Source: Mycolicibacterium aromaticivorans JS19b1 = JCM 16368
Lineage (GTDB): Bacteria; Actinomycetota; Actinomycetes; Mycobacteriales; Mycobacteriaceae
Length of the DNA: 64,000 bases
Assembly: GCF_000559085.1 (NCBI RefSeq)
Contig: NZ_JALN02000001.1
Span: 2,294,001-2,358,000, forward strand
Direction of reading: 5' to 3'
Part shown: positions 1 to 64,000 of the stretch, one piece after another
Position numbering within the stretch: position 1 is the stretch's first letter
How the letters are laid out: each line of letters opens with the position of its first letter
Position numbers and translations under genes: made by a program
The notes under the pieces: model-generated
Told to the model about the DNA's origin: nothing
Databases searched by the model: none
The model's input: the letters and a program-made list of their open reading frames with translations, nothing else

Positions 1-828
1 CACTGGGTATTCGCATTCAACGGCGTCGTCACCCCGGACGCAGTCGGCGGCTGGATTGCCAACAACCTCAAGGCAATTGACTTCGCCGGTGGCACAGCGG
101 TGCATATCAACGCCGGTGCAGCCGCTCTGGCGGTCGCCATAGTGCTCGGCAAGGGCGCCAGCTGGGGCAAGCTGCGCAAGCCGCACAACGTCCCGCTGAC
201 ACTGCTCGGCGCCGGACTGCTGTGGGCCGGCTGGTATGCCTTCAACGGCGGTTCGGCTCTGGCCGCGGGCAATTCGGCGGCCATCGTCATGGTCACCACC
301 TTCGTCGCAACCTGCGCCGCCACGCTCGCCTGGCTGGCAGTGGAGAAGTTCAAAGACGGCCACGTCACCGGCGTCGGTGCGGCGGCGGGTGCCATCACCG
401 GCCTGGTCGCGATCACCCCGGCCTGTGGTTCGGTGACGCCGGTCGGCGCGATCATTCTCGGCCTCGTCGCGGGCGCCATCTGTCCGTTCGCCGTGGGCCT
501 CAAAGAGAAGTTCGGCTATGACGATTCGCTCGACGTTGTCGGCGTGCACCTCGTCGGTGGTGTCATCGGCACCCTGCTGATCGGCTTCCTGGCCAGCGAC
601 ACAATGCCGAACAAGGTCAACGGCTTCTTCTACGGCGGCGGTTTCGACCAGCTGTGGCGACAAGCCGTGGCGGCCGGTGCGGTGATGATCTATTCGTTCG
701 TTATCGCGTTCGTCATCGCATGGGCCATCAAGAAGACGATGGGTATCCGCATCTCCTCCGAAGAAGAGGAGAAGGGTATCGACACCCACGTCCACCGCGA
801 CCCGGCGTACGAGCTCGAGTACGCCTGA
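1..828 (+). CDS. amt: Ammonium transporter Amt, 5' truncated by the window edge
   Basis: Channel protein of the Amt/MEP/Rh family, which conducts ammonium across the inner membrane. The frame is open from base 1, so the N-terminal part lies outside the window; 275 residues are present. The twin pore histidines are visible: the first in TAVHINAG (about residue 35 of the fragment) and the second in VGVHLVGG (about residue 183). Several hydrophobic membrane spans alternate with short loops, and the C-terminal tail is charged (EEEEKGIDTHVHRD), as in the cytosolic tail that contacts PII proteins in this family. It is followed by a glutamine-synthetase homologue and glutamate-synthase-like subunits, which fits ammonium uptake feeding assimilation. 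No PII gene (glnB/glnK) is seen downstream, where it would be in the glnK-amt arrangement. Family assignment is secure; a second amt paralogue elsewhere cannot be excluded. Confidence 0.95.
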   Translation, partial: HWVFAFNGVVTPDAVGGWIANNLKAIDFAGGTAVHINAGAAALAVAIVLGKGASWGKLRKPHNVPLTLLGAGLLWAGWYAFNGGSALAAGNSAAIVMVTTFVATCAATLAWLAVEKFKDGHVTGVGAAAGAITGLVAITPACGSVTPVGAIILGLVAGAICPFAVGLKEKFGYDDSLDVVGVHLVGGVIGTLLIGFLASDTMPNKVNGFFYGGGFDQLWRQAVAAGAVMIYSFVIAFVIAWAIKKTMGIRISSEEEEKGIDTHVHRDPAYELEYA

Positions 829-919
829 TGCGGACTCGAGCCGGGCGTGGTACCTCCTTCCCCCGCCCGGCTCGAGCCCCTCGCGCCACCCCCATTCATC
901 AAAGAACTTGTTGGAGAAC

Positions 920-2227
920 ATGTCTGCCACCCTCGCTGAGCTGGCCGAGGCCTCAGCAACCAAGTTCATCCTCGCGCTGTTCGTCGACCTCCGCGGGAAG
1001 CCCTGTGCCAAGCTGGTTCCCGTCGAGGCCGTCGATCTACTGGCGACCGAGGGTGTCGGCTTCGCCGGATACGCCGTCGGTGCAATGGGTCAGGAGCCCA
1101 AAGACCCTGACCTCATGGCAATGCCCGACCCCGAGTCGTTCACCCCGATCCCGTTCATCAAGGACGGCCTGGCGATCGTGCACTGCGATCCGCACGTCGA
1201 GGGCCGGCCGTGGCCGTATGCGCCGCGCGTCATCCTCAAGTCGCTGATCCAGCGGGCTGCCGATGCAGGCTTCGAGCCCTGGGTCGGCGCGGAAGTCGAA
1301 TACTTCCTGCTGACCCGCGGCGCGGACGGCACACTGGCCACCGCCGACACTGCCGACACCGCGGCGCAGCCGTGTTACGACGCGCGCGGTGTGACCCGGA
1401 TGTACGACCACCTCACCGCGATCTCGACCGCGATGAACACCCTCGGCTGGTCCAACTACGCCAATGACCACGAAGACGGCAACGGCCAGTTCGAGCAGAA
1501 CTTCCAATTCGCCGACGCGCTGACCACAGCCGACCGGGTGGTGACACTGCGCTACCTGCTGTCGATGATCGCCGCCGAGCGCGGCATGGTGGCCACGTTC
1601 ATGCCCAAACCCTTCTCCGACCGGACCGGGAGCGGCCTGCATCTGCACCTGTCGCTGACTTGTGGGGGCACACCGGTGTTCCCCGAGGAGTCCGACGATC
1701 GCGGGCTGGGACTGTCGCCGACCGCGTATGCGTTCATCGGCGGCATCCTCGACCACGCCTGCGCCCTGCAGGCCGTCGTCGGGCCAACGGTCAACTCCTA
1801 CAAGCGAACCGGAGCACTGACGACGGCCTCCGGGGCCTCCTGGGCTCCGCGCCTGCCCACCTACGGCGGCAATGACCGCACCCACTACATCCGGGTGCCG
1901 GACTCTCAGCGAGTGGAGCTACGCGGCGGCGACGGCTCGGCCAACCCGTACCTGGCCATCGCGGCCGCGCTCGGCGCCGGTATCGACGGCATCAAACGCA
2001 GCACCGACCCCGGCGCGATCGGCAACACCGACGGCCGCACCGCCCTGCCGCCCACCTTGCTGCACGCCGTCGAAGAGTTCGAGGGTGACCCGGTGGTCAC
2101 CGGTGTGCTCGACACCGTAGGCGATGGGGTTGCCAGTTACTTCGCCGGTATCAAGCGGGACGAATTCTTCGCCTACCACAGCGCGGTCAGTCCGTGGGAA
2201 GTCGACCAGTACCTGACCGCATTCTGA
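920..2227 (+). CDS. glnT: Type III glutamine synthetase (GlnT) / gamma-glutamylmethylamide synthetase-like
   Basis: An ATP-dependent glutamate-amine ligase of the glutamine-synthetase superfamily, 435 residues if the ATG at 920 is used. A TTG at 908 in the same frame is an alternative; GGAG at 913-916 lies only 3 nt from the ATG, so the start is not settled. The N-terminal beta-grasp part carries VDLRGKPCAKLVP, the catalytic barrel shows GAEVEYFLL and FMPKP followed by GSGLHLHLSL (metal and glutamate binding), and the R-V-E-L-R-G-G-D stretch near residue 335 is the usual adenine/active-site segment. Members of this subfamily make either glutamine or gamma-glutamylmethylamide, and the sequence alone does not tell which amine is used. 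The following three subunits are the partners that process gamma-glutamylmethylamide in the N-methylglutamate pathway, so the methylamide activity is a real possibility. Confidence 0.85.
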   Translation: MSATLAELAEASATKFILALFVDLRGKPCAKLVPVEAVDLLATEGVGFAGYAVGAMGQEPKDPDLMAMPDPESFTPIPFIKDGLAIVHCDPHVEGRPWPYAPRVILKSLIQRAADAGFEPWVGAEVEYFLLTRGADGTLATADTADTAAQPCYDARGVTRMYDHLTAISTAMNTLGWSNYANDHEDGNGQFEQNFQFADALTTADRVVTLRYLLSMIAAERGMVATFMPKPFSDRTGSGLHLHLSLTCGGTPVFPEESDDRGLGLSPTAYAFIGGILDHACALQAVVGPTVNSYKRTGALTTASGASWAPRLPTYGGNDRTHYIRVPDSQRVELRGGDGSANPYLAIAAALGAGIDGIKRSTDPGAIGNTDGRTALPPTLLHAVEEFEGDPVVTGVLDTVGDGVASYFAGIKRDEFFAYHSAVSPWEVDQYLTAF

Positions 2228-2247
2228 CCCCCGAGGAAGGAACAACC

Positions 2248-3141
2248 ATGTGTGGGATCGTGGGTCTGCACCTGCGCGACCCCCAGCTCTACCCCCGGCT
2301 CGGTGAACTGCTGACCGGCATGCTGTGTGAAATGTCGGACCGGGGAAGCGATTCCGCCGGAGTAGCCGTCTACGGTGATCCACGCTGGTCACCGCCGGGG
2401 AAGGGCACCGTCTCGGTGCTCGACGTCGACGACAGCCCCGACCAGATGGCCGAGGCGCTCCATGCGGCGCTCGGCGAGGTATCGGTGCACCGCGTCGACG
2501 AAACACTGTTGGTGTCGGCCGATGTCGCAGCCGAGACGCTGCATGCGGCGATCACGGCGCACTACCCGCATGCGCTGATCGCGGGGTTCGGCGCAAATGT
2601 GGCTGTGCTCAAGGGAGTCGGGCATCCGAAAGCCCTCACCGAGGCATGGGGACTGGCTCATGCGCAGGGCTGGCAAGGGGTGGGTCACACCAGGATGGCC
2701 ACCGAGTCGGCAGTGATACCGGCCGGCGCACATCCCTACGCGGTCGGTCCGGACCAGTGCCTGGTCCACAACGGATCATTCGCCAACCACGCCACCATCC
2801 GTCGCGACCTCCGGGCCCGGAGTGTCGTCTTCGACAGCGAGAATGACACCGAAGTCGGTGCGCGCTTCGTGGCCGACCAGCTGGCCCGGGGCCGCGACGT
2901 CGAGACCGCGCTCAAGGAGTTGTGTGCCACCTTCGACGGCTTCTACACGCTGCTGGTGTCCAACCACGACTCGTTCGCCGTTGTCCGGGACGCCATCGCC
3001 TGCAAGCCGGCGGTGATCGCCGAGACCGACGAGTGGGTGGCAATGGGCAGCGAATACCGCGCGCTGGCAGGACTTCCCGGCGTCGAGAAGGCGGTCATCT
3101 GGGAGCCAGAACCAGAGGTGGTGTACGCATGGACGAGGTGA
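2248..3141 (+). CDS. glxB: Class II glutamine amidotransferase subunit (GlxB / MgsA type)
   Basis: A 297-residue Ntn-type amidotransferase corresponding to the glutaminase domain of glutamate synthase as a free subunit. The start at 2248 is chosen because it exposes the catalytic cysteine directly after the initiator Met (MCGIVGL) and has a good ribosome site, AGGAAGG at 2234-2240, 7 nt upstream. Further family signatures are GHTRMAT with the following H-P-Y loop and a VHNGS segment, which hold the glutamine. The enzyme should release ammonia or an amine from a gamma-glutamyl amide and pass it to the FMN subunit. The stop codon overlaps the next gene region, consistent with one transcript with the amt-glnT genes. 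In N-methylglutamate synthase the equivalent subunit is MgsA. Confidence 0.88.
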   Translation: MCGIVGLHLRDPQLYPRLGELLTGMLCEMSDRGSDSAGVAVYGDPRWSPPGKGTVSVLDVDDSPDQMAEALHAALGEVSVHRVDETLLVSADVAAETLHAAITAHYPHALIAGFGANVAVLKGVGHPKALTEAWGLAHAQGWQGVGHTRMATESAVIPAGAHPYAVGPDQCLVHNGSFANHATIRRDLRARSVVFDSENDTEVGARFVADQLARGRDVETALKELCATFDGFYTLLVSNHDSFAVVRDAIACKPAVIAETDEWVAMGSEYRALAGLPGVEKAVIWEPEPEVVYAWTR

Positions 3142-3815
3142 TGACCTTCGATTTGGCGTCCACACCGCTGCGCGAGGTCAACGCCGCCCTACACGCGCCG
3201 GGCCTGTCCGGTGAAGTCGCGATCACCAACCCCGCCGGCGCACACAATGTCGCGGTCGGCGTCGACGCCCCGATCCGAGTCCGGATCGACGGTCACGTCG
3301 GCTACTACGCCGCTGGGATGAACAAGCAAGCGGAGGTCATCGTCGACGGCAACGCGGGGACCGGAGTGGCCGAGAACATGATGAGCGGCACCGTCTGGGT
3401 CAAGGGCAATGCGTCCCAGTCCGCCGGCGCCACCGCACACGGCGGCCTGTTGGTGATCGAAGGCGATGCCGCTGCGCGCTGCGGGATCTCGATGAAAGGA
3501 GCCGACATCGTGGTCGGCGGCAGCGTCGGACACATGAGCGCGTTCATGGCCCAGGCGGGACGACTGGTGATCCGCGGCGATGCCGGTGAGGCACTGGGTG
3601 ATTCGATCTACGAGGCCCGCCTGTACGTTCGCGGCGAGGTCGCCTCGCTCGGGGCGGACTGCATCGCCAAGGAGATGCGCGCCGAGCACCACGAAGAACT
3701 CAGCCGCCTGCTCAAGGCCGCCGGATTCGAGGACGATGACACCAGCTCCTACACCCGCTACGGCTCGGCACGCCAGCTATACCACTTCCACGTCGACAAC
3801 ACAGAAGTGTACTGA
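3129..3815 (+). CDS. glxC: Glutamate synthase alpha-subunit C-terminal (GXGXG) domain protein (GlxC / MgsB type)
   Basis: A 228-residue protein made almost entirely of the right-handed beta-helix that forms the C-terminal domain of glutamate synthase. The repeating pattern is visible: GYYAAGMNKQ, DGNAGTGVAENM, KGNASQSAGATAHGG, GDAAARCGISMKG, GGSVGHMSAFMAQ, RGDAGEALGDSIYEA, each turn one helical rung. It is thought to be structural and to couple the glutaminase and FMN subunits. ATG 3129 overlaps the 3' end of glxB by 13 nt and has GAGG at 3115-3118; a second ATG at 3141 overlaps the glxB stop by one base (TGATG) and would remove four residues. The protein ends at 3815, one base before the TTG start of glxD, so the three subunits are translationally coupled. 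Confidence 0.87.
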   Translation: MDEVMTFDLASTPLREVNAALHAPGLSGEVAITNPAGAHNVAVGVDAPIRVRIDGHVGYYAAGMNKQAEVIVDGNAGTGVAENMMSGTVWVKGNASQSAGATAHGGLLVIEGDAAARCGISMKGADIVVGGSVGHMSAFMAQAGRLVIRGDAGEALGDSIYEARLYVRGEVASLGADCIAKEMRAEHHEELSRLLKAAGFEDDDTSSYTRYGSARQLYHFHVDNTEVY

Positions 3816-3816
3816 A

Positions 3817-5151
3817 TTGACATACGCAGAAGACGACCGCGCCCGCCTCGGCCTGCGCGAGTCAGCAACCTTCGACCGGGCCACGATCGCCGGCATCCAA
3901 CGAGCCGCCGACACCGGTATCTACGACATCCGCGGCTGGGGCGCCAAACGCGCACTCCCCCACTTCGACGACCTGCTGTTCCTCGGCGCATCGATGTCGC
4001 GCTACCCGCTGGAGGGCTACCGCGAGCGATGCGGTACCGACGTCGTACTCGGCGACCGACACGCCAAACACCCACTGCACCTGGACATCCCGGTGACAAT
4101 CGCGGGCATGTCATTCGGCGCGTTGTCCGGGCCGGCCAAGGAGGCGCTCGGTCGCGGCGCCAGCGAGGTCGGCACGTCGACCACCACCGGCGACGGCGGT
4201 ATGACCCCGGAAGAACGCGGACAGTCGAAAACTCTCGTCTACCAATACCTTCCGTCGCGGTACGGGATGAACCCCGACGATCTCCGCAAAGCCGACGCCA
4301 TCGAGGTCGTGCTCGGCCAGGGCGCCAAGCCCGGTGGCGGCGGAATGCTGCTGGGACAGAAGATCTCCGAACGGGTGGCCGGTATGCGGACACTCCCCGA
4401 AGGCATCGACCAGCGCTCCGCCTGCAGGCATCCGGACTGGACCGGGCCAGACGACCTGACCATCAAGATCAACGAACTGCGCGAGCTCACCGACTGGGAG
4501 AAGCCGATCTACGTCAAGGTCGGCGCCACCCGCACCTACTACGACGTGAAATTGGCGGTGGCGGCGGGCGCTGACGTAGTCGTCGTCGACGGTATGCAGG
4601 GGGGCACCGCGGCCACTCAGGACGTGTTCATCGAGCATGTCGGCATCCCCACGTTGGCCGCGGTTCCACAAGCGGTGCAGGCACTCTCCGAACTCGGCGT
4701 GCATCGCAAGGTGCAGCTGATCGTGTCGGGCGGAATTCGGACCGGGGCCGACGTCGCCAAGGCGATGGCCCTGGGCGCCGACGCGGTGGCGATCGGTACC
4801 GCGGCGCTGATCGCGCTGGGGGACAACGACCCGAAGTACGCTGCCGAATACGAAAAGCTCGGTAGCGCAGCCGGTTTCTACGACGACTTCCAAGACGGTC
4901 GCGACCCGGCCGGTATCAGCACCCAGGATCCCGAGCTTGCGGCCCGACTCGACCCGATCGAGGGCGGTCGCCGCCTGGCCAATTACCTGCGGGTGCTGAC
5001 CATGGAGGCCCAGACCATCGCGCGCGCGTGCGGTAAGGCACACCTGCTGCACCTGGAACCCGAAGACCTCGTCGCGGTGACCATCGAGGCCGCCGCGATG
5101 GCGCGGGTGCCGCTGGCGGGTACGTCGTGGATTCCCGGAGCGGGGCTGTGA
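3817..5151 (+). CDS. glxD: FMN-binding glutamate synthase-like subunit (GlxD / MgsC type)
   Basis: A 444-residue TIM-barrel protein equivalent to the central plus FMN domain of glutamate synthase. The start is the TTG at 3817 (MTYAEDDRARLGL), one base after the glxC stop; the longer open frame runs back through glxC and is not real. Visible barrel segments are PVTIAGMSFGALSG, the TTGDGGMTPEER loop, GQGAKPGGGGMLLGQK, PIYVKVGATR, a VVVDGMQGGTAATQ loop and the phosphate-binding end LGADAVAIGTAAL, all in the order found in GltB. It should transfer the amide nitrogen or alkylamine onto 2-oxoglutarate. It overlaps the next gene by 4 nt (GTGA). The product, glutamate or N-methylglutamate, is not decided by the sequence. 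Confidence 0.9.
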   Translation: MTYAEDDRARLGLRESATFDRATIAGIQRAADTGIYDIRGWGAKRALPHFDDLLFLGASMSRYPLEGYRERCGTDVVLGDRHAKHPLHLDIPVTIAGMSFGALSGPAKEALGRGASEVGTSTTTGDGGMTPEERGQSKTLVYQYLPSRYGMNPDDLRKADAIEVVLGQGAKPGGGGMLLGQKISERVAGMRTLPEGIDQRSACRHPDWTGPDDLTIKINELRELTDWEKPIYVKVGATRTYYDVKLAVAAGADVVVVDGMQGGTAATQDVFIEHVGIPTLAAVPQAVQALSELGVHRKVQLIVSGGIRTGADVAKAMALGADAVAIGTAALIALGDNDPKYAAEYEKLGSAAGFYDDFQDGRDPAGISTQDPELAARLDPIEGGRRLANYLRVLTMEAQTIARACGKAHLLHLEPEDLVAVTIEAAAMARVPLAGTSWIPGAGL

Positions 5152-6335
5152 CCGAGACCGCCGAAGTCGTCATCGTCGGCGGCGGAATCGAGGGGTGCGC
5201 CGCCGCCTGGGCATTGAGCCAACGCGGAATCACCGATGTCGTTGTCCTCGAACGTAATACCGTGGGCTCCGGGATGACCGGAAAGTCCAGCGGTATCGTG
5301 CGCTGCCACTACGGAGTGAGCTCGCTGGCCGCGATGGCCACCGTCGGCCTGGAGGTGTTCGAGAAAGCCCATGAGATCTTCGGCGACGACATCGGGTTCC
5401 GCCAAACGGGATATGTCGTCGGCGTCGGTGAACCCAACGTCGGCTCCCTGCGGAGCAGCATGGCCGCACAGCGCGCCGTCGGTGTGCAGACCGAAGAGAT
5501 CGATGCCGCCGAGGTGGCCCGACTGTGGCCGTGTGCCGACCTGTCGCCATTCGCCGCGTTCGGTTGGGAGGCGCGTGGCGGGTACGGCGACGCCTACCAG
5601 ACCGCACAGGCGTTCGCCCTCGCCGCCCGGGCGAGCGGTGTACGAATCCGGCAGGGCGCCAGCGTCACCGGACTGCTGACCGACGGTGACACCGTCACCG
5701 GGGTGCGCTTGGCCGACGGCACGCAAGTCAGCGCGGGTAGCGTCGTGGTCGCCACCGGAGTCTGGACCCAGCCGTTTCTGGCGCCCTACGGAGTCGACGT
5801 GCCGATCCGGGTGGTCCGCGAGCAGATTGTGATGATCTCGCCCGGTGTCGATCTGGGACCGGTGCCGGTGTTCTCCGATCTGGTGTCACTGCAATACGTA
5901 CGTCCCGAGGTCGGCGGCGATGTGCTGTTCGGCAACAGTGACCTTTCCGACGTGCTGACCGCCGATCCGGACGATTACCTAAACCGGGCCACCGAAGACT
6001 TCATCGATCTCACCGTCGACAAGGTCGGCACCCGTTTCCCCGGCTTCACCGCCGCCGCGATCACGTCGAGCTACGCCGGGTGTTACGACGTCACACCGGA
6101 TTGGAACCCGGTCATTTCCGCCAGCGGCCGCGACGGGCTGTTCGTGGCTGCCGGGTTCAGCGGTCACGGGTTCAAGATCGCGCCTGCCGTCGGGCGCCTG
6201 GTAGCCGACCTCCTTGTCGACGGCCGCAGCAGTGACCCTCGGATACCCGAGACCGATTTCCGGCTGTCCCGCTTCGCCGAGGGGGAGTTACTGAAGAGCC
6301 CGTATCCGTATGTGGGTGCGGGGCAGATGCGATAG
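5148..6335 (+). CDS. FAD-dependent amine oxidoreductase, DAO / sarcosine oxidase beta (SoxB)-like
   Basis: A 395-residue flavoprotein of the D-amino-acid oxidase fold. The start GTG 5148 overlaps the glxD stop (GTGA). The N-terminal dinucleotide site is VIVGGGIEGCAAA (residues about 8-20) followed by an acidic end of the second strand (VVVLERN). SGIVRCHYG and the C-terminal GFSGHGFKIAPAVG are typical of the sarcosine oxidase beta / N-methylglutamate dehydrogenase branch. It would oxidise a secondary amine or amino acid to an imine, releasing an aldehyde or oxo acid. No SoxA, SoxD or SoxG partner is adjacent, so it is either a stand-alone enzyme or uses subunits coded elsewhere. Its place behind the glxBCD genes suggests that it acts on their product or supplies their amine. 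Confidence 0.83.
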   Translation: MTETAEVVIVGGGIEGCAAAWALSQRGITDVVVLERNTVGSGMTGKSSGIVRCHYGVSSLAAMATVGLEVFEKAHEIFGDDIGFRQTGYVVGVGEPNVGSLRSSMAAQRAVGVQTEEIDAAEVARLWPCADLSPFAAFGWEARGGYGDAYQTAQAFALAARASGVRIRQGASVTGLLTDGDTVTGVRLADGTQVSAGSVVVATGVWTQPFLAPYGVDVPIRVVREQIVMISPGVDLGPVPVFSDLVSLQYVRPEVGGDVLFGNSDLSDVLTADPDDYLNRATEDFIDLTVDKVGTRFPGFTAAAITSSYAGCYDVTPDWNPVISASGRDGLFVAAGFSGHGFKIAPAVGRLVADLLVDGRSSDPRIPETDFRLSRFAEGELLKSPYPYVGAGQMR

Positions 6336-6342
6336 TGCACTT

Positions 6343-6984
6343 GTGACCGATCTGCTCCGCAACCAATCGGGAACCGCCCGCGACCGCGACCCGCACGAGC
6401 CGGTCGCGGACGTGGAGTTCGAGACCGCGATCGCCCGCAATGTGCGGCAGCTACGCCAGCAGCTGGGGTTCTCCGTCGCCGACATGGCGAGCAGGGTCGG
6501 GATCTCGAAGGCGATGATGAGCAAGATCGAGAACGTGCAGACCTCGCCGAGCCTGTCCACTCTGGCTTTGCTGGCCAAGGGTTTCGACGTACCGGTGAGC
6601 ACGCTGTTCCGTGGCGCCGACGTGGAGCGGCAGGCGGCCTTCGTCAAGGCGGGTACCGGGGCGCGGATCGTGCGCAACGGCACGAGGGCCGGCCACGAGT
6701 ACGAATTGCTCGGATCGCTGCGCGGCGAGCACAAGCGACTGGAATGCCTGCTGGTCACCCTGTCGGAGAAGAGCACGACCTATCCCCTGTTCCAGCATCC
6801 CGGCACCGAGTTCATCTACGTGCTCGAGGGCGTCATGGACTACGCCCACAGCCGCTCGGTGTACCGGCTGCATCCCGGCGATTCGCTGCAGATCGATGGT
6901 GAGGGCGCGCACGGTCCCGCGGATCTGATCGAAGTGCCGATCCGATTCCTGTCGGTTATCGCGTTTCCTGACTCCCAGGTCTAG
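6343..6984 (+). CDS. XRE-family regulator with C-terminal cupin domain
   Basis: A 213-residue transcription factor. A Cro/C1-type helix-turn-helix occupies roughly residues 28-85 (LRQQLGFSVADMASRVGISK, then MMSKIENVQTSPSLSTLALLA), and a cupin barrel follows at about 120-210 (HPGTEFIYVLEGVMDYA, HPGDSLQIDGEGAHGP). This layout is that of PuuR-like regulators, where the cupin binds a small effector such as an amine or amino acid. GTG 6343 is preferred because it lies 7 nt after the stop of the oxidoreductase; the ATG at 6310 would overlap that gene. As the last gene of the operon it is likely the local regulator of the amt-to-oxidoreductase genes. Its 3' end overlaps the convergent secreted-protein gene by 29 nt. 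Confidence 0.85.
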   Translation: MTDLLRNQSGTARDRDPHEPVADVEFETAIARNVRQLRQQLGFSVADMASRVGISKAMMSKIENVQTSPSLSTLALLAKGFDVPVSTLFRGADVERQAAFVKAGTGARIVRNGTRAGHEYELLGSLRGEHKRLECLLVTLSEKSTTYPLFQHPGTEFIYVLEGVMDYAHSRSVYRLHPGDSLQIDGEGAHGPADLIEVPIRFLSVIAFPDSQV

Positions 6985-7834
6985 CCGACCGGCCCTTGCC
7001 GCCCGAGGCCACCTTTGGGGCGCCGGCGCCGGCGGCCTTGCGCGACGCGTTGGGCGGCTTCGCAGCGCTCGGTGCGACGCTCTGCTGCGCACCGGTGACC
7101 GACGCCGACCGTCGGCTCTGACCGACAGCCGGATTCGTGGCCTCCGACGGCGAAGCGACCGCGGACGGAGCGGACCGCTGGGGCGTGGTGGCAGCGACGG
7201 GCTGCGCGGGCTGCGCGGGAGGCGTTATCTGCAGCGCTTTGGCGATCGACGGCCCGAATGACAGCAGGTAGCCGAGCGGCCCCGGATTCAGCAGTCCGAA
7301 GGCCAGCTGAAAGAGCGGGGTGGAGCAGCAATTCAACGTGGTGTTGAGGTAGACCGCGGGCGCATCGATGAACGCCTGCAACACGGTCTCCGGGGTGGAC
7401 GGGTATTTGGCGGTGTCGGCGATCAACTGCGCGATCATGACGCCGGGAGCGATGAAGGGGCCGATCAAGCTGAGCGGCGCCATCACCGCGAGGGTGGCCA
7501 TCACGCCGGCCGCCGCCGCGGCGTGATCACCCATGGTCTGCACGATCTTCAGGGGGGTGCCGCCATCCTGCCCGACGAGCCAGTGCGAATAGGTGGTGAA
7601 GTTTTCCGCCACCTGGGTCAAGATCGGCGCGGGTGGGTAATTGACGACCATCGACGCGAGATTGGCGATATCGGCCTGGACATTCTCCTGCAGGGTCTGC
7701 CACGCGCCGGTGAGGACGACCGGGACGGCACGCGTAGCCGGCTGCGGATCGGTGGGTAGTGGCGCCAGCGCGATGGTCGCGGCCGCCGTCAGCGACAGCC
7801 CGGTCGCGAGCATGGAGCGAACGCTCAGTTGCAC
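6956..7834 (-). CDS. Mycobacterial secreted protein with Ala/Pro-rich tail, function unknown
   Basis: A 292-residue protein with an N-terminal export signal (MQLSVRSMLATGLSLTAAAT, cleavage likely near residues 25-36). Residues about 40-200 are hydrophobic-helical and contain APGVMIAQLIADT and a CC pair in LNTTLNCCSTPLF; this resembles the paralogous PE-PGRS-neighbour and secreted families found in many copies in mycobacteria, but I recognise no catalytic motif. From about residue 205 to the end the sequence is low-complexity Ala, Pro, Ser, Thr and Gly with basic residues, likely a disordered tail. It converges on, and overlaps by 29 nt, the XRE regulator. The function is not known from the sequence. 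Confidence 0.7.
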   Translation of the reverse strand: MQLSVRSMLATGLSLTAAATIALAPLPTDPQPATRAVPVVLTGAWQTLQENVQADIANLASMVVNYPPAPILTQVAENFTTYSHWLVGQDGGTPLKIVQTMGDHAAAAAGVMATLAVMAPLSLIGPFIAPGVMIAQLIADTAKYPSTPETVLQAFIDAPAVYLNTTLNCCSTPLFQLAFGLLNPGPLGYLLSFGPSIAKALQITPPAQPAQPVAATTPQRSAPSAVASPSEATNPAVGQSRRSASVTGAQQSVAPSAAKPPNASRKAAGAGAPKVASGGKGRSARPGSQETR

Positions 7835-8215
7835 GAAGGACTCCCGGTCGCGGCTTGCATCATCGTCAATTTAGCGTGTCGGCGAATTCCCCGGCGCGGA
7901 TTGGGCGGCGACTTGGCTAGCGCTACGTCCCCGAGCGCTACGTCCCCGGCCCCGGCCGCAACGATGTTCTGTCTCGGATATCCCGGCGACGCCTCGATGA
8001 GACGAGTCGACAGGAATCCCCCTTAACAGAATTCGCCCGACCACCGGCAACCGAGCGACGAACGGGCCCGTCCGAATTGCCCACCCCGAGCACAAACCGA
8101 TCGACGAACCCCCTGCCGCATGGCGCAGAAATCATCAGGCGCTTCTCGGGCTGGACGATACTTGCACACGCAAGTTCAACAGCTGGACTTCCGGCCAGCA
8201 GCCCCGCGGCCGCGC
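7835..8215. other. Intergenic gap with a 15-bp tandem repeat, no supported gene
   Basis: This 381-base stretch holds the upstream region of the secreted-protein gene (start 7834, - strand) and the downstream region of the dioxygenase gene (end 8216). Short open frames here have no recognisable product. A perfect tandem duplication of AGCGCTACGTCCCCG lies at 7919-7933 and 7934-7948. I see no RNA gene in it. Confidence 0.6.
7919..7948. repeat. Two perfect tandem copies of a 15-bp unit
   Basis: AGCGCTACGTCCCCG occurs at 7919-7933 and again, directly joined, at 7934-7948. It lies about 85 bases upstream of the secreted-protein start at 7834, so it could sit in that gene's promoter region. Only two copies are present. 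Confidence 0.85.
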
Positions 8216-9097
8216 TCAGGCCGCTACCGCACCAGAATTGGACTCACCGATGCCGCGGCTGGTCTGCCCGTCTATGGCTACCGGGACATCGCCGGCCAGG
8301 GTCACCCGGTGCATCACACGACGCTGGTCGTCGTAGTCGTCGACAGCGCGATGCTGGGTGGCGCGGTTGTCCCAGATCGCGACGTCACCGGGCTGCCAAC
8401 ACCAACGAATCGCGTTCTCCGGCTGAGTGATTCGACGCTGTAGCAACTCGATGAGTGTCGCCGAGTCATGACTGTCCAGACCGACGAGTTGGCGAGCGAA
8501 GCCGCCGAGCAACAGTGCGCGCTGACCTGTCTCGGGATGTACCCGCACCACCGGGTGCTCGGTCCGGAAATCCGGGGCGACGAACGCCCGAGCCTCCACG
8601 GCGCCGGCCTTAGCCCCAGGGGCCGCGTAGTCGAACCGGTTGCTGTGCACGGCCCACACGTTGTCGGCAAGTGCGCGCAACGGCACGGGCAGCGCGTCGT
8701 ATGCGGCCACGGTCGAGGCCCACAGAGTGGAGCCGCCATAGCTGGGCAGCGTCACCGCGCGCAGGATCGACGCCTTGGGATAGTCGGCTGTGAAGGTGAC
8801 GTCGGTATGCCATTGGGTCGCCTTGCCCCATTCGGAATCGATCGGCTGGATCAGCGGCTTGTCGGCGTCGGCGTGCCGGATGGTCGGGTGCCCAACGGGT
8901 GTACCCAGGAGCCGGCCGAAGGCTTCCTGCTGCTGGTCGTCGAGATGGTGCTGTCCCCGGATGAATACCACCTTGTAGGTCAGCAGCGCTTGATAGATCT
9001 CGTCGGCGATTGTTGCGTCGAGGTCGCCACCGAGCCGGACGCCGTCGATCGTGGCGCCGATCTTGCTGCCGAGTCTGGTCACCGAGATCGCGGTCAT
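8216..9097 (-). CDS. TauD/TfdA-family Fe(II)/2-oxoglutarate dioxygenase (alkylsulfatase-like)
   Basis: A 293-residue non-haem iron dioxygenase, which couples decarboxylation of 2-oxoglutarate to hydroxylation of the substrate. The facial triad is visible: His97 and Asp99 in QWHTDVTF and His249 in [11 protein letters not shown], with Arg264 in VMHRVTL as the 2-oxoglutarate salt bridge. The family also contains the mycobacterial alkylsulfatase Rv3406, and length and motifs fit, so desulfonation or desulfation of an organic sulfur compound is the leading guess; taurine or another substrate is equally possible. It is divergent from a TetR gene (65 bases between starts) whose two palindromic sites lie in that gap, so it is probably repressed by it. 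Confidence 0.88.
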
Positions 9098-9119
9098 GGG
9101 CGTGTCCTCTTCAAGCGCG

Positions 9120-9137
9120 TGTAGTCAACTGTCTACA
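9120..9137. promoter_or_regulatory. Candidate TetR operator 1 (imperfect palindrome)
   Basis: TGTAGTC-AACT-GTCTACA, a 7-bp inverted repeat with one mismatch around a 4-base centre, 23 bases upstream of the dioxygenase start. It has the same half-site and spacing as the second copy at 9154-9171, and the two centres are 34 bp apart. It is assigned to the adjacent TetR regulator by position only. Confidence 0.7.
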
Positions 9138-9153
9138 GTCTGTGTTCCGCTAA

Positions 9154-9171
9154 TGTAGTCGGATGACTACA
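9154..9171. promoter_or_regulatory. Candidate TetR operator 2 (perfect palindrome over the tetR start)
   Basis: TGTAGTCGGATGACTACA, a perfect 7-bp inverted repeat with a 4-base centre. It covers the ATG of the TetR gene (9163), so binding would block initiation of that gene directly. This indicates autoregulation, and a very short or absent 5' leader. Confidence 0.75.
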
Positions 9172-9717
9172 GGGGGTGCAAGGGGGCGTGACGAGGTAGT
9201 GGCTGTGACTTTGGCCGCCGCCGCCGATCTGTTCGCCGAACGTGGGCCGGCTGCGACCTCTATTCGTGACATCGCCGCCAAAGCCGGCGTCAACCATGGC
9301 CTGATTCACCGGCACTTCGGGTCCAAGGACCGCCTGATCGGCGCGGTACTCGACCATCTCGGCGCGCAGCTGGCCGACATGCTGGCAGCCGGGGCTGCCG
9401 GCAGTGAGGTCGAGGCGGCGATCGATCGGCAGCTGCGGGTGATCGCCCGGGCCAGCTTGGATGGCTACCCCGCGGGTCAGCTTCAGACCCGGTTTCCCAA
9501 CGTGTCCGACCTCATCGAACAGATGCGGGCGCGTTACTCCACCGAGCATGCGGCGCGGCTCGCGGTCGCGCATATCAACGCACTCCAACTCGGCTGGCGC
9601 CTGTTCGGAGATTTCCTGCGGGCCTCGGCCGGGTTGGACGACCTCACCGACGAGGAACTGGCGCAATCGATAGCCGGTGCCATCGCTGCGATGACCAAGT
9701 CCGGTCAGAAGCAGTGA
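9163..9717 (+). CDS. TetR-family transcriptional regulator
   Basis: A 184-residue repressor-type protein. The N-terminal helix-turn-helix reads AADLFAERGPAATSIRDIAA then AGVNHGLIHRHFGSKDRLIG (residues about 18-60), the standard TetR DNA-reading head, and the rest is a helical ligand-binding core. The ATG at 9163 lies inside a perfect palindrome that is likely its own operator. It is divergent from the TauD-like dioxygenase, which is the obvious target. The ligand is unknown. Confidence 0.9.
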   Translation: MTTGGARGRDEVVAVTLAAAADLFAERGPAATSIRDIAAKAGVNHGLIHRHFGSKDRLIGAVLDHLGAQLADMLAAGAAGSEVEAAIDRQLRVIARASLDGYPAGQLQTRFPNVSDLIEQMRARYSTEHAARLAVAHINALQLGWRLFGDFLRASAGLDDLTDEELAQSIAGAIAAMTKSGQKQ

Positions 9718-9729
9718 CGAAATCCGACT

Positions 9730-9758
9730 TTGGCCAGCTGGCGTGGCGGGAGTACAGT
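9730..9758 (+). promoter_or_regulatory. Predicted leuA promoter (-35/-10)
   Basis: TTGGCC at 9730-9735 and TACAGT at 9753-9758 are separated by exactly 17 bases and match the mycobacterial SigA pattern (TTGNNN and TANNNT). The expected transcription start is about 9767, which is the first base of the GTG of the leader peptide, so the leader transcript may be leaderless. Prediction only. Confidence 0.5.
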
Positions 9759-9766
9759 ACCGAATT

Positions 9767-9792
9767 GTGCAGCGGGTGCTCCTCCTCGGACG

Positions 9793-9808
<16 letters not shown>
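9767..9808 (+). CDS. leuA leader peptide with three consecutive Leu codons
   Basis: A 13-codon open frame, MQRVLLLGRRDGV, starting at GTG 9767 (an inner GTG at 9776 is also possible) and ending at TGA 9806-9808, 75 bases before leuA. The Leu codons are CTC CTC CTC at 9779-9787. The frame runs straight into the first arm of a perfect hairpin (9793-9802). A ribosome stalled for charged tRNA-Leu would cover that arm and keep the hairpin from forming, the simplest form of leader-peptide attenuation. Short leucine-rich leaders before leuA are known in actinobacteria; this individual peptide is inferred from the sequence. Confidence 0.7.
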
Positions 9809-11719
<1,911 letters not shown>

Positions 11720-11748
11720 CGTTCTCCCGACGACTTAAGGAGTAGGTC

Positions 11749-12135
11749 ATGGACTGGGGCTCAACGTGGGATTTCTTGTGGCACTTCCTCATCATCTTCG
11801 CTTGGATCGCCTATCTGCTGGTGCTGTTCCAGATCCTGGTGGACCTGTTCTGGCGTGACCACACGACGTCCGGCTGGATCAAGGCCGTCTGGGTGATATT
11901 CCTGATCGTGTTCCCATGGCTGACCGCGCTGATCTACCTGATCGCCCGCGGTCGAGGCATGACCGAACGCGCCCGGGAAGCCGCGGTGGCCGCGAAGAAG
12001 GACACCGACGCCTATATCCGGGAGGCTGCCGGACGTTCTCCGGCACAGGAGATCGAGCACGCCAAGCAACTCTTCGATGCCGGGACCATCTCCCAGCAGG
12101 AGTTCGAGTCACTGAAGGCCAAGGCCCTCAGTTAG
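11749..12135 (+). CDS. SHOCT-domain membrane protein with N-terminal PLDc_N-like spans
   Basis: A 128-residue protein with a good ribosome site (AAGGAG 11738-11743). Two hydrophobic segments at about residues 10-35 and 43-65 (FLIIFAWIAYLLVLFQILVD; VWVIFLIVFPWLTALIYLIA) are typical of the PLDc_N/cardiolipin-synthase N-terminal type. After a charged linker the last 30 residues form a SHOCT domain (EIEHAKQLFDAGTISQQEFE). These are widespread in actinobacteria; the SHOCT motif is thought to mediate oligomerisation, but no enzymatic role is known. It follows leuA by 29 bases and may share its transcript. Confidence 0.8.
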   Translation: MDWGSTWDFLWHFLIIFAWIAYLLVLFQILVDLFWRDHTTSGWIKAVWVIFLIVFPWLTALIYLIARGRGMTERAREAAVAAKKDTDAYIREAAGRSPAQEIEHAKQLFDAGTISQQEFESLKAKALS

Positions 12136-12230
12136 TCGGCGGACACCGCGTAACGCAGGCGGTCGATCAGCCCGGCTGGGTCGTACCCGTCGGGTTGATC
12201 GACCGTGAATGCCGGCGTGGCCGCCTGATC
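12132..12230 (-). pseudogene. Possible 3' remnant of an unidentified gene
   Basis: On the - strand an open frame without a usable start ends at TAA 12134-12132 and reads DQAATPAFTVDQPDGYD then PAGLIDRLRYAVSAD. Its composition is like a normal mycobacterial C terminus and unlike the shadow frames around it. It touches the end of the SHOCT gene and is followed upstream by the small secreted-protein gene. It could be a decayed gene end; I cannot name the family. Confidence 0.35.
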
Positions 12231-12435
12231 AGGGCGCCGCGACCGCCGTCGTCGTGGTCACAGCCCCGGAGACCGCTGCAGGCGATGGCGGGGTGGGGGT
12301 AGGGAATTTCGACTCCTGCCCCGAGTCGGCCGTGGTGCGGGTGGTGGCCGCGCCGGCACCGTCGGTGACGGCGAACAGCGCGAGCATCGCGATTGCCGCT
12401 GCACCGATCGTGGCGGCAAGTGTCTTGTTGTGCAT
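12229..12435 (-). CDS. Small secreted Thr/Pro/Ala-rich protein
   Basis: A 68-residue product. The start at 12435 is supported by a strong ribosome site (AGGAGG 9 nt upstream on the - strand). The N terminus is a signal peptide (MHNKTLAATIGAAAIAMLAL, Ala-Gly-Ala cleavage region near residue 30). The mature part of about 38 residues is Thr-, Pro- and Ala-rich with no cysteines and no recognised domain. It is separated from the GGDEF-EAL gene by about 120 bases on the same strand. Confidence 0.6.
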   Translation of the reverse strand: MHNKTLAATIGAAAIAMLALFAVTDGAGAATTRTTADSGQESKFPTPTPPSPAAVSGAVTTTTAVAAP

Positions 12436-12556
12436 CTTCAGCCTCCTGCCAACAAAAGTTGTCAGTAGGCCCCAACTCAGCGGTACGCCAACATATTTCG
12501 CAGAAAGCGTCGCCTCAGGGTATTGGCGACAGATACACAGGATTCTGCGAGGGTTC

Positions 12557-14872
12557 CTATTGCCGCGCTTGCGCTGCCAGCAGCTCCGAGATGTCGGCCG
12601 ACGAGACCGGCCGTGAGAAGTAGTAGCCCTGTCCGATGTCGCAGCTGTGTTCGCGCAGCCATGAGGCGGTTTCGGCGTCCTCCACACCCTCGGCGACCAC
12701 CGTGATCCCGAGGTTGTGGGTCAGATCGATCACGGCGCTGACCACAGCCGCGGCCCTGGCGTCCGTCGCGACCGAGGCGATGAAGTGCCGATCGAACTTC
12801 ACCTCGTCTATCGGCAGATCACGCAGGTAGCTCAAAGCCGAATAGCCGCTCCCGAAGTCGTCGATCGCAATCCGGATCCCGTCGTCGCGCAGCTGTTGCA
12901 GCACGCCGGTCACCCGGCCCACCTCGTCGAGCACGAGGTCCTCGGTGATTTCGATGGTCAGTAGTCCGGCAGGCAGATTTCGTTCCTGCAGTACCCGGCG
13001 CACCGTGTCGGGCAGCCGTGCGTCGCGCAACAGCGGCGCGAACAGGTTCACCGCGACCGGAACGTCCAACCCCATCGACACCCAGCGCGCACAGTCATCG
13101 AGAACCTTCCGGAACACCAGATCGGTGACCGGTCGCATCAACCCATGACGCAGGATCAACGGCATAAACGCGCCTGGCCGAAGCACATTCAGCCGTGGGT
13201 GCGGCCAGCGCAGCAGCGCTTCCACACCTGCGATGCGTCCGGTTCCGAGGTCCAGTTTGGGTTGATAGACCATCTCGAGGCCACCGCGGTCGATCGTGCG
13301 GCGCAATTCGCCGAGCAACCGCACCTGTTCGGCTCCGCTCTTGGCTGAGCGGGGTTCCCCGTCGCGGGCCAGTTCCTCGATGTCCGGATCAAGCAACGTC
13401 ATGTCCGAGCTGAATGTGTGCACCGTCGAATTACGCGACCGCTTTGCGAAGTACATCGCGGTGTCGGCACGCTTCACCAGATCTTCGGCCGTGATGCTGT
13501 TGTCCACCAACGACGCAACGGCCAAACCCGCGCTGGGATGCATCAGCACCTCGTGTCCGTCGATCAGGAACGGGGTGTCGAATGCGGCGATCACGCGTTC
13601 GCACACCAGGTGCGCCTCATCGACGTCGCCCTCGAGCAGCAACGCGAATTCGTCACCGCCGAGCCGTGCCACGGTATCGCCGGCTCGCAGACATGTCGCG
13701 ATGCGCTCGCCGACACGGATCAGCAGGTTGTCGGCCGCTGGATGACCCATGCTGTCGTTGATCAGTTTGAAGTCGTCGAGATCCAGCGATAACACCGCCA
13801 CGCACCGATTGTCGCGGGCGCGCAATGCCATTGCGTGCGCCAGCCGATCCTGGAACAACGTGCGATTGGCCAGCCCGGTCAAGGGGTCACGCAACGCCTG
13901 ATCGGCTGCGGCCGCGAGCAGTCGCCGGTTTTCCCAGCCCGAAAGGACCTGTCGGGCACAGATGAGCGTCATCAGGATGGGCACCAGAACCCGAAGCAGA
14001 CCGGTCATCACAATCGCCGGCGCTACTGTGCCTGCGATCAGCAGCGGCACGTAGGGCAGCCACAGCGCGATCGAGGACTGCGGTACCGGCGCGGGCGGCA
14101 CCGGCGGGCGCGGCCGGCGGCTCAACAGTGCGGCCGCGCCGAAGCACGACATTCCCAGCGCCCAGCCGACACTCGTGACGTGTCCGGGGTGATAGTGGTG
14201 AGAACCCTGCAGGACGGCGAACGCGACTCCGGAGAACGCCATCAGCGTCACCCCGCCCATGAGAAGCCACATCACGACGCTGTTGCCGGCGCCGGACCGG
14301 ACGACGAACACCACCGCCCCGACGAACACGAACAGAATGAACAACGGGTACAACAACGCGCGCCCCTGCACCGCGCTGTCAACTCCCCTGGCCTGATATA
14401 CGTTGCCGAGCACCACCACCCACAACACCAGGAACAGCGACGTGGCGACGATCAACGCATCGAACAGCAGCCGGATGCGTGAGCCCTGCGTCGGTTCGGC
14501 CGGGAACTGCAGGAAAGCAATCGGGGCCAGCACGACGAAGATCAGGTACAGGAAGTCCTCCGGCGACGGGAACAAGCTCCGTTCCAACACCAGAGTCACG
14601 TACGCGCGCGTCAACTCACCTGCGGTCCACGCCGACAACGCGACGGCCATGGTGGTCCAGGCGAGGCGGTTCCGTCCGTGAGCCGCGCGGGCCGCGACGA
14701 CCGCGCACGCCGCTGCGTAGGCGCCGAAGGCGGCGAAAGCCAGCCCGTCGACGATGCGGACGGCATTTTCACCGCCCCACTTGAACGCGAAACCCAAAGC
14801 GAGCAGCAGACAACTGAGCACCGACAGAAAGATGGGCACGGCCGACTGCAGCAGGCTCCTGCGATCCTCCAC
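12557..14872 (-). CDS. Membrane GGDEF-EAL protein (cyclic-di-GMP turnover)
   Basis: A 771-residue protein with a GTG start at 14872. Residues 1 to about 325 contain roughly ten membrane segments of the MASE type. A GGDEF diguanylate-cyclase domain follows (DPLTGLANRTLFQDRL, then LGGDEFALL near residue 410), then an EAL phosphodiesterase domain from about residue 515 (VEALLRW, EITEDLVL, IDDFGSGYSALSYL, VKFDR, EGVED, IGQGYYFSRP). The signature residues of both activities are present, so it may make and break cyclic-di-GMP. It lies between leuA and the DnaQ-like gene, which are neighbours in M. tuberculosis, so it is an addition to the conserved block. A second EAL gene is at 19017-19790. Confidence 0.92.
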   Translation of the reverse strand: MEDRRSLLQSAVPIFLSVLSCLLLALGFAFKWGGENAVRIVDGLAFAAFGAYAAACAVVAARAAHGRNRLAWTTMAVALSAWTAGELTRAYVTLVLERSLFPSPEDFLYLIFVVLAPIAFLQFPAEPTQGSRIRLLFDALIVATSLFLVLWVVVLGNVYQARGVDSAVQGRALLYPLFILFVFVGAVVFVVRSGAGNSVVMWLLMGGVTLMAFSGVAFAVLQGSHHYHPGHVTSVGWALGMSCFGAAALLSRRPRPPVPPAPVPQSSIALWLPYVPLLIAGTVAPAIVMTGLLRVLVPILMTLICARQVLSGWENRRLLAAAADQALRDPLTGLANRTLFQDRLAHAMALRARDNRCVAVLSLDLDDFKLINDSMGHPAADNLLIRVGERIATCLRAGDTVARLGGDEFALLLEGDVDEAHLVCERVIAAFDTPFLIDGHEVLMHPSAGLAVASLVDNSITAEDLVKRADTAMYFAKRSRNSTVHTFSSDMTLLDPDIEELARDGEPRSAKSGAEQVRLLGELRRTIDRGGLEMVYQPKLDLGTGRIAGVEALLRWPHPRLNVLRPGAFMPLILRHGLMRPVTDLVFRKVLDDCARWVSMGLDVPVAVNLFAPLLRDARLPDTVRRVLQERNLPAGLLTIEITEDLVLDEVGRVTGVLQQLRDDGIRIAIDDFGSGYSALSYLRDLPIDEVKFDRHFIASVATDARAAAVVSAVIDLTHNLGITVVAEGVEDAETASWLREHSCDIGQGYYFSRPVSSADISELLAAQARQ

Positions 14873-14913
14873 GGCATCATCACCTCGGTGGACGATGCTA
14901 ACGGTGCGACCAG

Positions 14914-15903
14914 TTAGAAAAGGGCGAACTGCTGACCCTGGTCGACAGATGGTGCGAAGTCGTCGAGTCCGGTGCCATGTGCGACTGAATCAACCGAATC
15001 CATGAAATGCCGGTCGGAGACCACCGGCACCCCGAGTTCTCGGGCCAGATAGCCCTTGCCCTGTTCTGGTGTGCGCGCGTTGCAGATGACCAGCGAGGTC
15101 TCCGGGTCGACGGCGTCGGAGTAGGCGAGCCCGGCGTGGATGATGCGCTCCACGAGTTCTTCGTGGGTGCGATCCACCTCGGCCGACAACGCGACCCGCA
15201 TGCCTTGCACCAGGGGCGCACCCCGTCGGTACGGGCCCGGATTCTGGTACGGGCAGGGCATCCGGGAAGCCAGCATTTTCAGTGGCCGCAGCTCGTCGTG
15301 GGTGACCCTGCCGTTGGGCCAGCGGCGCCTGGTGACGGGCCGGACCGGGAGCCACACCTCGCGCTCGCGGGCCCGCTGCAACGCGGGGCTCAACACCCTG
15401 GACAACACCAGCGCGTCGTCGAAGGCGTCGTGAGCGCGGGTCTGCGGCACGGCCCAGTGCCGCGCCAGGGTCTCGAGCCGCAGGTTGTCCAGGCCGAGGT
15501 CGAGGCGGCGAGCAAGCTCGACGGTGCACATGACGGTATCGACGGGCAGCGCGGTCTCGGCGAGTTCAGCCTCGCTGGACAGGAACGCGTAGTCGAACGC
15601 GACGTTGTGGGCGACCAGCGTGCGGCCGTGCAGGAGATCGATGACATCGGGGGCGATGTCGGCGAACGTCGGCTGATCTTCCAGCATCTCGGCGGTGAGG
15701 CCATGAATGTGGGTGGGGCCGGGATCGACTCCGGGATTGAGCAGGCTGACCACGGAATGCTCGACACGGCCGTCCGGATCCAGCGCCAGCGCGGCGAGGC
15801 TGATGACCCGGGCGTGGCCAGGCCGAAAACCCGAGGTCTCGACGTCAACCACGACCCAGCCGTCCCCCGGTTCGCGGGCTGGTCGACCCCAGGTGTGGCT
15901 CAC
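14914..15903 (-). CDS. dnaQ: DnaQ-like DEDDh 3'-5' exonuclease with BRCT domain (Rv3711c type)
   Basis: A 329-residue exonuclease, the same length as M. tuberculosis Rv3711c. The DEDDh residues are visible: Asp20 and Glu22 in VVVDVETSG, Asp in LVAHNVAFDYAFL, and His/Asp in RAHDAFDDAL. The C-terminal part (about residues 235-315, GMRVALSAEVDRTHEELVER, SLVICN, GVPVVSDRHFMDSV) is a BRCT domain. In mycobacteria replication proofreading is carried by the PHP domain of DnaE1, so this homologue is not the main proofreader despite its name. It starts at GTG 15903 and is divergent from murT. Confidence 0.9.
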   Translation of the reverse strand: MSHTWGRPAREPGDGWVVVDVETSGFRPGHARVISLAALALDPDGRVEHSVVSLLNPGVDPGPTHIHGLTAEMLEDQPTFADIAPDVIDLLHGRTLVAHNVAFDYAFLSSEAELAETALPVDTVMCTVELARRLDLGLDNLRLETLARHWAVPQTRAHDAFDDALVLSRVLSPALQRAREREVWLPVRPVTRRRWPNGRVTHDELRPLKMLASRMPCPYQNPGPYRRGAPLVQGMRVALSAEVDRTHEELVERIIHAGLAYSDAVDPETSLVICNARTPEQGKGYLARELGVPVVSDRHFMDSVDSVAHGTGLDDFAPSVDQGQQFALF

Positions 15904-15992
15904 ACAGTCAGGATGGCACGCAGGTCCGACAGTCCCCGGGAGATCGAATCCGTGTCGGCCCGGCCGTCATTTCACGCATAAACTGCCTTCCG

Positions 15993-17273
15993 ATGCCCAG
16001 GCCGACCATGACACTGCGGGGGCGCGCCGCGCTGGCCGCCGGATCCGCCGCGCGCTGGGCTTCCCGGGCGACCGGGCGTGGTGCCGGCGCCATGATCGGC
16101 GGCCTCGTCGCGATGACGCTGGACCGCTCGATCCTGAGCCAACTCGGGACCGGCCGACGCGCTGTCGTCGTGACCGGCACAAATGGCAAATCCACCACGA
16201 CGAGGATGACCGCGGCCGCGCTGAGCACGCTGGGACCGGTGGCGACCAACGCCGAGGGCGCCAACATGGACGCCGGGCTGGTGGCGGCGCTGGCCGGCAC
16301 CCGCGGTGCGGCGCTGGCGGCCCTCGAGGTGGACGAGATGCATGTGCCGCACGTCGCCGATGCGGTGGACCCGGCGGTGATCGTGCTGCTCAATCTGTCC
16401 CGCGATCAGCTGGACCGGGTGGGTGAGATCAACCACATCGAGCGGACGTTGCGCGCCGGGTTGGCCCGTCACCCCGATGCGATCGTCGTCGCCAATTGCG
16501 ACGACGTCCTGATGACCTCCGCGGCCTACGACTGTCCCCAGGTGGTGTGGGTGGCCGCCGGCGGCGGCTGGGCCAACGACTCGGTCAGCTGCCCACGCAG
16601 CGGCGAGGTGATCGTCCGAGACGGGGTTGACTGGTATTCGACCGGCACCGATTTCAAACGGCCGACCCCGCAGTGGTGGTACGACGACACCAATCTGCAC
16701 GGCCCGGACGGGCTCGAGCTGCCGATGCGGCTCTCCCTGCCAGGCACGGTCAACCGCGGCAATGCCACCCAGGCGGTAGCGGCCGCGGTCGCGTTGGGCG
16801 CGGATCCGGCTGCCGCGGTGGCCGCCGTCAGCACGGTGGACGAGGTCGCCGGCCGCTACCAGACCGTGCCGATCGGCGAGCACACCGCGCGCATTCTGCT
16901 GGCCAAGAATCCAGCCGGATGGCAGGAGGCACTGTCGATGGTCGACAGGAGTGCCGATGGGGTGGTGATCGCGGTCAACGGTCAGGTGCCCGACGGGGAA
17001 GACCTGTCCTGGTTGTGGGACGTGAACTTCGAACATTTCGAGGATGTACCTGTCGTCGCCGCCGGTGAGCGGGGAACGGACCTCGCGGTGCGACTCGGGT
17101 ATGCAGGTGTCAGTCATACGTTGGTGCACAACACGATTGACGCAATCTTCTCGTGCCCGAAGGGTCACGTCGAGGTGGTCGCGAACTACACGGCGTTCCT
17201 GCAGCTGACTCGGACCCTGGGGCACATGCGCCCGGCGGGCGGGAGCGCAGCGACTCGGGGTGAAGAGCGATGA
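15993..17273 (+). CDS. murT: Lipid II isoglutaminyl synthase subunit MurT
   Basis: A 426-residue Mur-ligase-family protein that, with GatD, amidates the alpha-carboxylate of D-glutamate in the peptidoglycan stem. The ATP loop is TGTNGKSTTTR (residues 61-71), followed by VDEMHVPHVAD and NLSRDQLDR, and the DUF1727 C-terminal domain. The zinc ribbon of most MurT proteins (two C-x2-C pairs) is degenerate here: CPRSG keeps one Cys and the second pair reads STGTD. ATG 15993 is used; an ATG at 16008 is possible. It overlaps gatD by 4 nt (ATGA), as in other actinobacteria, so the two subunits are co-translated. Confidence 0.95.
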   Translation: MPRPTMTLRGRAALAAGSAARWASRATGRGAGAMIGGLVAMTLDRSILSQLGTGRRAVVVTGTNGKSTTTRMTAAALSTLGPVATNAEGANMDAGLVAALAGTRGAALAALEVDEMHVPHVADAVDPAVIVLLNLSRDQLDRVGEINHIERTLRAGLARHPDAIVVANCDDVLMTSAAYDCPQVVWVAAGGGWANDSVSCPRSGEVIVRDGVDWYSTGTDFKRPTPQWWYDDTNLHGPDGLELPMRLSLPGTVNRGNATQAVAAAVALGADPAAAVAAVSTVDEVAGRYQTVPIGEHTARILLAKNPAGWQEALSMVDRSADGVVIAVNGQVPDGEDLSWLWDVNFEHFEDVPVVAAGERGTDLAVRLGYAGVSHTLVHNTIDAIFSCPKGHVEVVANYTAFLQLTRTLGHMRPAGGSAATRGEER

Positions 17274-17980
17274 GCGCGGTACGGATCGGCCTGGTGCTGC
17301 CCGACGTGATGGGCACGTACGGCGACGGCGGCAATGCTGTCGTGCTGCGTAAACGGTTGCAGCTGCGCGGAATTCCGGCCGAGATCGTCGAGATCACGCT
17401 GGCCGACCCGGTGCCCGACTCGCTGGACCTCTACACCCTCGGCGGCGCCGAGGACTATGCACAGCGACTGGCCACCAAACACCTTCTGACGCATCAGGGT
17501 TTGCAGCGGGCCGCCGGCCGCGGCGCTCCCGTGCTGGCGATCTGCGCGGCGATCCAGGTGCTGGGTCACTGGTATGAGACCTCGGCCGGTGAGCGGGTCG
17601 AGGGGGTGGGCCTGCTGGATGTGACGACCTCGCCACAGGAGAAGCGCACGATCGGCGAGGTGGTGTCCACGCCACTGATCGATGGGCTGACCCAGCCGCT
17701 GACCGGTTTCGAAAACCACCGCGGTGGAACGGTTTTAGGGCCTGACGCCCGGCCGCTGGCGACCGTCGTCAAGGGCGCGGGAAACCGCGAAGGCGACGGA
17801 TACGACGGCGCCGTGCAGGGCAGCGTGGTGGCGACCTATCTGCACGGGCCGTGCTTGGCACGCAATCCCGAGCTGGCCGACCTGCTGCTGTCGCGGGTGG
17901 TCGGGCCGCTGGAGCCTCTCGAGCTGCCCGAGGTCGAGCAGCTGCGCCGCGAGCGCCTGGTCGCCCCCCGCCGGATGTAG
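17270..17980 (+). CDS. gatD: Lipid II isoglutaminyl synthase glutaminase subunit GatD
   Basis: A 236-residue class I glutamine amidotransferase of the CobB/CobQ type. The nucleophile is Cys92 in VLAICAAIQ and the catalytic His is about residue 192 in VATYLHGPC. It supplies ammonia to MurT for D-iGln formation, a modification that strengthens cross-linking and lowers sensitivity to lysozyme. The ATG overlaps the murT stop (ATGA). M. tuberculosis Rv3713, annotated cobQ2, is the orthologue. Confidence 0.95.
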   Translation: MSAVRIGLVLPDVMGTYGDGGNAVVLRKRLQLRGIPAEIVEITLADPVPDSLDLYTLGGAEDYAQRLATKHLLTHQGLQRAAGRGAPVLAICAAIQVLGHWYETSAGERVEGVGLLDVTTSPQEKRTIGEVVSTPLIDGLTQPLTGFENHRGGTVLGPDARPLATVVKGAGNREGDGYDGAVQGSVVATYLHGPCLARNPELADLLLSRVVGPLEPLELPEVEQLRRERLVAPRRM

Positions 17981-17999
17981 TCGGCCCCGCATTCTTTTG

Positions 18000-18060
18000 C
18001 GCCCAAACCGACATTACGCAGCGAAAGTTCGAGTAGATCGCGTCATTTCGTCGATCTCGG
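18000..18060. repeat. Left arm of a 61-bp inverted repeat flanking the DUF559 gene
   Basis: This segment matches the reverse complement of 18929-18989 at 54 of 61 positions without gaps. It includes the last codons of the DUF559 gene (EIDEMTRSTRTF) and runs past its stop. The two arms enclose the whole gene. Confidence 0.85.
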
Positions 18061-18895
18061 CGCCGCCGCGGCGAAGATACGCTTCCTTCGCGCGCGATAG
18101 AACCTCGGCAGGTCTGTCTTCGGCGATGACGCGAATGACCTCCCAACCGAGCCGCTCCAGCATCGGTAGACGGCGAATATCTCGCACATACTGACGCCTA
18201 TCGCTGCGGTGTTGGTCGCCGTCGTACTCGAAAGCCAGCTTGAGATCGCGGTAACCCATGTCCAGGTATGCGATAGGAACTCCGTCGTCAAACACGGGAA
18301 TTTGCGTCTCGGGTCTCGGCAGTCCGCCGTCGATCAGCAGGAGACGAAGCCAGCTTTCTTTTGGGGATGCCGCCCCGGCATCGATCAACGGTAGGAGTTC
18401 GCGTAGTTGCCGGACACCCCTAACCGGGCCATAGTGCTTCATAATCAGTTCGACACTTTCGGAACAGATTGGTGCGACGCGCATTAACGCGTCCAGCCGC
18501 GCGAGAGCCGTCGTGCGCTTCTGATACCGACCAATATCGAAGGCGGTGCGCGCGACAGACGTCACCGGCAAGCCACCCACAGTTGTGACTTCGTCGTCGC
18601 CCACCCGATCCATCCGGACTATCAGCCCAGGTTGTCGTCGTCGTTCACCCACCAGCACTTCGATCGCTACGTCGTCGTCGACCCATTGGGCGCCGTGCAA
18701 TGCCGAGGCGGCTACGCCGCCGATTACACCCGCTCGGTCGGTGTACAGCCACGCACCGAGCGCGCGGTCGCGCATGGATGGCGTGGCGTACTTCGGGACG
18801 TAGACGCCTCGATACATCTGCCGGTACCAACGCTGCAGATCGTGACGGGAGAGGCCGCCGGCCAGCCCTTCCCTACCGAGAAGTACTTCAGTCAT
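18014..18895 (-). CDS. DUF559-domain protein with AbiEi-like N terminus (Rv3714c type)
   Basis: A 293-residue protein. The N-terminal half resembles the antitoxin-type winged-helix of AbiEi-like proteins (LSRHDLQRWYRQMYRGVYVP, then GVIGGVAASALHG). The C-terminal part is a DUF559 / very-short-patch-repair-like nuclease fold: FEYDGDQHRSDRRQYVRD supplies Glu, Asp and Gln-x-His, followed by RLGWEVIRV. Mycobacterial genomes carry many paralogues, and M. tuberculosis has Rv3714c at this place between gatD and recR. No toxin partner is adjacent. The gene is enclosed by 61-bp inverted repeats, and the right-hand arm codes on the + strand for a second copy of the C-terminal tail. Function is not established. 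Confidence 0.75.
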   Translation of the reverse strand: MTEVLLGREGLAGGLSRHDLQRWYRQMYRGVYVPKYATPSMRDRALGAWLYTDRAGVIGGVAASALHGAQWVDDDVAIEVLVGERRRQPGLIVRMDRVGDDEVTTVGGLPVTSVARTAFDIGRYQKRTTALARLDALMRVAPICSESVELIMKHYGPVRGVRQLRELLPLIDAGAASPKESWLRLLLIDGGLPRPETQIPVFDDGVPIAYLDMGYRDLKLAFEYDGDQHRSDRRQYVRDIRRLPMLERLGWEVIRVIAEDRPAEVLSRAKEAYLRRGGAEIDEMTRSTRTFAA

Positions 18896-18928
18896 GTCGG
18901 CATCGTCGCCGCGGGGTCCGACAACTCA

Positions 18929-18989
18929 CCGAGATCGACGAAATGTCGCGATCTACTCGCACTTCTTCTGCGAAGTGTCGGTTTGGGCG
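18929..18989. repeat. Right arm of the inverted repeat; remnant of a second DUF559 gene tail
   Basis: The + strand reads TEIDEMSRSTRTSSAK, a close copy of the tail AEIDEMTRSTRTF at the end of the adjacent DUF559 gene. It is 54/61 identical to the reverse complement of 18000-18060. No body of a second gene is attached. Confidence 0.8.
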
Positions 18990-19036
18990 ATCAGCCGGCT
19001 GCGCGCGTATGGGCGATCAGGCGGCTGCGCGCACTT
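18985..19036. repeat. 26-bp imperfect tandem duplication at the 3' end of the EAL gene
   Basis: The 26-base unit beginning GGGCGATCAGCCGGCTGC at 18985 is repeated at 19011 with a few changes. The second copy contains the stop codon and last codons (EVRAAA) of the EAL gene; the first lies just past the stop and abuts the inverted-repeat arm. Confidence 0.75.
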
Positions 19037-19790
19037 CGGGATTGACGTCGGCCACGCTCTCGAACGTCGGCCTGGCGATGTAGTAACCCTGGAACAGATG
19101 CACACCCAGGTCCTGCAGGCACTCCATCTCTTCGCGGCGTTCGATTCCCTCGGCGATGAGCCCGATCCCCAGCTCCTCGCTCACTTGGACGATGCCTTTG
19201 CAGATGGCCCTTCGCGCCTTGTCCTGATCGACGTCGCGGACCAGACCCATATCGATCTTGACCAGATCCGGCTGGAGATCCGCCAACAGGTTGAGTCCGG
19301 CATACCCGGCGCCGAAGTCATCCATGGCGACGGTGAATCCGCGCTGCCGGTAGTCGGCCACGATCGCCTGCAGGTGTCCGAAGTCCGCGATCTTCTCCGC
19401 CTCGGTGAACTCGAAAACAATGCGGTCGGCAGGAAAGTCGTACGTCTCAGCGGCTTCCAGCGTCGTCCGGATGCAGAGTTCCGGGCGGTAGACGGCGTTG
19501 GGCATGAAATTGACGTTCAATGACGTCGAAATCCCCAACTGGGCCGCCAATCTGATCGCCGTCACACGGCACACCTGATCGAACCGGTACAAGTTGTGGT
19601 GACCGACTTGAGCGAACACCGCCGACGCAGGCTCGTTGCGCACCCCGCGAACCAGCGCTTCTTGCGAGTGGACCTGTTTGGCGCGGCTGTCGAAGATCGG
19701 CTGGAATGCCATCGATATCTCGAAACCCAAACCGGCACCGTCGACGCAGGCCCCGCAGTTCAGTGGGACAAAGTCGTCGGGTCTGGCCAT
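19017..19790 (-). CDS. EAL-domain cyclic-di-GMP phosphodiesterase
   Basis: A 257-residue single-domain EAL protein. The metal and substrate residues are present: SQEALVRG, NVNFMPNA, FEFTEAEK, MDDFGAGYAGLN, LVKIDMGL, AEGIER and FQGYYIARP. There is no membrane span and no sensor domain beyond a short N terminus with CGAC (residues about 13-16), so it is probably a soluble hydrolase of cyclic-di-GMP. It sits between the DUF559 gene and recR, which are adjacent in M. tuberculosis, and ends in a 26-bp tandem duplication. Confidence 0.9.
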   Translation of the reverse strand: MARPDDFVPLNCGACVDGAGLGFEISMAFQPIFDSRAKQVHSQEALVRGVRNEPASAVFAQVGHHNLYRFDQVCRVTAIRLAAQLGISTSLNVNFMPNAVYRPELCIRTTLEAAETYDFPADRIVFEFTEAEKIADFGHLQAIVADYRQRGFTVAMDDFGAGYAGLNLLADLQPDLVKIDMGLVRDVDQDKARRAICKGIVQVSEELGIGLIAEGIERREEMECLQDLGVHLFQGYYIARPTFESVADVNPEVRAAA

Positions 19791-19809
19791 GTAGGCGATC
19801 CTACGGAAG

Positions 19810-20421
19810 CTAAACCATCTGGCGGCGGCCGGACAGAGCGCGGCCCAGCGTCAGCTCATCGGCGAACTCCAGATCGCCACCCATCGGCAAGCCCGAGGCG
19901 ATCCGCGACACCGTCAACCCGGGAATGTCGCGCAGAATCCGCACCAGATAGGTGGCTGTCGCCTCGCCTTCGGTGTTCGGGTCGGTCGCGATGATCACCT
20001 CGGTGATGTCCACCCCGTCGACCCGCTCACCAATCCTGTTGAGCAGCTGGCGAATTCGAAGTTGATCGGGTCCGATGCCGGACAGCGGGTCGAGCGCTCC
20101 GCCAAGCACGTGATAACGCCCGCGGAACTCGCGGGTTCGTTCCACGGCCTGCACATCCTTGGGTTCCTCGACCACACAGACCAGCGCCCCGTCGCGACGT
20201 GCGTCACTGCAGATGCGGCACCGCTCGGCGTCGGAGACGTTGCCGCACACCTCGCAGAACTGCACCCCGTCGCGGACCCTGCCCAGCGCCGCGGTCAGCC
20301 GGTCGATGTCCGGCGGCTCCACCGACAACAGGTGGAACGCGATCCGCTGCGCACTCTTGGGACCGACGCCTGGCAGCTTGCCGAGTTCGTCGATCAGATC
20401 CTGGACGGGTCCTTCGAACAA
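19810..20421 (-). CDS. recR: Recombination mediator protein RecR
   Basis: A 203-residue protein, the usual mycobacterial length. Order of motifs: helix-hairpin-helix [20 protein letters not shown] (residues about 11-30), the four-Cys zinc finger [16 protein letters not shown] (about 57-72), then a Toprim domain with [14 protein letters not shown] and the C-terminal Walker-like region [16 protein letters not shown]. It acts with RecF and RecO to load RecA at gaps. It follows the YbaB gene by 4 bases, the standard ybaB-recR operon. Confidence 0.97.
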
Positions 20422-20425
20422 CGCG

Positions 20426-20806
20426 TCAGGCCCCCGGAATGCCTGGGGCCTGCCCGGCCAGCGGGCCGAGGTGGGTCTGGGCCAGGATCGTGAATTGGCG
20501 AGCCGAGTCGGCGAGCGCGCCGACGATCAGGTCCTGCAGCGTCTCGACGTCATCGGGGTTGACGACCTTCGGGTCGATGCGGATCCCGACGACCTCGCCG
20601 CTGCCCTTCATCGTCACCTGCACCAGACCGCCGCCGGCCTGACCGTGCACCTCGGCAGCGGCCAGCGCGGCCTGCGCCTCCATCAGTTTCTGCTGCATCT
20701 CCTGGGCCTGCGCCAGCGCGGCCTGCAGACCGGGCATAACCTGGTCGCGCATCTGCTCCGCCTGCTCGCGAAAACCTTCGAGGTTCGGAATCTCACCGGG
20801 TTGCAT
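20426..20806 (-). CDS. YbaB/EbfC family nucleoid-associated protein
   Basis: A 126-residue protein with a central amphipathic helix rich in Gln, Glu and Ala ([29 protein letters not shown]) followed by [19 protein letters not shown], the conserved YbaB core. It forms dimers that bind DNA. GGAG sits a few bases upstream of ATG 20806. It is first in an operon with recR (Rv3716c-recR order). Confidence 0.93.
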
Positions 20807-20895
20807 GACAGTCTCCTTGCGTCTCGGTCTCGACTTGGTTTCGCCTGCGAATTCGGGCAGTCAGCGACTTCAAGACTAGACGGCGAAGAGTTACG

Positions 20896-21669
20896 GTGAC
20901 GCGCGTGCTTATGTCCGCCCGAGCTCGTGTCGTGGCCGCAGCATGCACCAGCGTCATGCTGGTTGTGTCGACGGTGACCAGTCCGCTTGCCCATGCCGCG
21001 CCGAACAGCATCGCCGGGATGATCGTGTTCCTCGATCCCGGCCACAACGGCGCCAACGACGCTTCCCTGACCAAGCAGGTGCCGACCGGCCGTGGCGGCA
21101 CCAAGGACTGCCAGACGTCGGGCACCACCACCAACGACGGTTTCCCCGAGCACACCTTCAACTGGGACACCGTGCTGCTGATCCGCCAAATGCTGACTCA
21201 GCTCGGCGTGCGCACCGCGATGTCCCGCGGGAACGACAACCAGGTGGCCGCCTGCGTCGATGAGCGCGCCGCGATGGCCAACGCGCTCAAGCCGAACGCG
21301 ATCGTGTCGATTCACGCCGACGGGGGCCCGGCCACCGGGCGCGGTTTCCACGTCAACTACTCCAGCCCGCCGTTGAATGAGGCCCAGGCCGGCCCGTCGG
21401 TGCAGCTCGCCCGCGCGATGCGTGACCAGATGGTCGCGGCCGGGATCCCGGCCGCCAACTACATCGGCTCCGACGGTCTCTACGGCCGTGCCGACCTCGC
21501 CGGGCTCAACCTCGCCCAGTACCCGTCGGTGCTGGTCGAGTGCGGCAACATGAAAAATCCGGCCGACTCGGAACTGATGGAGAGCCCAGAGGGTCGCCAG
21601 AAATACGCTACCGCCGTCGTTTCGGGCATCGCGGCGTTCCTGGCCACCCAGCCGGCGCGCGCCAGCTAG
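20896..21669 (+). CDS. N-acetylmuramoyl-L-alanine amidase, secreted (Rv3717/Ami1 type)
   Basis: A 257-residue exported zinc amidase of the Amidase_3 fold that cuts the bond between MurNAc and L-Ala. The signal peptide covers about residues 1-35 (VVAAACTSVMLVVSTVTSPL, then AHA). Zinc ligands are His in FLDPGHNG, Glu in PEHTFNWDT, and His in VSIHADGG; the catalytic Glu lies in LVECGNM near the end. Unlike CwlM there is no peptidoglycan-binding repeat. GTG 20896 is used; ATG 20911 is an option. It converges with the SRPBCC gene, sharing 4 bases at the stops. Confidence 0.92.
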   Translation: MTRVLMSARARVVAAACTSVMLVVSTVTSPLAHAAPNSIAGMIVFLDPGHNGANDASLTKQVPTGRGGTKDCQTSGTTTNDGFPEHTFNWDTVLLIRQMLTQLGVRTAMSRGNDNQVAACVDERAAMANALKPNAIVSIHADGGPATGRGFHVNYSSPPLNEAQAGPSVQLARAMRDQMVAAGIPAANYIGSDGLYGRADLAGLNLAQYPSVLVECGNMKNPADSELMESPEGRQKYATAVVSGIAAFLATQPARAS

Positions 21670-22112
21670 GCCGTTCCGGCCTCGACGGTCTTCTTGAGGT
21701 TGCCCAGCAGCTCATCCTGGATACGGCGCAGGCCCAGCGGCGCGAACGTCTTCTCGAAGAAGCCGCCGATGCCGCCGGCGCCTGTCCACGTCGTCTTGAG
21801 GGTGACGCTGGAGCCCGGGCCAGCGGGTGCGACGGTCCAGTTGATCACCATCGAGGAATTCGCGTCCTTCTCGATGACGGTGTGGCCGGCGACATCGACC
21901 ACGGCCTGCACCTCCCGCACGCGCGACTTGGTGGCCTGCAGCTTCCACTTGGCGACCGTGCCCTGGCCCCTGCCGCCCTGCAGCACCTGGTATTCGCTGT
22001 ACTGCGGCGAGAGGATCTTCGGGCGGACGTTCTGGTAGTCGGCGATCGCGTCGAGCACGGCGGCCGGTTCGGCGTCGATCAAGATCGAACTTGCGGCGCT
22101 GACCTGTCCCAT
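21666..22112 (-). CDS. SRPBCC-fold protein (Rv3718c type)
   Basis: A 148-residue protein of the START/Bet v1 superfamily (polyketide cyclase-like). It begins MGQVSAASSILIDAEPAAVL with the typical DAIADYQN helix, and the long C-terminal helix GGIGGFFEKTFAPLGLRR closes the cavity. Such proteins bind hydrophobic ligands; none is known for this one. Orthologue position matches Rv3718c. Confidence 0.85.
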   Translation of the reverse strand: MGQVSAASSILIDAEPAAVLDAIADYQNVRPKILSPQYSEYQVLQGGRGQGTVAKWKLQATKSRVREVQAVVDVAGHTVIEKDANSSMVINWTVAPAGPGSSVTLKTTWTGAGGIGGFFEKTFAPLGLRRIQDELLGNLKKTVEAGTA

Positions 22113-22202
22113 CAGGTGAAACTCCTCGGGTGACGGCGGGTTGCGGTGTGATCCATCAGCCGTGCGGTCGCATCGGCTGTGGCTGCGGACTAGCGTAGTC
22201 GT

Positions 22203-23585
22203 GTGTCTGTTTCAGCAGCACTGTCAGCTCATGCCCAGGGCGTGGAGCGGCTTCTGGCCAGCTACCGCGCCATCCCTGCGAACGCGCCCGTACGTCTGGC
22301 GAAACCGACGTCCAACCTGTTCCGCGCACGCGCCAAGAGCACCGCGCCCGGGTTGGACATCTCCGGGCTCACCAACGTGATATCCGTCGACCAGGCCGCC
22401 AGGACAGCCGATGTCGCCGGCATGTGCACCTACGAGGACCTGGTCGACGCGACCCTGCCCTACGGCCTGTCCCCGCTGGTGGTTCCGCAGCTCAAGACCA
22501 TCACCCTCGGTGGTGCGGTGACCGGGCTGGGGATCGAGTCGGCGTCGTTCCGCAACGGTCTGCCGCACGAGTCCGTGATCGAGATGGACATCTTGACCGG
22601 CTCGGGTGAAGTGATCACCGCAAGCCGAGATCAGCATCCGGACTTGTTCCGGAGCTTTCCCAATTCCTATGGCACACTTGGCTATTCGGTGCGCTTGAAG
22701 ATCGAGCTCGAGCCGGTGAAGCCGTTCGTCGCGCTCAAGCACCTGCGGTTCCACTCGCTGGCCGACCTGCTCGCCGCGATGGACCGGATCATCGAGACCG
22801 GCGGATACGACGGCACCCGGGTCGACTACCTCGACGGCGTGGTGTTCAGCGCCGACGAGAGCTATCTGTGCCTGGGCGTGCAGACTCCCACCGCCGGAGC
22901 GGTCAGTGATTACACCGGCCAGGGCATCTACTACCGCTCGATCCAGCATGCCGGGGAGAACGGGGCGGTCAAGGACGACCGGCTGACCATTCACGACTAC
23001 CTGTGGCGCTGGGACACCGATTGGTTCTGGTGCTCGCGGGCCTTCGGCGCGCAGAACCCGAAGATCCGCCGGTGGTGGCCGCGGCGCTACCGGCGGAGCA
23101 GCTTTTACTGGAAGCTGATCGGCTACGACCAGCGGTTCAACATCGCCGACCGGATCGAGGCCCGGCACGGCCGTCCGCCGCTGGAGCGAATAGTGCAGGA
23201 CGTCGAGGTGCCGATCGAGCGCTGCGTCGAATTCCTGGACTGGTTCCTGACCAACATCCCGATCGAGCCGCTGTGGTTGTGCCCGCTTCGGCTACGCGAT
23301 CCGGCGGGCTGGCCGCTGTACCCGCTGCGCGCCGGTCACAGCTACGTCAACATCGGGTTCTGGTCCTCGGTGCCGATGGGGCCCACTCCCGGCCACACGA
23401 ACCGCCTGATTGAAGAGCAGATCGGCAAGCTCGACGGGCACAAGTCGCTGTATTCCGACGCCTTTTACAGCCGGGAAGAGTTTGACAATCTCTACGGCGG
23501 CGAAACCTATAAGACCGTAAAAAAGACATACGACCCTGATTCACGGCTGCTGGACCTGTATGCAAAGGCGGTGCAACGACAATGA
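22203..23585 (+). CDS. bfaA: FAD-binding oxidoreductase for 10-methyl (tuberculostearic) fatty acid synthesis (Rv3719 / BfaA / TmsA type)
   Basis: A 460-residue flavoprotein of the PCMH (FAD-binding type 4) family related to sterol Delta24 reductases. The FAD segment reads VVPQLKTITLGGAVTGLGIE near residues 95-114, with SFRNGLPHESVIEMDIL after it. It overlaps by 4 nt (ATGA) a methyltransferase gene. In related actinobacteria this gene pair makes 10-methylstearic acid: the methyltransferase adds a methylene group to oleoyl chains and the oxidoreductase reduces it. The pair order, lengths and overlap match Rv3719-Rv3720. Start is GTG 22203. Confidence 0.85.
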   Translation: MSVSAALSAHAQGVERLLASYRAIPANAPVRLAKPTSNLFRARAKSTAPGLDISGLTNVISVDQAARTADVAGMCTYEDLVDATLPYGLSPLVVPQLKTITLGGAVTGLGIESASFRNGLPHESVIEMDILTGSGEVITASRDQHPDLFRSFPNSYGTLGYSVRLKIELEPVKPFVALKHLRFHSLADLLAAMDRIIETGGYDGTRVDYLDGVVFSADESYLCLGVQTPTAGAVSDYTGQGIYYRSIQHAGENGAVKDDRLTIHDYLWRWDTDWFWCSRAFGAQNPKIRRWWPRRYRRSSFYWKLIGYDQRFNIADRIEARHGRPPLERIVQDVEVPIERCVEFLDWFLTNIPIEPLWLCPLRLRDPAGWPLYPLRAGHSYVNIGFWSSVPMGPTPGHTNRLIEEQIGKLDGHKSLYSDAFYSREEFDNLYGGETYKTVKKTYDPDSRLLDLYAKAVQRQ

Positions 23586-24892
23586 CGACCTTTCGTGAGA
23601 ACGAGGCGCATGCGCCCGGAAAGTTCAAACTGGCCGAGATCCTCGAGATCTTCACTGCCGGTGGAGAACTGCCGCTGAAGTTCACCGCTTACGACGGCAG
23701 TTCCGCGGGGCCCGATGACGCCTCGCTGGGCCTGGACCTGCTGACCCCGCGGGGGACCACGTATCTGGCGACCGCCCCCGGCGATCTGGGCCTGGCCCGC
23801 GCCTACGTCTCAGGTGACCTCGAAATGCAGGGCGTACATCCCGGGGATCCGTACGACCTGCTGCGGGCGCTCTCCCACCAGTTGGATTTCAAGCGGCCGC
23901 CCGCGCGAGTTCTGGTCGATATCGTGCGCTCGATCGGTATCGAGCACCTCAAGCCGATCGCCCCGCCGCCGCAGGAAGCGCTGCCGCGGTGGCGCCGCGT
24001 CGCAGAAGGCCTGCGGCACAGCAAGAAGCGTGACGCCGACGCCATCCACCACCACTACGACGTGTCAAACACGTTCTACGAGTGGGTCCTCGGGCCGTCG
24101 ATGACCTACACGTGTGCCTGCTACCCGAACGCGGACGCGACGCTGGAGGAGGCGCAGGAGAACAAGTACCGGCTGGTGTTCGAGAAACTGCGGTTGAAGC
24201 CCGGCGACCGTCTGCTCGATGTCGGCTGCGGCTGGGGTGGCATGGTGCGCTATGCGGCGAAGCACGGGGTGAAGGCGATCGGTGTGACGCTCTCCCGGGA
24301 GCAGGCCGCCTGGGCTCAAAAGGCCATCGCCGAGCAGGGCCTGGCCGACCTGGCTGAGGTCCGCCACAGCGACTACCGCGACGTGCTGGAGAGTGGCTTC
24401 GACGCGGTGTCGTCGATCGGGCTGACCGAGCACATCGGGGTGGCCAACTACCCAGCGTACTTCGGCTTCCTGAAAACCAAGCTGCGCGTCGGCGGCTTGC
24501 TGCTCAACCACTGCATCACCCGCCCCGACAACAGGGCCACTGCCACCGGGGGATTCATCGACCGCTACGTGTTCCCCGATGGCGAACTGACCGGCTCGGG
24601 CCGCATCATCACCGAAGCCCAGGACGCCGGGCTGGAGGTGGTGCACGAGGAGAACCTTCGCCACCACTACGCGCTGACATTGCGCGACTGGTGCCGCAAT
24701 CTCGTCGAGCACTGGGACGAAGCCGTCGAAGAGGTCGGGCTGGCCACCGCCAAAGTGTGGGGCCTGTACATGGCCGGTTCCCGGCTCGGCTTCGAGACCA
24801 ATGTCGTTCAGCTGCACCAGGTTCTGGCTGTGAAGCTCGACGAGAAGGGCGGCGACGCGGGGCTGCCGCTGCGGCCGTGGTGGACGGCGTAG
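23582..24892 (+). CDS. bfaB: SAM-dependent fatty-acid methyltransferase (Rv3720 / BfaB / TmsB type, CFA synthase family)
   Basis: A 436-residue methyltransferase of the cyclopropane-fatty-acid synthase family. The SAM pocket is LLDVGCGWGGMVRYA (about residue 213), followed by GVTLSREQAAW and SSIGLTEHIG. Upstream, HHHYDVSNTFYEWVLG and MTYTCACY are the usual phospholipid/bicarbonate-site segments. Its partner is the overlapping FAD oxidoreductase; together they fit synthesis of tuberculostearic acid in membrane phospholipids. A simple cyclopropane synthase is the alternative but does not explain the partner. Confidence 0.85.
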   Translation: MTTFRENEAHAPGKFKLAEILEIFTAGGELPLKFTAYDGSSAGPDDASLGLDLLTPRGTTYLATAPGDLGLARAYVSGDLEMQGVHPGDPYDLLRALSHQLDFKRPPARVLVDIVRSIGIEHLKPIAPPPQEALPRWRRVAEGLRHSKKRDADAIHHHYDVSNTFYEWVLGPSMTYTCACYPNADATLEEAQENKYRLVFEKLRLKPGDRLLDVGCGWGGMVRYAAKHGVKAIGVTLSREQAAWAQKAIAEQGLADLAEVRHSDYRDVLESGFDAVSSIGLTEHIGVANYPAYFGFLKTKLRVGGLLLNHCITRPDNRATATGGFIDRYVFPDGELTGSGRIITEAQDAGLEVVHEENLRHHYALTLRDWCRNLVEHWDEAVEEVGLATAKVWGLYMAGSRLGFETNVVQLHQVLAVKLDEKGGDAGLPLRPWWTA

Positions 24893-24894
24893 AC

Positions 24895-25266
24895 CTAGAC
24901 GGCCGATCCGGGTAGCTGACCGCAGCGGTTCTTGATGTCCAGCAACGGTTGTCGGATTCCGGTCATGTCAGAGGCCGTCTGCGGATTGGCGGCCATGTAG
25001 GCCTTTACCCGCTGAAGTACCTGCGCCCGGGGAACACCGGCCAGGCTGGTGAAGAACGCGTTCACGTCGGGATGGGTGAACAGGTACGCGGACGTCGCTG
25101 CCTGGACGCCCATTCGTACGCCTTCCAAATCGGCCGCGGTGCAGTTCGGCGGTGGCGGCGGCGCATCGGGATCTGCTGCCGCAGAGGGAATTTGGCCGAA
25201 CAAAGCCACTGCCAGCGCGCCGCATGCAGCGAGCGTTACCGCGGTTCGACGAAAGTCGAGGATCAT
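24895..25266 (-). CDS. Secreted hemophore-related (heme-binding) protein
   Basis: A 123-residue exported protein. ATG 25266 is preferred because it gives a normal signal peptide (MILDFRRTAVTLAACGALAV, ending AAADPDA near residue 33); the frame is open further upstream without sense. The mature helical part has the pattern of mycobacterial Rv0203-like hemophores: a Cys in PPNCTAADLEGV, ATSAYLFTHPDVNAFFTSL, and a second Cys in IKNRCGQL. Heme binding is known for family members, not shown here. It is convergent with the methyltransferase gene. Confidence 0.72.
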   Translation of the reverse strand: MILDFRRTAVTLAACGALAVALFGQIPSAAADPDAPPPPPNCTAADLEGVRMGVQAATSAYLFTHPDVNAFFTSLAGVPRAQVLQRVKAYMAANPQTASDMTGIRQPLLDIKNRCGQLPGSAV

Positions 25267-25349
25267 GCACCGACGGTAAAGGTGCCGACACACAAGCGCT
25301 TCACAGCACAGCAGATCCACAGCGGACCACGAGACCGCACACAGAACTG

Positions 25350-27290
25350 CTAACCATCGATCTTGCGGGCGCCCAACTCGGTCTGCAGTAGCTCGAGCGC
25401 CACTTCCTCCGGATCACGCCGCGGCGCCGAGTCGTCGTCGCGGCCGACCTCGGCGATCATGCTGTCCTCTTCGGCCCGCTGGCGGTCGACCGGGTCGGGC
25501 TCGGGTTCCGGCGGCGGCGGTTGTTCGGTCTCCTGCACGGGCTGGCCCACGCCGACCTCACACCGCACCCGCCAGTCCACCCCGAGCGCATCCTTGAGCG
25601 CGTCACGGATGACATCGGCGTTGCGCTGCTCGCACAGCCGTTTCGCCAGCGGCGCCGACTCGTGGCCCAGGATCAGCGTGTTGTTCTCGACCGCCCGCAC
25701 GATCGCGCCGGCCAGCATCACTTCCGTCGTGCGGCTGCGCTGACGAACCTTCTCCCGCACCGTCGTCCACATGGTCCGCACCGCGGCCGCGCCCGGTTCA
25801 CCCGTGGCAGCGGCGGCCGGTGCCGCAGCGGGTTCGGCGGTGGGCGGCCGAGTTCTGGCCTCCGGCACCGGATCCGGCGTGGCGACGGGCTCGGGCCGGG
25901 CAACCGGCTCGGGTCGAGCAATCGACTCCGGCTTGGCGATTGGCTCGGGAACAGGCTGCGGTGCGGGCGGCTCGACCACAGGAGTCGGCGCGGGCACTGC
26001 GGGTGCGGGCGGTACGGCCGCTGCCGGTGCCGGCTCGGGAGCTGCCGGGGCCTGCTGCGTCTTGCGCACATATTGCTTGGCCGGCGCCGCAGCCGGCACA
26101 CCGGAATTCAACCCGGCCTCGCCCGCCGGGATCGTGATCTCCATCCGGGTCTCGATGCGTTCGATCCGCTGCAGCAGCGCCGACTCGGTGTCGCTGGCCG
26201 ACGGCAACAGCAGCCGGGCGCACACCACCTCCAGCAGCAGCCGTGGCGCCGTCGCGCCGCGCATCTCCCCCAGCCCCGCGTGCACCACCTCGGCGTAGCG
26301 GGTCAGCGTCGCGGGCCCGATCTTCGCTGCCTGCTCGCGCATCCGCTCCAGCACGTCGTCCGGAGCGTCGACCACACCGCGTGAGGCGGCGTCCGGAACT
26401 GCTTGCAGCACAATCAAATCGCGGAACCGCTCAAGCAGGTCAACAGCGAAGCGGCGCGGATCATGTCCGGCGTCGATCACCGACTCCACCGCGCCGAACA
26501 GCGCAGCCGCATCGCCTGCGGCCAGCGAGTCGACAGCGTCGTCGATCAGGGCCACGTCGGTGGCGCCCAGCAGCGCGAGCGCGCGCTGATAGTGCACGCG
26601 GTTGCCTTCGGCACCGGCCAGCAGCTGGTCCAGGACGCTCAACGTGTCGCGGGGCGAGCCGCCGCCGGCCCGGATGACGAGCGGATACACCGCGTCGTCG
26701 ACGGTGACGCTCTCCGAGGCGATGATCTTCTCGATCAACGCGCGCATGGTCTTCGGGGCCAGCAGCCGGAACGGGTAGTGATGGGTGCGCGACCGGATCG
26801 TCGGCAGCACCTTCTCCGGTTCGGTGGTGGCGAACACGAAGATCAGGTGCTCGGGCGGCTCCTCGACGATCTTGAGCAACGCGTTGAAGCCCGCGGTGGT
26901 GACCATGTGCGCTTCGTCGACGATGAAGATGCGGTAGCGAGACTGCGCTGGCGCGTAAAAAGCCCGGTCACGTAGTTCGCGGGTGTCGTCCACACCGCCG
27001 TGGCTGGCGGCGTCGAGTTCGACGACGTCGACCGACCCCGGGCCGTTGGGGGCCAGCGCCACACACGAGTCGCAATGCCCGCAGGGGGTCGGAGTGGGGC
27101 CGTCGGCACAGTTCAGCGAGCGGGCGAGGATGCGCGCCGACGAGGTCTTACCGCACCCGCGCGGTCCGGAGAACAGGTACGCGTGGTTGATCCGATGCGC
27201 CGACAGCGCGGTCGACAGCGGTTCGGTGACGTGCTCCTGGCCCACCACCTCGGCGAAGGTTGCCGGCCGGTACTTGCGGTAGAGCGCCAC
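25350..27290 (-). CDS. dnaX: DNA polymerase III gamma/tau subunit DnaX
   Basis: A 646-residue clamp-loader ATPase with a GTG start at 27290. The Walker A loop is SGPRGCGKTSS (residues 41-51), with the four-Cys zinc module after it (CADGPTPTPCGHCDSC), Walker B FIVDEAHMV and the sensor region FATTEPEKVLPTIRSR. Residues about 395-510 are a Pro-, Ala- and Glu-rich linker, and the C-terminal domain (about 515-646) binds the polymerase. I see no slippery site needed for a shorter gamma form. Order dnaX-aspC on the same strand matches Rv3721c-Rv3722c. Confidence 0.97.
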   Translation of the reverse strand: MALYRKYRPATFAEVVGQEHVTEPLSTALSAHRINHAYLFSGPRGCGKTSSARILARSLNCADGPTPTPCGHCDSCVALAPNGPGSVDVVELDAASHGGVDDTRELRDRAFYAPAQSRYRIFIVDEAHMVTTAGFNALLKIVEEPPEHLIFVFATTEPEKVLPTIRSRTHHYPFRLLAPKTMRALIEKIIASESVTVDDAVYPLVIRAGGGSPRDTLSVLDQLLAGAEGNRVHYQRALALLGATDVALIDDAVDSLAAGDAAALFGAVESVIDAGHDPRRFAVDLLERFRDLIVLQAVPDAASRGVVDAPDDVLERMREQAAKIGPATLTRYAEVVHAGLGEMRGATAPRLLLEVVCARLLLPSASDTESALLQRIERIETRMEITIPAGEAGLNSGVPAAAPAKQYVRKTQQAPAAPEPAPAAAVPPAPAVPAPTPVVEPPAPQPVPEPIAKPESIARPEPVARPEPVATPDPVPEARTRPPTAEPAAAPAAAATGEPGAAAVRTMWTTVREKVRQRSRTTEVMLAGAIVRAVENNTLILGHESAPLAKRLCEQRNADVIRDALKDALGVDWRVRCEVGVGQPVQETEQPPPPEPEPDPVDRQRAEEDSMIAEVGRDDDSAPRRDPEEVALELLQTELGARKIDG

Positions 27291-27299
27291 GGGTGAAGG

Positions 27300-28700
<1,401 letters not shown>

Positions 28701-28808
28701 GTTGCGAGTGTAATACCCGCGGGGAGGTGCCCCGCCGCGGAGGCTGCAAGACAAGGTGAGCCAGGCAGCCGGGGCGACGCCCTTCCCGAGTCCGCTACCA
28801 TTGCCGAC

Positions 28809-28894
28809 GGAGGATTCGCCTAGTGGCCTATGGCGCTCGCCTGGAACGCGGGTTGGGTTAACAGCCCTCAGGGGTTCAAATCCCCTATCCTCCG
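28809..28894 (+). tRNA. tRNA-Ser (anticodon GGA)
   Basis: An 86-nt class II tRNA with acceptor arms GGAGGAT (28809-28815) and ATCCTCC (28887-28893), discriminator G, anticodon loop CTGGAAC (GGA, reads UCC/UCU), a long variable arm (GGGTTGGGTTAACAGCCC) and T loop GGTTCAAATCC. The 3' CCA is not encoded. A strong terminator follows at 28901. Confidence 0.95.
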
Positions 28895-28900
28895 CACCTG

Positions 28901-28954
28901 ATCCGAGGTGCGACTGGGGGGTCACGGCGCCTGGTCGCACCTCGGATTTTACTT
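28901..28954 (+). terminator. Intrinsic terminator after tRNA-Ser
   Basis: ATCCGAGGTGCGAC (28901-28914) pairs perfectly, 14 bp, with GTCGCACCTCGGAT (28934-28947), followed by TTTACTTT. It ends the tRNA transcript just before the lucA ribosome site. Confidence 0.9.
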
Positions 28955-28965
28955 TGAGGAGGGGT

Positions 28966-29787
28966 ATGGGGCGCGCGGCTGCAACTGCACTTCAGCTGGT
29001 GCTGTGGGTGCTGGCCGGAGCTCTGTACTTCTTGTTCGTGCTGCCCCGGTGGTGGGAGCTCATGGGCGACACCACCCACACGCTGGGCACTGTTGTGCGC
29101 ATCGTCGCCGGTGTCCTGTTCGCATTGGCCGCGCTTCCGGTGTTGCTCACGTTGTTGCGCAGCCGCAAGCCCGAGGCCGGCACTCCCCAGTTGCCGCTGC
29201 GTTTGCGTCTGTGGTCGGTGATCCTGCACGTAATGGCGGGGGTGCTGATCGTCGGGACCGCGGTCGCCGAGATCTGGGTCAGCCTCGACAAGGGCGGCCC
29301 GTGGCTGTTCGGCGTCTACGGCGCGGCGGCCGCGATCGCGGTGCTCGCGCTGCTCGCCTTCCAGCTGGCCTATACCGCCGAGCTGCCGCCCAAGCCGGCG
29401 AAGCCGAAGAAAGAGAAGAAGGCCAAGAAGAAGCGCGGCAAGGCGGCCGACGACTCCGAAGAGACCGCCGCGATCGCCGAAGCTACCGAACCTGCCGACT
29501 CCGCGGAAGCCGACGAGACGGGCGAGCCGGCCGTCGCGGACGAGAAGCCCGCCGAGGTCTCGGCCGAGGCGCCGGCCGAACCCGAGGCTGAACCCGAACC
29601 CGAGGCTGAACCCGAACCCGAGGCTGAACCCGAACCCGAGGCTGAACCCGAACCCGAGGCTGAGGCACAACCCACCGACGACACCGCCGCCGAACCTGCT
29701 GGTGCGCTGCGGAACAAGCGCCCGACCGGCAAGACGAACCATCGCCTGCGCCGGCGCAACCGCGGCAACGTCGCGGTCGACGAGTAG
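28966..29787 (+). CDS. lucA: Membrane protein LucA (Rv3723 type, lipid uptake coordinator)
   Basis: A 273-residue membrane protein. ATG 28966 has GAGGAGGGG immediately upstream (28957-28965); the longer frame runs through the tRNA and is not real. Four hydrophobic spans lie within about residues 5-145 (LQLVLWVLAGALYFLFVLP, VVRIVAGVLFALAALPVLLT, VILHVMAGVLIVGTAVAEI, and IAVLALLAFQLAYTA). The tail is basic (KPKKEKKAKKKR), then acidic and repetitive with four perfect copies of an 18-bp unit coding EPEPEA, and ends in a basic NHRLRRRNRG stretch. In M. tuberculosis LucA stabilises the Mce1 and Mce4 lipid importers; synteny supports orthology. Confidence 0.85.
   Translation: MGRAAATALQLVLWVLAGALYFLFVLPRWWELMGDTTHTLGTVVRIVAGVLFALAALPVLLTLLRSRKPEAGTPQLPLRLRLWSVILHVMAGVLIVGTAVAEIWVSLDKGGPWLFGVYGAAAAIAVLALLAFQLAYTAELPPKPAKPKKEKKAKKKRGKAADDSEETAAIAEATEPADSAEADETGEPAVADEKPAEVSAEAPAEPEAEPEPEAEPEPEAEPEPEAEPEPEAEAQPTDDTAAEPAGALRNKRPTGKTNHRLRRRNRGNVAVDE
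29590..29661 (+). repeat. Four perfect 18-bp tandem repeats in lucA (EPEPEA)
   Basis: The unit GAACCCGAACCCGAGGCT is repeated at 29590, 29608, 29626 and 29644 without a mismatch, with a 12-base partial copy before it. The unit is in frame, so copy-number change lengthens or shortens the acidic tail without breaking the gene. It is a candidate strain-typing locus. Confidence 0.95.
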
Positions 29788-29848
29788 ACGACTGTCAAGT
29801 TCACCTAAACAACTGCCTGGACTGCGCAGCCGACCCTATGCTGAGCGA

Positions 29849-30919
29849 GTGCCCAACATCTCCCCCTATCGGGTCGTCCAGTGGACGACCGGCAATGTAG
29901 GAAAGAGCTCCGTCCAGGCGATCACCACCAACCCGACCCTCGAACTCGTCGGCTGTTACGCATGGTCTGCGGACAAGGCCGGTCGCGACGTCGGCGAGCT
30001 GGTCGGTATCGAACCGGTCGGAGTTGCCGCGACCAACGACGTCGACGCCCTGCTGGCGCTCAAGCCGGACTGCGTGGTCTACAACCCGATGTGGATCGAC
30101 GTCGACGAGTTGGTGCGGATCCTGTCGGCAGGCGTCAACGTCGTCGCGTCGGCGTCGTTCATCACCGGCCAGAACCTGGGCGAGGGCCGCGCCCGCATCG
30201 AGGAGGCCTGCAAACGCGGCGGCTCGACGATGTTCGGCTCAGGGGTGAGCCCCGGCTTCGCCGAGCTTCTGGCGATCGTCGCCGCCACATCCTGCGATCG
30301 AGTCGACAAGATCACCATCGCCGAGTCCGCGGATACCACCCTCTACGACTCCCCCGAAACCGAGCGACCGGTCGGATTCGATATGCGCATCGACGATCCC
30401 GAGCTACAGCCGATGGCCGCCAAAGGCACCGCGGTGTTCGCCGAGGCCGTGCAGCTGGTCGCCGATTCCCTCGGCCTGGAGCTGGACGAGATCACCTGCG
30501 TGTCCGAATACGCCCAGACCACTGAGGACCTGCCGATGGCATCGTGGACCATCAAGGCAGGCCACGTCGCGGGGGTCTACGCCAGCTGGCAAGGCATCGT
30601 CAATGGCAAGACCGTCATCGACATCAACGTGCGGTGGAAGAAGGGCAACACGCTCGAGCCGGCCTGGCAGCTCGACGCCGACGGCTGGAAAATCACCATC
30701 GACGGACGTCCGACGGTGAACATGCAGGTCGGCTTTCTGCCGCCGATGGACATGATCGAGAACGCGACGTCACTCGAAGACTTTTTCGTTCTCGGCCACA
30801 TCATGACGGCGATGCCGCCGATTCACGCGATCCCTGCCGTGGTCGCCGCGCCACCAGGCATTGCGACCTACAACGATCTGCCGTTGCCGAAGGCTCGCGG
30901 CGTTGTGCCGTCGATCTAG
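29849..30919 (+). CDS. NAD(P)-dependent dihydrodipicolinate reductase-like dehydrogenase
   Basis: A 356-residue Rossmann protein beginning YRVVQWTTGNVGKSSVQAI (nucleotide site W-x-T-G-N-V-G), followed by the DapB-like N-terminal fold and a large C-terminal domain with ITCVSEYAQTTEDL and GFLPPMDMIENA. Mycobacterial genomes carry many copies annotated as DapB-like or 2,4-diaminopentanoate-dehydrogenase-like; substrates are mostly unknown. GTG 29849 is chosen as the start because the Rossmann strand begins eight residues later. It lies 61 bases after lucA on the same strand. Confidence 0.8.
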   Translation: MPNISPYRVVQWTTGNVGKSSVQAITTNPTLELVGCYAWSADKAGRDVGELVGIEPVGVAATNDVDALLALKPDCVVYNPMWIDVDELVRILSAGVNVVASASFITGQNLGEGRARIEEACKRGGSTMFGSGVSPGFAELLAIVAATSCDRVDKITIAESADTTLYDSPETERPVGFDMRIDDPELQPMAAKGTAVFAEAVQLVADSLGLELDEITCVSEYAQTTEDLPMASWTIKAGHVAGVYASWQGIVNGKTVIDINVRWKKGNTLEPAWQLDADGWKITIDGRPTVNMQVGFLPPMDMIENATSLEDFFVLGHIMTAMPPIHAIPAVVAAPPGIATYNDLPLPKARGVVPSI

Positions 30920-30925
30920 CAGCAG

Positions 30926-31183
30926 CTAGAGGCAGGCGCCGCCGCTCACCAGCCCGAACGGGCCGGTGGCCTGGACACAGGCTGCGGGCGGGCCGTAATA
31001 CACGGGGCCGTAGTCCGGCCCGCGCCAGTCGCCACGGCCGCGGTCATGGTCGTCCCACTGCCAGCCATCGTGGCCGTGGCCATGGCCCGGGTCAGCAAAG
31101 GCGATACCGGCGCCCACGCCGAGGCCGGCCAAGCCGAGCCCCGCGGAAAGTGCTGCTGCTGCTGCGATCTTCGTCAGTGTCAT
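30926..31183 (-). CDS. Small secreted His/Gly/Asp-rich protein
   Basis: An 85-residue product. A clear signal peptide (MTLTKIAAAAALSAGLGLAG, cleavage after AFA near residue 29) is followed by DPGHGHGHDGWQWDDHDRGR, a cluster of His, Asp and Gly, and an end with two cysteines (PAACVQATGPFGLVSGGACL). The His/Asp cluster could bind metal ions, but no family is recognised. It converges on the dehydrogenase gene; its promoter is shared with the region upstream of the cutinase gene. Confidence 0.75.
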   Translation of the reverse strand: MTLTKIAAAAALSAGLGLAGLGVGAGIAFADPGHGHGHDGWQWDDHDRGRGDWRGPDYGPVYYGPPAACVQATGPFGLVSGGACL

Positions 31184-31383
31184 CGTGTTGATCCCTTACG
31201 ACCTCAGGCTCCCCGACCCGTCACACTTGTTTTGCAACAGAACACATTTTAGTCGAATTCCCCTAGCCGCCAACAACTTAGGGTGACCCACACCAGCGTC
31301 GGCTCCTGTGTATTTGCTCTTGAGTTCCCGTGGGGTACGGCGCGTCCGATTCTTGCGTGGTCAACCCGTGGCACCATCCGGCC

Positions 31384-32052
31384 GTGCACACGCATCGGGG
31401 CGCACCACTTTTTGCTGCGGGTGTGATGGCACTCGCAGCGCAGATGATGCTGCTCACTACATCGATCGCGCGGGCCGACGCCTGCCCCGACGTCCACGTC
31501 GTCTACGCCCGCGGAACCGATACCATTCCGCCGGTCGATACGGTCGGCCAAGCTCTGGTCAACGCGATGAGCGCACAGCTGCCCGGTAAAACGCTGTCGG
31601 TGTACGGCATCAACTACCCGGCGAATCTGGACCTGAGCGGAGGAACCACGACCGGTGCCACCGACGGCTGGGTTCACGTCGAGAATCTCGTCGCGGCCTG
31701 CCCGGCAACCCACGTGGTGCTGAGCGGTTACTCGCAGGGGGCCGATGTCATCGACCTGCTCACCGCCACTTCGGGCGCGGCCTTCGGCACCCCTACCCCC
31801 ATGCCGGACGCCGTCGCCGGTCACGTCGCCGCGGTCGTGGTGTTCGGCAATCCCTCCCGCAAGATGGGTGGCGGACCGCTCCCCGGCAGGAGCCCCCTCT
31901 ACGGCGGCAAGGCCCTCGACGTGTGCCTCACCGGTGACCCCATCTGCTCGAACGGCGCGGACCTGCTCGCGCACAGCAGATACGTCAGTTCCGGGGTGGT
32001 CAAACAAGCCGCGCAGTTCGCGGTCAGCCGGCTGACGTCAGCCGCCGGCTGA
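31384..32052 (+). CDS. Secreted cutinase-family esterase
   Basis: A serine esterase of the cutinase family (Culp). With GTG 31384 as start the product has 222 residues and a normal signal peptide (HTHRGAPLFAAGVMALAAQM, ending SIARADA); starts as far up as 31330 are open and cannot be ruled out. The core begins CPDVHVVYARGTD, the nucleophile Ser is in VLSGYSQGADV, and the Asp/His dyad is expected in DPICSNGADLLAHSRY. Paired cysteines are as in Culp proteins. Mycobacterial members act on lipid esters; some serve in cell-envelope remodelling. Confidence 0.85.
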   Translation: MHTHRGAPLFAAGVMALAAQMMLLTTSIARADACPDVHVVYARGTDTIPPVDTVGQALVNAMSAQLPGKTLSVYGINYPANLDLSGGTTTGATDGWVHVENLVAACPATHVVLSGYSQGADVIDLLTATSGAAFGTPTPMPDAVAGHVAAVVVFGNPSRKMGGGPLPGRSPLYGGKALDVCLTGDPICSNGADLLAHSRYVSSGVVKQAAQFAVSRLTSAAG

Positions 32053-32060
32053 CCGGGTCC

Positions 32061-34592
32061 TTAAGGTTCCGGGCTGAACTTGGTCGGGTCGGCGGTCGGC
32101 AGCGTCAGGTTGATATTGGAGATGTTGACGACGCCGAACGAGGTGAACCTCTCGTACGCGGTCGCCGAGCTGGTGATCTGCAGAGTCAGATTGTCGCTCG
32201 CGTCCGCAGCGGTGTAGACCATGTTCTCCATGTTGATGCTCGCGGTGTGGGTGCGCCCATCCAACGTCACCGCCACCGGCGTCACCAAGTTCCCAACGAC
32301 CAGACCCGTCTTGTTGTCGACCAGCTGTGCGTAGACGAACCGGCTGTTACCCAGACCCTGATAGTCGAAGCTCACTGTGGGCGCGCCCAGGTATGTCGTA
32401 CCGACCTGGGTCGGCACGGCCACGTTGATCGCGTTGCGCGCTTTGGACGCCAAGCCCAGCGAGTAGGGGATCGCCGCCTGCGGCGCGGGCCCGGAGCCAC
32501 CGATGATCGGCACGATGCCCAGCGTGCCGCCGGACGCTCCGGTCACCGCTTGGTCCGGTGTGCCGAACAAGCCGCTGCCCGACGTGGGAAGAAGGTCGGA
32601 CTTGTACCAATTCCCGTTCTGGTCGGTGAACTGGAAATTGGGGATGTTCGGTGTCCCGCTGGTGTTGCCGTCCTTCACGTAGTAGTCCAGCCAGGCGAAC
32701 GTCGAGGCCAAGTTGGGGTTGACGTCGCCGTTGTTGGTCAGGCACACACCGTGGCCGCCACAGAACCAGATCATCTTCACCGGCGTGCCATAGGGGTTGG
32801 CGATGATGGTCTGCGCGTTGTCGATCGCCTGCTGCAGGGTGAACAAGACGTCGACTGTGCCCTGGATCAGCAGCGTCGGAGCCTTCAGCTGGTTGAGCAG
32901 AGAGGTGGGGCCACTGCTGGCCAACAAAGACTGTGCGGTGTTGGTCAGGACTCCGAACAAGTCGCCGGTGATGATGCCCTGATAGATCAGGTTGTTGATC
33001 CGGGCCTTCGACAGGACCAGCGAGAGCAGCAGCAGCGACGCGTACGCCGTCTTGAACGAGCCGCCGGGGTACAGCGAGTTGTTCAGTGAGTTCCACGAGA
33101 TACCCGGGACGATCGCGTCGATCCGTGGGTCGGTGGCTGCGCTGGTGAGCTGGATACCGCCGCCGTAGGAGCCGCCGACCATCCCGACGCGAGGATCATT
33201 CGGACCGTCGAGAAGCGAGTTATTCAATCCGGCAACATAATTGAGGATCGACGATACGTCGCGCGCCTCGAAGAAGGGACTGTCGAGCTGCAGGATGCCG
33301 CCGGAGGCGAACTCGCCGCGAGGATCCCAGGTCACCACGTTGTAGTTGTCGCGCAGTAGCGAGACACCGGGTGTCAGTCCGCCGATGCCGTACTGCGTGT
33401 ACGGGTCGGTCTGGCCGGCGGTGGCCAGACCGGGGCCGTCGAGAATCGTTGGCGCCGTGTCGGATCCGGTGAGGCCGAGCTTCGGGAACCAGTTGACACT
33501 GATCAGGGTGCCGTCAAAGGACGGCATCTTGTAGGTGTAGGCAACCGGGTCGGTGGCGGGCAGCACGGCCGTCGAGTTGAACGTGGCGACCTGCGAGTAC
33601 CCGATGATCGGTGCCAGCAGGTCACCGAGGACCGGGGTCTGATGCAGGACCACGATGACCTGACCGGCTAAGCCGCCGAGAAGCGGGATGCCCTCCAGGA
33701 TCTGGTCGAACTGGGTCTTCTGTGCCACCAGAATCTTGAACTGCTCGTTGACCGTTCCGCCGAGCACCGATTGGTCGGGCAGATAGCTGAAGTTGCCGAG
33801 CGTGTAGTTGGTGTCACCGGTCGCGGAGAATGTGATCTTCCCGCCCTTGTTGGGGCCACTGATCAGCGTGTAGGTGAGTCCGGACGCCCCAGTGGCGTTG
33901 GTGGTGCCGTCGATGATGCCGTTATTGATGACCAGTACCGGATTGATCGCGATCGGATTGCTCGCCAGCGCAGAGGCGGTGGTGCGGCGCTGCAGTGCCG
34001 CGAAGGTCAGCGCCAGTGGCGAGTCGACGGCAGGCGTGGGCAGGCCACCGGAGAACGGGTCGAGAACGTCGTGCAGAGCTGTGGTCACCACTCCGGAGAT
34101 CGCACTTGGGGACGGCAGCACAGGCAGCTTGGGAGCCAGCGAGGCCGTCGGCGTGACTGCTGCGGCAGTCGAGTTCGCCGACGGTGCGACGACATCGGCG
34201 CTACCGCCGGACCCGGACTGCGATCCCGAGTTGTTTGCCTCTCCCGCTGTGGAACTCGTTGTCTGCGCGGATACCGCGGAGTCGGCGCGCACAGGAGCGG
34301 GGCCGGCCTTGGAATGCTTGGAGCTGGTCTTGGCCCCGCCGGTACTGACCACTTGACCTGACCCGACAGTGGTCGTCCGCTTGGATGCCCCGGTGGATGC
34401 CGACGCCCCCTTCGACCCGGTTCCGGACGTGTCCGCGGCGCCGCTCGCAGAGCTCGAATTCGAGCCTGCCCCCGACGATCCCGTCGACCCGTCCGCCCAT
34501 GCGACGCCGTAACCCGTGGAGAAGACCGCGGCACCCACTCCGAGGGCCACCGCCAATCCGCCAACCCGACCGACAAACCTCGAAGCACCCAT
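32061..34592 (-). CDS. Large secreted alpha/beta-hydrolase (CocE/X-Pro dipeptidyl-peptidase-like) with Ig-like module
   Basis: An 843-residue exported protein. Signal peptide: VGGLAVALGVGAAVFSTGYG, then AWADG. Residues about 33-150 are Ser-, Thr- and Ala-rich and low complexity. At about 210-275 a bacterial Ig/cadherin-like module is seen (VLVINNGIIDGTTNATGASG, YTLISGPNKGGKITF). The hydrolase domain has its nucleophile Ser475 in MVGGSYGGGIQL and a likely acid/His pair in GTVDVLF and CGGHGVC. The C-terminal 150 residues form a beta-rich domain as in CocE/X-Pro peptidases. The substrate is unknown. The next gene shares the same kind of N terminus. Confidence 0.8.
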   Translation of the reverse strand: MGASRFVGRVGGLAVALGVGAAVFSTGYGVAWADGSTGSSGAGSNSSSASGAADTSGTGSKGASASTGASKRTTTVGSGQVVSTGGAKTSSKHSKAGPAPVRADSAVSAQTTSSTAGEANNSGSQSGSGGSADVVAPSANSTAAAVTPTASLAPKLPVLPSPSAISGVVTTALHDVLDPFSGGLPTPAVDSPLALTFAALQRRTTASALASNPIAINPVLVINNGIIDGTTNATGASGLTYTLISGPNKGGKITFSATGDTNYTLGNFSYLPDQSVLGGTVNEQFKILVAQKTQFDQILEGIPLLGGLAGQVIVVLHQTPVLGDLLAPIIGYSQVATFNSTAVLPATDPVAYTYKMPSFDGTLISVNWFPKLGLTGSDTAPTILDGPGLATAGQTDPYTQYGIGGLTPGVSLLRDNYNVVTWDPRGEFASGGILQLDSPFFEARDVSSILNYVAGLNNSLLDGPNDPRVGMVGGSYGGGIQLTSAATDPRIDAIVPGISWNSLNNSLYPGGSFKTAYASLLLLSLVLSKARINNLIYQGIITGDLFGVLTNTAQSLLASSGPTSLLNQLKAPTLLIQGTVDVLFTLQQAIDNAQTIIANPYGTPVKMIWFCGGHGVCLTNNGDVNPNLASTFAWLDYYVKDGNTSGTPNIPNFQFTDQNGNWYKSDLLPTSGSGLFGTPDQAVTGASGGTLGIVPIIGGSGPAPQAAIPYSLGLASKARNAINVAVPTQVGTTYLGAPTVSFDYQGLGNSRFVYAQLVDNKTGLVVGNLVTPVAVTLDGRTHTASINMENMVYTAADASDNLTLQITSSATAYERFTSFGVVNISNINLTLPTADPTKFSPEP

Positions 34593-34740
34593 GACTCACT
34601 ACCTCCCGACCGACGACGGCGACAGCGCCTCAGCGGAGGGTATGCCTGCAAACGGACGCGGGTTCACGAAACGACCAAACTGTCAGCAACTAATTTGCTA
34701 CCGCGACAATACTGAGCGAGTCGCGTTGCGCGCCAAAGAA

Positions 34741-36489
34741 TCAGGCGTAGTCGAAATACGTCGTACCCTGGCCGCCAGGCGTCGTGTAGTCGAGGTAGAC
34801 CGGGCCATGCTGGTACGGGGCGTAGCCGGTGTTGACGAGCCCGCTCGTAATCACCGTCGGCCGATTCTGCGACGTGACGGTGTACGAGTACAGCAACACT
34901 CCATCGGGGGTGTAGACGGAGATCCGTGTCCCCACCGGAACGCTGCCGGCGCCGCCGATCATCGAGGACAGGATCGTCCCGTACACGCCGCCGGAGTCGA
35001 TGATCGCCCCGACGTTCGTCGGCGAATTGTTGTTGATCTTTACGTTCAGGTAGGCATCGGGTGCACCGGATACCGAGGTCCTACTCGGGAGTGGGTTGGG
35101 TCCGAACACCATCACGCCGGCGATGCCGAGGAACAGGCTCTGGTAGAGGAACACGCCTTGGCTGAGGTCACCCGGCAGCGCGGTGGTGGGCAGGCCCTGG
35201 GGCCCGGGACCCGCCGCGTTGGCGCCGATTCCCAGTACGCCGGACGCGCCACCCAGCTGGTGGAAGAAAGCCAAAGCGGCTGCGGCGTCCTGAGAGTCGA
35301 CGATGTTGACGTTCGTCGGCCCGGAGACGATGCCGTTTCCGAAGTTCACCGTCGTCGTGTAGGTGGTGGCCGTGTAGGTGAGGCCGCCGCTGTAGCCGCT
35401 CGTGACCGTGCCGGTCGGTGCGCCCAGCGGTGCCGCGTCGCCGACCGATGCCATGGTCACGACCAACCCCGACGAACCGGTGTCGACGAGCACAGGTGTG
35501 CTGGGTCCGCCGTTGATGGTGACGTAGACGATCGGCTCGGTGGTGGACCGCATGGTCACCGGAACCAGCGCATAGACGCGGCTGTTGAGCGCGGCCGTGC
35601 TGACCGCGTTCTGCACCGGTGTGATGCCGCCGGTTCCCTCGAAGGCGCCGACCAGCGGCAGGAACAGTCCCGCGCTGTTGAGTGCGGTGGTGGCCAGCGT
35701 CGGGAGCAACAAGGCCCCTATCAGTCCCACCCCGGCCAGCTCGTGCACGATCGGGACGCCCGAGGTCCTGGCGTACAGCGACTGGGCCGGAGTGATCGAC
35801 GTGCCCCAGGTGTTCAATGCCAGTGCGGCCTGCGTCAGCAGTACCTGCGGGACGATCGACACCAGCCCCGCCGGGATGTTGCCGCTCCCCCACGTCTGTT
35901 GCTGCAGCTCCGACTGCGCCTGTGCGATCTGCTGCAGGGCCAGACTCACCGCGACGTTGGCGACGACCGGCGGCGTCGACGGCAGCCAGGAGTAGCTGCT
36001 GGGCGTCGCGTTGGCGGCGGCAGGCGTGGTCGTGTTGGTGACTGCGGCCACCGTGCGCACGCGAGCCGAATGAGCGGTCGACGTCGTCGGCGTGGGCGTG
36101 GCGATCGGTGTCGTGCTCGCCGTCTCGGTCGATCCGGTGTCCACGGCGGCCGCCGCGGCCGGCGCCTCACTCGCTGCGGCGGACGACGCCTTGCGCGAGC
36201 TGACGTTTGCGCCCGACGACGTCACAGCACTCTGGCGCGCCGAGTGCGCAGTGGACTTCTTGACCGCGGTCGAGTCGGTGGCGCTCGACGTCGTCGAGCT
36301 ACTTTCGGAGCTGCTGGCCGAGGTCTTGCCCGCCCCCGAGGCGCCGGTGTCGGCATAGGCGACGGCGGATCCACCGGCGAGGGCGGCGCCCAGACCCAGG
36401 GTCACGGCGCCGGCACCCAGCCACGCATAAGGCTGACGACGAGGCCGCCGGGCGCGGTGCGCACCCTGTCCGCTGCCGCTGTGCCTCAT
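34741..36489 (-). CDS. Secreted PecA-like aspartic protease without a PE domain
   Basis: A 582-residue exported protein starting at ATG 36489, with GGGGGA just upstream on the - strand. After a basic stretch (HRARRPRRQP) comes a long export signal (LGAGAVTLGLGAALAGGSAV, ending AYADTG), then a Ser/Thr/Ala low-complexity region to about residue 190 and a helical linker. The C-terminal 250 residues form an aspartic protease: Asp336 in VLVDTGSSGLVV and Asp498 in AIIDSGGVYGTI, the arrangement found in PecA/PE_PGRS35, which processes PE_PGRS proteins and LipY. The PE domain is replaced by an ordinary signal sequence, so it should leave by Sec or Tat and not by type VII secretion. Its frame on the opposite strand is open for 669 codons, which is an artefact of codon bias. 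Confidence 0.82.
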   Translation of the reverse strand: MRHSGSGQGAHRARRPRRQPYAWLGAGAVTLGLGAALAGGSAVAYADTGASGAGKTSASSSESSSTTSSATDSTAVKKSTAHSARQSAVTSSGANVSSRKASSAAASEAPAAAAAVDTGSTETASTTPIATPTPTTSTAHSARVRTVAAVTNTTTPAAANATPSSYSWLPSTPPVVANVAVSLALQQIAQAQSELQQQTWGSGNIPAGLVSIVPQVLLTQAALALNTWGTSITPAQSLYARTSGVPIVHELAGVGLIGALLLPTLATTALNSAGLFLPLVGAFEGTGGITPVQNAVSTAALNSRVYALVPVTMRSTTEPIVYVTINGGPSTPVLVDTGSSGLVVTMASVGDAAPLGAPTGTVTSGYSGGLTYTATTYTTTVNFGNGIVSGPTNVNIVDSQDAAAALAFFHQLGGASGVLGIGANAAGPGPQGLPTTALPGDLSQGVFLYQSLFLGIAGVMVFGPNPLPSRTSVSGAPDAYLNVKINNNSPTNVGAIIDSGGVYGTILSSMIGGAGSVPVGTRISVYTPDGVLLYSYTVTSQNRPTVITSGLVNTGYAPYQHGPVYLDYTTPGGQGTTYFDYA

Positions 36490-36661
36490 GGTTCCCCCTG
36501 TACTCCAGCCACATCGCCTGGCTGAGAAATTCCTAAGCGAGTTTGCTGAGTGTCTATCACAACTTGCGGCGGCGGCAATAGGCAACCCGCCTGGCGATCA
36601 CATGTGGATGTCGGCGCGCGCCGAGCGCAACCCTGGCGTCACGTTCGCGGCAGAAAGTTGG

Positions 36662-37018
36662 TCAGGCGGCAAACTGCAGAGTGATGACGGCGTCGCCGGC
36701 GATGACCTGGCCCGGTGCCGGCGTCTGCATGGCAATCTGATTGCGGGCATAGGGGGTGTTCGGCAGATTCGGACCTTTGTCCAGCACCCCGGTCCAGCCC
36801 AGTGTCCGGAGAGCCGAATCTGCGTAGGCCCAGTACATTCCCCGCAAGTCGGGCATGACCAGCGCTTCGCTTGAACGCGCCTGCGGGCTCTGTGTGATCG
36901 CCGAAGTAGCGGTGGGGCCGGCCGAATCAGGCGCGACGACGGGTTGGCCGGCCGACGAGCACGCTCCGATGAAGAACACAGTCGACGCTGTAATGATCAG
37001 TCCGCGTGGCACTTTCAC
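36662..37018 (-). CDS. PASTA-domain lipoprotein
   Basis: A 118-residue lipoprotein with lipobox FIGAC (Cys20) after a hydrophobic signal. After a short Pro/Thr/Ser linker a single PASTA domain covers about residues 54-118 (VMPDLRGMYWAYADSALRTL ... QTPAPGQVIAGDAVITLQF). PASTA modules bind muropeptides or lipid II in PknB and penicillin-binding proteins, so it may sense or hold peptidoglycan at the membrane. The GTG start overlaps the ligD-polymerase stop by 4 nt (GTGA), so it is translated from that message. Confidence 0.8.
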   Translation of the reverse strand: MKVPRGLIITASTVFFIGACSSAGQPVVAPDSAGPTATSAITQSPQARSSEALVMPDLRGMYWAYADSALRTLGWTGVLDKGPNLPNTPYARNQIAMQTPAPGQVIAGDAVITLQFAA

Positions 37019-38067
37019 CTCTTGCGGTTACCGTGTTCATCCCAGTGCGCGGCCACTTTCTTGCTCGGCTGCACGCGCGGCGGTTCGCCCGGCATCTTCG
37101 GATAGTTGGGCGGGTAGGGAAGGTCGCCTAGGCCGCGGTCCTCATCGGCGGCCGCCATCTCCAGCAGCGCATCGATCGAGTGCGCAACCTCGTCCAGGCC
37201 GGCCATCGGATCGCCTCGTTTGGCGATCAGCGACGGCACCGTGGCCATCGTGAAGTCGTCAGGATCGGCGTCGACCAGTTCGTCCCAGGTCAGCGGGGTC
37301 GAGACGGTGGCGATGGGCGTCGCACGCACCGAGTAGGCGCTGGCGAAGGTGCGATCGCGGGCGTTCTGGTTGTAGTCGATGAAGACCCGCTGGCCGCGTT
37401 CTTCTTTCCACCACGACGTGGTCACCATATCCGGTGCCCGGCGTTCGAGTTCGCGCGCCAACGCGATCCCGGCGCGACGCACCGCGGTGAAGTCCCAGTC
37501 CGGCCGAATGCGGACGAACACGTGCACGCCACGGCCGCCGGAGGTTTTCGGGTACCCCACCAGGCCCAGTTCGTCGAGCACCGGCTTGAGGATGTCGACG
37601 GCGATGGTGCGCGCCTCCGCGAAGCCGGTACCCGGTTGCGGGTCGAGGTCCACCCTCAGTTCGTCGGGGTGATCAGTGTCCGGACAGCGAACTTGCCACG
37701 GGTGCAACGTGATTGTGCCCATCTGAGCGGCCCACACGATCGCCGACGGATGGGTCACCTTCAGTGCGTCGGCGGTGCGCCCGGACGGAAAGGTCACCCG
37801 GCAGGTGTGCAGATAGGTGGGGCGCTTTTCGGGCACCCGCTTTTGGTAGATCTCCTCGCCGTCGATCCCGTCCGGGAAGCGCTGCAGGTGAGTCGGGCGG
37901 TCGCGCACTGCGGTCAGCAACTGTCCGCCCGTTGCCACTGTGCGGTAGTACTCGACGAGCTTGCCCTTGGTGCCATTCGACCCGAGTTTGGGGAAGTACA
38001 CCTTGTCCGGGTTGGTGAGCCTGACGGCGACGCCGTCGACGTCGACCTCTTCGGCCTTGGTCCCCAT
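37015..38067 (-). CDS. Standalone LigD-type polymerase/primase (PolD1, Rv3730c type)
   Basis: A 350-residue archaeo-eukaryotic-primase-fold polymerase. Catalytic Asp pair in LRVDLDPQPGTG (about residue 135) and the nucleotide-binding TSGGRGVHVFV. N-terminal NPDKVYFPKLG is the usual LigD polymerase start. It lacks ligase and phosphoesterase domains, like M. tuberculosis Rv3730c. Such polymerases fill gaps with ribonucleotides in end joining or excision repair. It is divergent from ligC (86 bases between starts). Confidence 0.93.
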   Translation of the reverse strand: MGTKAEEVDVDGVAVRLTNPDKVYFPKLGSNGTKGKLVEYYRTVATGGQLLTAVRDRPTHLQRFPDGIDGEEIYQKRVPEKRPTYLHTCRVTFPSGRTADALKVTHPSAIVWAAQMGTITLHPWQVRCPDTDHPDELRVDLDPQPGTGFAEARTIAVDILKPVLDELGLVGYPKTSGGRGVHVFVRIRPDWDFTAVRRAGIALARELERRAPDMVTTSWWKEERGQRVFIDYNQNARDRTFASAYSVRATPIATVSTPLTWDELVDADPDDFTMATVPSLIAKRGDPMAGLDEVAHSIDALLEMAAADEDRGLGDLPYPPNYPKMPGEPPRVQPSKKVAAHWDEHGNRKR

Positions 38068-38153
38068 CAGAACGACCGGTTGAATCGGGGTCTGCTCACG
38101 CTATTCAACCTACTCACGCGCGAAGCCCCCTCGCACGCGACGAGAATGAAACC

Positions 38154-39218
38154 ATGCAGCTGCCCATCAATCCCCCGGTGTCACCGATGCTCGCCAAGCC
38201 GGTGCGCACCATCCCGCCCGACGCCTCCTATGAACCGAAGTGGGATGGGTTCCGCTCGATCTGCTTCCGGGACAGCCATGACGTGGTCCTGGGCAGCCGC
38301 AACGAGAAGCCGATGACGCGCTATTTTCCCGAGTTGGTCAGCGCCGCCCTCGCCGAGCTGCCTGAGCGGTGCGTAATCGACGGCGAGATCGTCATCGCCA
38401 CCGACGGCGGGCTGGACTTCGAGGCGCTGCAACAGCGGATACACCCCGCGGACTCCCGCGTACGCATGCTCGCCGAGAAGACTCCGGCCGCGTTCATCGC
38501 GTTCGATCTACTCGCGCTCGGCGACGACGATTTCACCGGGCGCCCGTTCAGCGAGCGTCGCGCCGCACTGACAGCGGCGCTGGCCGAAGCCGGCGCGTCA
38601 TTCCATGTCACGCCCGCGACCACCGATGCGGACACCGCGCAGCGATGGTTCTCGGAATTCGAAGGAGCCGGCCTCGACGGGGTGATCGCCAAACCGCTGA
38701 CGATCACCTACCAGCCCGACAAGCGGGTTATGTTCAAGATCAAGCACGAGCGCACCGCGGACTGTGTTGTCGCCGGGTACCGCGTGCACAAGTCGAGCGA
38801 CGACGCGATCGGTTCGCTGCTCCTCGGGCTCTACAAGGACGACGGGGCCTTGGCGTCGGTCGGAGTGATCGGGGCGTTCCCGATGGCCGAGCGGCGGCGG
38901 CTGTTCACCGAGTTACAGCCTCTGGTAACCGAATTCGACTCTCACCCGTGGAACTGGGCTGCGCTCGAGGCCGGCGAACGCACACCCCAGAAGAATGCCG
39001 GCTCTCGATGGAACGCCGGCAAGGACTTGTCGTTCGTGCCGCTACGGCCCGAACGGGTGGTGGAAGTGCGCTACGACCACATGGAAGGTGAGCGATTCCG
39101 GCACACCGCCCAGTTCAATCGTTGGCGTCCCGACCGCGATCCACGCTCCTGCACCTACGAGCAGCTGGAGCAGCCCGCGACCTTCAGCCTCGGCGAGATC
39201 GTGCCTGGTCTGGGCTAG
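38154..39218 (+). CDS. ligC: ATP-dependent DNA ligase LigC
   Basis: A 354-residue ligase. The adenylated lysine is Lys29 in YEPKWDGFRS (motif I); motif III VIDGEIVIA, motif IV GLDGVIAK and motif V MFKIKHERTADCVV follow, and an OB-fold domain completes the core. It matches M. tuberculosis Rv3731. With the adjacent polymerase it forms a minor end-joining or base-excision repair module. Its stop overlaps by 4 bases the stop of the convergent DUF302 gene. Confidence 0.95.
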   Translation: MQLPINPPVSPMLAKPVRTIPPDASYEPKWDGFRSICFRDSHDVVLGSRNEKPMTRYFPELVSAALAELPERCVIDGEIVIATDGGLDFEALQQRIHPADSRVRMLAEKTPAAFIAFDLLALGDDDFTGRPFSERRAALTAALAEAGASFHVTPATTDADTAQRWFSEFEGAGLDGVIAKPLTITYQPDKRVMFKIKHERTADCVVAGYRVHKSSDDAIGSLLLGLYKDDGALASVGVIGAFPMAERRRLFTELQPLVTEFDSHPWNWAALEAGERTPQKNAGSRWNAGKDLSFVPLRPERVVEVRYDHMEGERFRHTAQFNRWRPDRDPRSCTYEQLEQPATFSLGEIVPGLG

Positions 39219-39613
39219 GCATTCAGCGCGGCGATGGCGGCGCCGAGCTTATCGGCCACCTCCTGAGCGACGGGCTGAAGTTGGGGTTCTTCGGTCACGT
39301 CCACGAGCAGCTGCGGGTTCATCGCCTCGACAAGGGTTCGGTCCGGATCATCCGGGTCACTGCGAACGACGACGTTGCACGGCAGCAGTAGGCCTATCTG
39401 CCGGTCGACCCCGATCGCCCGGTGCGCCAGCGGTGGGTTGCAGGCGCCGAGAATCAGATAGTTCTCCATGTCTTCGTTGAGCTTGTTCTTCATCGTCGCC
39501 TTGACATCGATTTCGGTGAGCACACCAAAACCCTGATCTGCCAGCGCCTTACGCGTTCGCGCGACGGCGTCGCCGAAAGGCGTGTCGAGGCTGGCGGTCA
39601 ACGCGATGCTCAT
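39215..39613 (-). CDS. DUF302-domain protein
   Basis: A 132-residue protein of the DUF302 fold (TT1751-like). Conserved segments: TRKALADQGFGVLTEIDV, YLILGACNPPLAHRAI with the single Cys, and LLLPCNVVVR. AAAGGAG precedes ATG 39613. It is 28 bases downstream of a CsoR-family gene on the same strand, and similar DUF302 proteins often accompany persulfide or copper regulators. The fold may bind heme or metals; no reaction is known. Confidence 0.85.
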   Translation of the reverse strand: MSIALTASLDTPFGDAVARTRKALADQGFGVLTEIDVKATMKNKLNEDMENYLILGACNPPLAHRAIGVDRQIGLLLPCNVVVRSDPDDPDRTLVEAMNPQLLVDVTEEPQLQPVAQEVADKLGAAIAALNA

Positions 39614-39641
39614 GATGACTCCTTTGTCGTCGTCGTCGTCG

Positions 39642-39929
<288 letters not shown>

Positions 39930-39944
39930 CTACTTAGTGTCAGC

Positions 39945-39960
39945 TTACCCGTGGGGGTAT
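39945..39960. promoter_or_regulatory. CsoR/CstR-type operator, copy 1
   Basis: TTACCC-GTGG-GGGTAT, one base from the perfect form seen in copies 2 and 3, 34 bases upstream of the regulator start. It probably gives autoregulation of the regulator and DUF302 genes. Confidence 0.75.
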
Positions 39961-40019
39961 TGAGCATTGGTAACAACGATCCACCCGGCGGGTCAATTCC
40001 CCGCGAGCGCTCCGCCAGT

Positions 40020-40035
40020 ATACCCACCTGGGTAT
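40020..40035. promoter_or_regulatory. CsoR/CstR-type operator, copy 2
   Basis: ATACCC-ACCT-GGGTAT, a perfect 6-bp inverted repeat with a 4-base centre. It has the form of the type 2 operators of the CsoR family. It is 35 bp from copy 3 and faces the rhodanese fragment and the small Cys-rich gene. Confidence 0.8.
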
Positions 40036-40054
40036 ATCCCACGGGCGGGAATGC

Positions 40055-40070
40055 ATACCCCCATGGGTAT
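40055..40070. promoter_or_regulatory. CsoR/CstR-type operator, copy 3
   Basis: ATACCC-CCAT-GGGTAT, a perfect inverted repeat. It covers the first possible ATG (40063) of the truncated rhodanese. Confidence 0.8.
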
Positions 40071-40236
40071 GTTCAGCAGACTGACGGACCGCCGCAAGCG
40101 GTGGCGCGTCGTGCACTGCGCGGGTGGCTGGCGTTGCAGTGTGGCCGCTTTGCTGTTGCACGCCAACGGCATTCAGCAGGTGTCCGACCTGCTTGGCGGA
40201 TACAACGCATGGGTCGCTGCGCACGCGACCGAGTGA
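40063..40236 (+). pseudogene. Truncated rhodanese (sulfurtransferase) C-terminal fragment
   Basis: A 57-residue frame from ATG 40063 that carries only the second half of a rhodanese domain: VVHCAGGWRCSVAALLLHAN holds the active-site loop with the persulfide Cys, and DLLGGYNAWVA is the usual C-terminal end. The first half of a rhodanese (about 50-60 residues) is missing and is not found in any frame before it. No clear ribosome site is present. It was probably part of the CsoR/CstR regulon, because operators 2 and 3 lie in front of it. It could still be made as a short peptide, but a folded enzyme is unlikely. Confidence 0.65.
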
Positions 40237-40263
40237 CCGTAGATAAACGAAAGGAATCAGAAC

Positions 40264-40404
40264 ATGTGCTACGCAGTCAACTGCCCGGCCTGTGGCAAGA
40301 CGACGTGGGATGGCTGCGGCCAACACGTCGAAGGTGTGATGCGGGCGATCCTGCCCGAACGGCGGTGCCAGTGCAACAACGGGCGCACAGAGCCGCGCCG
40401 CTGA
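40264..40404 (+). CDS. 46-residue Cys-rich (zinc-ribbon-like) protein
   Basis: A short gene with a good ribosome site (AAGGAA 40251-40256, 7 nt before ATG). The peptide has Cys2, the pair Cys7/Cys10 in NCPACGK, Cys18, His21 in GCGQHVEGV, and a last pair C-x-C in RRCQCNN, enough ligands for one zinc or a thiol-reactive centre. It follows the truncated rhodanese and the three regulator sites, so it may belong to the same sulfur- or metal-stress group. I know no function for it. Confidence 0.7.
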   Translation: MCYAVNCPACGKTTWDGCGQHVEGVMRAILPERRCQCNNGRTEPRR

Positions 40405-40408
40405 CGGT

Positions 40409-40897
40409 CTAGTCGAGCGAGCCCGGCGGGCGGGACACGCACTGCGCCGAGTAGAGCTCGACACCGAGCTTGTTCATCAGCTCGAGCTGCGTCTCGAGGT
40501 AGTCGATGTGGTGTTCCTCGTCGGCAACGATGTCCTCGAAGAGGTTGGCCGTGGTCGAGTCCTGCTTCTCACGGCACAGCACGATGGCCGGCTTCAACCG
40601 GTTGACCACTTCGTACTCCAGCGCCAGGTCGCTCTCGAACTGTTCGCGAATCGTCTGGCCGATGTTCAGTGTGCCGATGCGTTGGTAGTTGGGCAGCCCA
40701 TCGAGGATCAGGATCCGGTCGGTGACGCGCTCGGCGTGGCGCATCTCGTCGAACGACTCGTCGCGGGTGTGCTTGGCCAGCTCGGTGAAGCCCCAGTTGT
40801 CCTGCATCTTGGAGTGCAGGAAGTATTGATTGATCGCGGTCAGTTCGCTTGTCAGCTGCTGATTCAGGAGTGTGAGAACCTCGCTGTCGCCTTGCAT
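40409..40897 (-). CDS. bfr: Bacterioferritin
   Basis: A 162-residue iron-storage subunit; 24 subunits form a shell that oxidises Fe(II) and stores the mineral. ATG 40897 has AGGAGA upstream and gives the normal N terminus MQGDSEVLTLLNQQLTSELT. Ferroxidase ligands Glu18, Glu and His in ESFDEMRHAER, and EEHHIDYLE are present; Met52 in DEMRH is the heme ligand, so it is a heme-containing BfrA type. It is divergent from irtA, whose promoter carries an IdeR box; iron-replete induction of bfrA by IdeR is known in mycobacteria. Confidence 0.95.
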   Translation of the reverse strand: MQGDSEVLTLLNQQLTSELTAINQYFLHSKMQDNWGFTELAKHTRDESFDEMRHAERVTDRILILDGLPNYQRIGTLNIGQTIREQFESDLALEYEVVNRLKPAIVLCREKQDSTTANLFEDIVADEEHHIDYLETQLELMNKLGVELYSAQCVSRPPGSLD

Positions 40898-41306
40898 TAA
40901 CTTTCTCCTGTCATCGCTGAAGCCACAATTAGCGGGCTGCCGAATTGGGCTGAATCCAACCAACACCTATGGGTGAATCTAGTACAGGACCACTGCGTGA
41001 GCGGCGCTTCTCTCAGCACCAGATCGGTGTTGTCGCGCTTGCACTTTGGCACGTCGCGACGCCGTCGGCAACTTAGATGAGGCTGGACTGCCCGCACGAC
41101 AATATAGTTAGTCTGGGCTTAGTTTTTGACCGCAATACGTCCCGAGCGACATCTCAATTAAGTAATTTTCACCAACGATATTTTTGGCATGCGCACCCAT
41201 CACTTGCCGTCTCGTACAGCCCAACCGGCGCGAGAGGGAGGCCTGGCGGGTTAGTTAGCTTAGGTTAAGCTAACTAACCGATGGCTCGCGAGCAGAGGAC
41301 ACCGTG
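40898..41306. other. Divergent bfr-irtA intergenic region
   Basis: About 410 bases without a supported gene. The part from 41080 to 41220 is clearly poorer in G+C than the rest of the window (runs such as TTTTTGACC and AATTAAGTAATTTT). The right end holds the IdeR-type palindrome. No RNA gene is recognised. Confidence 0.7.
41249..41279. promoter_or_regulatory. IdeR (iron repressor) operator upstream of irtAB
   Basis: GGTTAGTTAGCTTA (41249-41262) and TAAGCTAACTAACC (41266-41279) form a perfect 14-bp inverted repeat around GGT. The inner 19 bases TTAGCTTAGGTTAAGCTAA follow the IdeR/DtxR pattern TTAGGTTAGGCTAACCTAA. It ends 28 bases before the irtA start, as expected for repression when iron is sufficient. 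Confidence 0.88.
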
Positions 41307-43850
41307 ATGGGACGAGGTCTCCAAGGCGCCATGCTGCGCGGATTCGGCGGGCGCGACCACCTCGCGACCGTCGAATATGTCGAGTACATCGCTCCCCACT
41401 GCGTCCGGATCACCATGTCCTCGCCGACCTTGTTCGACGACGTCGACGCCGGGCCGACAACCTGGCTGCGGTTCTGGTTTCCCGATCCAGCCGGGGGAAG
41501 CACCGAGTTCCAACGCGCCTACACGCTCGTCTGGGCCGACGCCGACGTCGGCCACTTCGCCATCGACGTCGTGCTCCACGAGCCTGCCGGCCCAGCATGC
41601 ACGTGGGCCTCGACCGCCGCGCCGGGCATCACCATTCCGGTGGTGTCGCTGGGATCCTCGCCGTTCGTCGTGCCCGAGGAACTCCCGGCGGGTTTTCTGC
41701 TCGTCGGGGACTCGGCGTCCATCCCGGCGATCAACTCGATCGTTGCCGCGCTGCCCCCCGAGGTTGACGTCGAGGTATACCTCGAACGCCATTGCGACCA
41801 CGATGAACTCATCCCGCTCGCCGAACACCCGCGTCGGCACCTGCACTGGGTGACGCGAATCGACGACAGGTCCCTGGCCGCAGCCATCGAGGACCGGGAC
41901 TGGTCCAACTGGTCGGCATGGGCCGGACCAGAGGCCGGTGCGCTCAAACATCTGCGAAAAAGGCTGAAAGACACCTTCGGATTCCCGAAGGCAGAAGTGA
42001 AGGCCCAGGCGTACTGGACGCAGGGGCGCGAGATGGGCAGCACCCGCGACGACGATGCCCCCATGCCTCTCGCTGAAACCCCCTCGCCGACAACGGCACT
42101 GGCACCCTCGACCGTCGCCAGGGGCACATGGCGCTCTCAGGCCGGCAAAGAGCTTCTCGCACCGGTGAAGTCACAGCTGATCGTCGCCGGTGTGCTGCAG
42201 GCACTGCTCACCCTGCTCCAGCTCGCTCCGTTCGTGGTCCTGGTCGAGCTGGCGCAGCAGTTGCTCGGCGGCCCCGACCAAACCCGGGTGTGGAACACGG
42301 TGACCGTGTTCGTCGTGCTGCTGACCACCGGCACCACACTGGGTGCGGTTCTGGTGCTGTGGCTGCATGTGGTCGACATGCGGTTCAGCGCCGAGGTGCG
42401 GCGCCGGCTGCTCGACAAACTGGCCCAAATGCCGTTGGGCTGGTTCACCGATCGCGGATCGGGCTCGGTGAAGAAACTCATCCAAGACGACACCCTGTCG
42501 CTGCACTACCTGGTGACGCACGCGGTGTGCGACGCGGTCGCGGCGGTGGTCGCGCCGATCGCGGTGCTGATCTACCTGTTCGCCGTCGACTGGGGCATGG
42601 CCCTGATCCTGTTCGTGCCGATTCTCGTCTACATCGTCACCACCTGGACCATGGTCTATCAGAGCGGCCCGAAGATCGCCGAGGCATCTCGCTGGGCCGA
42701 GCAGATGAACGGCGAGTCGGCGGTATTCCTGGAGGGCCAGCCGGTGATTCGGGTTTTCGGCGGCGCAGCGGCCTCGTCGTTCCGCCGCCGACTGAACGGT
42801 TACATCGCGTTCCTTAACGAATGGCAGCGCCCGTTCATCGGCAAGAAGACCTTCATGGACCTGGTCACCCGGCCGAGCACTTTCTTGTGGCTCATCGTCA
42901 CCGCGGGCACCGCGTTCGTGGCCGCCGGCTGGACAGCGCCCACCGCACTGCTTCCATTCCTGTTGCTGGGCACCACCTTCGGCAGTCGCCTGCTGGGCGT
43001 CGGCTACGGTCTTGGCGGCATCCGGGAAGGGGCGCAGGCAGCCCGGCGCATCGCGGTCACGCTTGACGAAACAGAATTGAGCACCCGATCCGAGGAGGCG
43101 CCGGCATCTGCCGCGCCGGCGGGCGTGACCTTCGACGCCGTCAGCTTCGGCTATCGCCCGGGTATGCCTGTGATCCACGACGTGACGCTGACTCTGAAGG
43201 CCGGAACCGTCACCGCTCTGGTCGGGCCGTCGGGCTCGGGCAAGTCCACCCTGGCGGCGCTGTTGGCGCGCTTTCAGGACGTCGACACCGGCGCGATCCG
43301 GATCGACGGCCGCGACATCCGCACCATGTCCCCCGACGAGCTGTACAGCCGAGTCGGGTTCGTGTTCCAGGATATTCAGCTGGTCGCCGGAACCGTACGC
43401 GACAACATTGCGCTCGCCCGGCCGGAGGCTGCGGCCGTCGACATCGAACGCGCCGCACGCAACGCGCAGATCCACGACCGGATCCTGCAGTTGCCCGACG
43501 GGTACGACACCGTCATCGGGGCGAACGCCCCACTGTCGGGCGGTGAGAAACAACGCCTCACCATCGCTCGCGCACTACTGGCCGACACCCCGATCCTGAT
43601 CCTCGACGAGGCCACGTCATTCGCCGACCCCGAATCCGAATATCTGGTGCAGCAGGCATTGAGCTCGTTGATCGACAACCGCACGGTGTTGGTGATCGCC
43701 CACCGACTGCACACCATCACCGGTGCCGACCAGATCGTCGTGCTCGACGGTGGCCGTATCGCCGAGGTCGGCACCCATCCGCAGCTGCTCGCCACCGACG
43801 GGCGCTACCGACGCCTGTGGGACGGACGACTGGCCGGTGCCGCCCGATGA
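41307..43850 (+). CDS. irtA: Iron-siderophore ABC transporter IrtA (FAD domain, permease and ATPase)
   Basis: An 847-residue half-transporter. The N-terminal 235 residues are a siderophore-interacting FAD domain that reduces the ferric mycobactin complex ([17 protein letters not shown], then [13 protein letters not shown]). A membrane domain of about six spans follows (residues about 290-560), then the ATPase with Walker [14 protein letters not shown], signature LSGGEKQRL and [13 protein letters not shown] 41307 is preferred to GTG 41304. It pairs with IrtB, overlapping it by 4 nt, and is controlled by the IdeR box upstream. It imports iron-loaded mycobactin or carboxymycobactin into the cell. 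Confidence 0.96.
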
Positions 43851-45607
43851 TCCGCACCCTGATCCGGCTGATTCCTGCCGAGAATCGCGGCCAGCTCGCC
43901 AGCTACGTTGCATTGACACTGATTTCGGTGATCCTGCGGGCAGCCTGCGCAATACTGCTGGTACCGCTGCTCGCCGCGCTCTTCGGTCCACGCGCCTCGG
44001 AGGCGTGGCCGTGGGTCGGTGCGCTCACCGCGGTCACCGCCGGCGGGTGGGTTGTCGACATGGTCGTGGCCCGCATCGGTTTCAGCCTCGGTTTCACCCT
44101 GGCCGACACCACGCAGCACTCGATGGCCAACCGGCTCACCGATGTTCCACTGCGCTGGTTCAGCGCCGACAACACCGCGATGGCCCGCCAGGTCATCGCA
44201 GCCAGCGCGCCGGAATTGGTCGGCTTCGTCGCGAACCTGCTGAGTCCCTTCGTCGGTGCACTGCTGCTGCCCGCTGCTATCACTGCCGGGCTGTTTTTCG
44301 TCTCCTGGCAGGTCGGGGTGGCGGCGGCGATCGCGTTGCCGTTCCTCCTCGGGGCGCTGGTCGCCAGTCAGCGACTGGTTCGCGCCGCCGACGCCGCCGA
44401 CGCCAGCGCCCACAGTGCTCTCACCGAACGCCTCGTGGAATTCGCCCGCACCCAGGAGGCGTTGCGAGCCAGTCGCCGCGTCACGGCGGCCCGAAGCCAG
44501 ACCGGAGAAGCCCTCACCGCGGTGCGCGGCACAACCGCGCGCCTGTTGCTGTTCCAGATCCCCGGTCAGCTGTTGTTCAGCGTGGCCAGCCAGGTCGCGC
44601 TCATCCTGCTGGCGGCCACCATCACGACGCTGGCACTCCGCGGCCAACTCGGTGCACCCGAGGCGGTGGCGCTGGCGATCGTCATGGTGCGCTTCCTGGA
44701 ACCGTTCACTGTCCTGGCCGACTTGTCGGGAGCGATGGAATCCGCACGCGGCCTGCTGGACCGGCTCAACACCGTCACCACCGCACCGTTGACCGCACAG
44801 CCAGCACGAAATGCATTGCCGTCGGGCGAACCATCAGCGCCCAGAATCGAATTTCGCTCGGTGAGCTTCGGCTACCAGGGAACCGAGGTGCTCAAGGACC
44901 TGTCTTTCACCCTCGAACCCGGAACCACCACCGCGATCGTCGGCCCGTCGGGTTCCGGCAAGAGCACGATCCTGTCGCTGATCGCCGGGCTGCACACCCC
45001 CGAGCGCGGCGAGATCGTCGTCGACGGCACCAAGACCGCCGACATCGATCCCGACGCACTGCGCGCCTTGGTCAGTGTGGTGTTCCAGCATCCGTACCTG
45101 TTCGACGGAACTATCGCGGACAACATCCGTGTCGGGCATCCCGAGGCCGGCGATGACGCTCTGCACCGGGCGATGAGCCTGGCGCGCGTCAACGATATCG
45201 TGGAGCGCCTTCCCGACGGCGCGCAGTCCGCAGTTGGCGAGGCGGGGACCGCCCTGTCCGGCGGCGAACGCCAACGGGTCAGCATCGCAAGGGCATTGGT
45301 CAAGCCGGCTGGCGTTCTGCTGATCGACGAGGCGACCAGTGCGCTGGACACCGAGAACGAAGCGGCGATCACCCAGGCGATCAACGATGATCCGCAGCCG
45401 CGGACCCGGGTGATCATCGCGCACCGCCTCGACGCCATCCGGCACGCCGACCAGGTGTTGTTCGTCGACGCAGGCACGGTCGTCGAGCAGGGCAGCATCG
45501 ACGAACTCACCGCGCTCGGTGGGCGTTTCGCCGAGTTCTGGCGTCAACAGGAATCCAGCGCCGGATGGCGGATCGCCGCGGACAGGGCCGGCCAGCACGT
45601 CGGATGA
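43847..45607 (+). CDS. irtB: Iron-siderophore ABC transporter IrtB
   Basis: A 586-residue partner half-transporter starting at the ATG that overlaps the irtA stop (ATGA). Six membrane spans in residues about 15-300 are followed by an ATPase with Walker [14 protein letters not shown], signature [19 protein letters not shown] and H-loop IIAHRLDAI. It forms a heterodimer with IrtA for mycobactin import. Both sites appear intact in the two subunits. Confidence 0.96.
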
Positions 45608-45641
45608 GCGCCCGGCGAACACCCTGAGCTAGATTGCGGGC

Positions 45642-46547
45642 GTGACTCGCCCAACGCCGGGCGCAGGCCGGTTCGCTCCCAGCCCCTCCGCCGACCTGCA
45701 CATCGGCAACCTGCGCACCGCAATGCTGGCGTGGCTGTTCGCCCGCTCGACAGGCCGCAGCTTCCTGATGCGCGTCGAAGACCTCGACGACCGCACACAC
45801 GACGACGTGGCGCAGCGTCAGCTCGATGATCTGGCGGCTATCGGCGTCACATGGGACGGTGAACCGCAATGGCAGTCCCGGCAGCGCGAACGCTACGACA
45901 CAGCGATCGCCGGGTTGGTGCAGCGCGACCTGGTGTACGAATGCTATTGCAGCAGAAAAGATATCCTCAGCGCGCCGCGCGCGCCGCACGCCCCGGAAGG
46001 CGCCTACCCGGGCACCTGCCGTGACCTGTCTGTCGCCGAGCGGGCCGCCAAACGCGAGACGGGGCGACCGCCCGCGCTGCGGCTGCGCGCCGAAGCCCGT
46101 GAATTCACGGTCACCGACGTCATCCACGGCCGCTACACCGGGGTGGTCGACGACTTCGTGCTGCGCCGTGGTGACGGGGTGCCGGCCTACAATTTGGCCG
46201 TCGTGGTCGACGACGCGCACTCCGGTATCGACCAGGTGGTCCGCGGCGACGACCTGCTGGCGTCCGCCCCGCGCCAGGCCTACCTGGCCGGGCTTCTCGG
46301 CAACCCGCAACCGGAGTACGCCCACGTTCCGCTGGTCCTCAACCTCGAAGGCAAACGGCTGGCCAAACGCGACGGTGACGTCACGCTGGCCGAGCTCGGA
46401 GTGGCCAGAACGTTCGCCTTGATCACCGAATCGCTGGGCTGGCCGTCGTCGGACATGACCGAACTGCTGCGTCATTTCGACCCGGCCAGGTTGCCCCGCG
46501 AGCCGTGGGTATATCAACCACCTCACTCGCATCGACCATCCTGGTGA
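45642..46547 (+). CDS. gluQRS: Glutamyl-Q tRNA(Asp) synthetase GluQRS
   Basis: A 301-residue truncated glutamyl-tRNA-synthetase paralogue that attaches glutamate to queuosine in tRNA-Asp. HIGH-like [14 protein letters not shown] and KMSK-like [11 protein letters not shown] are present, as is the zinc-site region YECYCSRKD ... PGTCRD. The last ten residues ([10 protein letters not shown]) are not family-like: the frame after REPWVY runs into foreign sequence belonging to a decayed ABC permease, so the end has been replaced. The catalytic part is whole. A tgt gene, which makes the queuosine precursor step, lies 4 kb downstream. Confidence 0.9.
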
Positions 46548-46609
46548 CCGAACTGCTGCGCACCGCACAGGTGGCGGCAGCGCCGACCTTCGAATTCTTC
46601 GCGCTGTGT
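46505..46609 (+). pseudogene. Remnant of an amino-acid ABC transporter permease (C-terminal piece)
   Basis: The frame from 46505 reads [20 protein letters not shown] then [10 protein letters not shown], the typical C-terminal region of a polar amino-acid ABC permease. It has no N-terminal half and ends where the ATPase sequence begins, so its last span is also missing. It begins inside the last codons of gluQRS. Confidence 0.8.
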
Positions 46610-47163
46610 CGAGATCGACTTCGCCACGCCGACAACCAAATCCGAAGTACGCAGGTTCCAGTCACGAAGCGGCTTTGTTTCAGGGTCACAACCTGTTTCC
46701 GCACAAGACGGTGCTGCAGAACATCATCGAAGAACCGGTGATCGTGCAGAAGCGACCGAAAGAGGAGGCGATCGCCGACGCGGTCACGCTTCTCGATCAG
46801 GTCGGGCTGGCAGACAAACGCGACCAGTACCCCTACCAATTGTCCGGCGGACAGCAGCAGCGGGTCGGGATCGCCAGAGCACTGGCGCTCAAGCCCAAAC
46901 TGGTGTTGTTCGACGAACCGACATCGGCGCTGGATCCCGAGCTGGTCGGCGAGGTGCTCTCGGTGATCAAAGAACTGGCCGTCGAGGGCTGGACGATGGT
47001 GATCGTCACCCACGAAATCCAATTCGCCAGACAGGTTTCCAATCAGGTCTTGTTCACCGATGGCGGTGTCATCCTCGAACAAGGACCGCCTGACGAGGTG
47101 CTCGGCAATCCGAAAGAAGTCCGAACCCGCCAGTTCCTGGAGCGGGTCCTCAATCCTCTGTAG
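46608..47163 (+). pseudogene. Remnant of an amino-acid ABC transporter ATPase (deletion and frameshift)
   Basis: From 46608 the frame [20 protein letters not shown] then SGFV is the part of an amino-acid importer ATPase after the Walker A loop. At about 46678-46680 two bases are missing and the rest continues in another frame: [58 protein letters not shown]. The N-terminal 60-70 residues with Walker A are gone; they were lost with the permease end in the same deletion. The 3' part is intact to the stop at 47163. A non-functional gene. Confidence 0.85.
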
Positions 47164-47192
47164 CCAGACCGCCTCTGTGCCACAGTGTCCAG

Positions 47193-48566
47193 ATGCCGAA
47201 GCAGACGCAGATCGACGCGGACGTCGTCATTGTCGGGGCCGGGCTTTCCGGAATGATCGCCGCCCGCACCGTGCTGGCGGCCGGGCTGACACCGGTGGTC
47301 CTGGAGGCCGACGAGCGCGTCGGCGGTCGCATCCTGACTGAGGAGGTCATCCCGGGCGTGCCCGTCGAACTCGGCGCCCAGTGGATCGGTGACACCCATG
47401 AGAGGATGTTCCGGCTGGCCGCCGAACTCGGCGTCGAGACCTACCCGCAGTTCGACGACGGTGAGACGTCCTACGATCTCGTCGGGTCGGGAGTGTTGCG
47501 CGAGAGCGAATTCCATGCGCGCTTCGCCGAAGAGCTGGCCGAGCTCGAGCGGGTGCTGCGTCGGCTGGACGAGCTCGCCACCGAGGTGCCCGTCGACGCC
47601 CCGTGGTCGGCACCCGAAGCGGCGCAATGGGATTCCATCACCGCGGGCGCATGGTACGACGCCCAGGGACTGTCACAGGTGGCCCGCACTTTGCTCGAGA
47701 TCTGTACGGTTGGGATTCTCGCGGTGCCGACTGCCGAGGTGTCGTTCCTGCACCTGCTGTTCACCATTCAGACCTGCGGAGTGACCTCGGAGCTGTTCGC
47801 CGAATCCGAAGGAGGCGCACAGACCACCCGGTTCGTCGGCGGCACAGTCGAGATCCCGCGACGGCTGGCCGCGCTGATCGCCGACCGCATCATGCTGAAG
47901 GTTCCCGTCCAGCTGATCGAGCACTCCGCCGACAGTGTGACCGTGCACTGCCGCGGTGGGTTGATCGCCCGCGGCCGCCGTGTGATCGTCGCCATCTCGC
48001 CGACCCTTGCCGGCCGGATCATGTACGACCCACCGCTTCCCGGTATGCGCGATCAGCTCACGCAGCGTGTGCCCAATGGGTCCGCCATGAAGGCGTTCTT
48101 TGTCTACGACGAACCGTTCTGGCGTACTGACGGATTCAATGGCCAGCTGATCTCCGACGTCGGCCCGGCCCGGATGTCCAACGACACCTGCATCCCCGGT
48201 GACAATCACGGGGTGATCCTGATGTTCCTCGAGGGCGAACAGGCCCGCTCCTTCGGCCGCCTCCCCGAAGAAGACCGCCGTGCCGCTCTCACCGCCGAGC
48301 TGGTGCGGCACTACGGCGGCAAAGCTGCCCACCCCGAGTTCTACGTCGACGGCGAGTGGTCGGACCGGCAGTGGACCCGCGGGTGCTACAACGCCAACCT
48401 GGGCCCGCATGTGTGGACGGCCTACGGTCCGGCCCTGTCCGCACCCATCGGCGTGATCCATTGGGCATCAACCGATACCGCGACGTACTGGAGCGCCTAC
48501 ATGGAGGGGGCAGTCGACGCCGGTGAGCGGGCCGCCCGGGAAGTTGTTGTCGCGCTGACCGACTGA
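47193..48566 (+). CDS. Flavin monoamine oxidase family protein
   Basis: A 457-residue flavoprotein of the amine oxidase family. The FAD site is VVIVGAGLSGMIAARTVLAA (residues about 10-29) with VVLEADERVGGRI after it; the C-terminal signature is DTATYWSAYMEGAVDAGERA. Family members oxidise primary amines such as putrescine or aromatic amines to aldehydes with release of ammonia and peroxide. The gene starts 30 bases after the wreck of an amino-acid/amine ABC importer, which may have supplied its substrate. No obvious loss of key residues is seen. Confidence 0.9.
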   Translation: MPKQTQIDADVVIVGAGLSGMIAARTVLAAGLTPVVLEADERVGGRILTEEVIPGVPVELGAQWIGDTHERMFRLAAELGVETYPQFDDGETSYDLVGSGVLRESEFHARFAEELAELERVLRRLDELATEVPVDAPWSAPEAAQWDSITAGAWYDAQGLSQVARTLLEICTVGILAVPTAEVSFLHLLFTIQTCGVTSELFAESEGGAQTTRFVGGTVEIPRRLAALIADRIMLKVPVQLIEHSADSVTVHCRGGLIARGRRVIVAISPTLAGRIMYDPPLPGMRDQLTQRVPNGSAMKAFFVYDEPFWRTDGFNGQLISDVGPARMSNDTCIPGDNHGVILMFLEGEQARSFGRLPEEDRRAALTAELVRHYGGKAAHPEFYVDGEWSDRQWTRGCYNANLGPHVWTAYGPALSAPIGVIHWASTDTATYWSAYMEGAVDAGERAAREVVVALTD

Positions 48567-48568
48567 GT

Positions 48569-49789
48569 TCAGACGGCGACGTCGAGGCGGGCCATGCCGC
48601 GCAGCGTGACATGCGGCTTATAGATCGGCTCAGCGGCCAGCCGGGCGTGCGGGAAACGTCGGGTCACCGCGGTCAGCGCAACCGCAGCCTCCATTCGGGC
48701 CAGCGGCGCACCGAGGCAGAAGTGCGGTCCGTGCCCGAATGCCAGGTGGCGGATCGGGTTTCGGGTCGGGTCGAAGTCGTTGGGCCGCTCGGTCAATTCC
48801 GGATCCCGATGCGCTGCCGCCAACAACAGCATCATGATGTCGCCCTTGGGGATTCGTGTCTCACCGATTTGCATGTCGGCGCCGGCCACCCGGCTGACCA
48901 GCTGCACCGGTGGGTCGTAGCGCAGGGTCTCCTCGATGATGTTTGGGGCCAGGTCCCGATCGGCACTCAACGCCGTCCAGTGCTCGCGGTGTCGCAACAT
49001 CGCCAGGATGGCATTGGCGATCAGATTGACCGTCGTCTCGTGGCCCGCGATCAGCAGCAGGTTGCAGGTCGCGACGATCTCCTCTTCGGTGAGCTGGTCA
49101 CCAGATTCCTCCACGGCGATCAGGCCCGACATCAAGTCGTCGCGCGGCGCCGCGCGGCGGCGCTCCAGCAGATCGCGCAGGTAGCCGCGCAGCCACATTC
49201 CGGCCTTCAGACGTTCTTCCAGACCCTGGGGCTCACCGGTGAACGTGGCGAACGGGTCGAGTCCCTGCGCCAAAACCGTTGATGCCGAACTGAACTGCGC
49301 CTCATCCTCGATGGGCACGCCGAGCAGCCGACAAATTACCGCTACCGGCAGCGGGTGAGCCAGCTGCTCGATGGCGTCGAATTCACTTGTCTGGGCGGCC
49401 TTGTCGAGCAGGTCGTCGACCATGGTGGTGATGTCAGGCTCCAGCGCTTTGACCACTCGCGGCGAGAAGGCCTTGCTGACCAGTTTGCGCAACCGGGTGT
49501 GATCAGGTGGGTCGAGGAACAGAAAGCCGGGGGTGCCGAACGGCCGGGGCTGCTCACCGGCTTCGACGGCCCGCTGCGCGGCGGTTGATTTAAGCCGGTC
49601 ACTGCACGAGTCGGGGTGGCGCAGTACCTCGTCGCAGTCGGCGAAGCTGGACATCACGTGCAGGGTGGACTCGGGAATCAGCATCGGGCTGCGGTCGAGG
49701 ATCTGCCGGTAGACCGGGTATGGGTTGGGCCGGTTGGCGGGGTCGAGCAGTTTTACCAGCAGCTCTTGCGGCTCGGTGGCAGCAGTCAT
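48569..49789 (-). CDS. Cytochrome P450
   Basis: A 406-residue soluble P450. ATG 49789 gives the normal N terminus (MTAATEPQELLVKLLDPANR); the open frame continues upstream through tgt but that is a shadow. The oxygen-activation motif is AGHETT, the E-x-x-R is ETLRYDP, and the heme ligand is Cys358 in FGHGPHFCLGAPLA. No ferredoxin gene is adjacent, so electrons come from elsewhere. It lies 16 bases after tgt on the same strand. The substrate is unknown. Confidence 0.95.
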   Translation of the reverse strand: MTAATEPQELLVKLLDPANRPNPYPVYRQILDRSPMLIPESTLHVMSSFADCDEVLRHPDSCSDRLKSTAAQRAVEAGEQPRPFGTPGFLFLDPPDHTRLRKLVSKAFSPRVVKALEPDITTMVDDLLDKAAQTSEFDAIEQLAHPLPVAVICRLLGVPIEDEAQFSSASTVLAQGLDPFATFTGEPQGLEERLKAGMWLRGYLRDLLERRRAAPRDDLMSGLIAVEESGDQLTEEEIVATCNLLLIAGHETTVNLIANAILAMLRHREHWTALSADRDLAPNIIEETLRYDPPVQLVSRVAGADMQIGETRIPKGDIMMLLLAAAHRDPELTERPNDFDPTRNPIRHLAFGHGPHFCLGAPLARMEAAVALTAVTRRFPHARLAAEPIYKPHVTLRGMARLDVAV

Positions 49790-49805
49790 CCACCTATTGT
49801 GCACG

Positions 49806-51420
<1,615 letters not shown>

Positions 51421-51564
51421 TTGCCCTGATGCTGGGGGAAATTCCGGCTACTTGACTGGCAGATGAGCTTTTTGTCCATTTGTGCCATCACCCGGAGTCG
51501 GCGCACCATAATTTTCTCCAATGGTCCGTCAACGTCGATGGATCACTTACATAAGGAGAAATCA

Positions 51565-52074
51565 GTGAAACGTGGCTTGGTGGTGACCGTTGCCGGTGCC
51601 GCGGTCCTGGTGGCCGGATTGTCAGGTTGTTCGAACAACAACAAATCAACGTCGACGACGACCGCAAAGGCGACGACATCCGCGGCTGTGACGACGACGA
51701 GTGCGGCGGGATCCCCCAGCGCGACCGCCGGTGCCGGGAGCGCCAAGGTGACGATCGACGGTCAGGCGCAAAACGTCCAGGGTCAGGTCGTCTGCGCGAC
51801 GGCCGGCGGCAACCTCAACATTGCGATCGGCGAGGCGACCACCGGTATCGCCGCCGTCCTGTCCGCGGATGCATCTTCGGTGCAGTCCGTCGGCCTGGGC
51901 AACGTCAACGGCGTCACGCTGGGTTACACCGCGGGTGTGCCCGGTGGGGCGAATGCCACCGCCACCAAAGACGGCAACACGTACAAGATCAGCGGAACTG
52001 CGACGGGCGTCGACATGGCCAACCCGATGCAGCCGGTCACCAAGCCGTTCGAAATTCAGGTCACCTGCCCGTAG
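51565..52074 (+). CDS. lpqH: LpqH-family (19-kDa antigen) lipoprotein
   Basis: A 169-residue lipoprotein. GTG 51565 has AAGGAGA at 51553-51559. The signal ends in the lipobox LSGC (Cys22), followed by a Ser/Thr-rich linker ([19 protein letters not shown]) that is a likely glycosylation region, and a beta-rich domain with two cysteines ([10 protein letters not shown] and the final QVTCP). In pathogens LpqH is a TLR2 ligand; the physiological role is not clear. A strong hairpin follows the gene. Confidence 0.92.
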
Positions 52075-52088
52075 CGGCACGCCGGACG

Positions 52089-52125
52089 AAGCGGCGGCGC
52101 CCCGAGGGGTCGCCGCCGCTTTCGT
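52089..52125. terminator. Terminator hairpin between lpqH and the convergent acyltransferase gene
   Basis: AAGCGGCGGCG (52089-52099) pairs perfectly with CGCCGCCGCTT (52111-52121), with an inner CCCC/GGGG pairing, followed on the + strand by TCGTT. It lies between two convergent stops (52074 and 52130) and could serve both. Confidence 0.75.
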
Positions 52126-52129
52126 TCAG

Positions 52130-53491
52130 CTAGACCCCGACCGCCTTTTCGAGCCCGGCCAGCGAGTCCTCGAGCTGGGTGAGCAGCCGCTGCAGATGCG
52201 GAATGCTGCGCCGGCAGCCGACCAAGCCGAAGTCGAGGTTGTCGGCGTTGTTGGACATCGTGATGTTGAGCGCTTGGCCGTCGAGCGCGATCGACAACGG
52301 ATAGTTGCCGTCCAGGCGGGCGCCATGCCAGTACAGCGGCTCACGGGCGCCGGGCACGTTGGAGATCACAATGTTGAACGGGGGTGCTGCCGCGGCGGCC
52401 AGCGCCGGCAGCAGGGTCAGCGCCAGCGGCGCCATGTTGAACGCCGACAAGGCCAGCTGCTGGAACTTGGGCAGCTGCAAGAACACCTCTTTGTTGCCGC
52501 TGATCGACGCGTTGATCGCCGCCAGGCGCTTGGCCGGGTCACTCTCATCGGTGGCCAGGTTGCACAGGATGGCGCCGACCTGGTTGCCGCCACTGGACTG
52601 ATCGTCCTCGTCGCGCAGATTGACCGGAACCATAGCGATCAGCGGTTTGTCGGGCAGGGCGTCCTGCTCGATCAGATAGGCCCGCAGAGCACCGGCACAC
52701 ATCGCCAGGATGACGTCGTTGACGGTCACACCGGCGGCGTCCTTGATCGCGATGATCCGTTTGACCGGCCAGGACTGCGCGGCCACGCGACGAGCCCCAC
52801 CGATCGGGACGTTGAACATCGTCTTGGGCGCTTCGAACGGCAGGGTCAGCTGCTGCTCGAGGAGGGCGGCTCGGGCGATGGTCACCGCCGAGGGGGCCAG
52901 CCCCGCGAGTGATCCGGCGGCTCGTCTCAGCCCGCCCAGCGGCGACCCGCGGCCCTTGTCTTTGTTGCGTGCGCGCGGCCCGATGGTCCACGGCGCCCGG
53001 ATCTCGTCGTCCAGCGGATCGGTCGAGAGGGTGCGCCGGGTCAGCTTCATCGCCGAGACACCGTCGAGCAACGAGTGGTGGACCTTGGTGTAGACGGCTA
53101 CCCGACCGTCTTTGAGGCCCTCGACCAGATGGGTCTCCCACAGCGGCCGGTGCCGATCGAGCAGACTGCCGTGCAGACGCGAGGTCAGCTCGAGGAGTTC
53201 ACGAACCCGGCCCGGCTGGGGCAGCGCCGAGCGGCGCAGGTGGTATTCGAGATCGATGTCCCGGTCGAAAGACCAGGTCAGGGGCGCGATGCCGCCGAAG
53301 AACGCACCGGGATGCTTGCGGAACGTCGGCTGCACGTCCTGGTAAGTGAGCAGATCGTTGTAGATCTCGGCCAGGAACTCCGGGCCCATGCCCTCGGGCG
53401 GCTCGAACAGCTGCAGGCCACCGACATGCATGGGATGTTCTCGGGACTCGGCCAGCAAGAACATCGAGTCGGTCGGTGAAATCAGCTCCAT
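52130..53491 (-). CDS. Wax ester synthase / diacylglycerol acyltransferase (WS/DGAT)
   Basis: A 453-residue acyl-CoA acyltransferase that makes triacylglycerol or wax esters, the lipid store of mycobacteria. Active site HHSLLDG (His138, His139, Asp143), preceded by PTDSMFLLAE and HVGGLQLF at the N terminus. PLW and the conserved C-terminal NIVISNVPG, ARLDGNYPLS are present. It is one of several paralogues expected in the genome. No other lipid gene is adjacent. Confidence 0.93.
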   Translation of the reverse strand: MELISPTDSMFLLAESREHPMHVGGLQLFEPPEGMGPEFLAEIYNDLLTYQDVQPTFRKHPGAFFGGIAPLTWSFDRDIDLEYHLRRSALPQPGRVRELLELTSRLHGSLLDRHRPLWETHLVEGLKDGRVAVYTKVHHSLLDGVSAMKLTRRTLSTDPLDDEIRAPWTIGPRARNKDKGRGSPLGGLRRAAGSLAGLAPSAVTIARAALLEQQLTLPFEAPKTMFNVPIGGARRVAAQSWPVKRIIAIKDAAGVTVNDVILAMCAGALRAYLIEQDALPDKPLIAMVPVNLRDEDDQSSGGNQVGAILCNLATDESDPAKRLAAINASISGNKEVFLQLPKFQQLALSAFNMAPLALTLLPALAAAAAPPFNIVISNVPGAREPLYWHGARLDGNYPLSIALDGQALNITMSNNADNLDFGLVGCRRSIPHLQRLLTQLEDSLAGLEKAVGV

Positions 53492-53669
53492 CGATGACCT
53501 CCGCTTAGATGTCTAACCCGTGTGCCCATTACACCGGTTTGCCACACGGATTTCGCCGCGACGTCGCACCCGGGTCAGCGGTGGCCGCCGCGAGTGTGCG
53601 AGCTGATACGCCCGAGCCGGAGTGTCGCGGATGAAACCGCACAACGGATTCGGGTCGGGCGCCGCTCGG

Positions 53670-53963
53670 TCAGCGGTGTCCGCCGCCGCCCCCACCGCCC
53701 CCACCGCCGCCACCGCTGTGGTTGCCGCCGTTGAAGCCCGGCTCGGCCACTTCGGCCTCGGTGAGCTGATCGCTGGTGTCGGGAATGAGCGTCGGGGCAC
53801 AGTTCATCGAGAAGCTGTCCTCGGTGTCGGAGTCCGAACACTGAGCCGCCAGCCGCGGCGCGGGCTCGGCGATGGCGAACACCGCGACGGCCGGGGCGGC
53901 CGCGATCGCCAATCCGATTGCGGCATACAGCAATCGTCGGGTGCTGGTCGAAGCGGTCGTCAT
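53670..53963 (-). CDS. Small secreted protein with poly-Gly tail
   Basis: A 97-residue protein from ATG 53963. Signal peptide: MTTASTSTRRLLYAAIGLAI, ending near AIAEPA (residue about 35). The mature part has two cysteines (AAQCSDSD and MNCAPTL), an acidic segment, and a C-terminal glycine tract after NGGNHS. It resembles small mycobacterial exported proteins of unknown role. Confidence 0.7.
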   Translation of the reverse strand: MTTASTSTRRLLYAAIGLAIAAAPAVAVFAIAEPAPRLAAQCSDSDTEDSFSMNCAPTLIPDTSDQLTEAEVAEPGFNGGNHSGGGGGGGGGGGGHR

Positions 53964-54079
53964 GGTCTCAAACCCCCTGGCATACAACATTGAATCCTCA
54001 AAGCGCCAGGGTAGGTGAGGTTCCTGGGAATCGCGACGCGTCGGGCGCTATTCACAGCCATAGCGCAGGCGGTGCGGTG

Positions 54080-54517
54080 TCAGCCGGCCGTACCGATGCC
54101 ACTTCTGGAGATCGTGAATCCGCGACCGCCCGCCGCAGTGCAGCTGACCCCGCTCTCTTCGGAGAGGCACTTGAATTGCCCGAGCGTCATCGTCTTTCCG
54201 TAGGCGAGCGTCGGGATCCCCTGCGCGGCGTCCCCAAGGCAGCTCACGCCGGTACACGACTTGAACGTGCCGTCTTTGTTCAGCGTGACCGACTGGGGCG
54301 GACTGTCGGTCTGGCAGTACACGCCGTCCTCGCCGACGCGGCCGCCGGTGTTGATCTCACAACTGATGTTGCGCGAGGGCGAGTAGAAGCCGCAGTACTG
54401 GCCCACCGATGTGCAGACCGAATCGTCAGCCGCTGCACCCGGTGCACCGAGGAACAAGCCGACGACGCAAACGGTCGTCGCCCCGACAGACACCCAACCC
54501 CGCAGATCTTTCGCCAT
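54080..54517 (-). CDS. Secreted Cys-rich mycobacterial protein, function unknown
   Basis: A 145-residue exported protein from ATG 54517 (MAKDLRGWVSVGATTVCVVG; cleavage near GAAADDS, residue about 33). The mature domain has cysteines in DSVCTSV, QYCGFYSP, ISCEIN, VYCQTD, KSCTGVSC, FKCLSE and VSCTAA, suggesting several disulfides, with SPSRNISCEI near its start as in a family of mycobacterial exported proteins. No enzymatic motif. The frame is open above the ATG but gives no signal-like start. Confidence 0.75.
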   Translation of the reverse strand: MAKDLRGWVSVGATTVCVVGLFLGAPGAAADDSVCTSVGQYCGFYSPSRNISCEINTGGRVGEDGVYCQTDSPPQSVTLNKDGTFKSCTGVSCLGDAAQGIPTLAYGKTMTLGQFKCLSEESGVSCTAAGGRGFTISRSGIGTAG

Positions 54518-54771
54518 GCTTACTACCTTGACCGAAGGGCGCAAGGTTTGCTGGCGATTCAGCAAAACAGGCATCAGCCGTCGGCCTGCCAGGTCACTCC
54601 TAGGTCTTCCCCCTTGAGGGTGACGATGGACCAGCAACCTCGAATGCTCTTGCAGCACAGCCGTCACCACCTAGGCGTCCTCATCCCAGTCATCCCAGGC
54701 AGCCTCATATGCGACCCCACTTGCCGATCCACGCCGCCGCCAGTTCGCTCCAATCGCGCGCGACGTACTCG

Positions 54772-54807
54772 AGTTCCCTGCCTTGGTTAAGTTCCCTGCC
54801 TAGGTTA
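54772..54807. repeat. 18-bp tandem repeat, two copies
   Basis: AGTTCCCTGCCTTGGTTA at 54772-54789 is followed directly by AGTTCCCTGCCTAGGTTA at 54790-54807, with one mismatch. Confidence 0.85.
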
Positions 54808-55111
54808 TAGGCCCGGTTCGCGGGCGATTGGGCCGTCGTGACCGTTTCCTCGATCTGCATCCGCAGCACACCGGCCATGTCCACCGCCAGTCATCGAGTG
54901 TTACAGGCGGTTTCGATGTGATTGTTTCAGTCGAACCCAACGCCGTCGGATGTGTTCGCCGCCGCACGCCACTGCGGCTCAGTCGATGCTTTTGGGTGGC
55001 GGCTGCACTATATTCGTGCCAAGCGGTCTGCTCCGACATGGCCTTCGGGGATGGGAGTCCGATGTTCCTCACGGCGGCTCCTAGTGAGGTAGGTGCGGTG
55101 CTCGCTGGTCG

Positions 55112-55270
55112 GTGGCCGGCGAGCAAATCACAGATCTGCGTGTGCAATGTGGCATCCCGCAGCTTGCGGCGCAGGATGCCGCCAGTCTCGACGATGAGGT
55201 GCGTCGCGAGGACTTCGAACGAGCAGGCTTGGCACCGCCGCCGCAGGTAAGCAACGTCGAGCGCCGCTGA
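55112..55270 (+). pseudogene. Possible gene remnant or 52-residue ORF before the MBL gene
   Basis: From a possible GTG at 55112 the frame reads AGEQITDLRVQCGIPQLAAQ then DAASLDDEVRREDFERAGLA to a stop at 55268-55270. The charged, helical composition is like a real protein end and unlike neighbouring frames. No ribosome site and no family recognised. It ends 53 bases before the MBL-fold gene. Confidence 0.35.
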
Positions 55271-55323
55271 CCATCCCTGGCAGCGGATTGCACGGACCCC
55301 GCAACCGGCAGGAGGCTTTGGCA

Positions 55324-56313
55324 ATGACACTCGATAGCCTTCGAGAGCTGGACGCATTGACGGTCGAGGTGATCAGCGACAACGTCAGCGACACCTACGT
55401 GACCAAAACCCCTTTCGCGGCATCAGAATTCGACAACGTAGTCAAAGGCGGCACCAAGACCATCGCCGGCGAGTCCCTATTGGTCGCCAATCTCGGCTAC
55501 GGTCTGCGGTTGCGGTCCAGGATCGCCGACGATGAACGGGCGATCCTGTTTGACGCCGGCACTGAGCCCGCGGCCTTTGTCCGCAACTGCGAAAATCTCC
55601 ACCTCGACCTTGGGATAGTCGAGGAGATCGCAATCAGCCACGGACACTGGGATCACATGGGCGCCTTGATCGCAGCCATCGACAAGATCATCATGTCGCG
55701 GGGATCCGTTGTGGTGCATGTCAATCCGGGGATGTTCGTCAAACGCGGCATTCGACTCTCCAACGGCCAGACCATTCCCGTCGCAGCCGTGCCCAGTGAG
55801 GCCGAGATGCGCGAGCACGGGGCGACCGTTGTCAACAACGGTGAAGCCCGCCTGTTGCTGGACGGACAGCTCTACTACAGCGGTGAGATCCCTCGAGTGA
55901 CCGCGTTTGAGAAAGGGCGCGTCGATCACCTATGCCGACCCGACGACGCGACTGGTGATTGGCGGCCCGATCCCCTTTTGCTCGACGAGCGGATGCTCAT
56001 CGCACACGTTCGCGATCTAGGACTAGTCATCTTCAGTGCCTGCTCCCACGCTGGCATCGTCAACGTGTGTACCGAAGCCCACCGACTGTTCCCCGACATT
56101 CCAATTCACGCCGTCATGGGTGGTCTGCATCTCGGCGGGGTCATGGAGCGGGTCATCCCCCAAACAGTCGCGGGGTTAGCCCCCTTCGACATTGGACACA
56201 TCATTGCCGGCCACTGCACCGGCTGGCGAGCGGTACACGCCCTCGCCGAGGCCTACGGTGACCACGTCAGCCAATCCGCGGTCGGAACAAGCTATCACTT
56301 CCAAGCGCCCTGA
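55324..56313 (+). CDS. MBL-fold metallo-hydrolase (dihydropteroate-synthase-like / RFA-P synthase-like group)
   Basis: A 329-residue metallo-beta-lactamase-fold protein. ATG 55324 has AGGAGG about 8 nt upstream. The metal motif is HGHWDHMG (His106, His108, Asp110, His111); further ligands are in FSACSHAGIVN and IIAGHCTGW. The N-terminal region with ISDNVSDTYV and LLVANLGYGL is typical of the subgroup related to archaeal 4-(beta-D-ribofuranosyl)aminobenzene-5'-phosphate synthase homologues. The reaction in bacteria is not known. Confidence 0.85.
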   Translation: MTLDSLRELDALTVEVISDNVSDTYVTKTPFAASEFDNVVKGGTKTIAGESLLVANLGYGLRLRSRIADDERAILFDAGTEPAAFVRNCENLHLDLGIVEEIAISHGHWDHMGALIAAIDKIIMSRGSVVVHVNPGMFVKRGIRLSNGQTIPVAAVPSEAEMREHGATVVNNGEARLLLDGQLYYSGEIPRVTAFEKGRVDHLCRPDDATGDWRPDPLLLDERMLIAHVRDLGLVIFSACSHAGIVNVCTEAHRLFPDIPIHAVMGGLHLGGVMERVIPQTVAGLAPFDIGHIIAGHCTGWRAVHALAEAYGDHVSQSAVGTSYHFQAP

Positions 56314-56491
56314 CGGACAATGCTCATTTTCGAGGCGCCGGGCTGCGCCGTTCGCTGTGACAGCAGAGGCCGCAGATCATCATCGACCGATTGATGACGA
56401 GGAAGACTTGGTCAGCCTGCCGCGACATGTTCTCGGGGCCCGCACGGAGAACGAAAAGTCTCCCACGGCCGCCCTGCGCCATCCGCAAAGA

Positions 56492-56521
56492 AAACCCTGA
56501 ACCTCACGCGGTTCAGGGTTT
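56492..56521 (-). terminator. Intrinsic terminator of tRNA-Ser(CGA)
   Basis: AAACCCTGAACC (56492-56503) and GGTTCAGGGTTT (56510-56521) pair perfectly over 12 bp with a 6-base loop. On the - strand it is followed by TTTTCTTTG, a good T tract, and it begins just after the tRNA end. Confidence 0.92.
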
Positions 56522-56525
56522 ATGG

Positions 56526-56614
56526 CGGTGGCGGAGGGATTTGAACCCTCGGACGGGGGTTACCCGTCACACGCTTTCGAGGCGTGCTCCTTAGGCCGCT
56601 CGGACACGCCACCG
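56526..56614 (-). tRNA. tRNA-Ser (anticodon CGA)
   Basis: An 89-nt class II tRNA. Acceptor arms GGTGGCG and CGCCACC with discriminator G, anticodon loop CTCGAAA (CGA, reads UCG), a long variable arm (GACGGGTAACCCCCGTC) and T arm GAGGGTTCAAATCCCTC. The 3' CCA is not encoded. Confidence 0.95.
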
Positions 56615-56641
56615 CCGAAGAGCTTACGTGTCGCGGGCGGG

Positions 56642-57103
56642 CTAACCCAAATCGCGCTGACGAGCAAAAAAGCCCTCCAATAGTGCGGCGCACTCCTCGG
56701 CGAGCACTCCCCCGCGCACCTCCGGCCGATGCGTCAGCCGCCGGTCGCGCACCACGTCCCAAAGTGAGCCCGCCGCACCGGTTTTGGGCTCCCACGCGCC
56801 GAACACCACGCGCGCCACCCGGGCCATCACCAGCGCGCCCGCGCACATCGTGCACGGCTCGACGGTCACCGCCAGGGTCGTCCCCGCCAGCCGCCAGCCG
56901 TCGCCGTACACCTGGGCCGCCGCCCGCAGCGCCAAGATCTCGGCGTGGGCGGTCGGGTCACCCAGCTTCTCGCGCGCATTGGCTGCCCGGGCCAACTCGG
57001 TGCCGTCCGGGCCGAAGACCACCGCACCGATCGGCACATCCTCGGACCCGGCCAGTCCGGCGGCGTCGAGGGCCGCGCGCACCAGAAGTTCGTCGGCGAT
57101 CAC
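56642..57103 (-). CDS. tadA: tRNA adenosine(34) deaminase TadA
   Basis: A 153-residue deaminase that makes inosine at position 34 of tRNA-Arg(ACG). Zinc site: His53 and Glu55 in AHAEIL, Cys84 and Cys87 in EPCTMCAGAL. Its start overlaps the stop of the partner gene by 4 nt. Length and motifs match the family. Confidence 0.95.
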   Translation of the reverse strand: MIADELLVRAALDAAGLAGSEDVPIGAVVFGPDGTELARAANAREKLGDPTAHAEILALRAAAQVYGDGWRLAGTTLAVTVEPCTMCAGALVMARVARVVFGAWEPKTGAAGSLWDVVRDRRLTHRPEVRGGVLAEECAALLEGFFARQRDLG

Positions 57104-57618
57104 CGATCGAGGCGGTCGAGCACTGCTGACAGCTCGTCGGCGAAACCCATCTCCCGCGCGATCCGGCCGAGTTGTTCGTCGGCGTACAGATCGGTCTCGT
57201 CGAGAATCACGCTCAGCACCGGCTCGGGCAGCCCGATATCGGCCAGGACGCCGAGGTCACCCTCTTCAAAGGGGTCGGCATCTTCGAGATCTTCCGGCGA
57301 AATGTCGGCGTCCAGAGTCTCCAGCGCTTCGGCAGCAATGTCGTAATCCAACGCCGCTGTGGCGTCCGACAACAGCAGCCGGGTACCGGACGGCGCCGGC
57401 CGCACGATCAAGAAGAACTCGTCGTCGATGTCCAGCAGCCCGAACACCGCGCCGGCGCTGCGCAATTCTCGCAACTCCGTTTCGGCGGCAGTCAGGCTGG
57501 TCAAAACCTTTGCGCTCATTGCCGAGCAACGCCACTTGCCGTCTTCGCGAACCACGGCGACCCCGAAGCCGTCCGGGGCCTCCGACCCGGGGCTGTTCTG
57601 GGCTCGCTGTGCTTCCAT
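57100..57618 (-). CDS. tRNA adenosine deaminase-associated protein
   Basis: A 172-residue acidic protein that accompanies tadA in actinobacteria. ATG 57618 (MEAQRAQNSP) is preferred; the longer frame upstream is the shadow of tyrA. Segments VREDGKWRCSAM, VFGLLDIDDEFFLIVRP and an Asp/Glu-rich region (ISPEDLEDADPFEEGDLG) are typical. Its part in the deaminase reaction is not known. Overlaps tadA by 4 nt. Confidence 0.88.
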   Translation of the reverse strand: MEAQRAQNSPGSEAPDGFGVAVVREDGKWRCSAMSAKVLTSLTAAETELRELRSAGAVFGLLDIDDEFFLIVRPAPSGTRLLLSDATAALDYDIAAEALETLDADISPEDLEDADPFEEGDLGVLADIGLPEPVLSVILDETDLYADEQLGRIAREMGFADELSAVLDRLDR

Positions 57619-57699
57619 GGGCGCATACGCTAGTCGCTGATCAGGCCTTTTGACCAGGTACCCATCTGCGGTGCGGTTTGGATGTGTCAACCTGGACGT

Positions 57700-58659
57700 G
57701 TGACGAAGACACCCGTGTGCGTCCTCGGTCTCGGGCTCATCGGTGGCTCGGTGTTGCGAGCGGCGGTCGGTGCCGGGCGTGAAGCACTCGGCTACAACCG
57801 ATCCGTCGAGGGCGCCCAGGGTGCGCGGTTCGACGGTTTCTCCGCCACCACCGATCTGACCGAGGCATTGTCGTGGGCCGCCGACCGCGAAGCGTTGATC
57901 GTCCTGGCCGTGCCCATGCCGGCGGTGTCGCAATTGCTCAGCCACATCAAGGACGTCGCCGGCGAATGCCCCCTTACCGACGTCATCAGCGTCAAGCGCG
58001 CGGTGCTCGACGCGGTCCGCGAGGCCGGCCTGCTTGACCGCTACGTCGGCGGCCACCCGATGGCCGGCACCGCCCACTCCGGTTGGAGCGCGGGCGACGC
58101 CGGACTGTTCGCGGGAGCGCCGTGGGTCCTCACCGTCGACGAGCACGTCGATGCCCGGGTGTGGGAGCAGGTCATGCACCTGGCGCTGGACTGCCATGCC
58201 GTCGTGGTCCCCGCCACGTCCGACGAGCACGACGCGGCGGCTGCCAGCATTTCGCACTTACCGCACCTGCTCGCCGAGGCATTGGCGGAGACGGCGGGCG
58301 AGGTGCCGCTGGCATTTGCTCTGGCGGCCGGCTCATTTCGGGACGGTACGCGGGTCGCGGCAACGGCCCCCGATCTGGTGCGGGCCATGTGCGAGGCGAA
58401 CGCCGAGCAACTGCTGCCCACCCTCGACCGCGCGCTGGAGTTACTGAACCAGGCCCGCGCATCGCTGGCCGACAGAGGCTCGGTGGCCGATCTGGTCGAG
58501 GCCGGCCATGCCGCCCGCGCCCGCTACGACAGCTTCTCGCGCCCGCAGATCGTGACCATCGCGATCGGGGAAGAGGATTGGCGCGCCGAACTCGCCGCCG
58601 CCGGTCGCGCCGGCGGCGTGATCAGATCCGCTCTGCCAGTCCTGGGTAGTCGACAATAA
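57700..58659 (+). CDS. tyrA: Prephenate dehydrogenase TyrA
   Basis: A 319-residue NAD-dependent dehydrogenase of tyrosine synthesis. The nucleotide loop is [11 protein letters not shown] (residues 7-17) and the prephenate site includes [13 protein letters not shown]. It is somewhat longer than M. tuberculosis Rv3754 (301). GTG 57700 is chosen because the Rossmann strand starts six residues later. Divergent from the tadA-partner gene and convergent, by 38 bases overlap, with the glycolipid-binding-domain gene. Confidence 0.93.
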
Positions 58660-59224
58660 AGCCGTCGGCGTCGACCGTGATCGTGGTGTCGGCGACCGGC
58701 GAGTGCAGCTTGATGCCGTCCCCGGCGTCCGGACCGGAGCTGCCGTAGCTGATGGTGGCCTGCTGGACGGTCAGGTCGGGCAAACTCACGTACACCACCG
58801 GCAGCGTCACCGAATCGACGCGCTGGTACAGGCCGGTACGCCGGATCGGCAGCGCGTTGAAGAACGGGCTGAAGACGACGTCGACGTCCAACGCCCCGTC
58901 GTAGGCGCCCCGCGACTGGCCCTGGTGATCGGTGACCAGCCACATGCCTTCCTCGTCGCGGGCGATCGACAGCTGCCGGTCCCGCTCGGCGAGGGTGACG
59001 CTCATGGACAGCCGTTTGGTCGCGCCGGTCTCGTCGGTCACCAGGTCGTAGGAAGCGCTGAAGGCCGGGTTGGTCTCGGCGGCCGCGGCGACGATGCGGC
59101 CATAGGCCTTGATCCGCTTGCCCGATAGCTGGACCCGGGCGGACTCCATCCGCGAATCGTCGTGCGCGCGCCAGGTCAGGATCGCCGGCCAGGCGCTTTC
59201 TGTCGCGTCGTTGGCTGCACTCAC
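58622..59224 (-). CDS. Putative glycolipid-binding-domain protein (Rv3755c type)
   Basis: A 200-residue protein of the DUF1089 (putative glycolipid-binding) family, close in length to M. tuberculosis Rv3755c. It begins after GTG 59224 with [17 protein letters not shown] and is rich in beta strands ([42 protein letters not shown]). It is the last gene of the osmoprotectant-transport operon, overlapping the permease gene by 4 nt; why it is there is unclear. Confidence 0.82.
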
Positions 59225-60009
59225 CCGTCTACCGTATGCGACGGGCCGCCCCGTTCGTAACCAGGTCGGGAAGTGCGGCTCATCTGTGATGTGGGTACGC
59301 GTGCATCCAAACTGACCTCGTCGTCGAGCAACGGTTGCGGCATCCGCCGGAATCGGCCCGAGCCGGGCACCGAAGCCCACACGGCCAGCGCCAGCAGCGC
59401 ATCGAGCACCAGGGCCAGCACGGTCACCAGCAACGCACCGACCAAGGCGAGGTAGAACTGCCGGACCTTGATGCCGTCGATGAGGTAGCGCCCCAGGCCA
59501 CCGAGGCTGGCGTAGGCGGCCACCGTCGCCGTCGCCACCACCTGCAGGGTGGCCGTGCGCAGCCCGCCCAGAATCAGCGGCAGCGCATTGGGCACCTCGA
59601 CCCGCAGCAAAACCCTGGTCTCAGTCATGCCCATCGACCGGGCGGCGTCCACGACCGCCGGGTCGACGTTCGCGATCCCGGCATAGGTGCCTGCCAGCAG
59701 TGGCGGTATGCCCAGCAGCATGAGCGCGACGGTCGGCGGGAGCAGCCCGAGCCCCCACAGCAAGACCCCGAGCAGCAGTACGCCCAGGGTCGGCAGTGCC
59801 CGCAGCGCGTTGACCCCGGTGACCACCAGGAAGGTGCCACGCCCGGTGTGTCCGATCAGCAGACCGACGGGGATCGCGATGAGCGCGGAGATGACGACGG
59901 CGACGGCGGTGTACTGCAGGTGCTCGGCGATGCGGACCGCCAAACCGGCCCGGCCGCCCCAGTTGGCGCCGGTGAGGATGTAGGCGAGGGCTTCCTGCAG
60001 GAAGTTCAT
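59221..60009 (-). CDS. proZ: Osmoprotectant ABC transporter permease (ProZ type)
   Basis: A 262-residue permease with about six membrane spans; ATG 60009 (MNFLQEALAYILTG) overlaps the proW stop by 4 nt. The EAA-type loop is DPAVVDAARSMGMTETRVLL followed by EVPNALPLILGGLRT. It forms the membrane channel with ProW for uptake of betaine, choline or a similar compatible solute. Substrate not shown by the sequence. Confidence 0.92.
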   Translation of the reverse strand: MNFLQEALAYILTGANWGGRAGLAVRIAEHLQYTAVAVVISALIAIPVGLLIGHTGRGTFLVVTGVNALRALPTLGVLLLGVLLWGLGLLPPTVALMLLGIPPLLAGTYAGIANVDPAVVDAARSMGMTETRVLLRVEVPNALPLILGGLRTATLQVVATATVAAYASLGGLGRYLIDGIKVRQFYLALVGALLVTVLALVLDALLALAVWASVPGSGRFRRMPQPLLDDEVSLDARVPTSQMSRTSRPGYERGGPSHTVDG

Positions 60010-60650
60010 GAGCTCGCCTTGGCCCGGGCCCACGGGGTGATCAGGCGACCGGCCAACAGGATCAGTACGTCGATGACGATCGCGAGCAGGAAGATCGCGA
60101 TGATGCCTGCGATGATCTGATCACTCTTGTCGGCCTGGTAGCCCTCGGTGAACCAGGTTCCCAGCCCGCCGATGCCGATGACCGAACCCACCGACACCAT
60201 CGAGATGTTGGTCACCGCGACCACCCGCAGACCGGCGATCAGGACCGGAATCGACAGCGGCAGTTCGACTTTGAGCATCCTCGACACCGAGGTATAGCCA
60301 ACCGCGGTGGCGGCGTCGCGTACCTGCGCCGGTACCGCGTCCAGCGCTTCGGGCACCGCCCGCACCAACAACGCGGTGGTGTAGAGGGTCAGCGCGACGA
60401 TGACATTGGCCTCGTCGAGGATCCGGGTCGGGATGATCAGCGGCAGCACCACGAACAGTGCCAGCGACGGGATGGTGAAGATGATGCTGGCCGTCACCGT
60501 GGTCACCCGGCGCAGAGCGGTCGTCCGCCAGACGTAGGCGCCCACCGGCACCGCGATCACCAGACCCAGCACCACCGGAACCAGGGACAGCCGCAGGTGG
60601 ATCACGGTCAGCGCCCACGCCTTGTCGAGATGGGTCAGTAGGTAGTTCAT
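60006..60650 (-). CDS. proW: Osmoprotectant ABC transporter permease (ProW type)
   Basis: A 214-residue permease with about five or six spans (LVPVVLGLVIAVPVGAYVW; IIFTIPSLALFVVLPLIIP). The EAA loop reads VRDAATAVGYTSVSRMLKVE then LPLSIPVL. ATG 60650 is used; a TTG at 60656 that overlaps the proV stop is possible. It is the partner of ProZ. Confidence 0.92.
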   Translation of the reverse strand: MNYLLTHLDKAWALTVIHLRLSLVPVVLGLVIAVPVGAYVWRTTALRRVTTVTASIIFTIPSLALFVVLPLIIPTRILDEANVIVALTLYTTALLVRAVPEALDAVPAQVRDAATAVGYTSVSRMLKVELPLSIPVLIAGLRVVAVTNISMVSVGSVIGIGGLGTWFTEGYQADKSDQIIAGIIAIFLLAIVIDVLILLAGRLITPWARAKASS

Positions 60651-60652
60651 GC

Positions 60653-61783
60653 TCAACCACCGCCCGAGTCGCTGCGCTCCTGCCCCGCCGGGGTCCGTTG
60701 GGCCTCTAACGCTTCCAGAACGTCGTCGGCCCTGACCCCGCCGATCACCTGACCGCCGTCGTCGACGGCAACTCCCAGTCCGGCCGGGGAGGACAGCGCC
60801 GCATCAAGAGCCAGGCGCAGCGTAGCGCCGGGAGTGAACAGTGATCCGCCCGCAATTGTGCTGTCGTACAACGAGCTTCCGCCCCGGTGCAGTTGCACCC
60901 CGTCGGCGTCCAGCCAGGCGTAGGGCCGGCCGTCGTCGCGGGTGACCAGTCGCCAGTCCCCCGGCGCGAGCGTCAGCGCATCGATCTCGGCCTCGGTGAC
61001 GGTCTGGATGTCGTGCAGCGGCAATCCGGAGGCCTGGCGGAACTGCAGGCCACGGTAGCCGCGGTCGGCGCCGATGAACCCGGAGACGAATTCGTTTGCC
61101 GGATTGGACAACAGCCGGGCCGGGGCGTCATATTGCTGCAAGGTGCCCCCGGGCCCGAACACCGCGACCCGGTCACCGAGTTTGATCGCCTCGTCGATGT
61201 CATGAGTGACGAAGACGATGGTCTTCTGCAATTCGCCTTGCAGCCGCAGGATTTCGGCCTGCAACTCATCACGCACCACCGGGTCGACCGCCGAGAACGG
61301 CTCGTCCATCAGCAGCACCGGCGGATCGGCGGCCAGCGCGCGGGCCACGCCGACGCGCTGCTGTTGCCCACCCGACAGCTGCGCGGGATAGCGATCACCG
61401 AGCTTGGGATCGAGACCCACTCGCTCCAGCACCGTGTAGGCGGCCTTGCGGGCGGCCCGCCGGGACTCGCCCTTGAGCACCGGCACCGTTGCCACGTTGT
61501 CGATCACCCGCTGGTGCGGCATCAGCCCGCCGCTCTGGATGACATAGCCGATGCCGAGCCGCAGCTTGACCGGGTTGACGCCGGCGATGTCGCGGCCGTC
61601 GACGGTGATCGTCCCGGCAGTGGGCTCGATCATCCGGTTGATCATCCGCATGGATGTCGTCTTGCCGCAGCCCGAGGGCCCGACGAATACCGTCAGCGTG
61701 CCCGTCGGCACCTCCATGCTCAGGTCATCGACCGCGACGGTGCCGTCCGGGTAGGTCTTCGTGACGTTGGCGAAGGTGATCAT
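60653..61783 (-). CDS. proV: Osmoprotectant ABC transporter ATPase (ProV type)
   Basis: A 376-residue ATPase of the glycine-betaine/choline group. Walker A VGPSGCGKTTSMR (residues about 33-45), signature [15 protein letters not shown], Walker B PVLLMDEPFSAVD and H-loop FVTHDIDEA. The C-terminal 130 residues hold a CBS-like regulatory part (LPLHDIQTVTEAEIDAL; LGVAVDDGGQVIGGVRADDV), which in OpuA-type systems senses ionic strength. It starts directly after proX (1-base gap). Confidence 0.94.
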   Translation of the reverse strand: MITFANVTKTYPDGTVAVDDLSMEVPTGTLTVFVGPSGCGKTTSMRMINRMIEPTAGTITVDGRDIAGVNPVKLRLGIGYVIQSGGLMPHQRVIDNVATVPVLKGESRRAARKAAYTVLERVGLDPKLGDRYPAQLSGGQQQRVGVARALAADPPVLLMDEPFSAVDPVVRDELQAEILRLQGELQKTIVFVTHDIDEAIKLGDRVAVFGPGGTLQQYDAPARLLSNPANEFVSGFIGADRGYRGLQFRQASGLPLHDIQTVTEAEIDALTLAPGDWRLVTRDDGRPYAWLDADGVQLHRGGSSLYDSTIAGGSLFTPGATLRLALDAALSSPAGLGVAVDDGGQVIGGVRADDVLEALEAQRTPAGQERSDSGGG

Positions 61784-62737
61784 CTATTTCCCGATCGGTT
61801 TGTCGAAACCGTTGTCCCGTATCCACTTTCGCGCCGCCTCGTCAGGGTCGACGCCGGAGTTGCCGGACACGGCGGTATTGAGTTCTATAAGGGCTTCGGT
61901 GCTCAGCTTCGCCGACACCGCATCCAGCACCGTCTTGAGCTCATCGGATTTCTTCTGCGAACTCACCAGCGGCACCACATTGGCCGCCAGAAAGTTGTTC
62001 TTGGGGTCTTCCAGCACGACCAGCTTGTTCTGGGGAATGGCCGGCGAGGTGCTGAAGATGTCGGCGGCGGTGACGGTGCCGTCCACCAGCGCGCGCACCG
62101 TCGCGGGACCGCCGCCGTCACTGATCGAGACGAAGTTGTCTCCCTTGATGTCCAGCCCGTACTTGGCCTTCAGGCCCGGTAGTCCCTCCGTGCGGCTCTG
62201 GAATTCTGACGGCCCACCGAACTTGACCTCAGCGGAATGTGCTGCCAGGTCGCCGATGGTCTTGAGATTCCACCTCTGCGCGGTGGCTTCTGACACCGCG
62301 ACGGTGTCGGTGTCGTTGGCCGGCGAGGGAGTCAGGATCGACAGATCGCCGGGCAGCACCCGGAACAACGCCAATTCGACCTGATCCGGCGTGGTCACGG
62401 TGGTCTTGGAATCGAAGTATTGCAACAGGTTTCCGGTGTACTCCGGCACCAGGTCGATGGAATGGTCACGCACCGCGGGAATGTATGTCTCGCGGCTGCC
62501 GATCCCGAACTGCCGGCCCACGGTGAAACCGTTGGCCTCCAAGGCTTGGGCATATATTTCGGCGATGATCTTCGACTCCGGGAAGTCCGCCGAGCCGACA
62601 ACCAGATTCTTCAGATCCCCTGACGCCGATCCGCCACCGAGTGGATTCGCGCTGCCACAGGCGGCCACCAGCGGGAGCACGAGCGTGAACAGTATCGCCG
62701 CAAACCACAGTCGCTTTCCGCCCCGCGACGCATTCAT
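61784..62737 (-). CDS. proX: Osmoprotectant ABC transporter substrate-binding lipoprotein (ProX type)
   Basis: A 317-residue lipoprotein with lipobox VAAC (Cys27). The binding fold begins LKNLVVGSADFPESKIIAEI and contains IGSRETYIPAVRDHSIDLVP with EYTGNLLQYF, the OpuC-type ligand cage with conserved Tyr and Asp. The first gene of the operon proX-proV-proW-proZ-DUF1089, read on the - strand. Ligand is probably a quaternary amine or proline-like solute. Confidence 0.94.
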   Translation of the reverse strand: MNASRGGKRLWFAAILFTLVLPLVAACGSANPLGGGSASGDLKNLVVGSADFPESKIIAEIYAQALEANGFTVGRQFGIGSRETYIPAVRDHSIDLVPEYTGNLLQYFDSKTTVTTPDQVELALFRVLPGDLSILTPSPANDTDTVAVSEATAQRWNLKTIGDLAAHSAEVKFGGPSEFQSRTEGLPGLKAKYGLDIKGDNFVSISDGGGPATVRALVDGTVTAADIFSTSPAIPQNKLVVLEDPKNNFLAANVVPLVSSQKKSDELKTVLDAVSAKLSTEALIELNTAVSGNSGVDPDEAARKWIRDNGFDKPIGK

Positions 62738-62876
62738 GCGCGTCCTTTCACCCCGACCCGTTTTTCCGACAGTAACGGCACTTACCGTCCTGCGCCGGGG
62801 TTTAGATCAGGGCAAACGTCATCGTTCTGTCATCACCCCATTGTTTCTATACCGGTCAGAAGGGAACAATGACTAC

Positions 62877-63251
62877 GTGACGACCAGTGAACCGACCGGC
62901 CCGCATTACGAGCCGACGCCGCCGATCCCGCCGGCGCCCCCGGCTCCGGAGCCATCCACGCCCGCCACGGCCAAGGCGGTGAACGAGGTTAAGTTCACCC
63001 GCGCCGCGGCCCTGTGGTCGTCGTTGATCTTCGGGTTGTTGATCCTGACGATCCTGCTGATCTTCATCGCCCAGAACACCGCATCGACGTCGTTCGCCTT
63101 CCTGGGCTGGCACTGGTCGCTGCCGTTGGGCGTCGCGATCCTGATGGCGGCGGTGGCCGGCGCCCTGGTGACCGTGCTAGCCGGGGCGGCCCGCATCTTC
63201 CAACTCCGCCGGGCCGCCAAGAAGAACCTGCGGGCAGCCCGCACCACCTAG
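62877..63251 (+). CDS. LapA-domain membrane protein (Rv3760 type)
   Basis: A 124-residue membrane protein. GTG 62877 is chosen; GAAGGGA lies about 11 nt upstream, and longer frames run through proX. A Pro-rich N terminus (PPIPPAPPAPEPSTPATAK) precedes two spans (SLIFGLLILTILLIFIAQNT; LGVAILMAAVAGALVTVLAG) of the LapA/DUF1049 type and a basic end (RRAAKKNLRAAR). Its function in mycobacteria is not known. Convergent with the phosphotransferase gene, sharing 4 bases. Confidence 0.8.
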   Translation: MTTSEPTGPHYEPTPPIPPAPPAPEPSTPATAKAVNEVKFTRAAALWSSLIFGLLILTILLIFIAQNTASTSFAFLGWHWSLPLGVAILMAAVAGALVTVLAGAARIFQLRRAAKKNLRAARTT

Positions 63252-64000
63252 CCGAAAAACTCCAGGCCGCGGCTGATCAGCACGGCGACGGCCTCCCCCG
63301 CCTGGTCATCATCGTCGGTGGCATCGGAGGCCATCCGGCGCCGGAAGTCGATGCCGGCCACGATGATCGCCAACTTGAAATACCCGAGTGCCATCTGGAA
63401 GTCCCAGTGCGGCAATGGATTTCCGGAAATGGCCGAATAGCGCTGGGCTAGATCCTCGGCCGTCGGCATCTGCGGGGCGGTCCACGACTTGTGTTCCTGG
63501 CTGAGCAGGTCCAGCATCGGGTCTCGCTGCACACACATCACGGCGACATCGGCCAACGGGTCTCCGAGAGTGGACATCTCCCAATCCAGCACCGCCCGAA
63601 CGATTGTCGGGTCGTCTGGGTCGATGATGGTGTTGTCGATGCGGTAATCGCCATGCACGATCGAGCTACGACTTTCCGACGGTACCGCCGCGGCCAGCTT
63701 CGAATGCAGCCGTTCGACGTCGCCGTCGCGCGGATCCTCGGGCAGCCGAACGTGTTGCCACTGCGACCCCCACCGTCGCACCTGCCGTTCGAGATACCCC
63801 ACCGGCTTGCCGAAGTCGCCCAGACCCACGCTGTCAGGGTCGATCTCATGGAGGTCCGCGAGCACCCGGATAAGGCTGTCGACGCAATCGCTGACCACGC
63901 CGGCATCACCGAGCGCATCAAGTTCGGCGCGGGTGCGAACCACTTGACCCGCCACATACTCCACCATCTGGAACGGCGCACCCCCGACGGAATCGTCGTC
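63248..64000 (-). CDS. Phosphotransferase-family protein (APH/ACAD11 type), 5' truncated by the window edge
   Basis: The C-terminal 250 residues of a kinase-fold protein; the frame is open to the last base of the window. Catalytic loop SSIVHGDYRIDNTII and metal site RAVLDWEMSTLGDPLAD are intact, as in aminoglycoside-phosphotransferase-like enzymes that act with ACAD10/11-type acyl-CoA dehydrogenases on 4-hydroxy acids. M. tuberculosis has Rv3761c (named fadE36 although it is of this fold) in the same place after Rv3760. The nucleotide-binding N-terminal lobe is outside the window. Confidence 0.9.
   Translation of the reverse strand, partial: DDDSVGGAPFQMVEYVAGQVVRTRAELDALGDAGVVSDCVDSLIRVLADLHEIDPDSVGLGDFGKPVGYLERQVRRWGSQWQHVRLPEDPRDGDVERLHSKLAAAVPSESRSSIVHGDYRIDNTIIDPDDPTIVRAVLDWEMSTLGDPLADVAVMCVQRDPMLDLLSQEHKSWTAPQMPTAEDLAQRYSAISGNPLPHWDFQMALGYFKLAIIVAGIDFRRRMASDATDDDDQAGEAVAVLISRGLEFFG

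Follow-up and report, generated by a model that had tools for sequence, protein, structure and literature searches.

Related systems

The closest described relative of the locus studied here is the proteobacterial N-methylglutamate pathway (GmaS, MgsABC and MgdABCD), for whose synthase and dehydrogenase we presume the subunit make-up and mechanism generally ascribed to them. A seven-gene operon at the beginning of a 64,000-nucleotide stretch of the genome of the soil mycobacterium Mycolicibacterium aromaticivorans JS19b1 (henceforth the window) shares with this pathway a GmaS-family ligase, an MgsABC-type trio, an XRE-cupin neighbor and a link to DmmABC, together with an Amt neighbor (at least 35% identity), which is seen in 20 of the 44 actinobacterial and 13 of the 36 proteobacterial loci that make up the best 80 loci of a scan. 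It differs in having a single FAD enzyme, with no SoxB/D/A-type MgdABCD genes found in the operon, and in its ligase, which is only 39–42% identical to five proteobacterial GmaS/GlnT rows and carries the substitution Q175A. GS-GOGAT ammonium assimilation is built of homologous parts, but the FMN subunit of the operon lacks the full [3Fe-4S] cysteine set and its ligase is of the GmaS type.

Among mycobacteria, a Gma-MgsABC pathway was proposed in 2015, and the islands that this work describes in Mycobacterium sp. 141 and 155 hold a ligase and Mgs genes of the same kind; however, the sections of it drawn on here place the last step in MgdABCD elsewhere and do not mention a DAO-family enzyme (PMC5023230). 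A GlxD of strain 141 (P0077) is 88% identical to that of the operon. The genes MSMEG_6259-6264 of M. smegmatis have the same order by annotated products (amt1, glnT, amidotransferase, FwdC-like, glutamate synthase family, oxidoreductase) and are published as GlnR-regulated, but the portions of these accounts used here give them no amine pathway (PMC3662644, PMC4617892, PMC4222082). The pathway is, then, already known in mycobacteria as a proposal; what is apparently new, on the sequence comparisons below, is that no MgdABCD subunits are found near actinobacterial GlxD, and that a DAO-family FAD enzyme is found there instead.

We consider it likely that the operon encodes a variant N-methylglutamate pathway for nitrogen scavenging, with a lone FAD enzyme as its last step. 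Every reaction and substrate that we infer for it, and the role of the FAD enzyme, would fit together as follows: upon nitrogen starvation GlnR would switch the operon on, Amt would admit methylammonium or ammonium, the ligase would use ATP to couple glutamate with methylamine or a closely related amine, the MgsABC-type three-part enzyme would pass the amine on to give N-methylglutamate, and the lone FAD enzyme would convert this to glutamate and an aldehyde (formaldehyde). Part of the methylamine may derive from dimethylamine via DmmABC coded elsewhere in the genome.

Organization and control of the operon

The operon consists of seven genuine, closely coupled genes (Table 1). A gap of 91 bases separates amt from the ligase gene, and the junctions thereafter are, in order, a 20-base gap, a TGATG overlap, a 1-base gap, a GTGA overlap and a 7-base gap, with all the genes named in the initial annotation present and the overlaps and short gaps that it read as a layout for co-transcription confirmed. 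Homology and gene order also bear out the three-subunit layout GlxB-GlxC-GlxD, giving the operon the MgsABC-type synthase of the N-methylglutamate pathway, with its activity predicted. This order is not a matter of chance, as it recurs in named mycobacterial loci (e.g., L023–L026). The full amt ORF (L008, 9575-10828) starts 426 bases upstream of the window, whose edge cuts off its 5' end; the GlxD gene has a TTG start; and for the XRE-cupin gene a start at 6343 looks likelier than one at 6310.

Table 1. Genes of the operon, with coordinates in the window.
Feature	Coordinates	Strand	Basis
amt 3' part, ammonium (methylammonium) channel	1..828	+	PF00909, 266 bits
GmaS-like type III glutamate-amine ligase	920..2227	+	TIGR03105, 608.7 bits; GmaS pocket residues; tree
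MgsA/GlxB-type class II amidotransferase	2248..3141	+	PF13522, PF13537; MCGIVGL start, Cys2 retained
MgsB/GlxC-type GXGXG protein	3141..3815	+	PF01493; TGATG overlap in sequence
MgsC/GlxD-type FMN glutamate-synthase core (GltB-core), without [3Fe-4S] cysteines	3817..5151	+	PF01645, 301 bits; alignments
FAD enzyme, DAO family type 1 (proposed single-subunit N-methylglutamate dehydrogenase)	5148..6335	+	PF01266, 221 bits; tree, residues, co-occurrence
XRE-cupin regulator	6343..6984	+	PF01381 and PF07883; start picked by eye

The XRE-cupin protein, earlier put forward as a ready sensor, is indeed a frequent partner of the operon (37/44 actinobacterial and 30/36 proteobacterial loci among the best 80 of the scan), but control is probably exerted by GlnR, as judged in the host from a promoter box and the regulation of the M. 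smegmatis genes. This predicted box, TCTACGTAACAGAAACA, a putative site by sequence match, lies about 75 bases before amt, the first gene, as would be expected of a member of the GlnR regulon, and GTAACAGAAAC occurs in 8 of the 10 promoters shown, from 13 loci. Inside the window the GlnR pattern has 3 matches against 4.5 expected, a count that is uninformative because the operon promoter lies outside it.

The FAD enzyme as a proposed replacement for MgdABCD

Each locus of the sample comprises about 9 kb around GlxD, some being shorter on one side because of contig ends, and counts over these loci are not independent, since L037 and L009 are one record and L023 and L051 one species. Within these stretches, SoxB/SoxD/SoxA-type MgdABCD subunits were found in none of the 44 actinobacterial loci among the best 80; a DAO-family FAD enzyme was found in 40 of them and not found in the remaining 4. 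SoxD was also not found in the host genome, with both positive controls (two plasmid records with known SoxD) detected. A heterotetrameric MgdABCD with SoxB/D/A/G-like subunits was accordingly not recovered, SoxD having been searched for genome-wide, and SoxA and SoxB at the loci. The initial annotation had described the FAD enzyme as SoxB-like and related to N-methylglutamate dehydrogenase: the likeness to SoxB stands, but in the tree the protein belongs to a clade separate from MgdA, is not an MgdA ortholog, and has no SoxD/A partners found. The positions of the carboxylate-binding Arg and Lys are kept in 32/32 type-1 DAO rows, where the MSOX residue numbers and roles (Arg52, Lys348, Lys265, His269, Cys315) are those we assume for that enzyme. 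Lys265 is changed to Leu in the FAD enzyme, which would accordingly be expected to consume little O2.

The FAD enzyme might alternatively act on an unrelated substrate (sarcosine, proline or D-amino acids), with the oxidation of N-methylglutamate either left to a SoxBDAG enzyme or absent. Its best PDB match, a 1y56 chain deposited as sarcosine oxidase, which we take to be the beta subunit of an archaeal L-proline dehydrogenase complex, can be read in this way, as can PMC5023230, which in the sections used has MgdABCD coded by separate genes of two strains of Mycobacterium. A census of 148 genomes of the genus, counted without regard to relatedness, bears on both sides: GlxD and DAO occur in 56 genomes each, both in 55 and each alone in 1, while SoxD is present in 13/56 GlxD genomes versus 1/92 others. 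As SoxD is commoner in the GlxD genomes, some of these may use MgdABCD; yet it was not found in 43 of the 56, all but one of which have DAO. A second, separate DAO clade (type 2), which resembles monomeric sarcosine oxidase and is found near glxD in Streptomyces, among others, further speaks against an unrelated substrate, which we regard as unlikely. That alternative overlaps with other readings of the ligase. The balance tips slightly toward the view that, at least twice in Actinobacteria, a single FAD protein has taken the place of the heterotetrameric N-methylglutamate dehydrogenase (the SoxB-like type 1 and the monomeric sarcosine oxidase-like type 2). The pathway of the methylotrophs would in this way have become a compact operon, driven by GlnR, that scavenges nitrogen from methylamine and dimethylamine.

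The link to dimethylamine comes from dimethylamine monooxygenase (DmmABC), which makes methylamine. In counts likewise taken irrespective of relatedness, Dmm is present in 34/56 GlxD genomes versus 3/92 others in the genus census, and in 17/33 versus 6/361 in a class-wide draw; DmmA was not found in 22 of the 56 GlxD genomes of the genus, and 3 genomes have DmmA without GlxD. The host codes for DmmABC away from the operon, whereas in the relative G432, in whose genome SoxD was not found, two Dmm sets lie upstream of the ligase-Mgs-DAO genes on the same strand.

The ligase and its candidate amines

The TIGR03105 score of the ligase (608.7) passes the curated cut-off of 469.6, a score that by itself does not settle the substrate. 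Against the RhGmaS numbering and signature, it has Ala at Asp50', Trp in place of the flap Glu, and the catalytic Asp177, Glu186 and Arg312, i.e., a GmaS-type set, and six of seven amine-pocket residues match, the exception being Q175, which is Ala. The ligase is sister to the alpha GmaS clade, with support of 98/95 in the careful tree and 86 in the quick one. Among PDB entries, that clade is best matched by RhGmaS, a characterized methylamine ligase, and the gamma clade by a chain named glutamate-methylamine ligase. Support is low (70/32 in the careful tree) for the fork that joins the actinobacterial ligases to the alpha and gamma ones and leaves out the host paralog L004. Pocket signature and tree together uphold the earlier placement in the GmaS group, and the tree that had been suggested as a check sets the ligase beside the alpha GmaS clade, a grouping with true glutamine synthetases not being seen.

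The substitution Q175A is found in 44/44 actinobacterial ligase rows, with Q kept in 41/41 proteobacterial ones. It could point to the same pathway serving a larger amine (ethanolamine or ethylamine), whose N-alkylglutamate would be cleaved by the FAD enzyme. In the portions of PMC4222082 drawn on here, M. smegmatis showed GlnR-dependent growth on ethanolamine and no growth in one test with 10 mM methylamine, with urea also failing; further, no EutB was found in the host genome (among 14 control genomes only E. coli was positive). However, Q175A need not mean a bigger substrate, because Ala is also present in the aligned glutamine synthetase row 8oow (though the corresponding residues of the five host paralogs are R, F, G, S and Q), and its weight as evidence for another substrate is lessened by its presence in the Dmm-linked clusters, which point to methylamine; moreover, growth on ethanolamine may stem from other enzymes. 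We hold a larger amine to be quite unlikely. The failed methylamine test, the clade-wide Q175A and the GlxD genomes in which DmmA was not found are among the observations counted against a methylamine pathway.

The glutamate synthase-like subunits

The cluster cysteines carry electrons in glutamate synthase. All three [3Fe-4S] cluster Cys of the true enzyme occur together in 0/87 aligned GlxD rows; both large GltBs of the host genome, L015 and L016, hold all three (row L018 was excluded from this comparison because the script probably chose the wrong frame). GlxD is 74–81% identical to five proteobacterial GlxD/MgsC rows, one of which sits in a canonical mgs-gmaS-mgdABCD operon, and a profile search of the seven operon proteins gave no GltD-type family match. 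The missing cysteine set leads us to reject an ordinary GS-GOGAT, and the alternative raised in the initial annotation, a specialized high-affinity ammonium version with the ligase producing glutamine and GlxBCD making glutamate from it, is disfavored as improbable: the Amt gene in front, the GlnR control shared with other ammonium genes in M. smegmatis (in the published sections used) and the family name 'type III glutamate--ammonia ligase' are in keeping with it, but GlxD lacks the cluster cysteines, a GltD-type partner was not matched among the operon proteins, and the ligase shows GmaS-signature residues where the ammonium-site Asp and the flap Glu would stand. The TIGR03105 name was rejected as proof of an ammonia ligase, as it also covers RhGmaS itself and is passed by a second host ligase with different pocket residues. 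On these sequence features, an amine as the substrate fares better than ammonium.

Implications

If the operon indeed encodes an N-methylglutamate pathway, its genes are poorly served by the names 'type III glutamate--ammonia ligase' and 'glutamate synthase domain protein', which mislead, and glnT and its neighbors in the mycobacterial GlnR regulon would gain a function. The missing enzyme would have a name, a single-subunit N-methylglutamate dehydrogenase, and many soil Actinobacteria that are not methylotrophs could draw nitrogen from methylated amines.

Operon layout and promoter

The operon in Mycolicibacterium aromaticivorans is best read as an N-methylglutamate-type operon for amine nitrogen. 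The window opens within amt, whose start lies 426 bases upstream of the window edge in the host genome. There follow on one strand a type III GS-family ligase, a class II amidotransferase (N-terminus MCGIVGL), a GXGXG protein, a GltB-core FMN protein (GlxD), a DAO-family FAD enzyme and an XRE-cupin, with intergenic gaps of 20 bases or fewer from the ligase onward and overlaps at two junctions. About 75 bases upstream of amt stands TCTACGTAACAGAAACA, a putative GlnR box that matches the published consensus AC/T-n9-AC (PMC3662644). Thirteen loci submitted to a promoter comparison yielded 10 amt promoters: TAACAGA is found in all 10, GTAACAGAAAC in eight and the stricter full 17-base pattern at the place of the GlnR box in three. 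Past the operon lie the three genes listed last in the table.

Coordinates of the window and of features in the host and other loci
Feature	Location	Strand	Remarks
Window in host genome	G000 C1:2294001-2358000
Host DmmA, B, C	~C1:568260-570742		adjacent; ~1.7 Mb from operon
Second host ligase	G000:C1:4532605-4533630 (L004 1111-2538)		passes type III model, 560 bits; Ser at position 175, Asp at 188
Candidatus Mycobacterium methanotrophicum plasmid	L009 8950-14444		ligase-Mgs-DAO adjoining integrase and transposase genes; no amt within stretch fetched
Acinetobacter plasmid	L013 3803-12359		two amt and XRE adjoin glnT-GATase-GXGXG-GlxD; no DAO or Sox genes detected within stretch fetched
Small EutQ-like cupins	L042 4120-4494; L108 2604-2984		adjoin Dmm genes
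M20-family hydrolase gene	L042 10176-11516		near operon; also nine other loci (Nocardia, Rhodococcus, others); that of L042, the one scanned, is an allantoate amidohydrolase
Ala/Pro-rich, secreted-looking protein	window 6956-7834	-	immediately past operon; among loci, relatives in L023 and L051 only, at clustering limit used
TauD-family dioxygenase	window 8216-9097	-	taurine dioxygenase model 241 bits, below cut-off 313
TetR gene	window 9163-9717		next after TauD-family dioxygenase

GlxD and the ligase

Glutamate synthase was rejected as the identity of GlxD: in the alignment, the three cluster cysteines present in both large host GltBs (L015 and L016) occur together in none of the 87 GlxD rows, where these positions read DFD (37), DWD (29), DYD (9), CYD (7), CYC (2), DFC (2) or EWD (1). 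Two gammaproteobacterial GlxDs (L066 and L088) keep two of the three, possibly as remnants. Swapping glutamate's amine for methylamine requires no net electrons, and the cluster loss therefore fits an N-methylglutamate synthase. The window GlxD is 91% identical to the Candidatus Mycobacterium methanotrophicum plasmid copy and 74-81% identical to five proteobacterial copies, among them that of Aminobacter (L014), whose operon has gmaS and all four sarcosine-oxidase-like subunits.

The initial annotation had placed the ligase in the group containing GmaS, and the careful tree (30 cluster ligases and two host paralogs, 32 rows; the program warns of long branches) bears this out: the actinobacterial clade (100/100) is sister (98/95) to the alpha clade, whose best PDB match is the characterised methylamine ligase RhGmaS. 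The adjacent gamma clade best matches 9qur, a chain named glutamate-methylamine ligase; the fork uniting all three without the second host ligase, L004, is weak (70/32). The quick tree (30 cluster ligases and five host paralogs, 35 rows) gives the actinobacterial-alpha fork 86 and places L004 between the gamma clade and the actinobacterial-alpha pair.

Against the RhGmaS residue reference (PMC7948447), the window ligase keeps the catalytic Asp177, Glu186 and Arg312 and six of seven pocket residues, the exception being Q175; in line with the GmaS signature, it has Ala instead of the ammonium-site Asp50' and Trp instead of the flap Glu. Among ligase rows obtained for 85 of 87 loci, position 175 is Ala in 44/44 actinobacterial-type rows (one, L055, being incomplete and lacking the first two compared positions) and Gln in 41/41 proteobacterial rows. 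This invariant Q175A could mark a different amine.

The FAD enzyme and the last step

We do not class the operon as a canonical member of the N-methylglutamate pathway, since the SoxB/D/A/G-like dehydrogenase MgdABCD was sought (SoxD genome-wide; SoxB, SoxD and SoxA in the loci) and not found. Within up to 9 kb on each side of GlxD, SoxB-like MgdA occurs in 29 of the best 36 proteobacterial loci and type-1 DAO, the window form, in none; L080 and L098, also proteobacterial, carry a distant DAO plus SoxB. Over the same span, SoxB, SoxD and SoxA are each absent from the best 44 actinobacterial loci, 28 of which have type-1 DAO, 12 type-2 DAO and four (L036, L047, L061, L064) neither. Nocardia and its relatives have their DAO upstream of the ligase or at a distance of some kilobases.

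The FAD enzyme had been described as SoxB-like and related to N-methylglutamate dehydrogenase; it stands in a clade separate from SoxB. A quick tree of FAD enzymes (32 type-1, 12 actinobacterial type-2 and 10 of 30 available SoxB rows) resolves three groups: type 1 (SH-aLRT 98), type 2 (100) and SoxB (100). The PDB matches of L041, a type-2 example, are monomeric sarcosine oxidases. The substrate-carboxylate Arg and Lys of that enzyme are kept in 32/32 type-1 rows, while Lys265, His269 and Cys315 (the alignment is gapped near Lys265) are Leu, Ser and Gly in type 1, all absent from the 10 SoxB rows, and retained in 12, 10 and 12 of 14 type-2 rows, respectively. This pattern suggests that type-1 DAO is a dehydrogenase rather than an oxidase.

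Co-occurrence across genomes

In a genus census of 148 genomes, host included, GlxD and DAO each occur in 56 and together in 55; the two genomes with only one of them are 89% and 70% complete. These and the following counts treat genomes as independent, ignoring kinship. SoxD occurs in 14 genomes, 13 of them among the 56 with GlxD, so that 43/56 show none; the 13 may possess MgdABCD as well, a point against the proposed reading. DmmA, of the methylamine-producing dimethylamine monooxygenase, is seen in 37 genomes: 34/56 with GlxD versus 3/92 others. That 22/56 show no DmmA counts against the methylamine reading. A class-wide draw of 394 genomes has GlxD in 33 and DmmA in 23, with 17 shared; with 26 genus members set aside, DmmA occurs in 9/23 GlxD genomes versus 5/345 others. 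A wider phylum draw has GlxD-like proteins in 19/296, under a looser limit that includes distant 52-57% forms.

The HODM subunit of Dmm lies near the operon in eight of the best 44 actinobacterial loci, with all three subunits in five. One related genome (G432) packs a EutQ-like gene, two sets of Dmm genes and the genes from ligase to DAO into 14 kb on a single strand, and SoxD was not found in that genome. Another (G311, C38 and C57) carries GlxD-DAO in duplicate, and one of these copies has DmmA less than 8 kb away. Similar EutQ-like genes have been reported close to methylamine genes (PMC5023230).

The M. smegmatis counterpart and published work

The product order of MSMEG_6259-6264 in M. 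smegmatis is that of the window operon; orthology rests on gene order, product names and an upstream asd-like gene in L008, identified by eye, matching msmeg_6256. These six genes appear at 5- to 16-fold in a table of GlnR-dependent genes under nitrogen starvation (PMC4222082), a GlnR ChIP peak is listed at MSMEG6259 (PMC3662644), and four of the six (6259-6261 and 6263) are listed as up under nitrogen limitation (PMC4617892). At 10 mM, M. smegmatis did not grow on methylamine and showed GlnR-dependent growth on ethanolamine (PMC4222082). This is the experiment nearest to the window operon, and its methylamine result counts against the methylamine reading; the test may be insensitive, since urea also failed despite measured urease activity (PMC4222082).

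Gma with MgsABC was proposed earlier for Mycobacterium sp. 141 and 155, with MgdABCD located separately (PMC5023230). In the literature searched, chiefly journals open without subscription, no paper was found that credits one DAO protein alone with N-methylglutamate oxidation in Actinobacteria. Source names among the 120 proteins listed, where named, are generic (sarcosine oxidase subunit beta, glycine/D-amino acid oxidase, FAD-binding or NAD(P)/FAD-dependent oxidoreductase and similar). The last enzyme of this amine-nitrogen operon is probably new.
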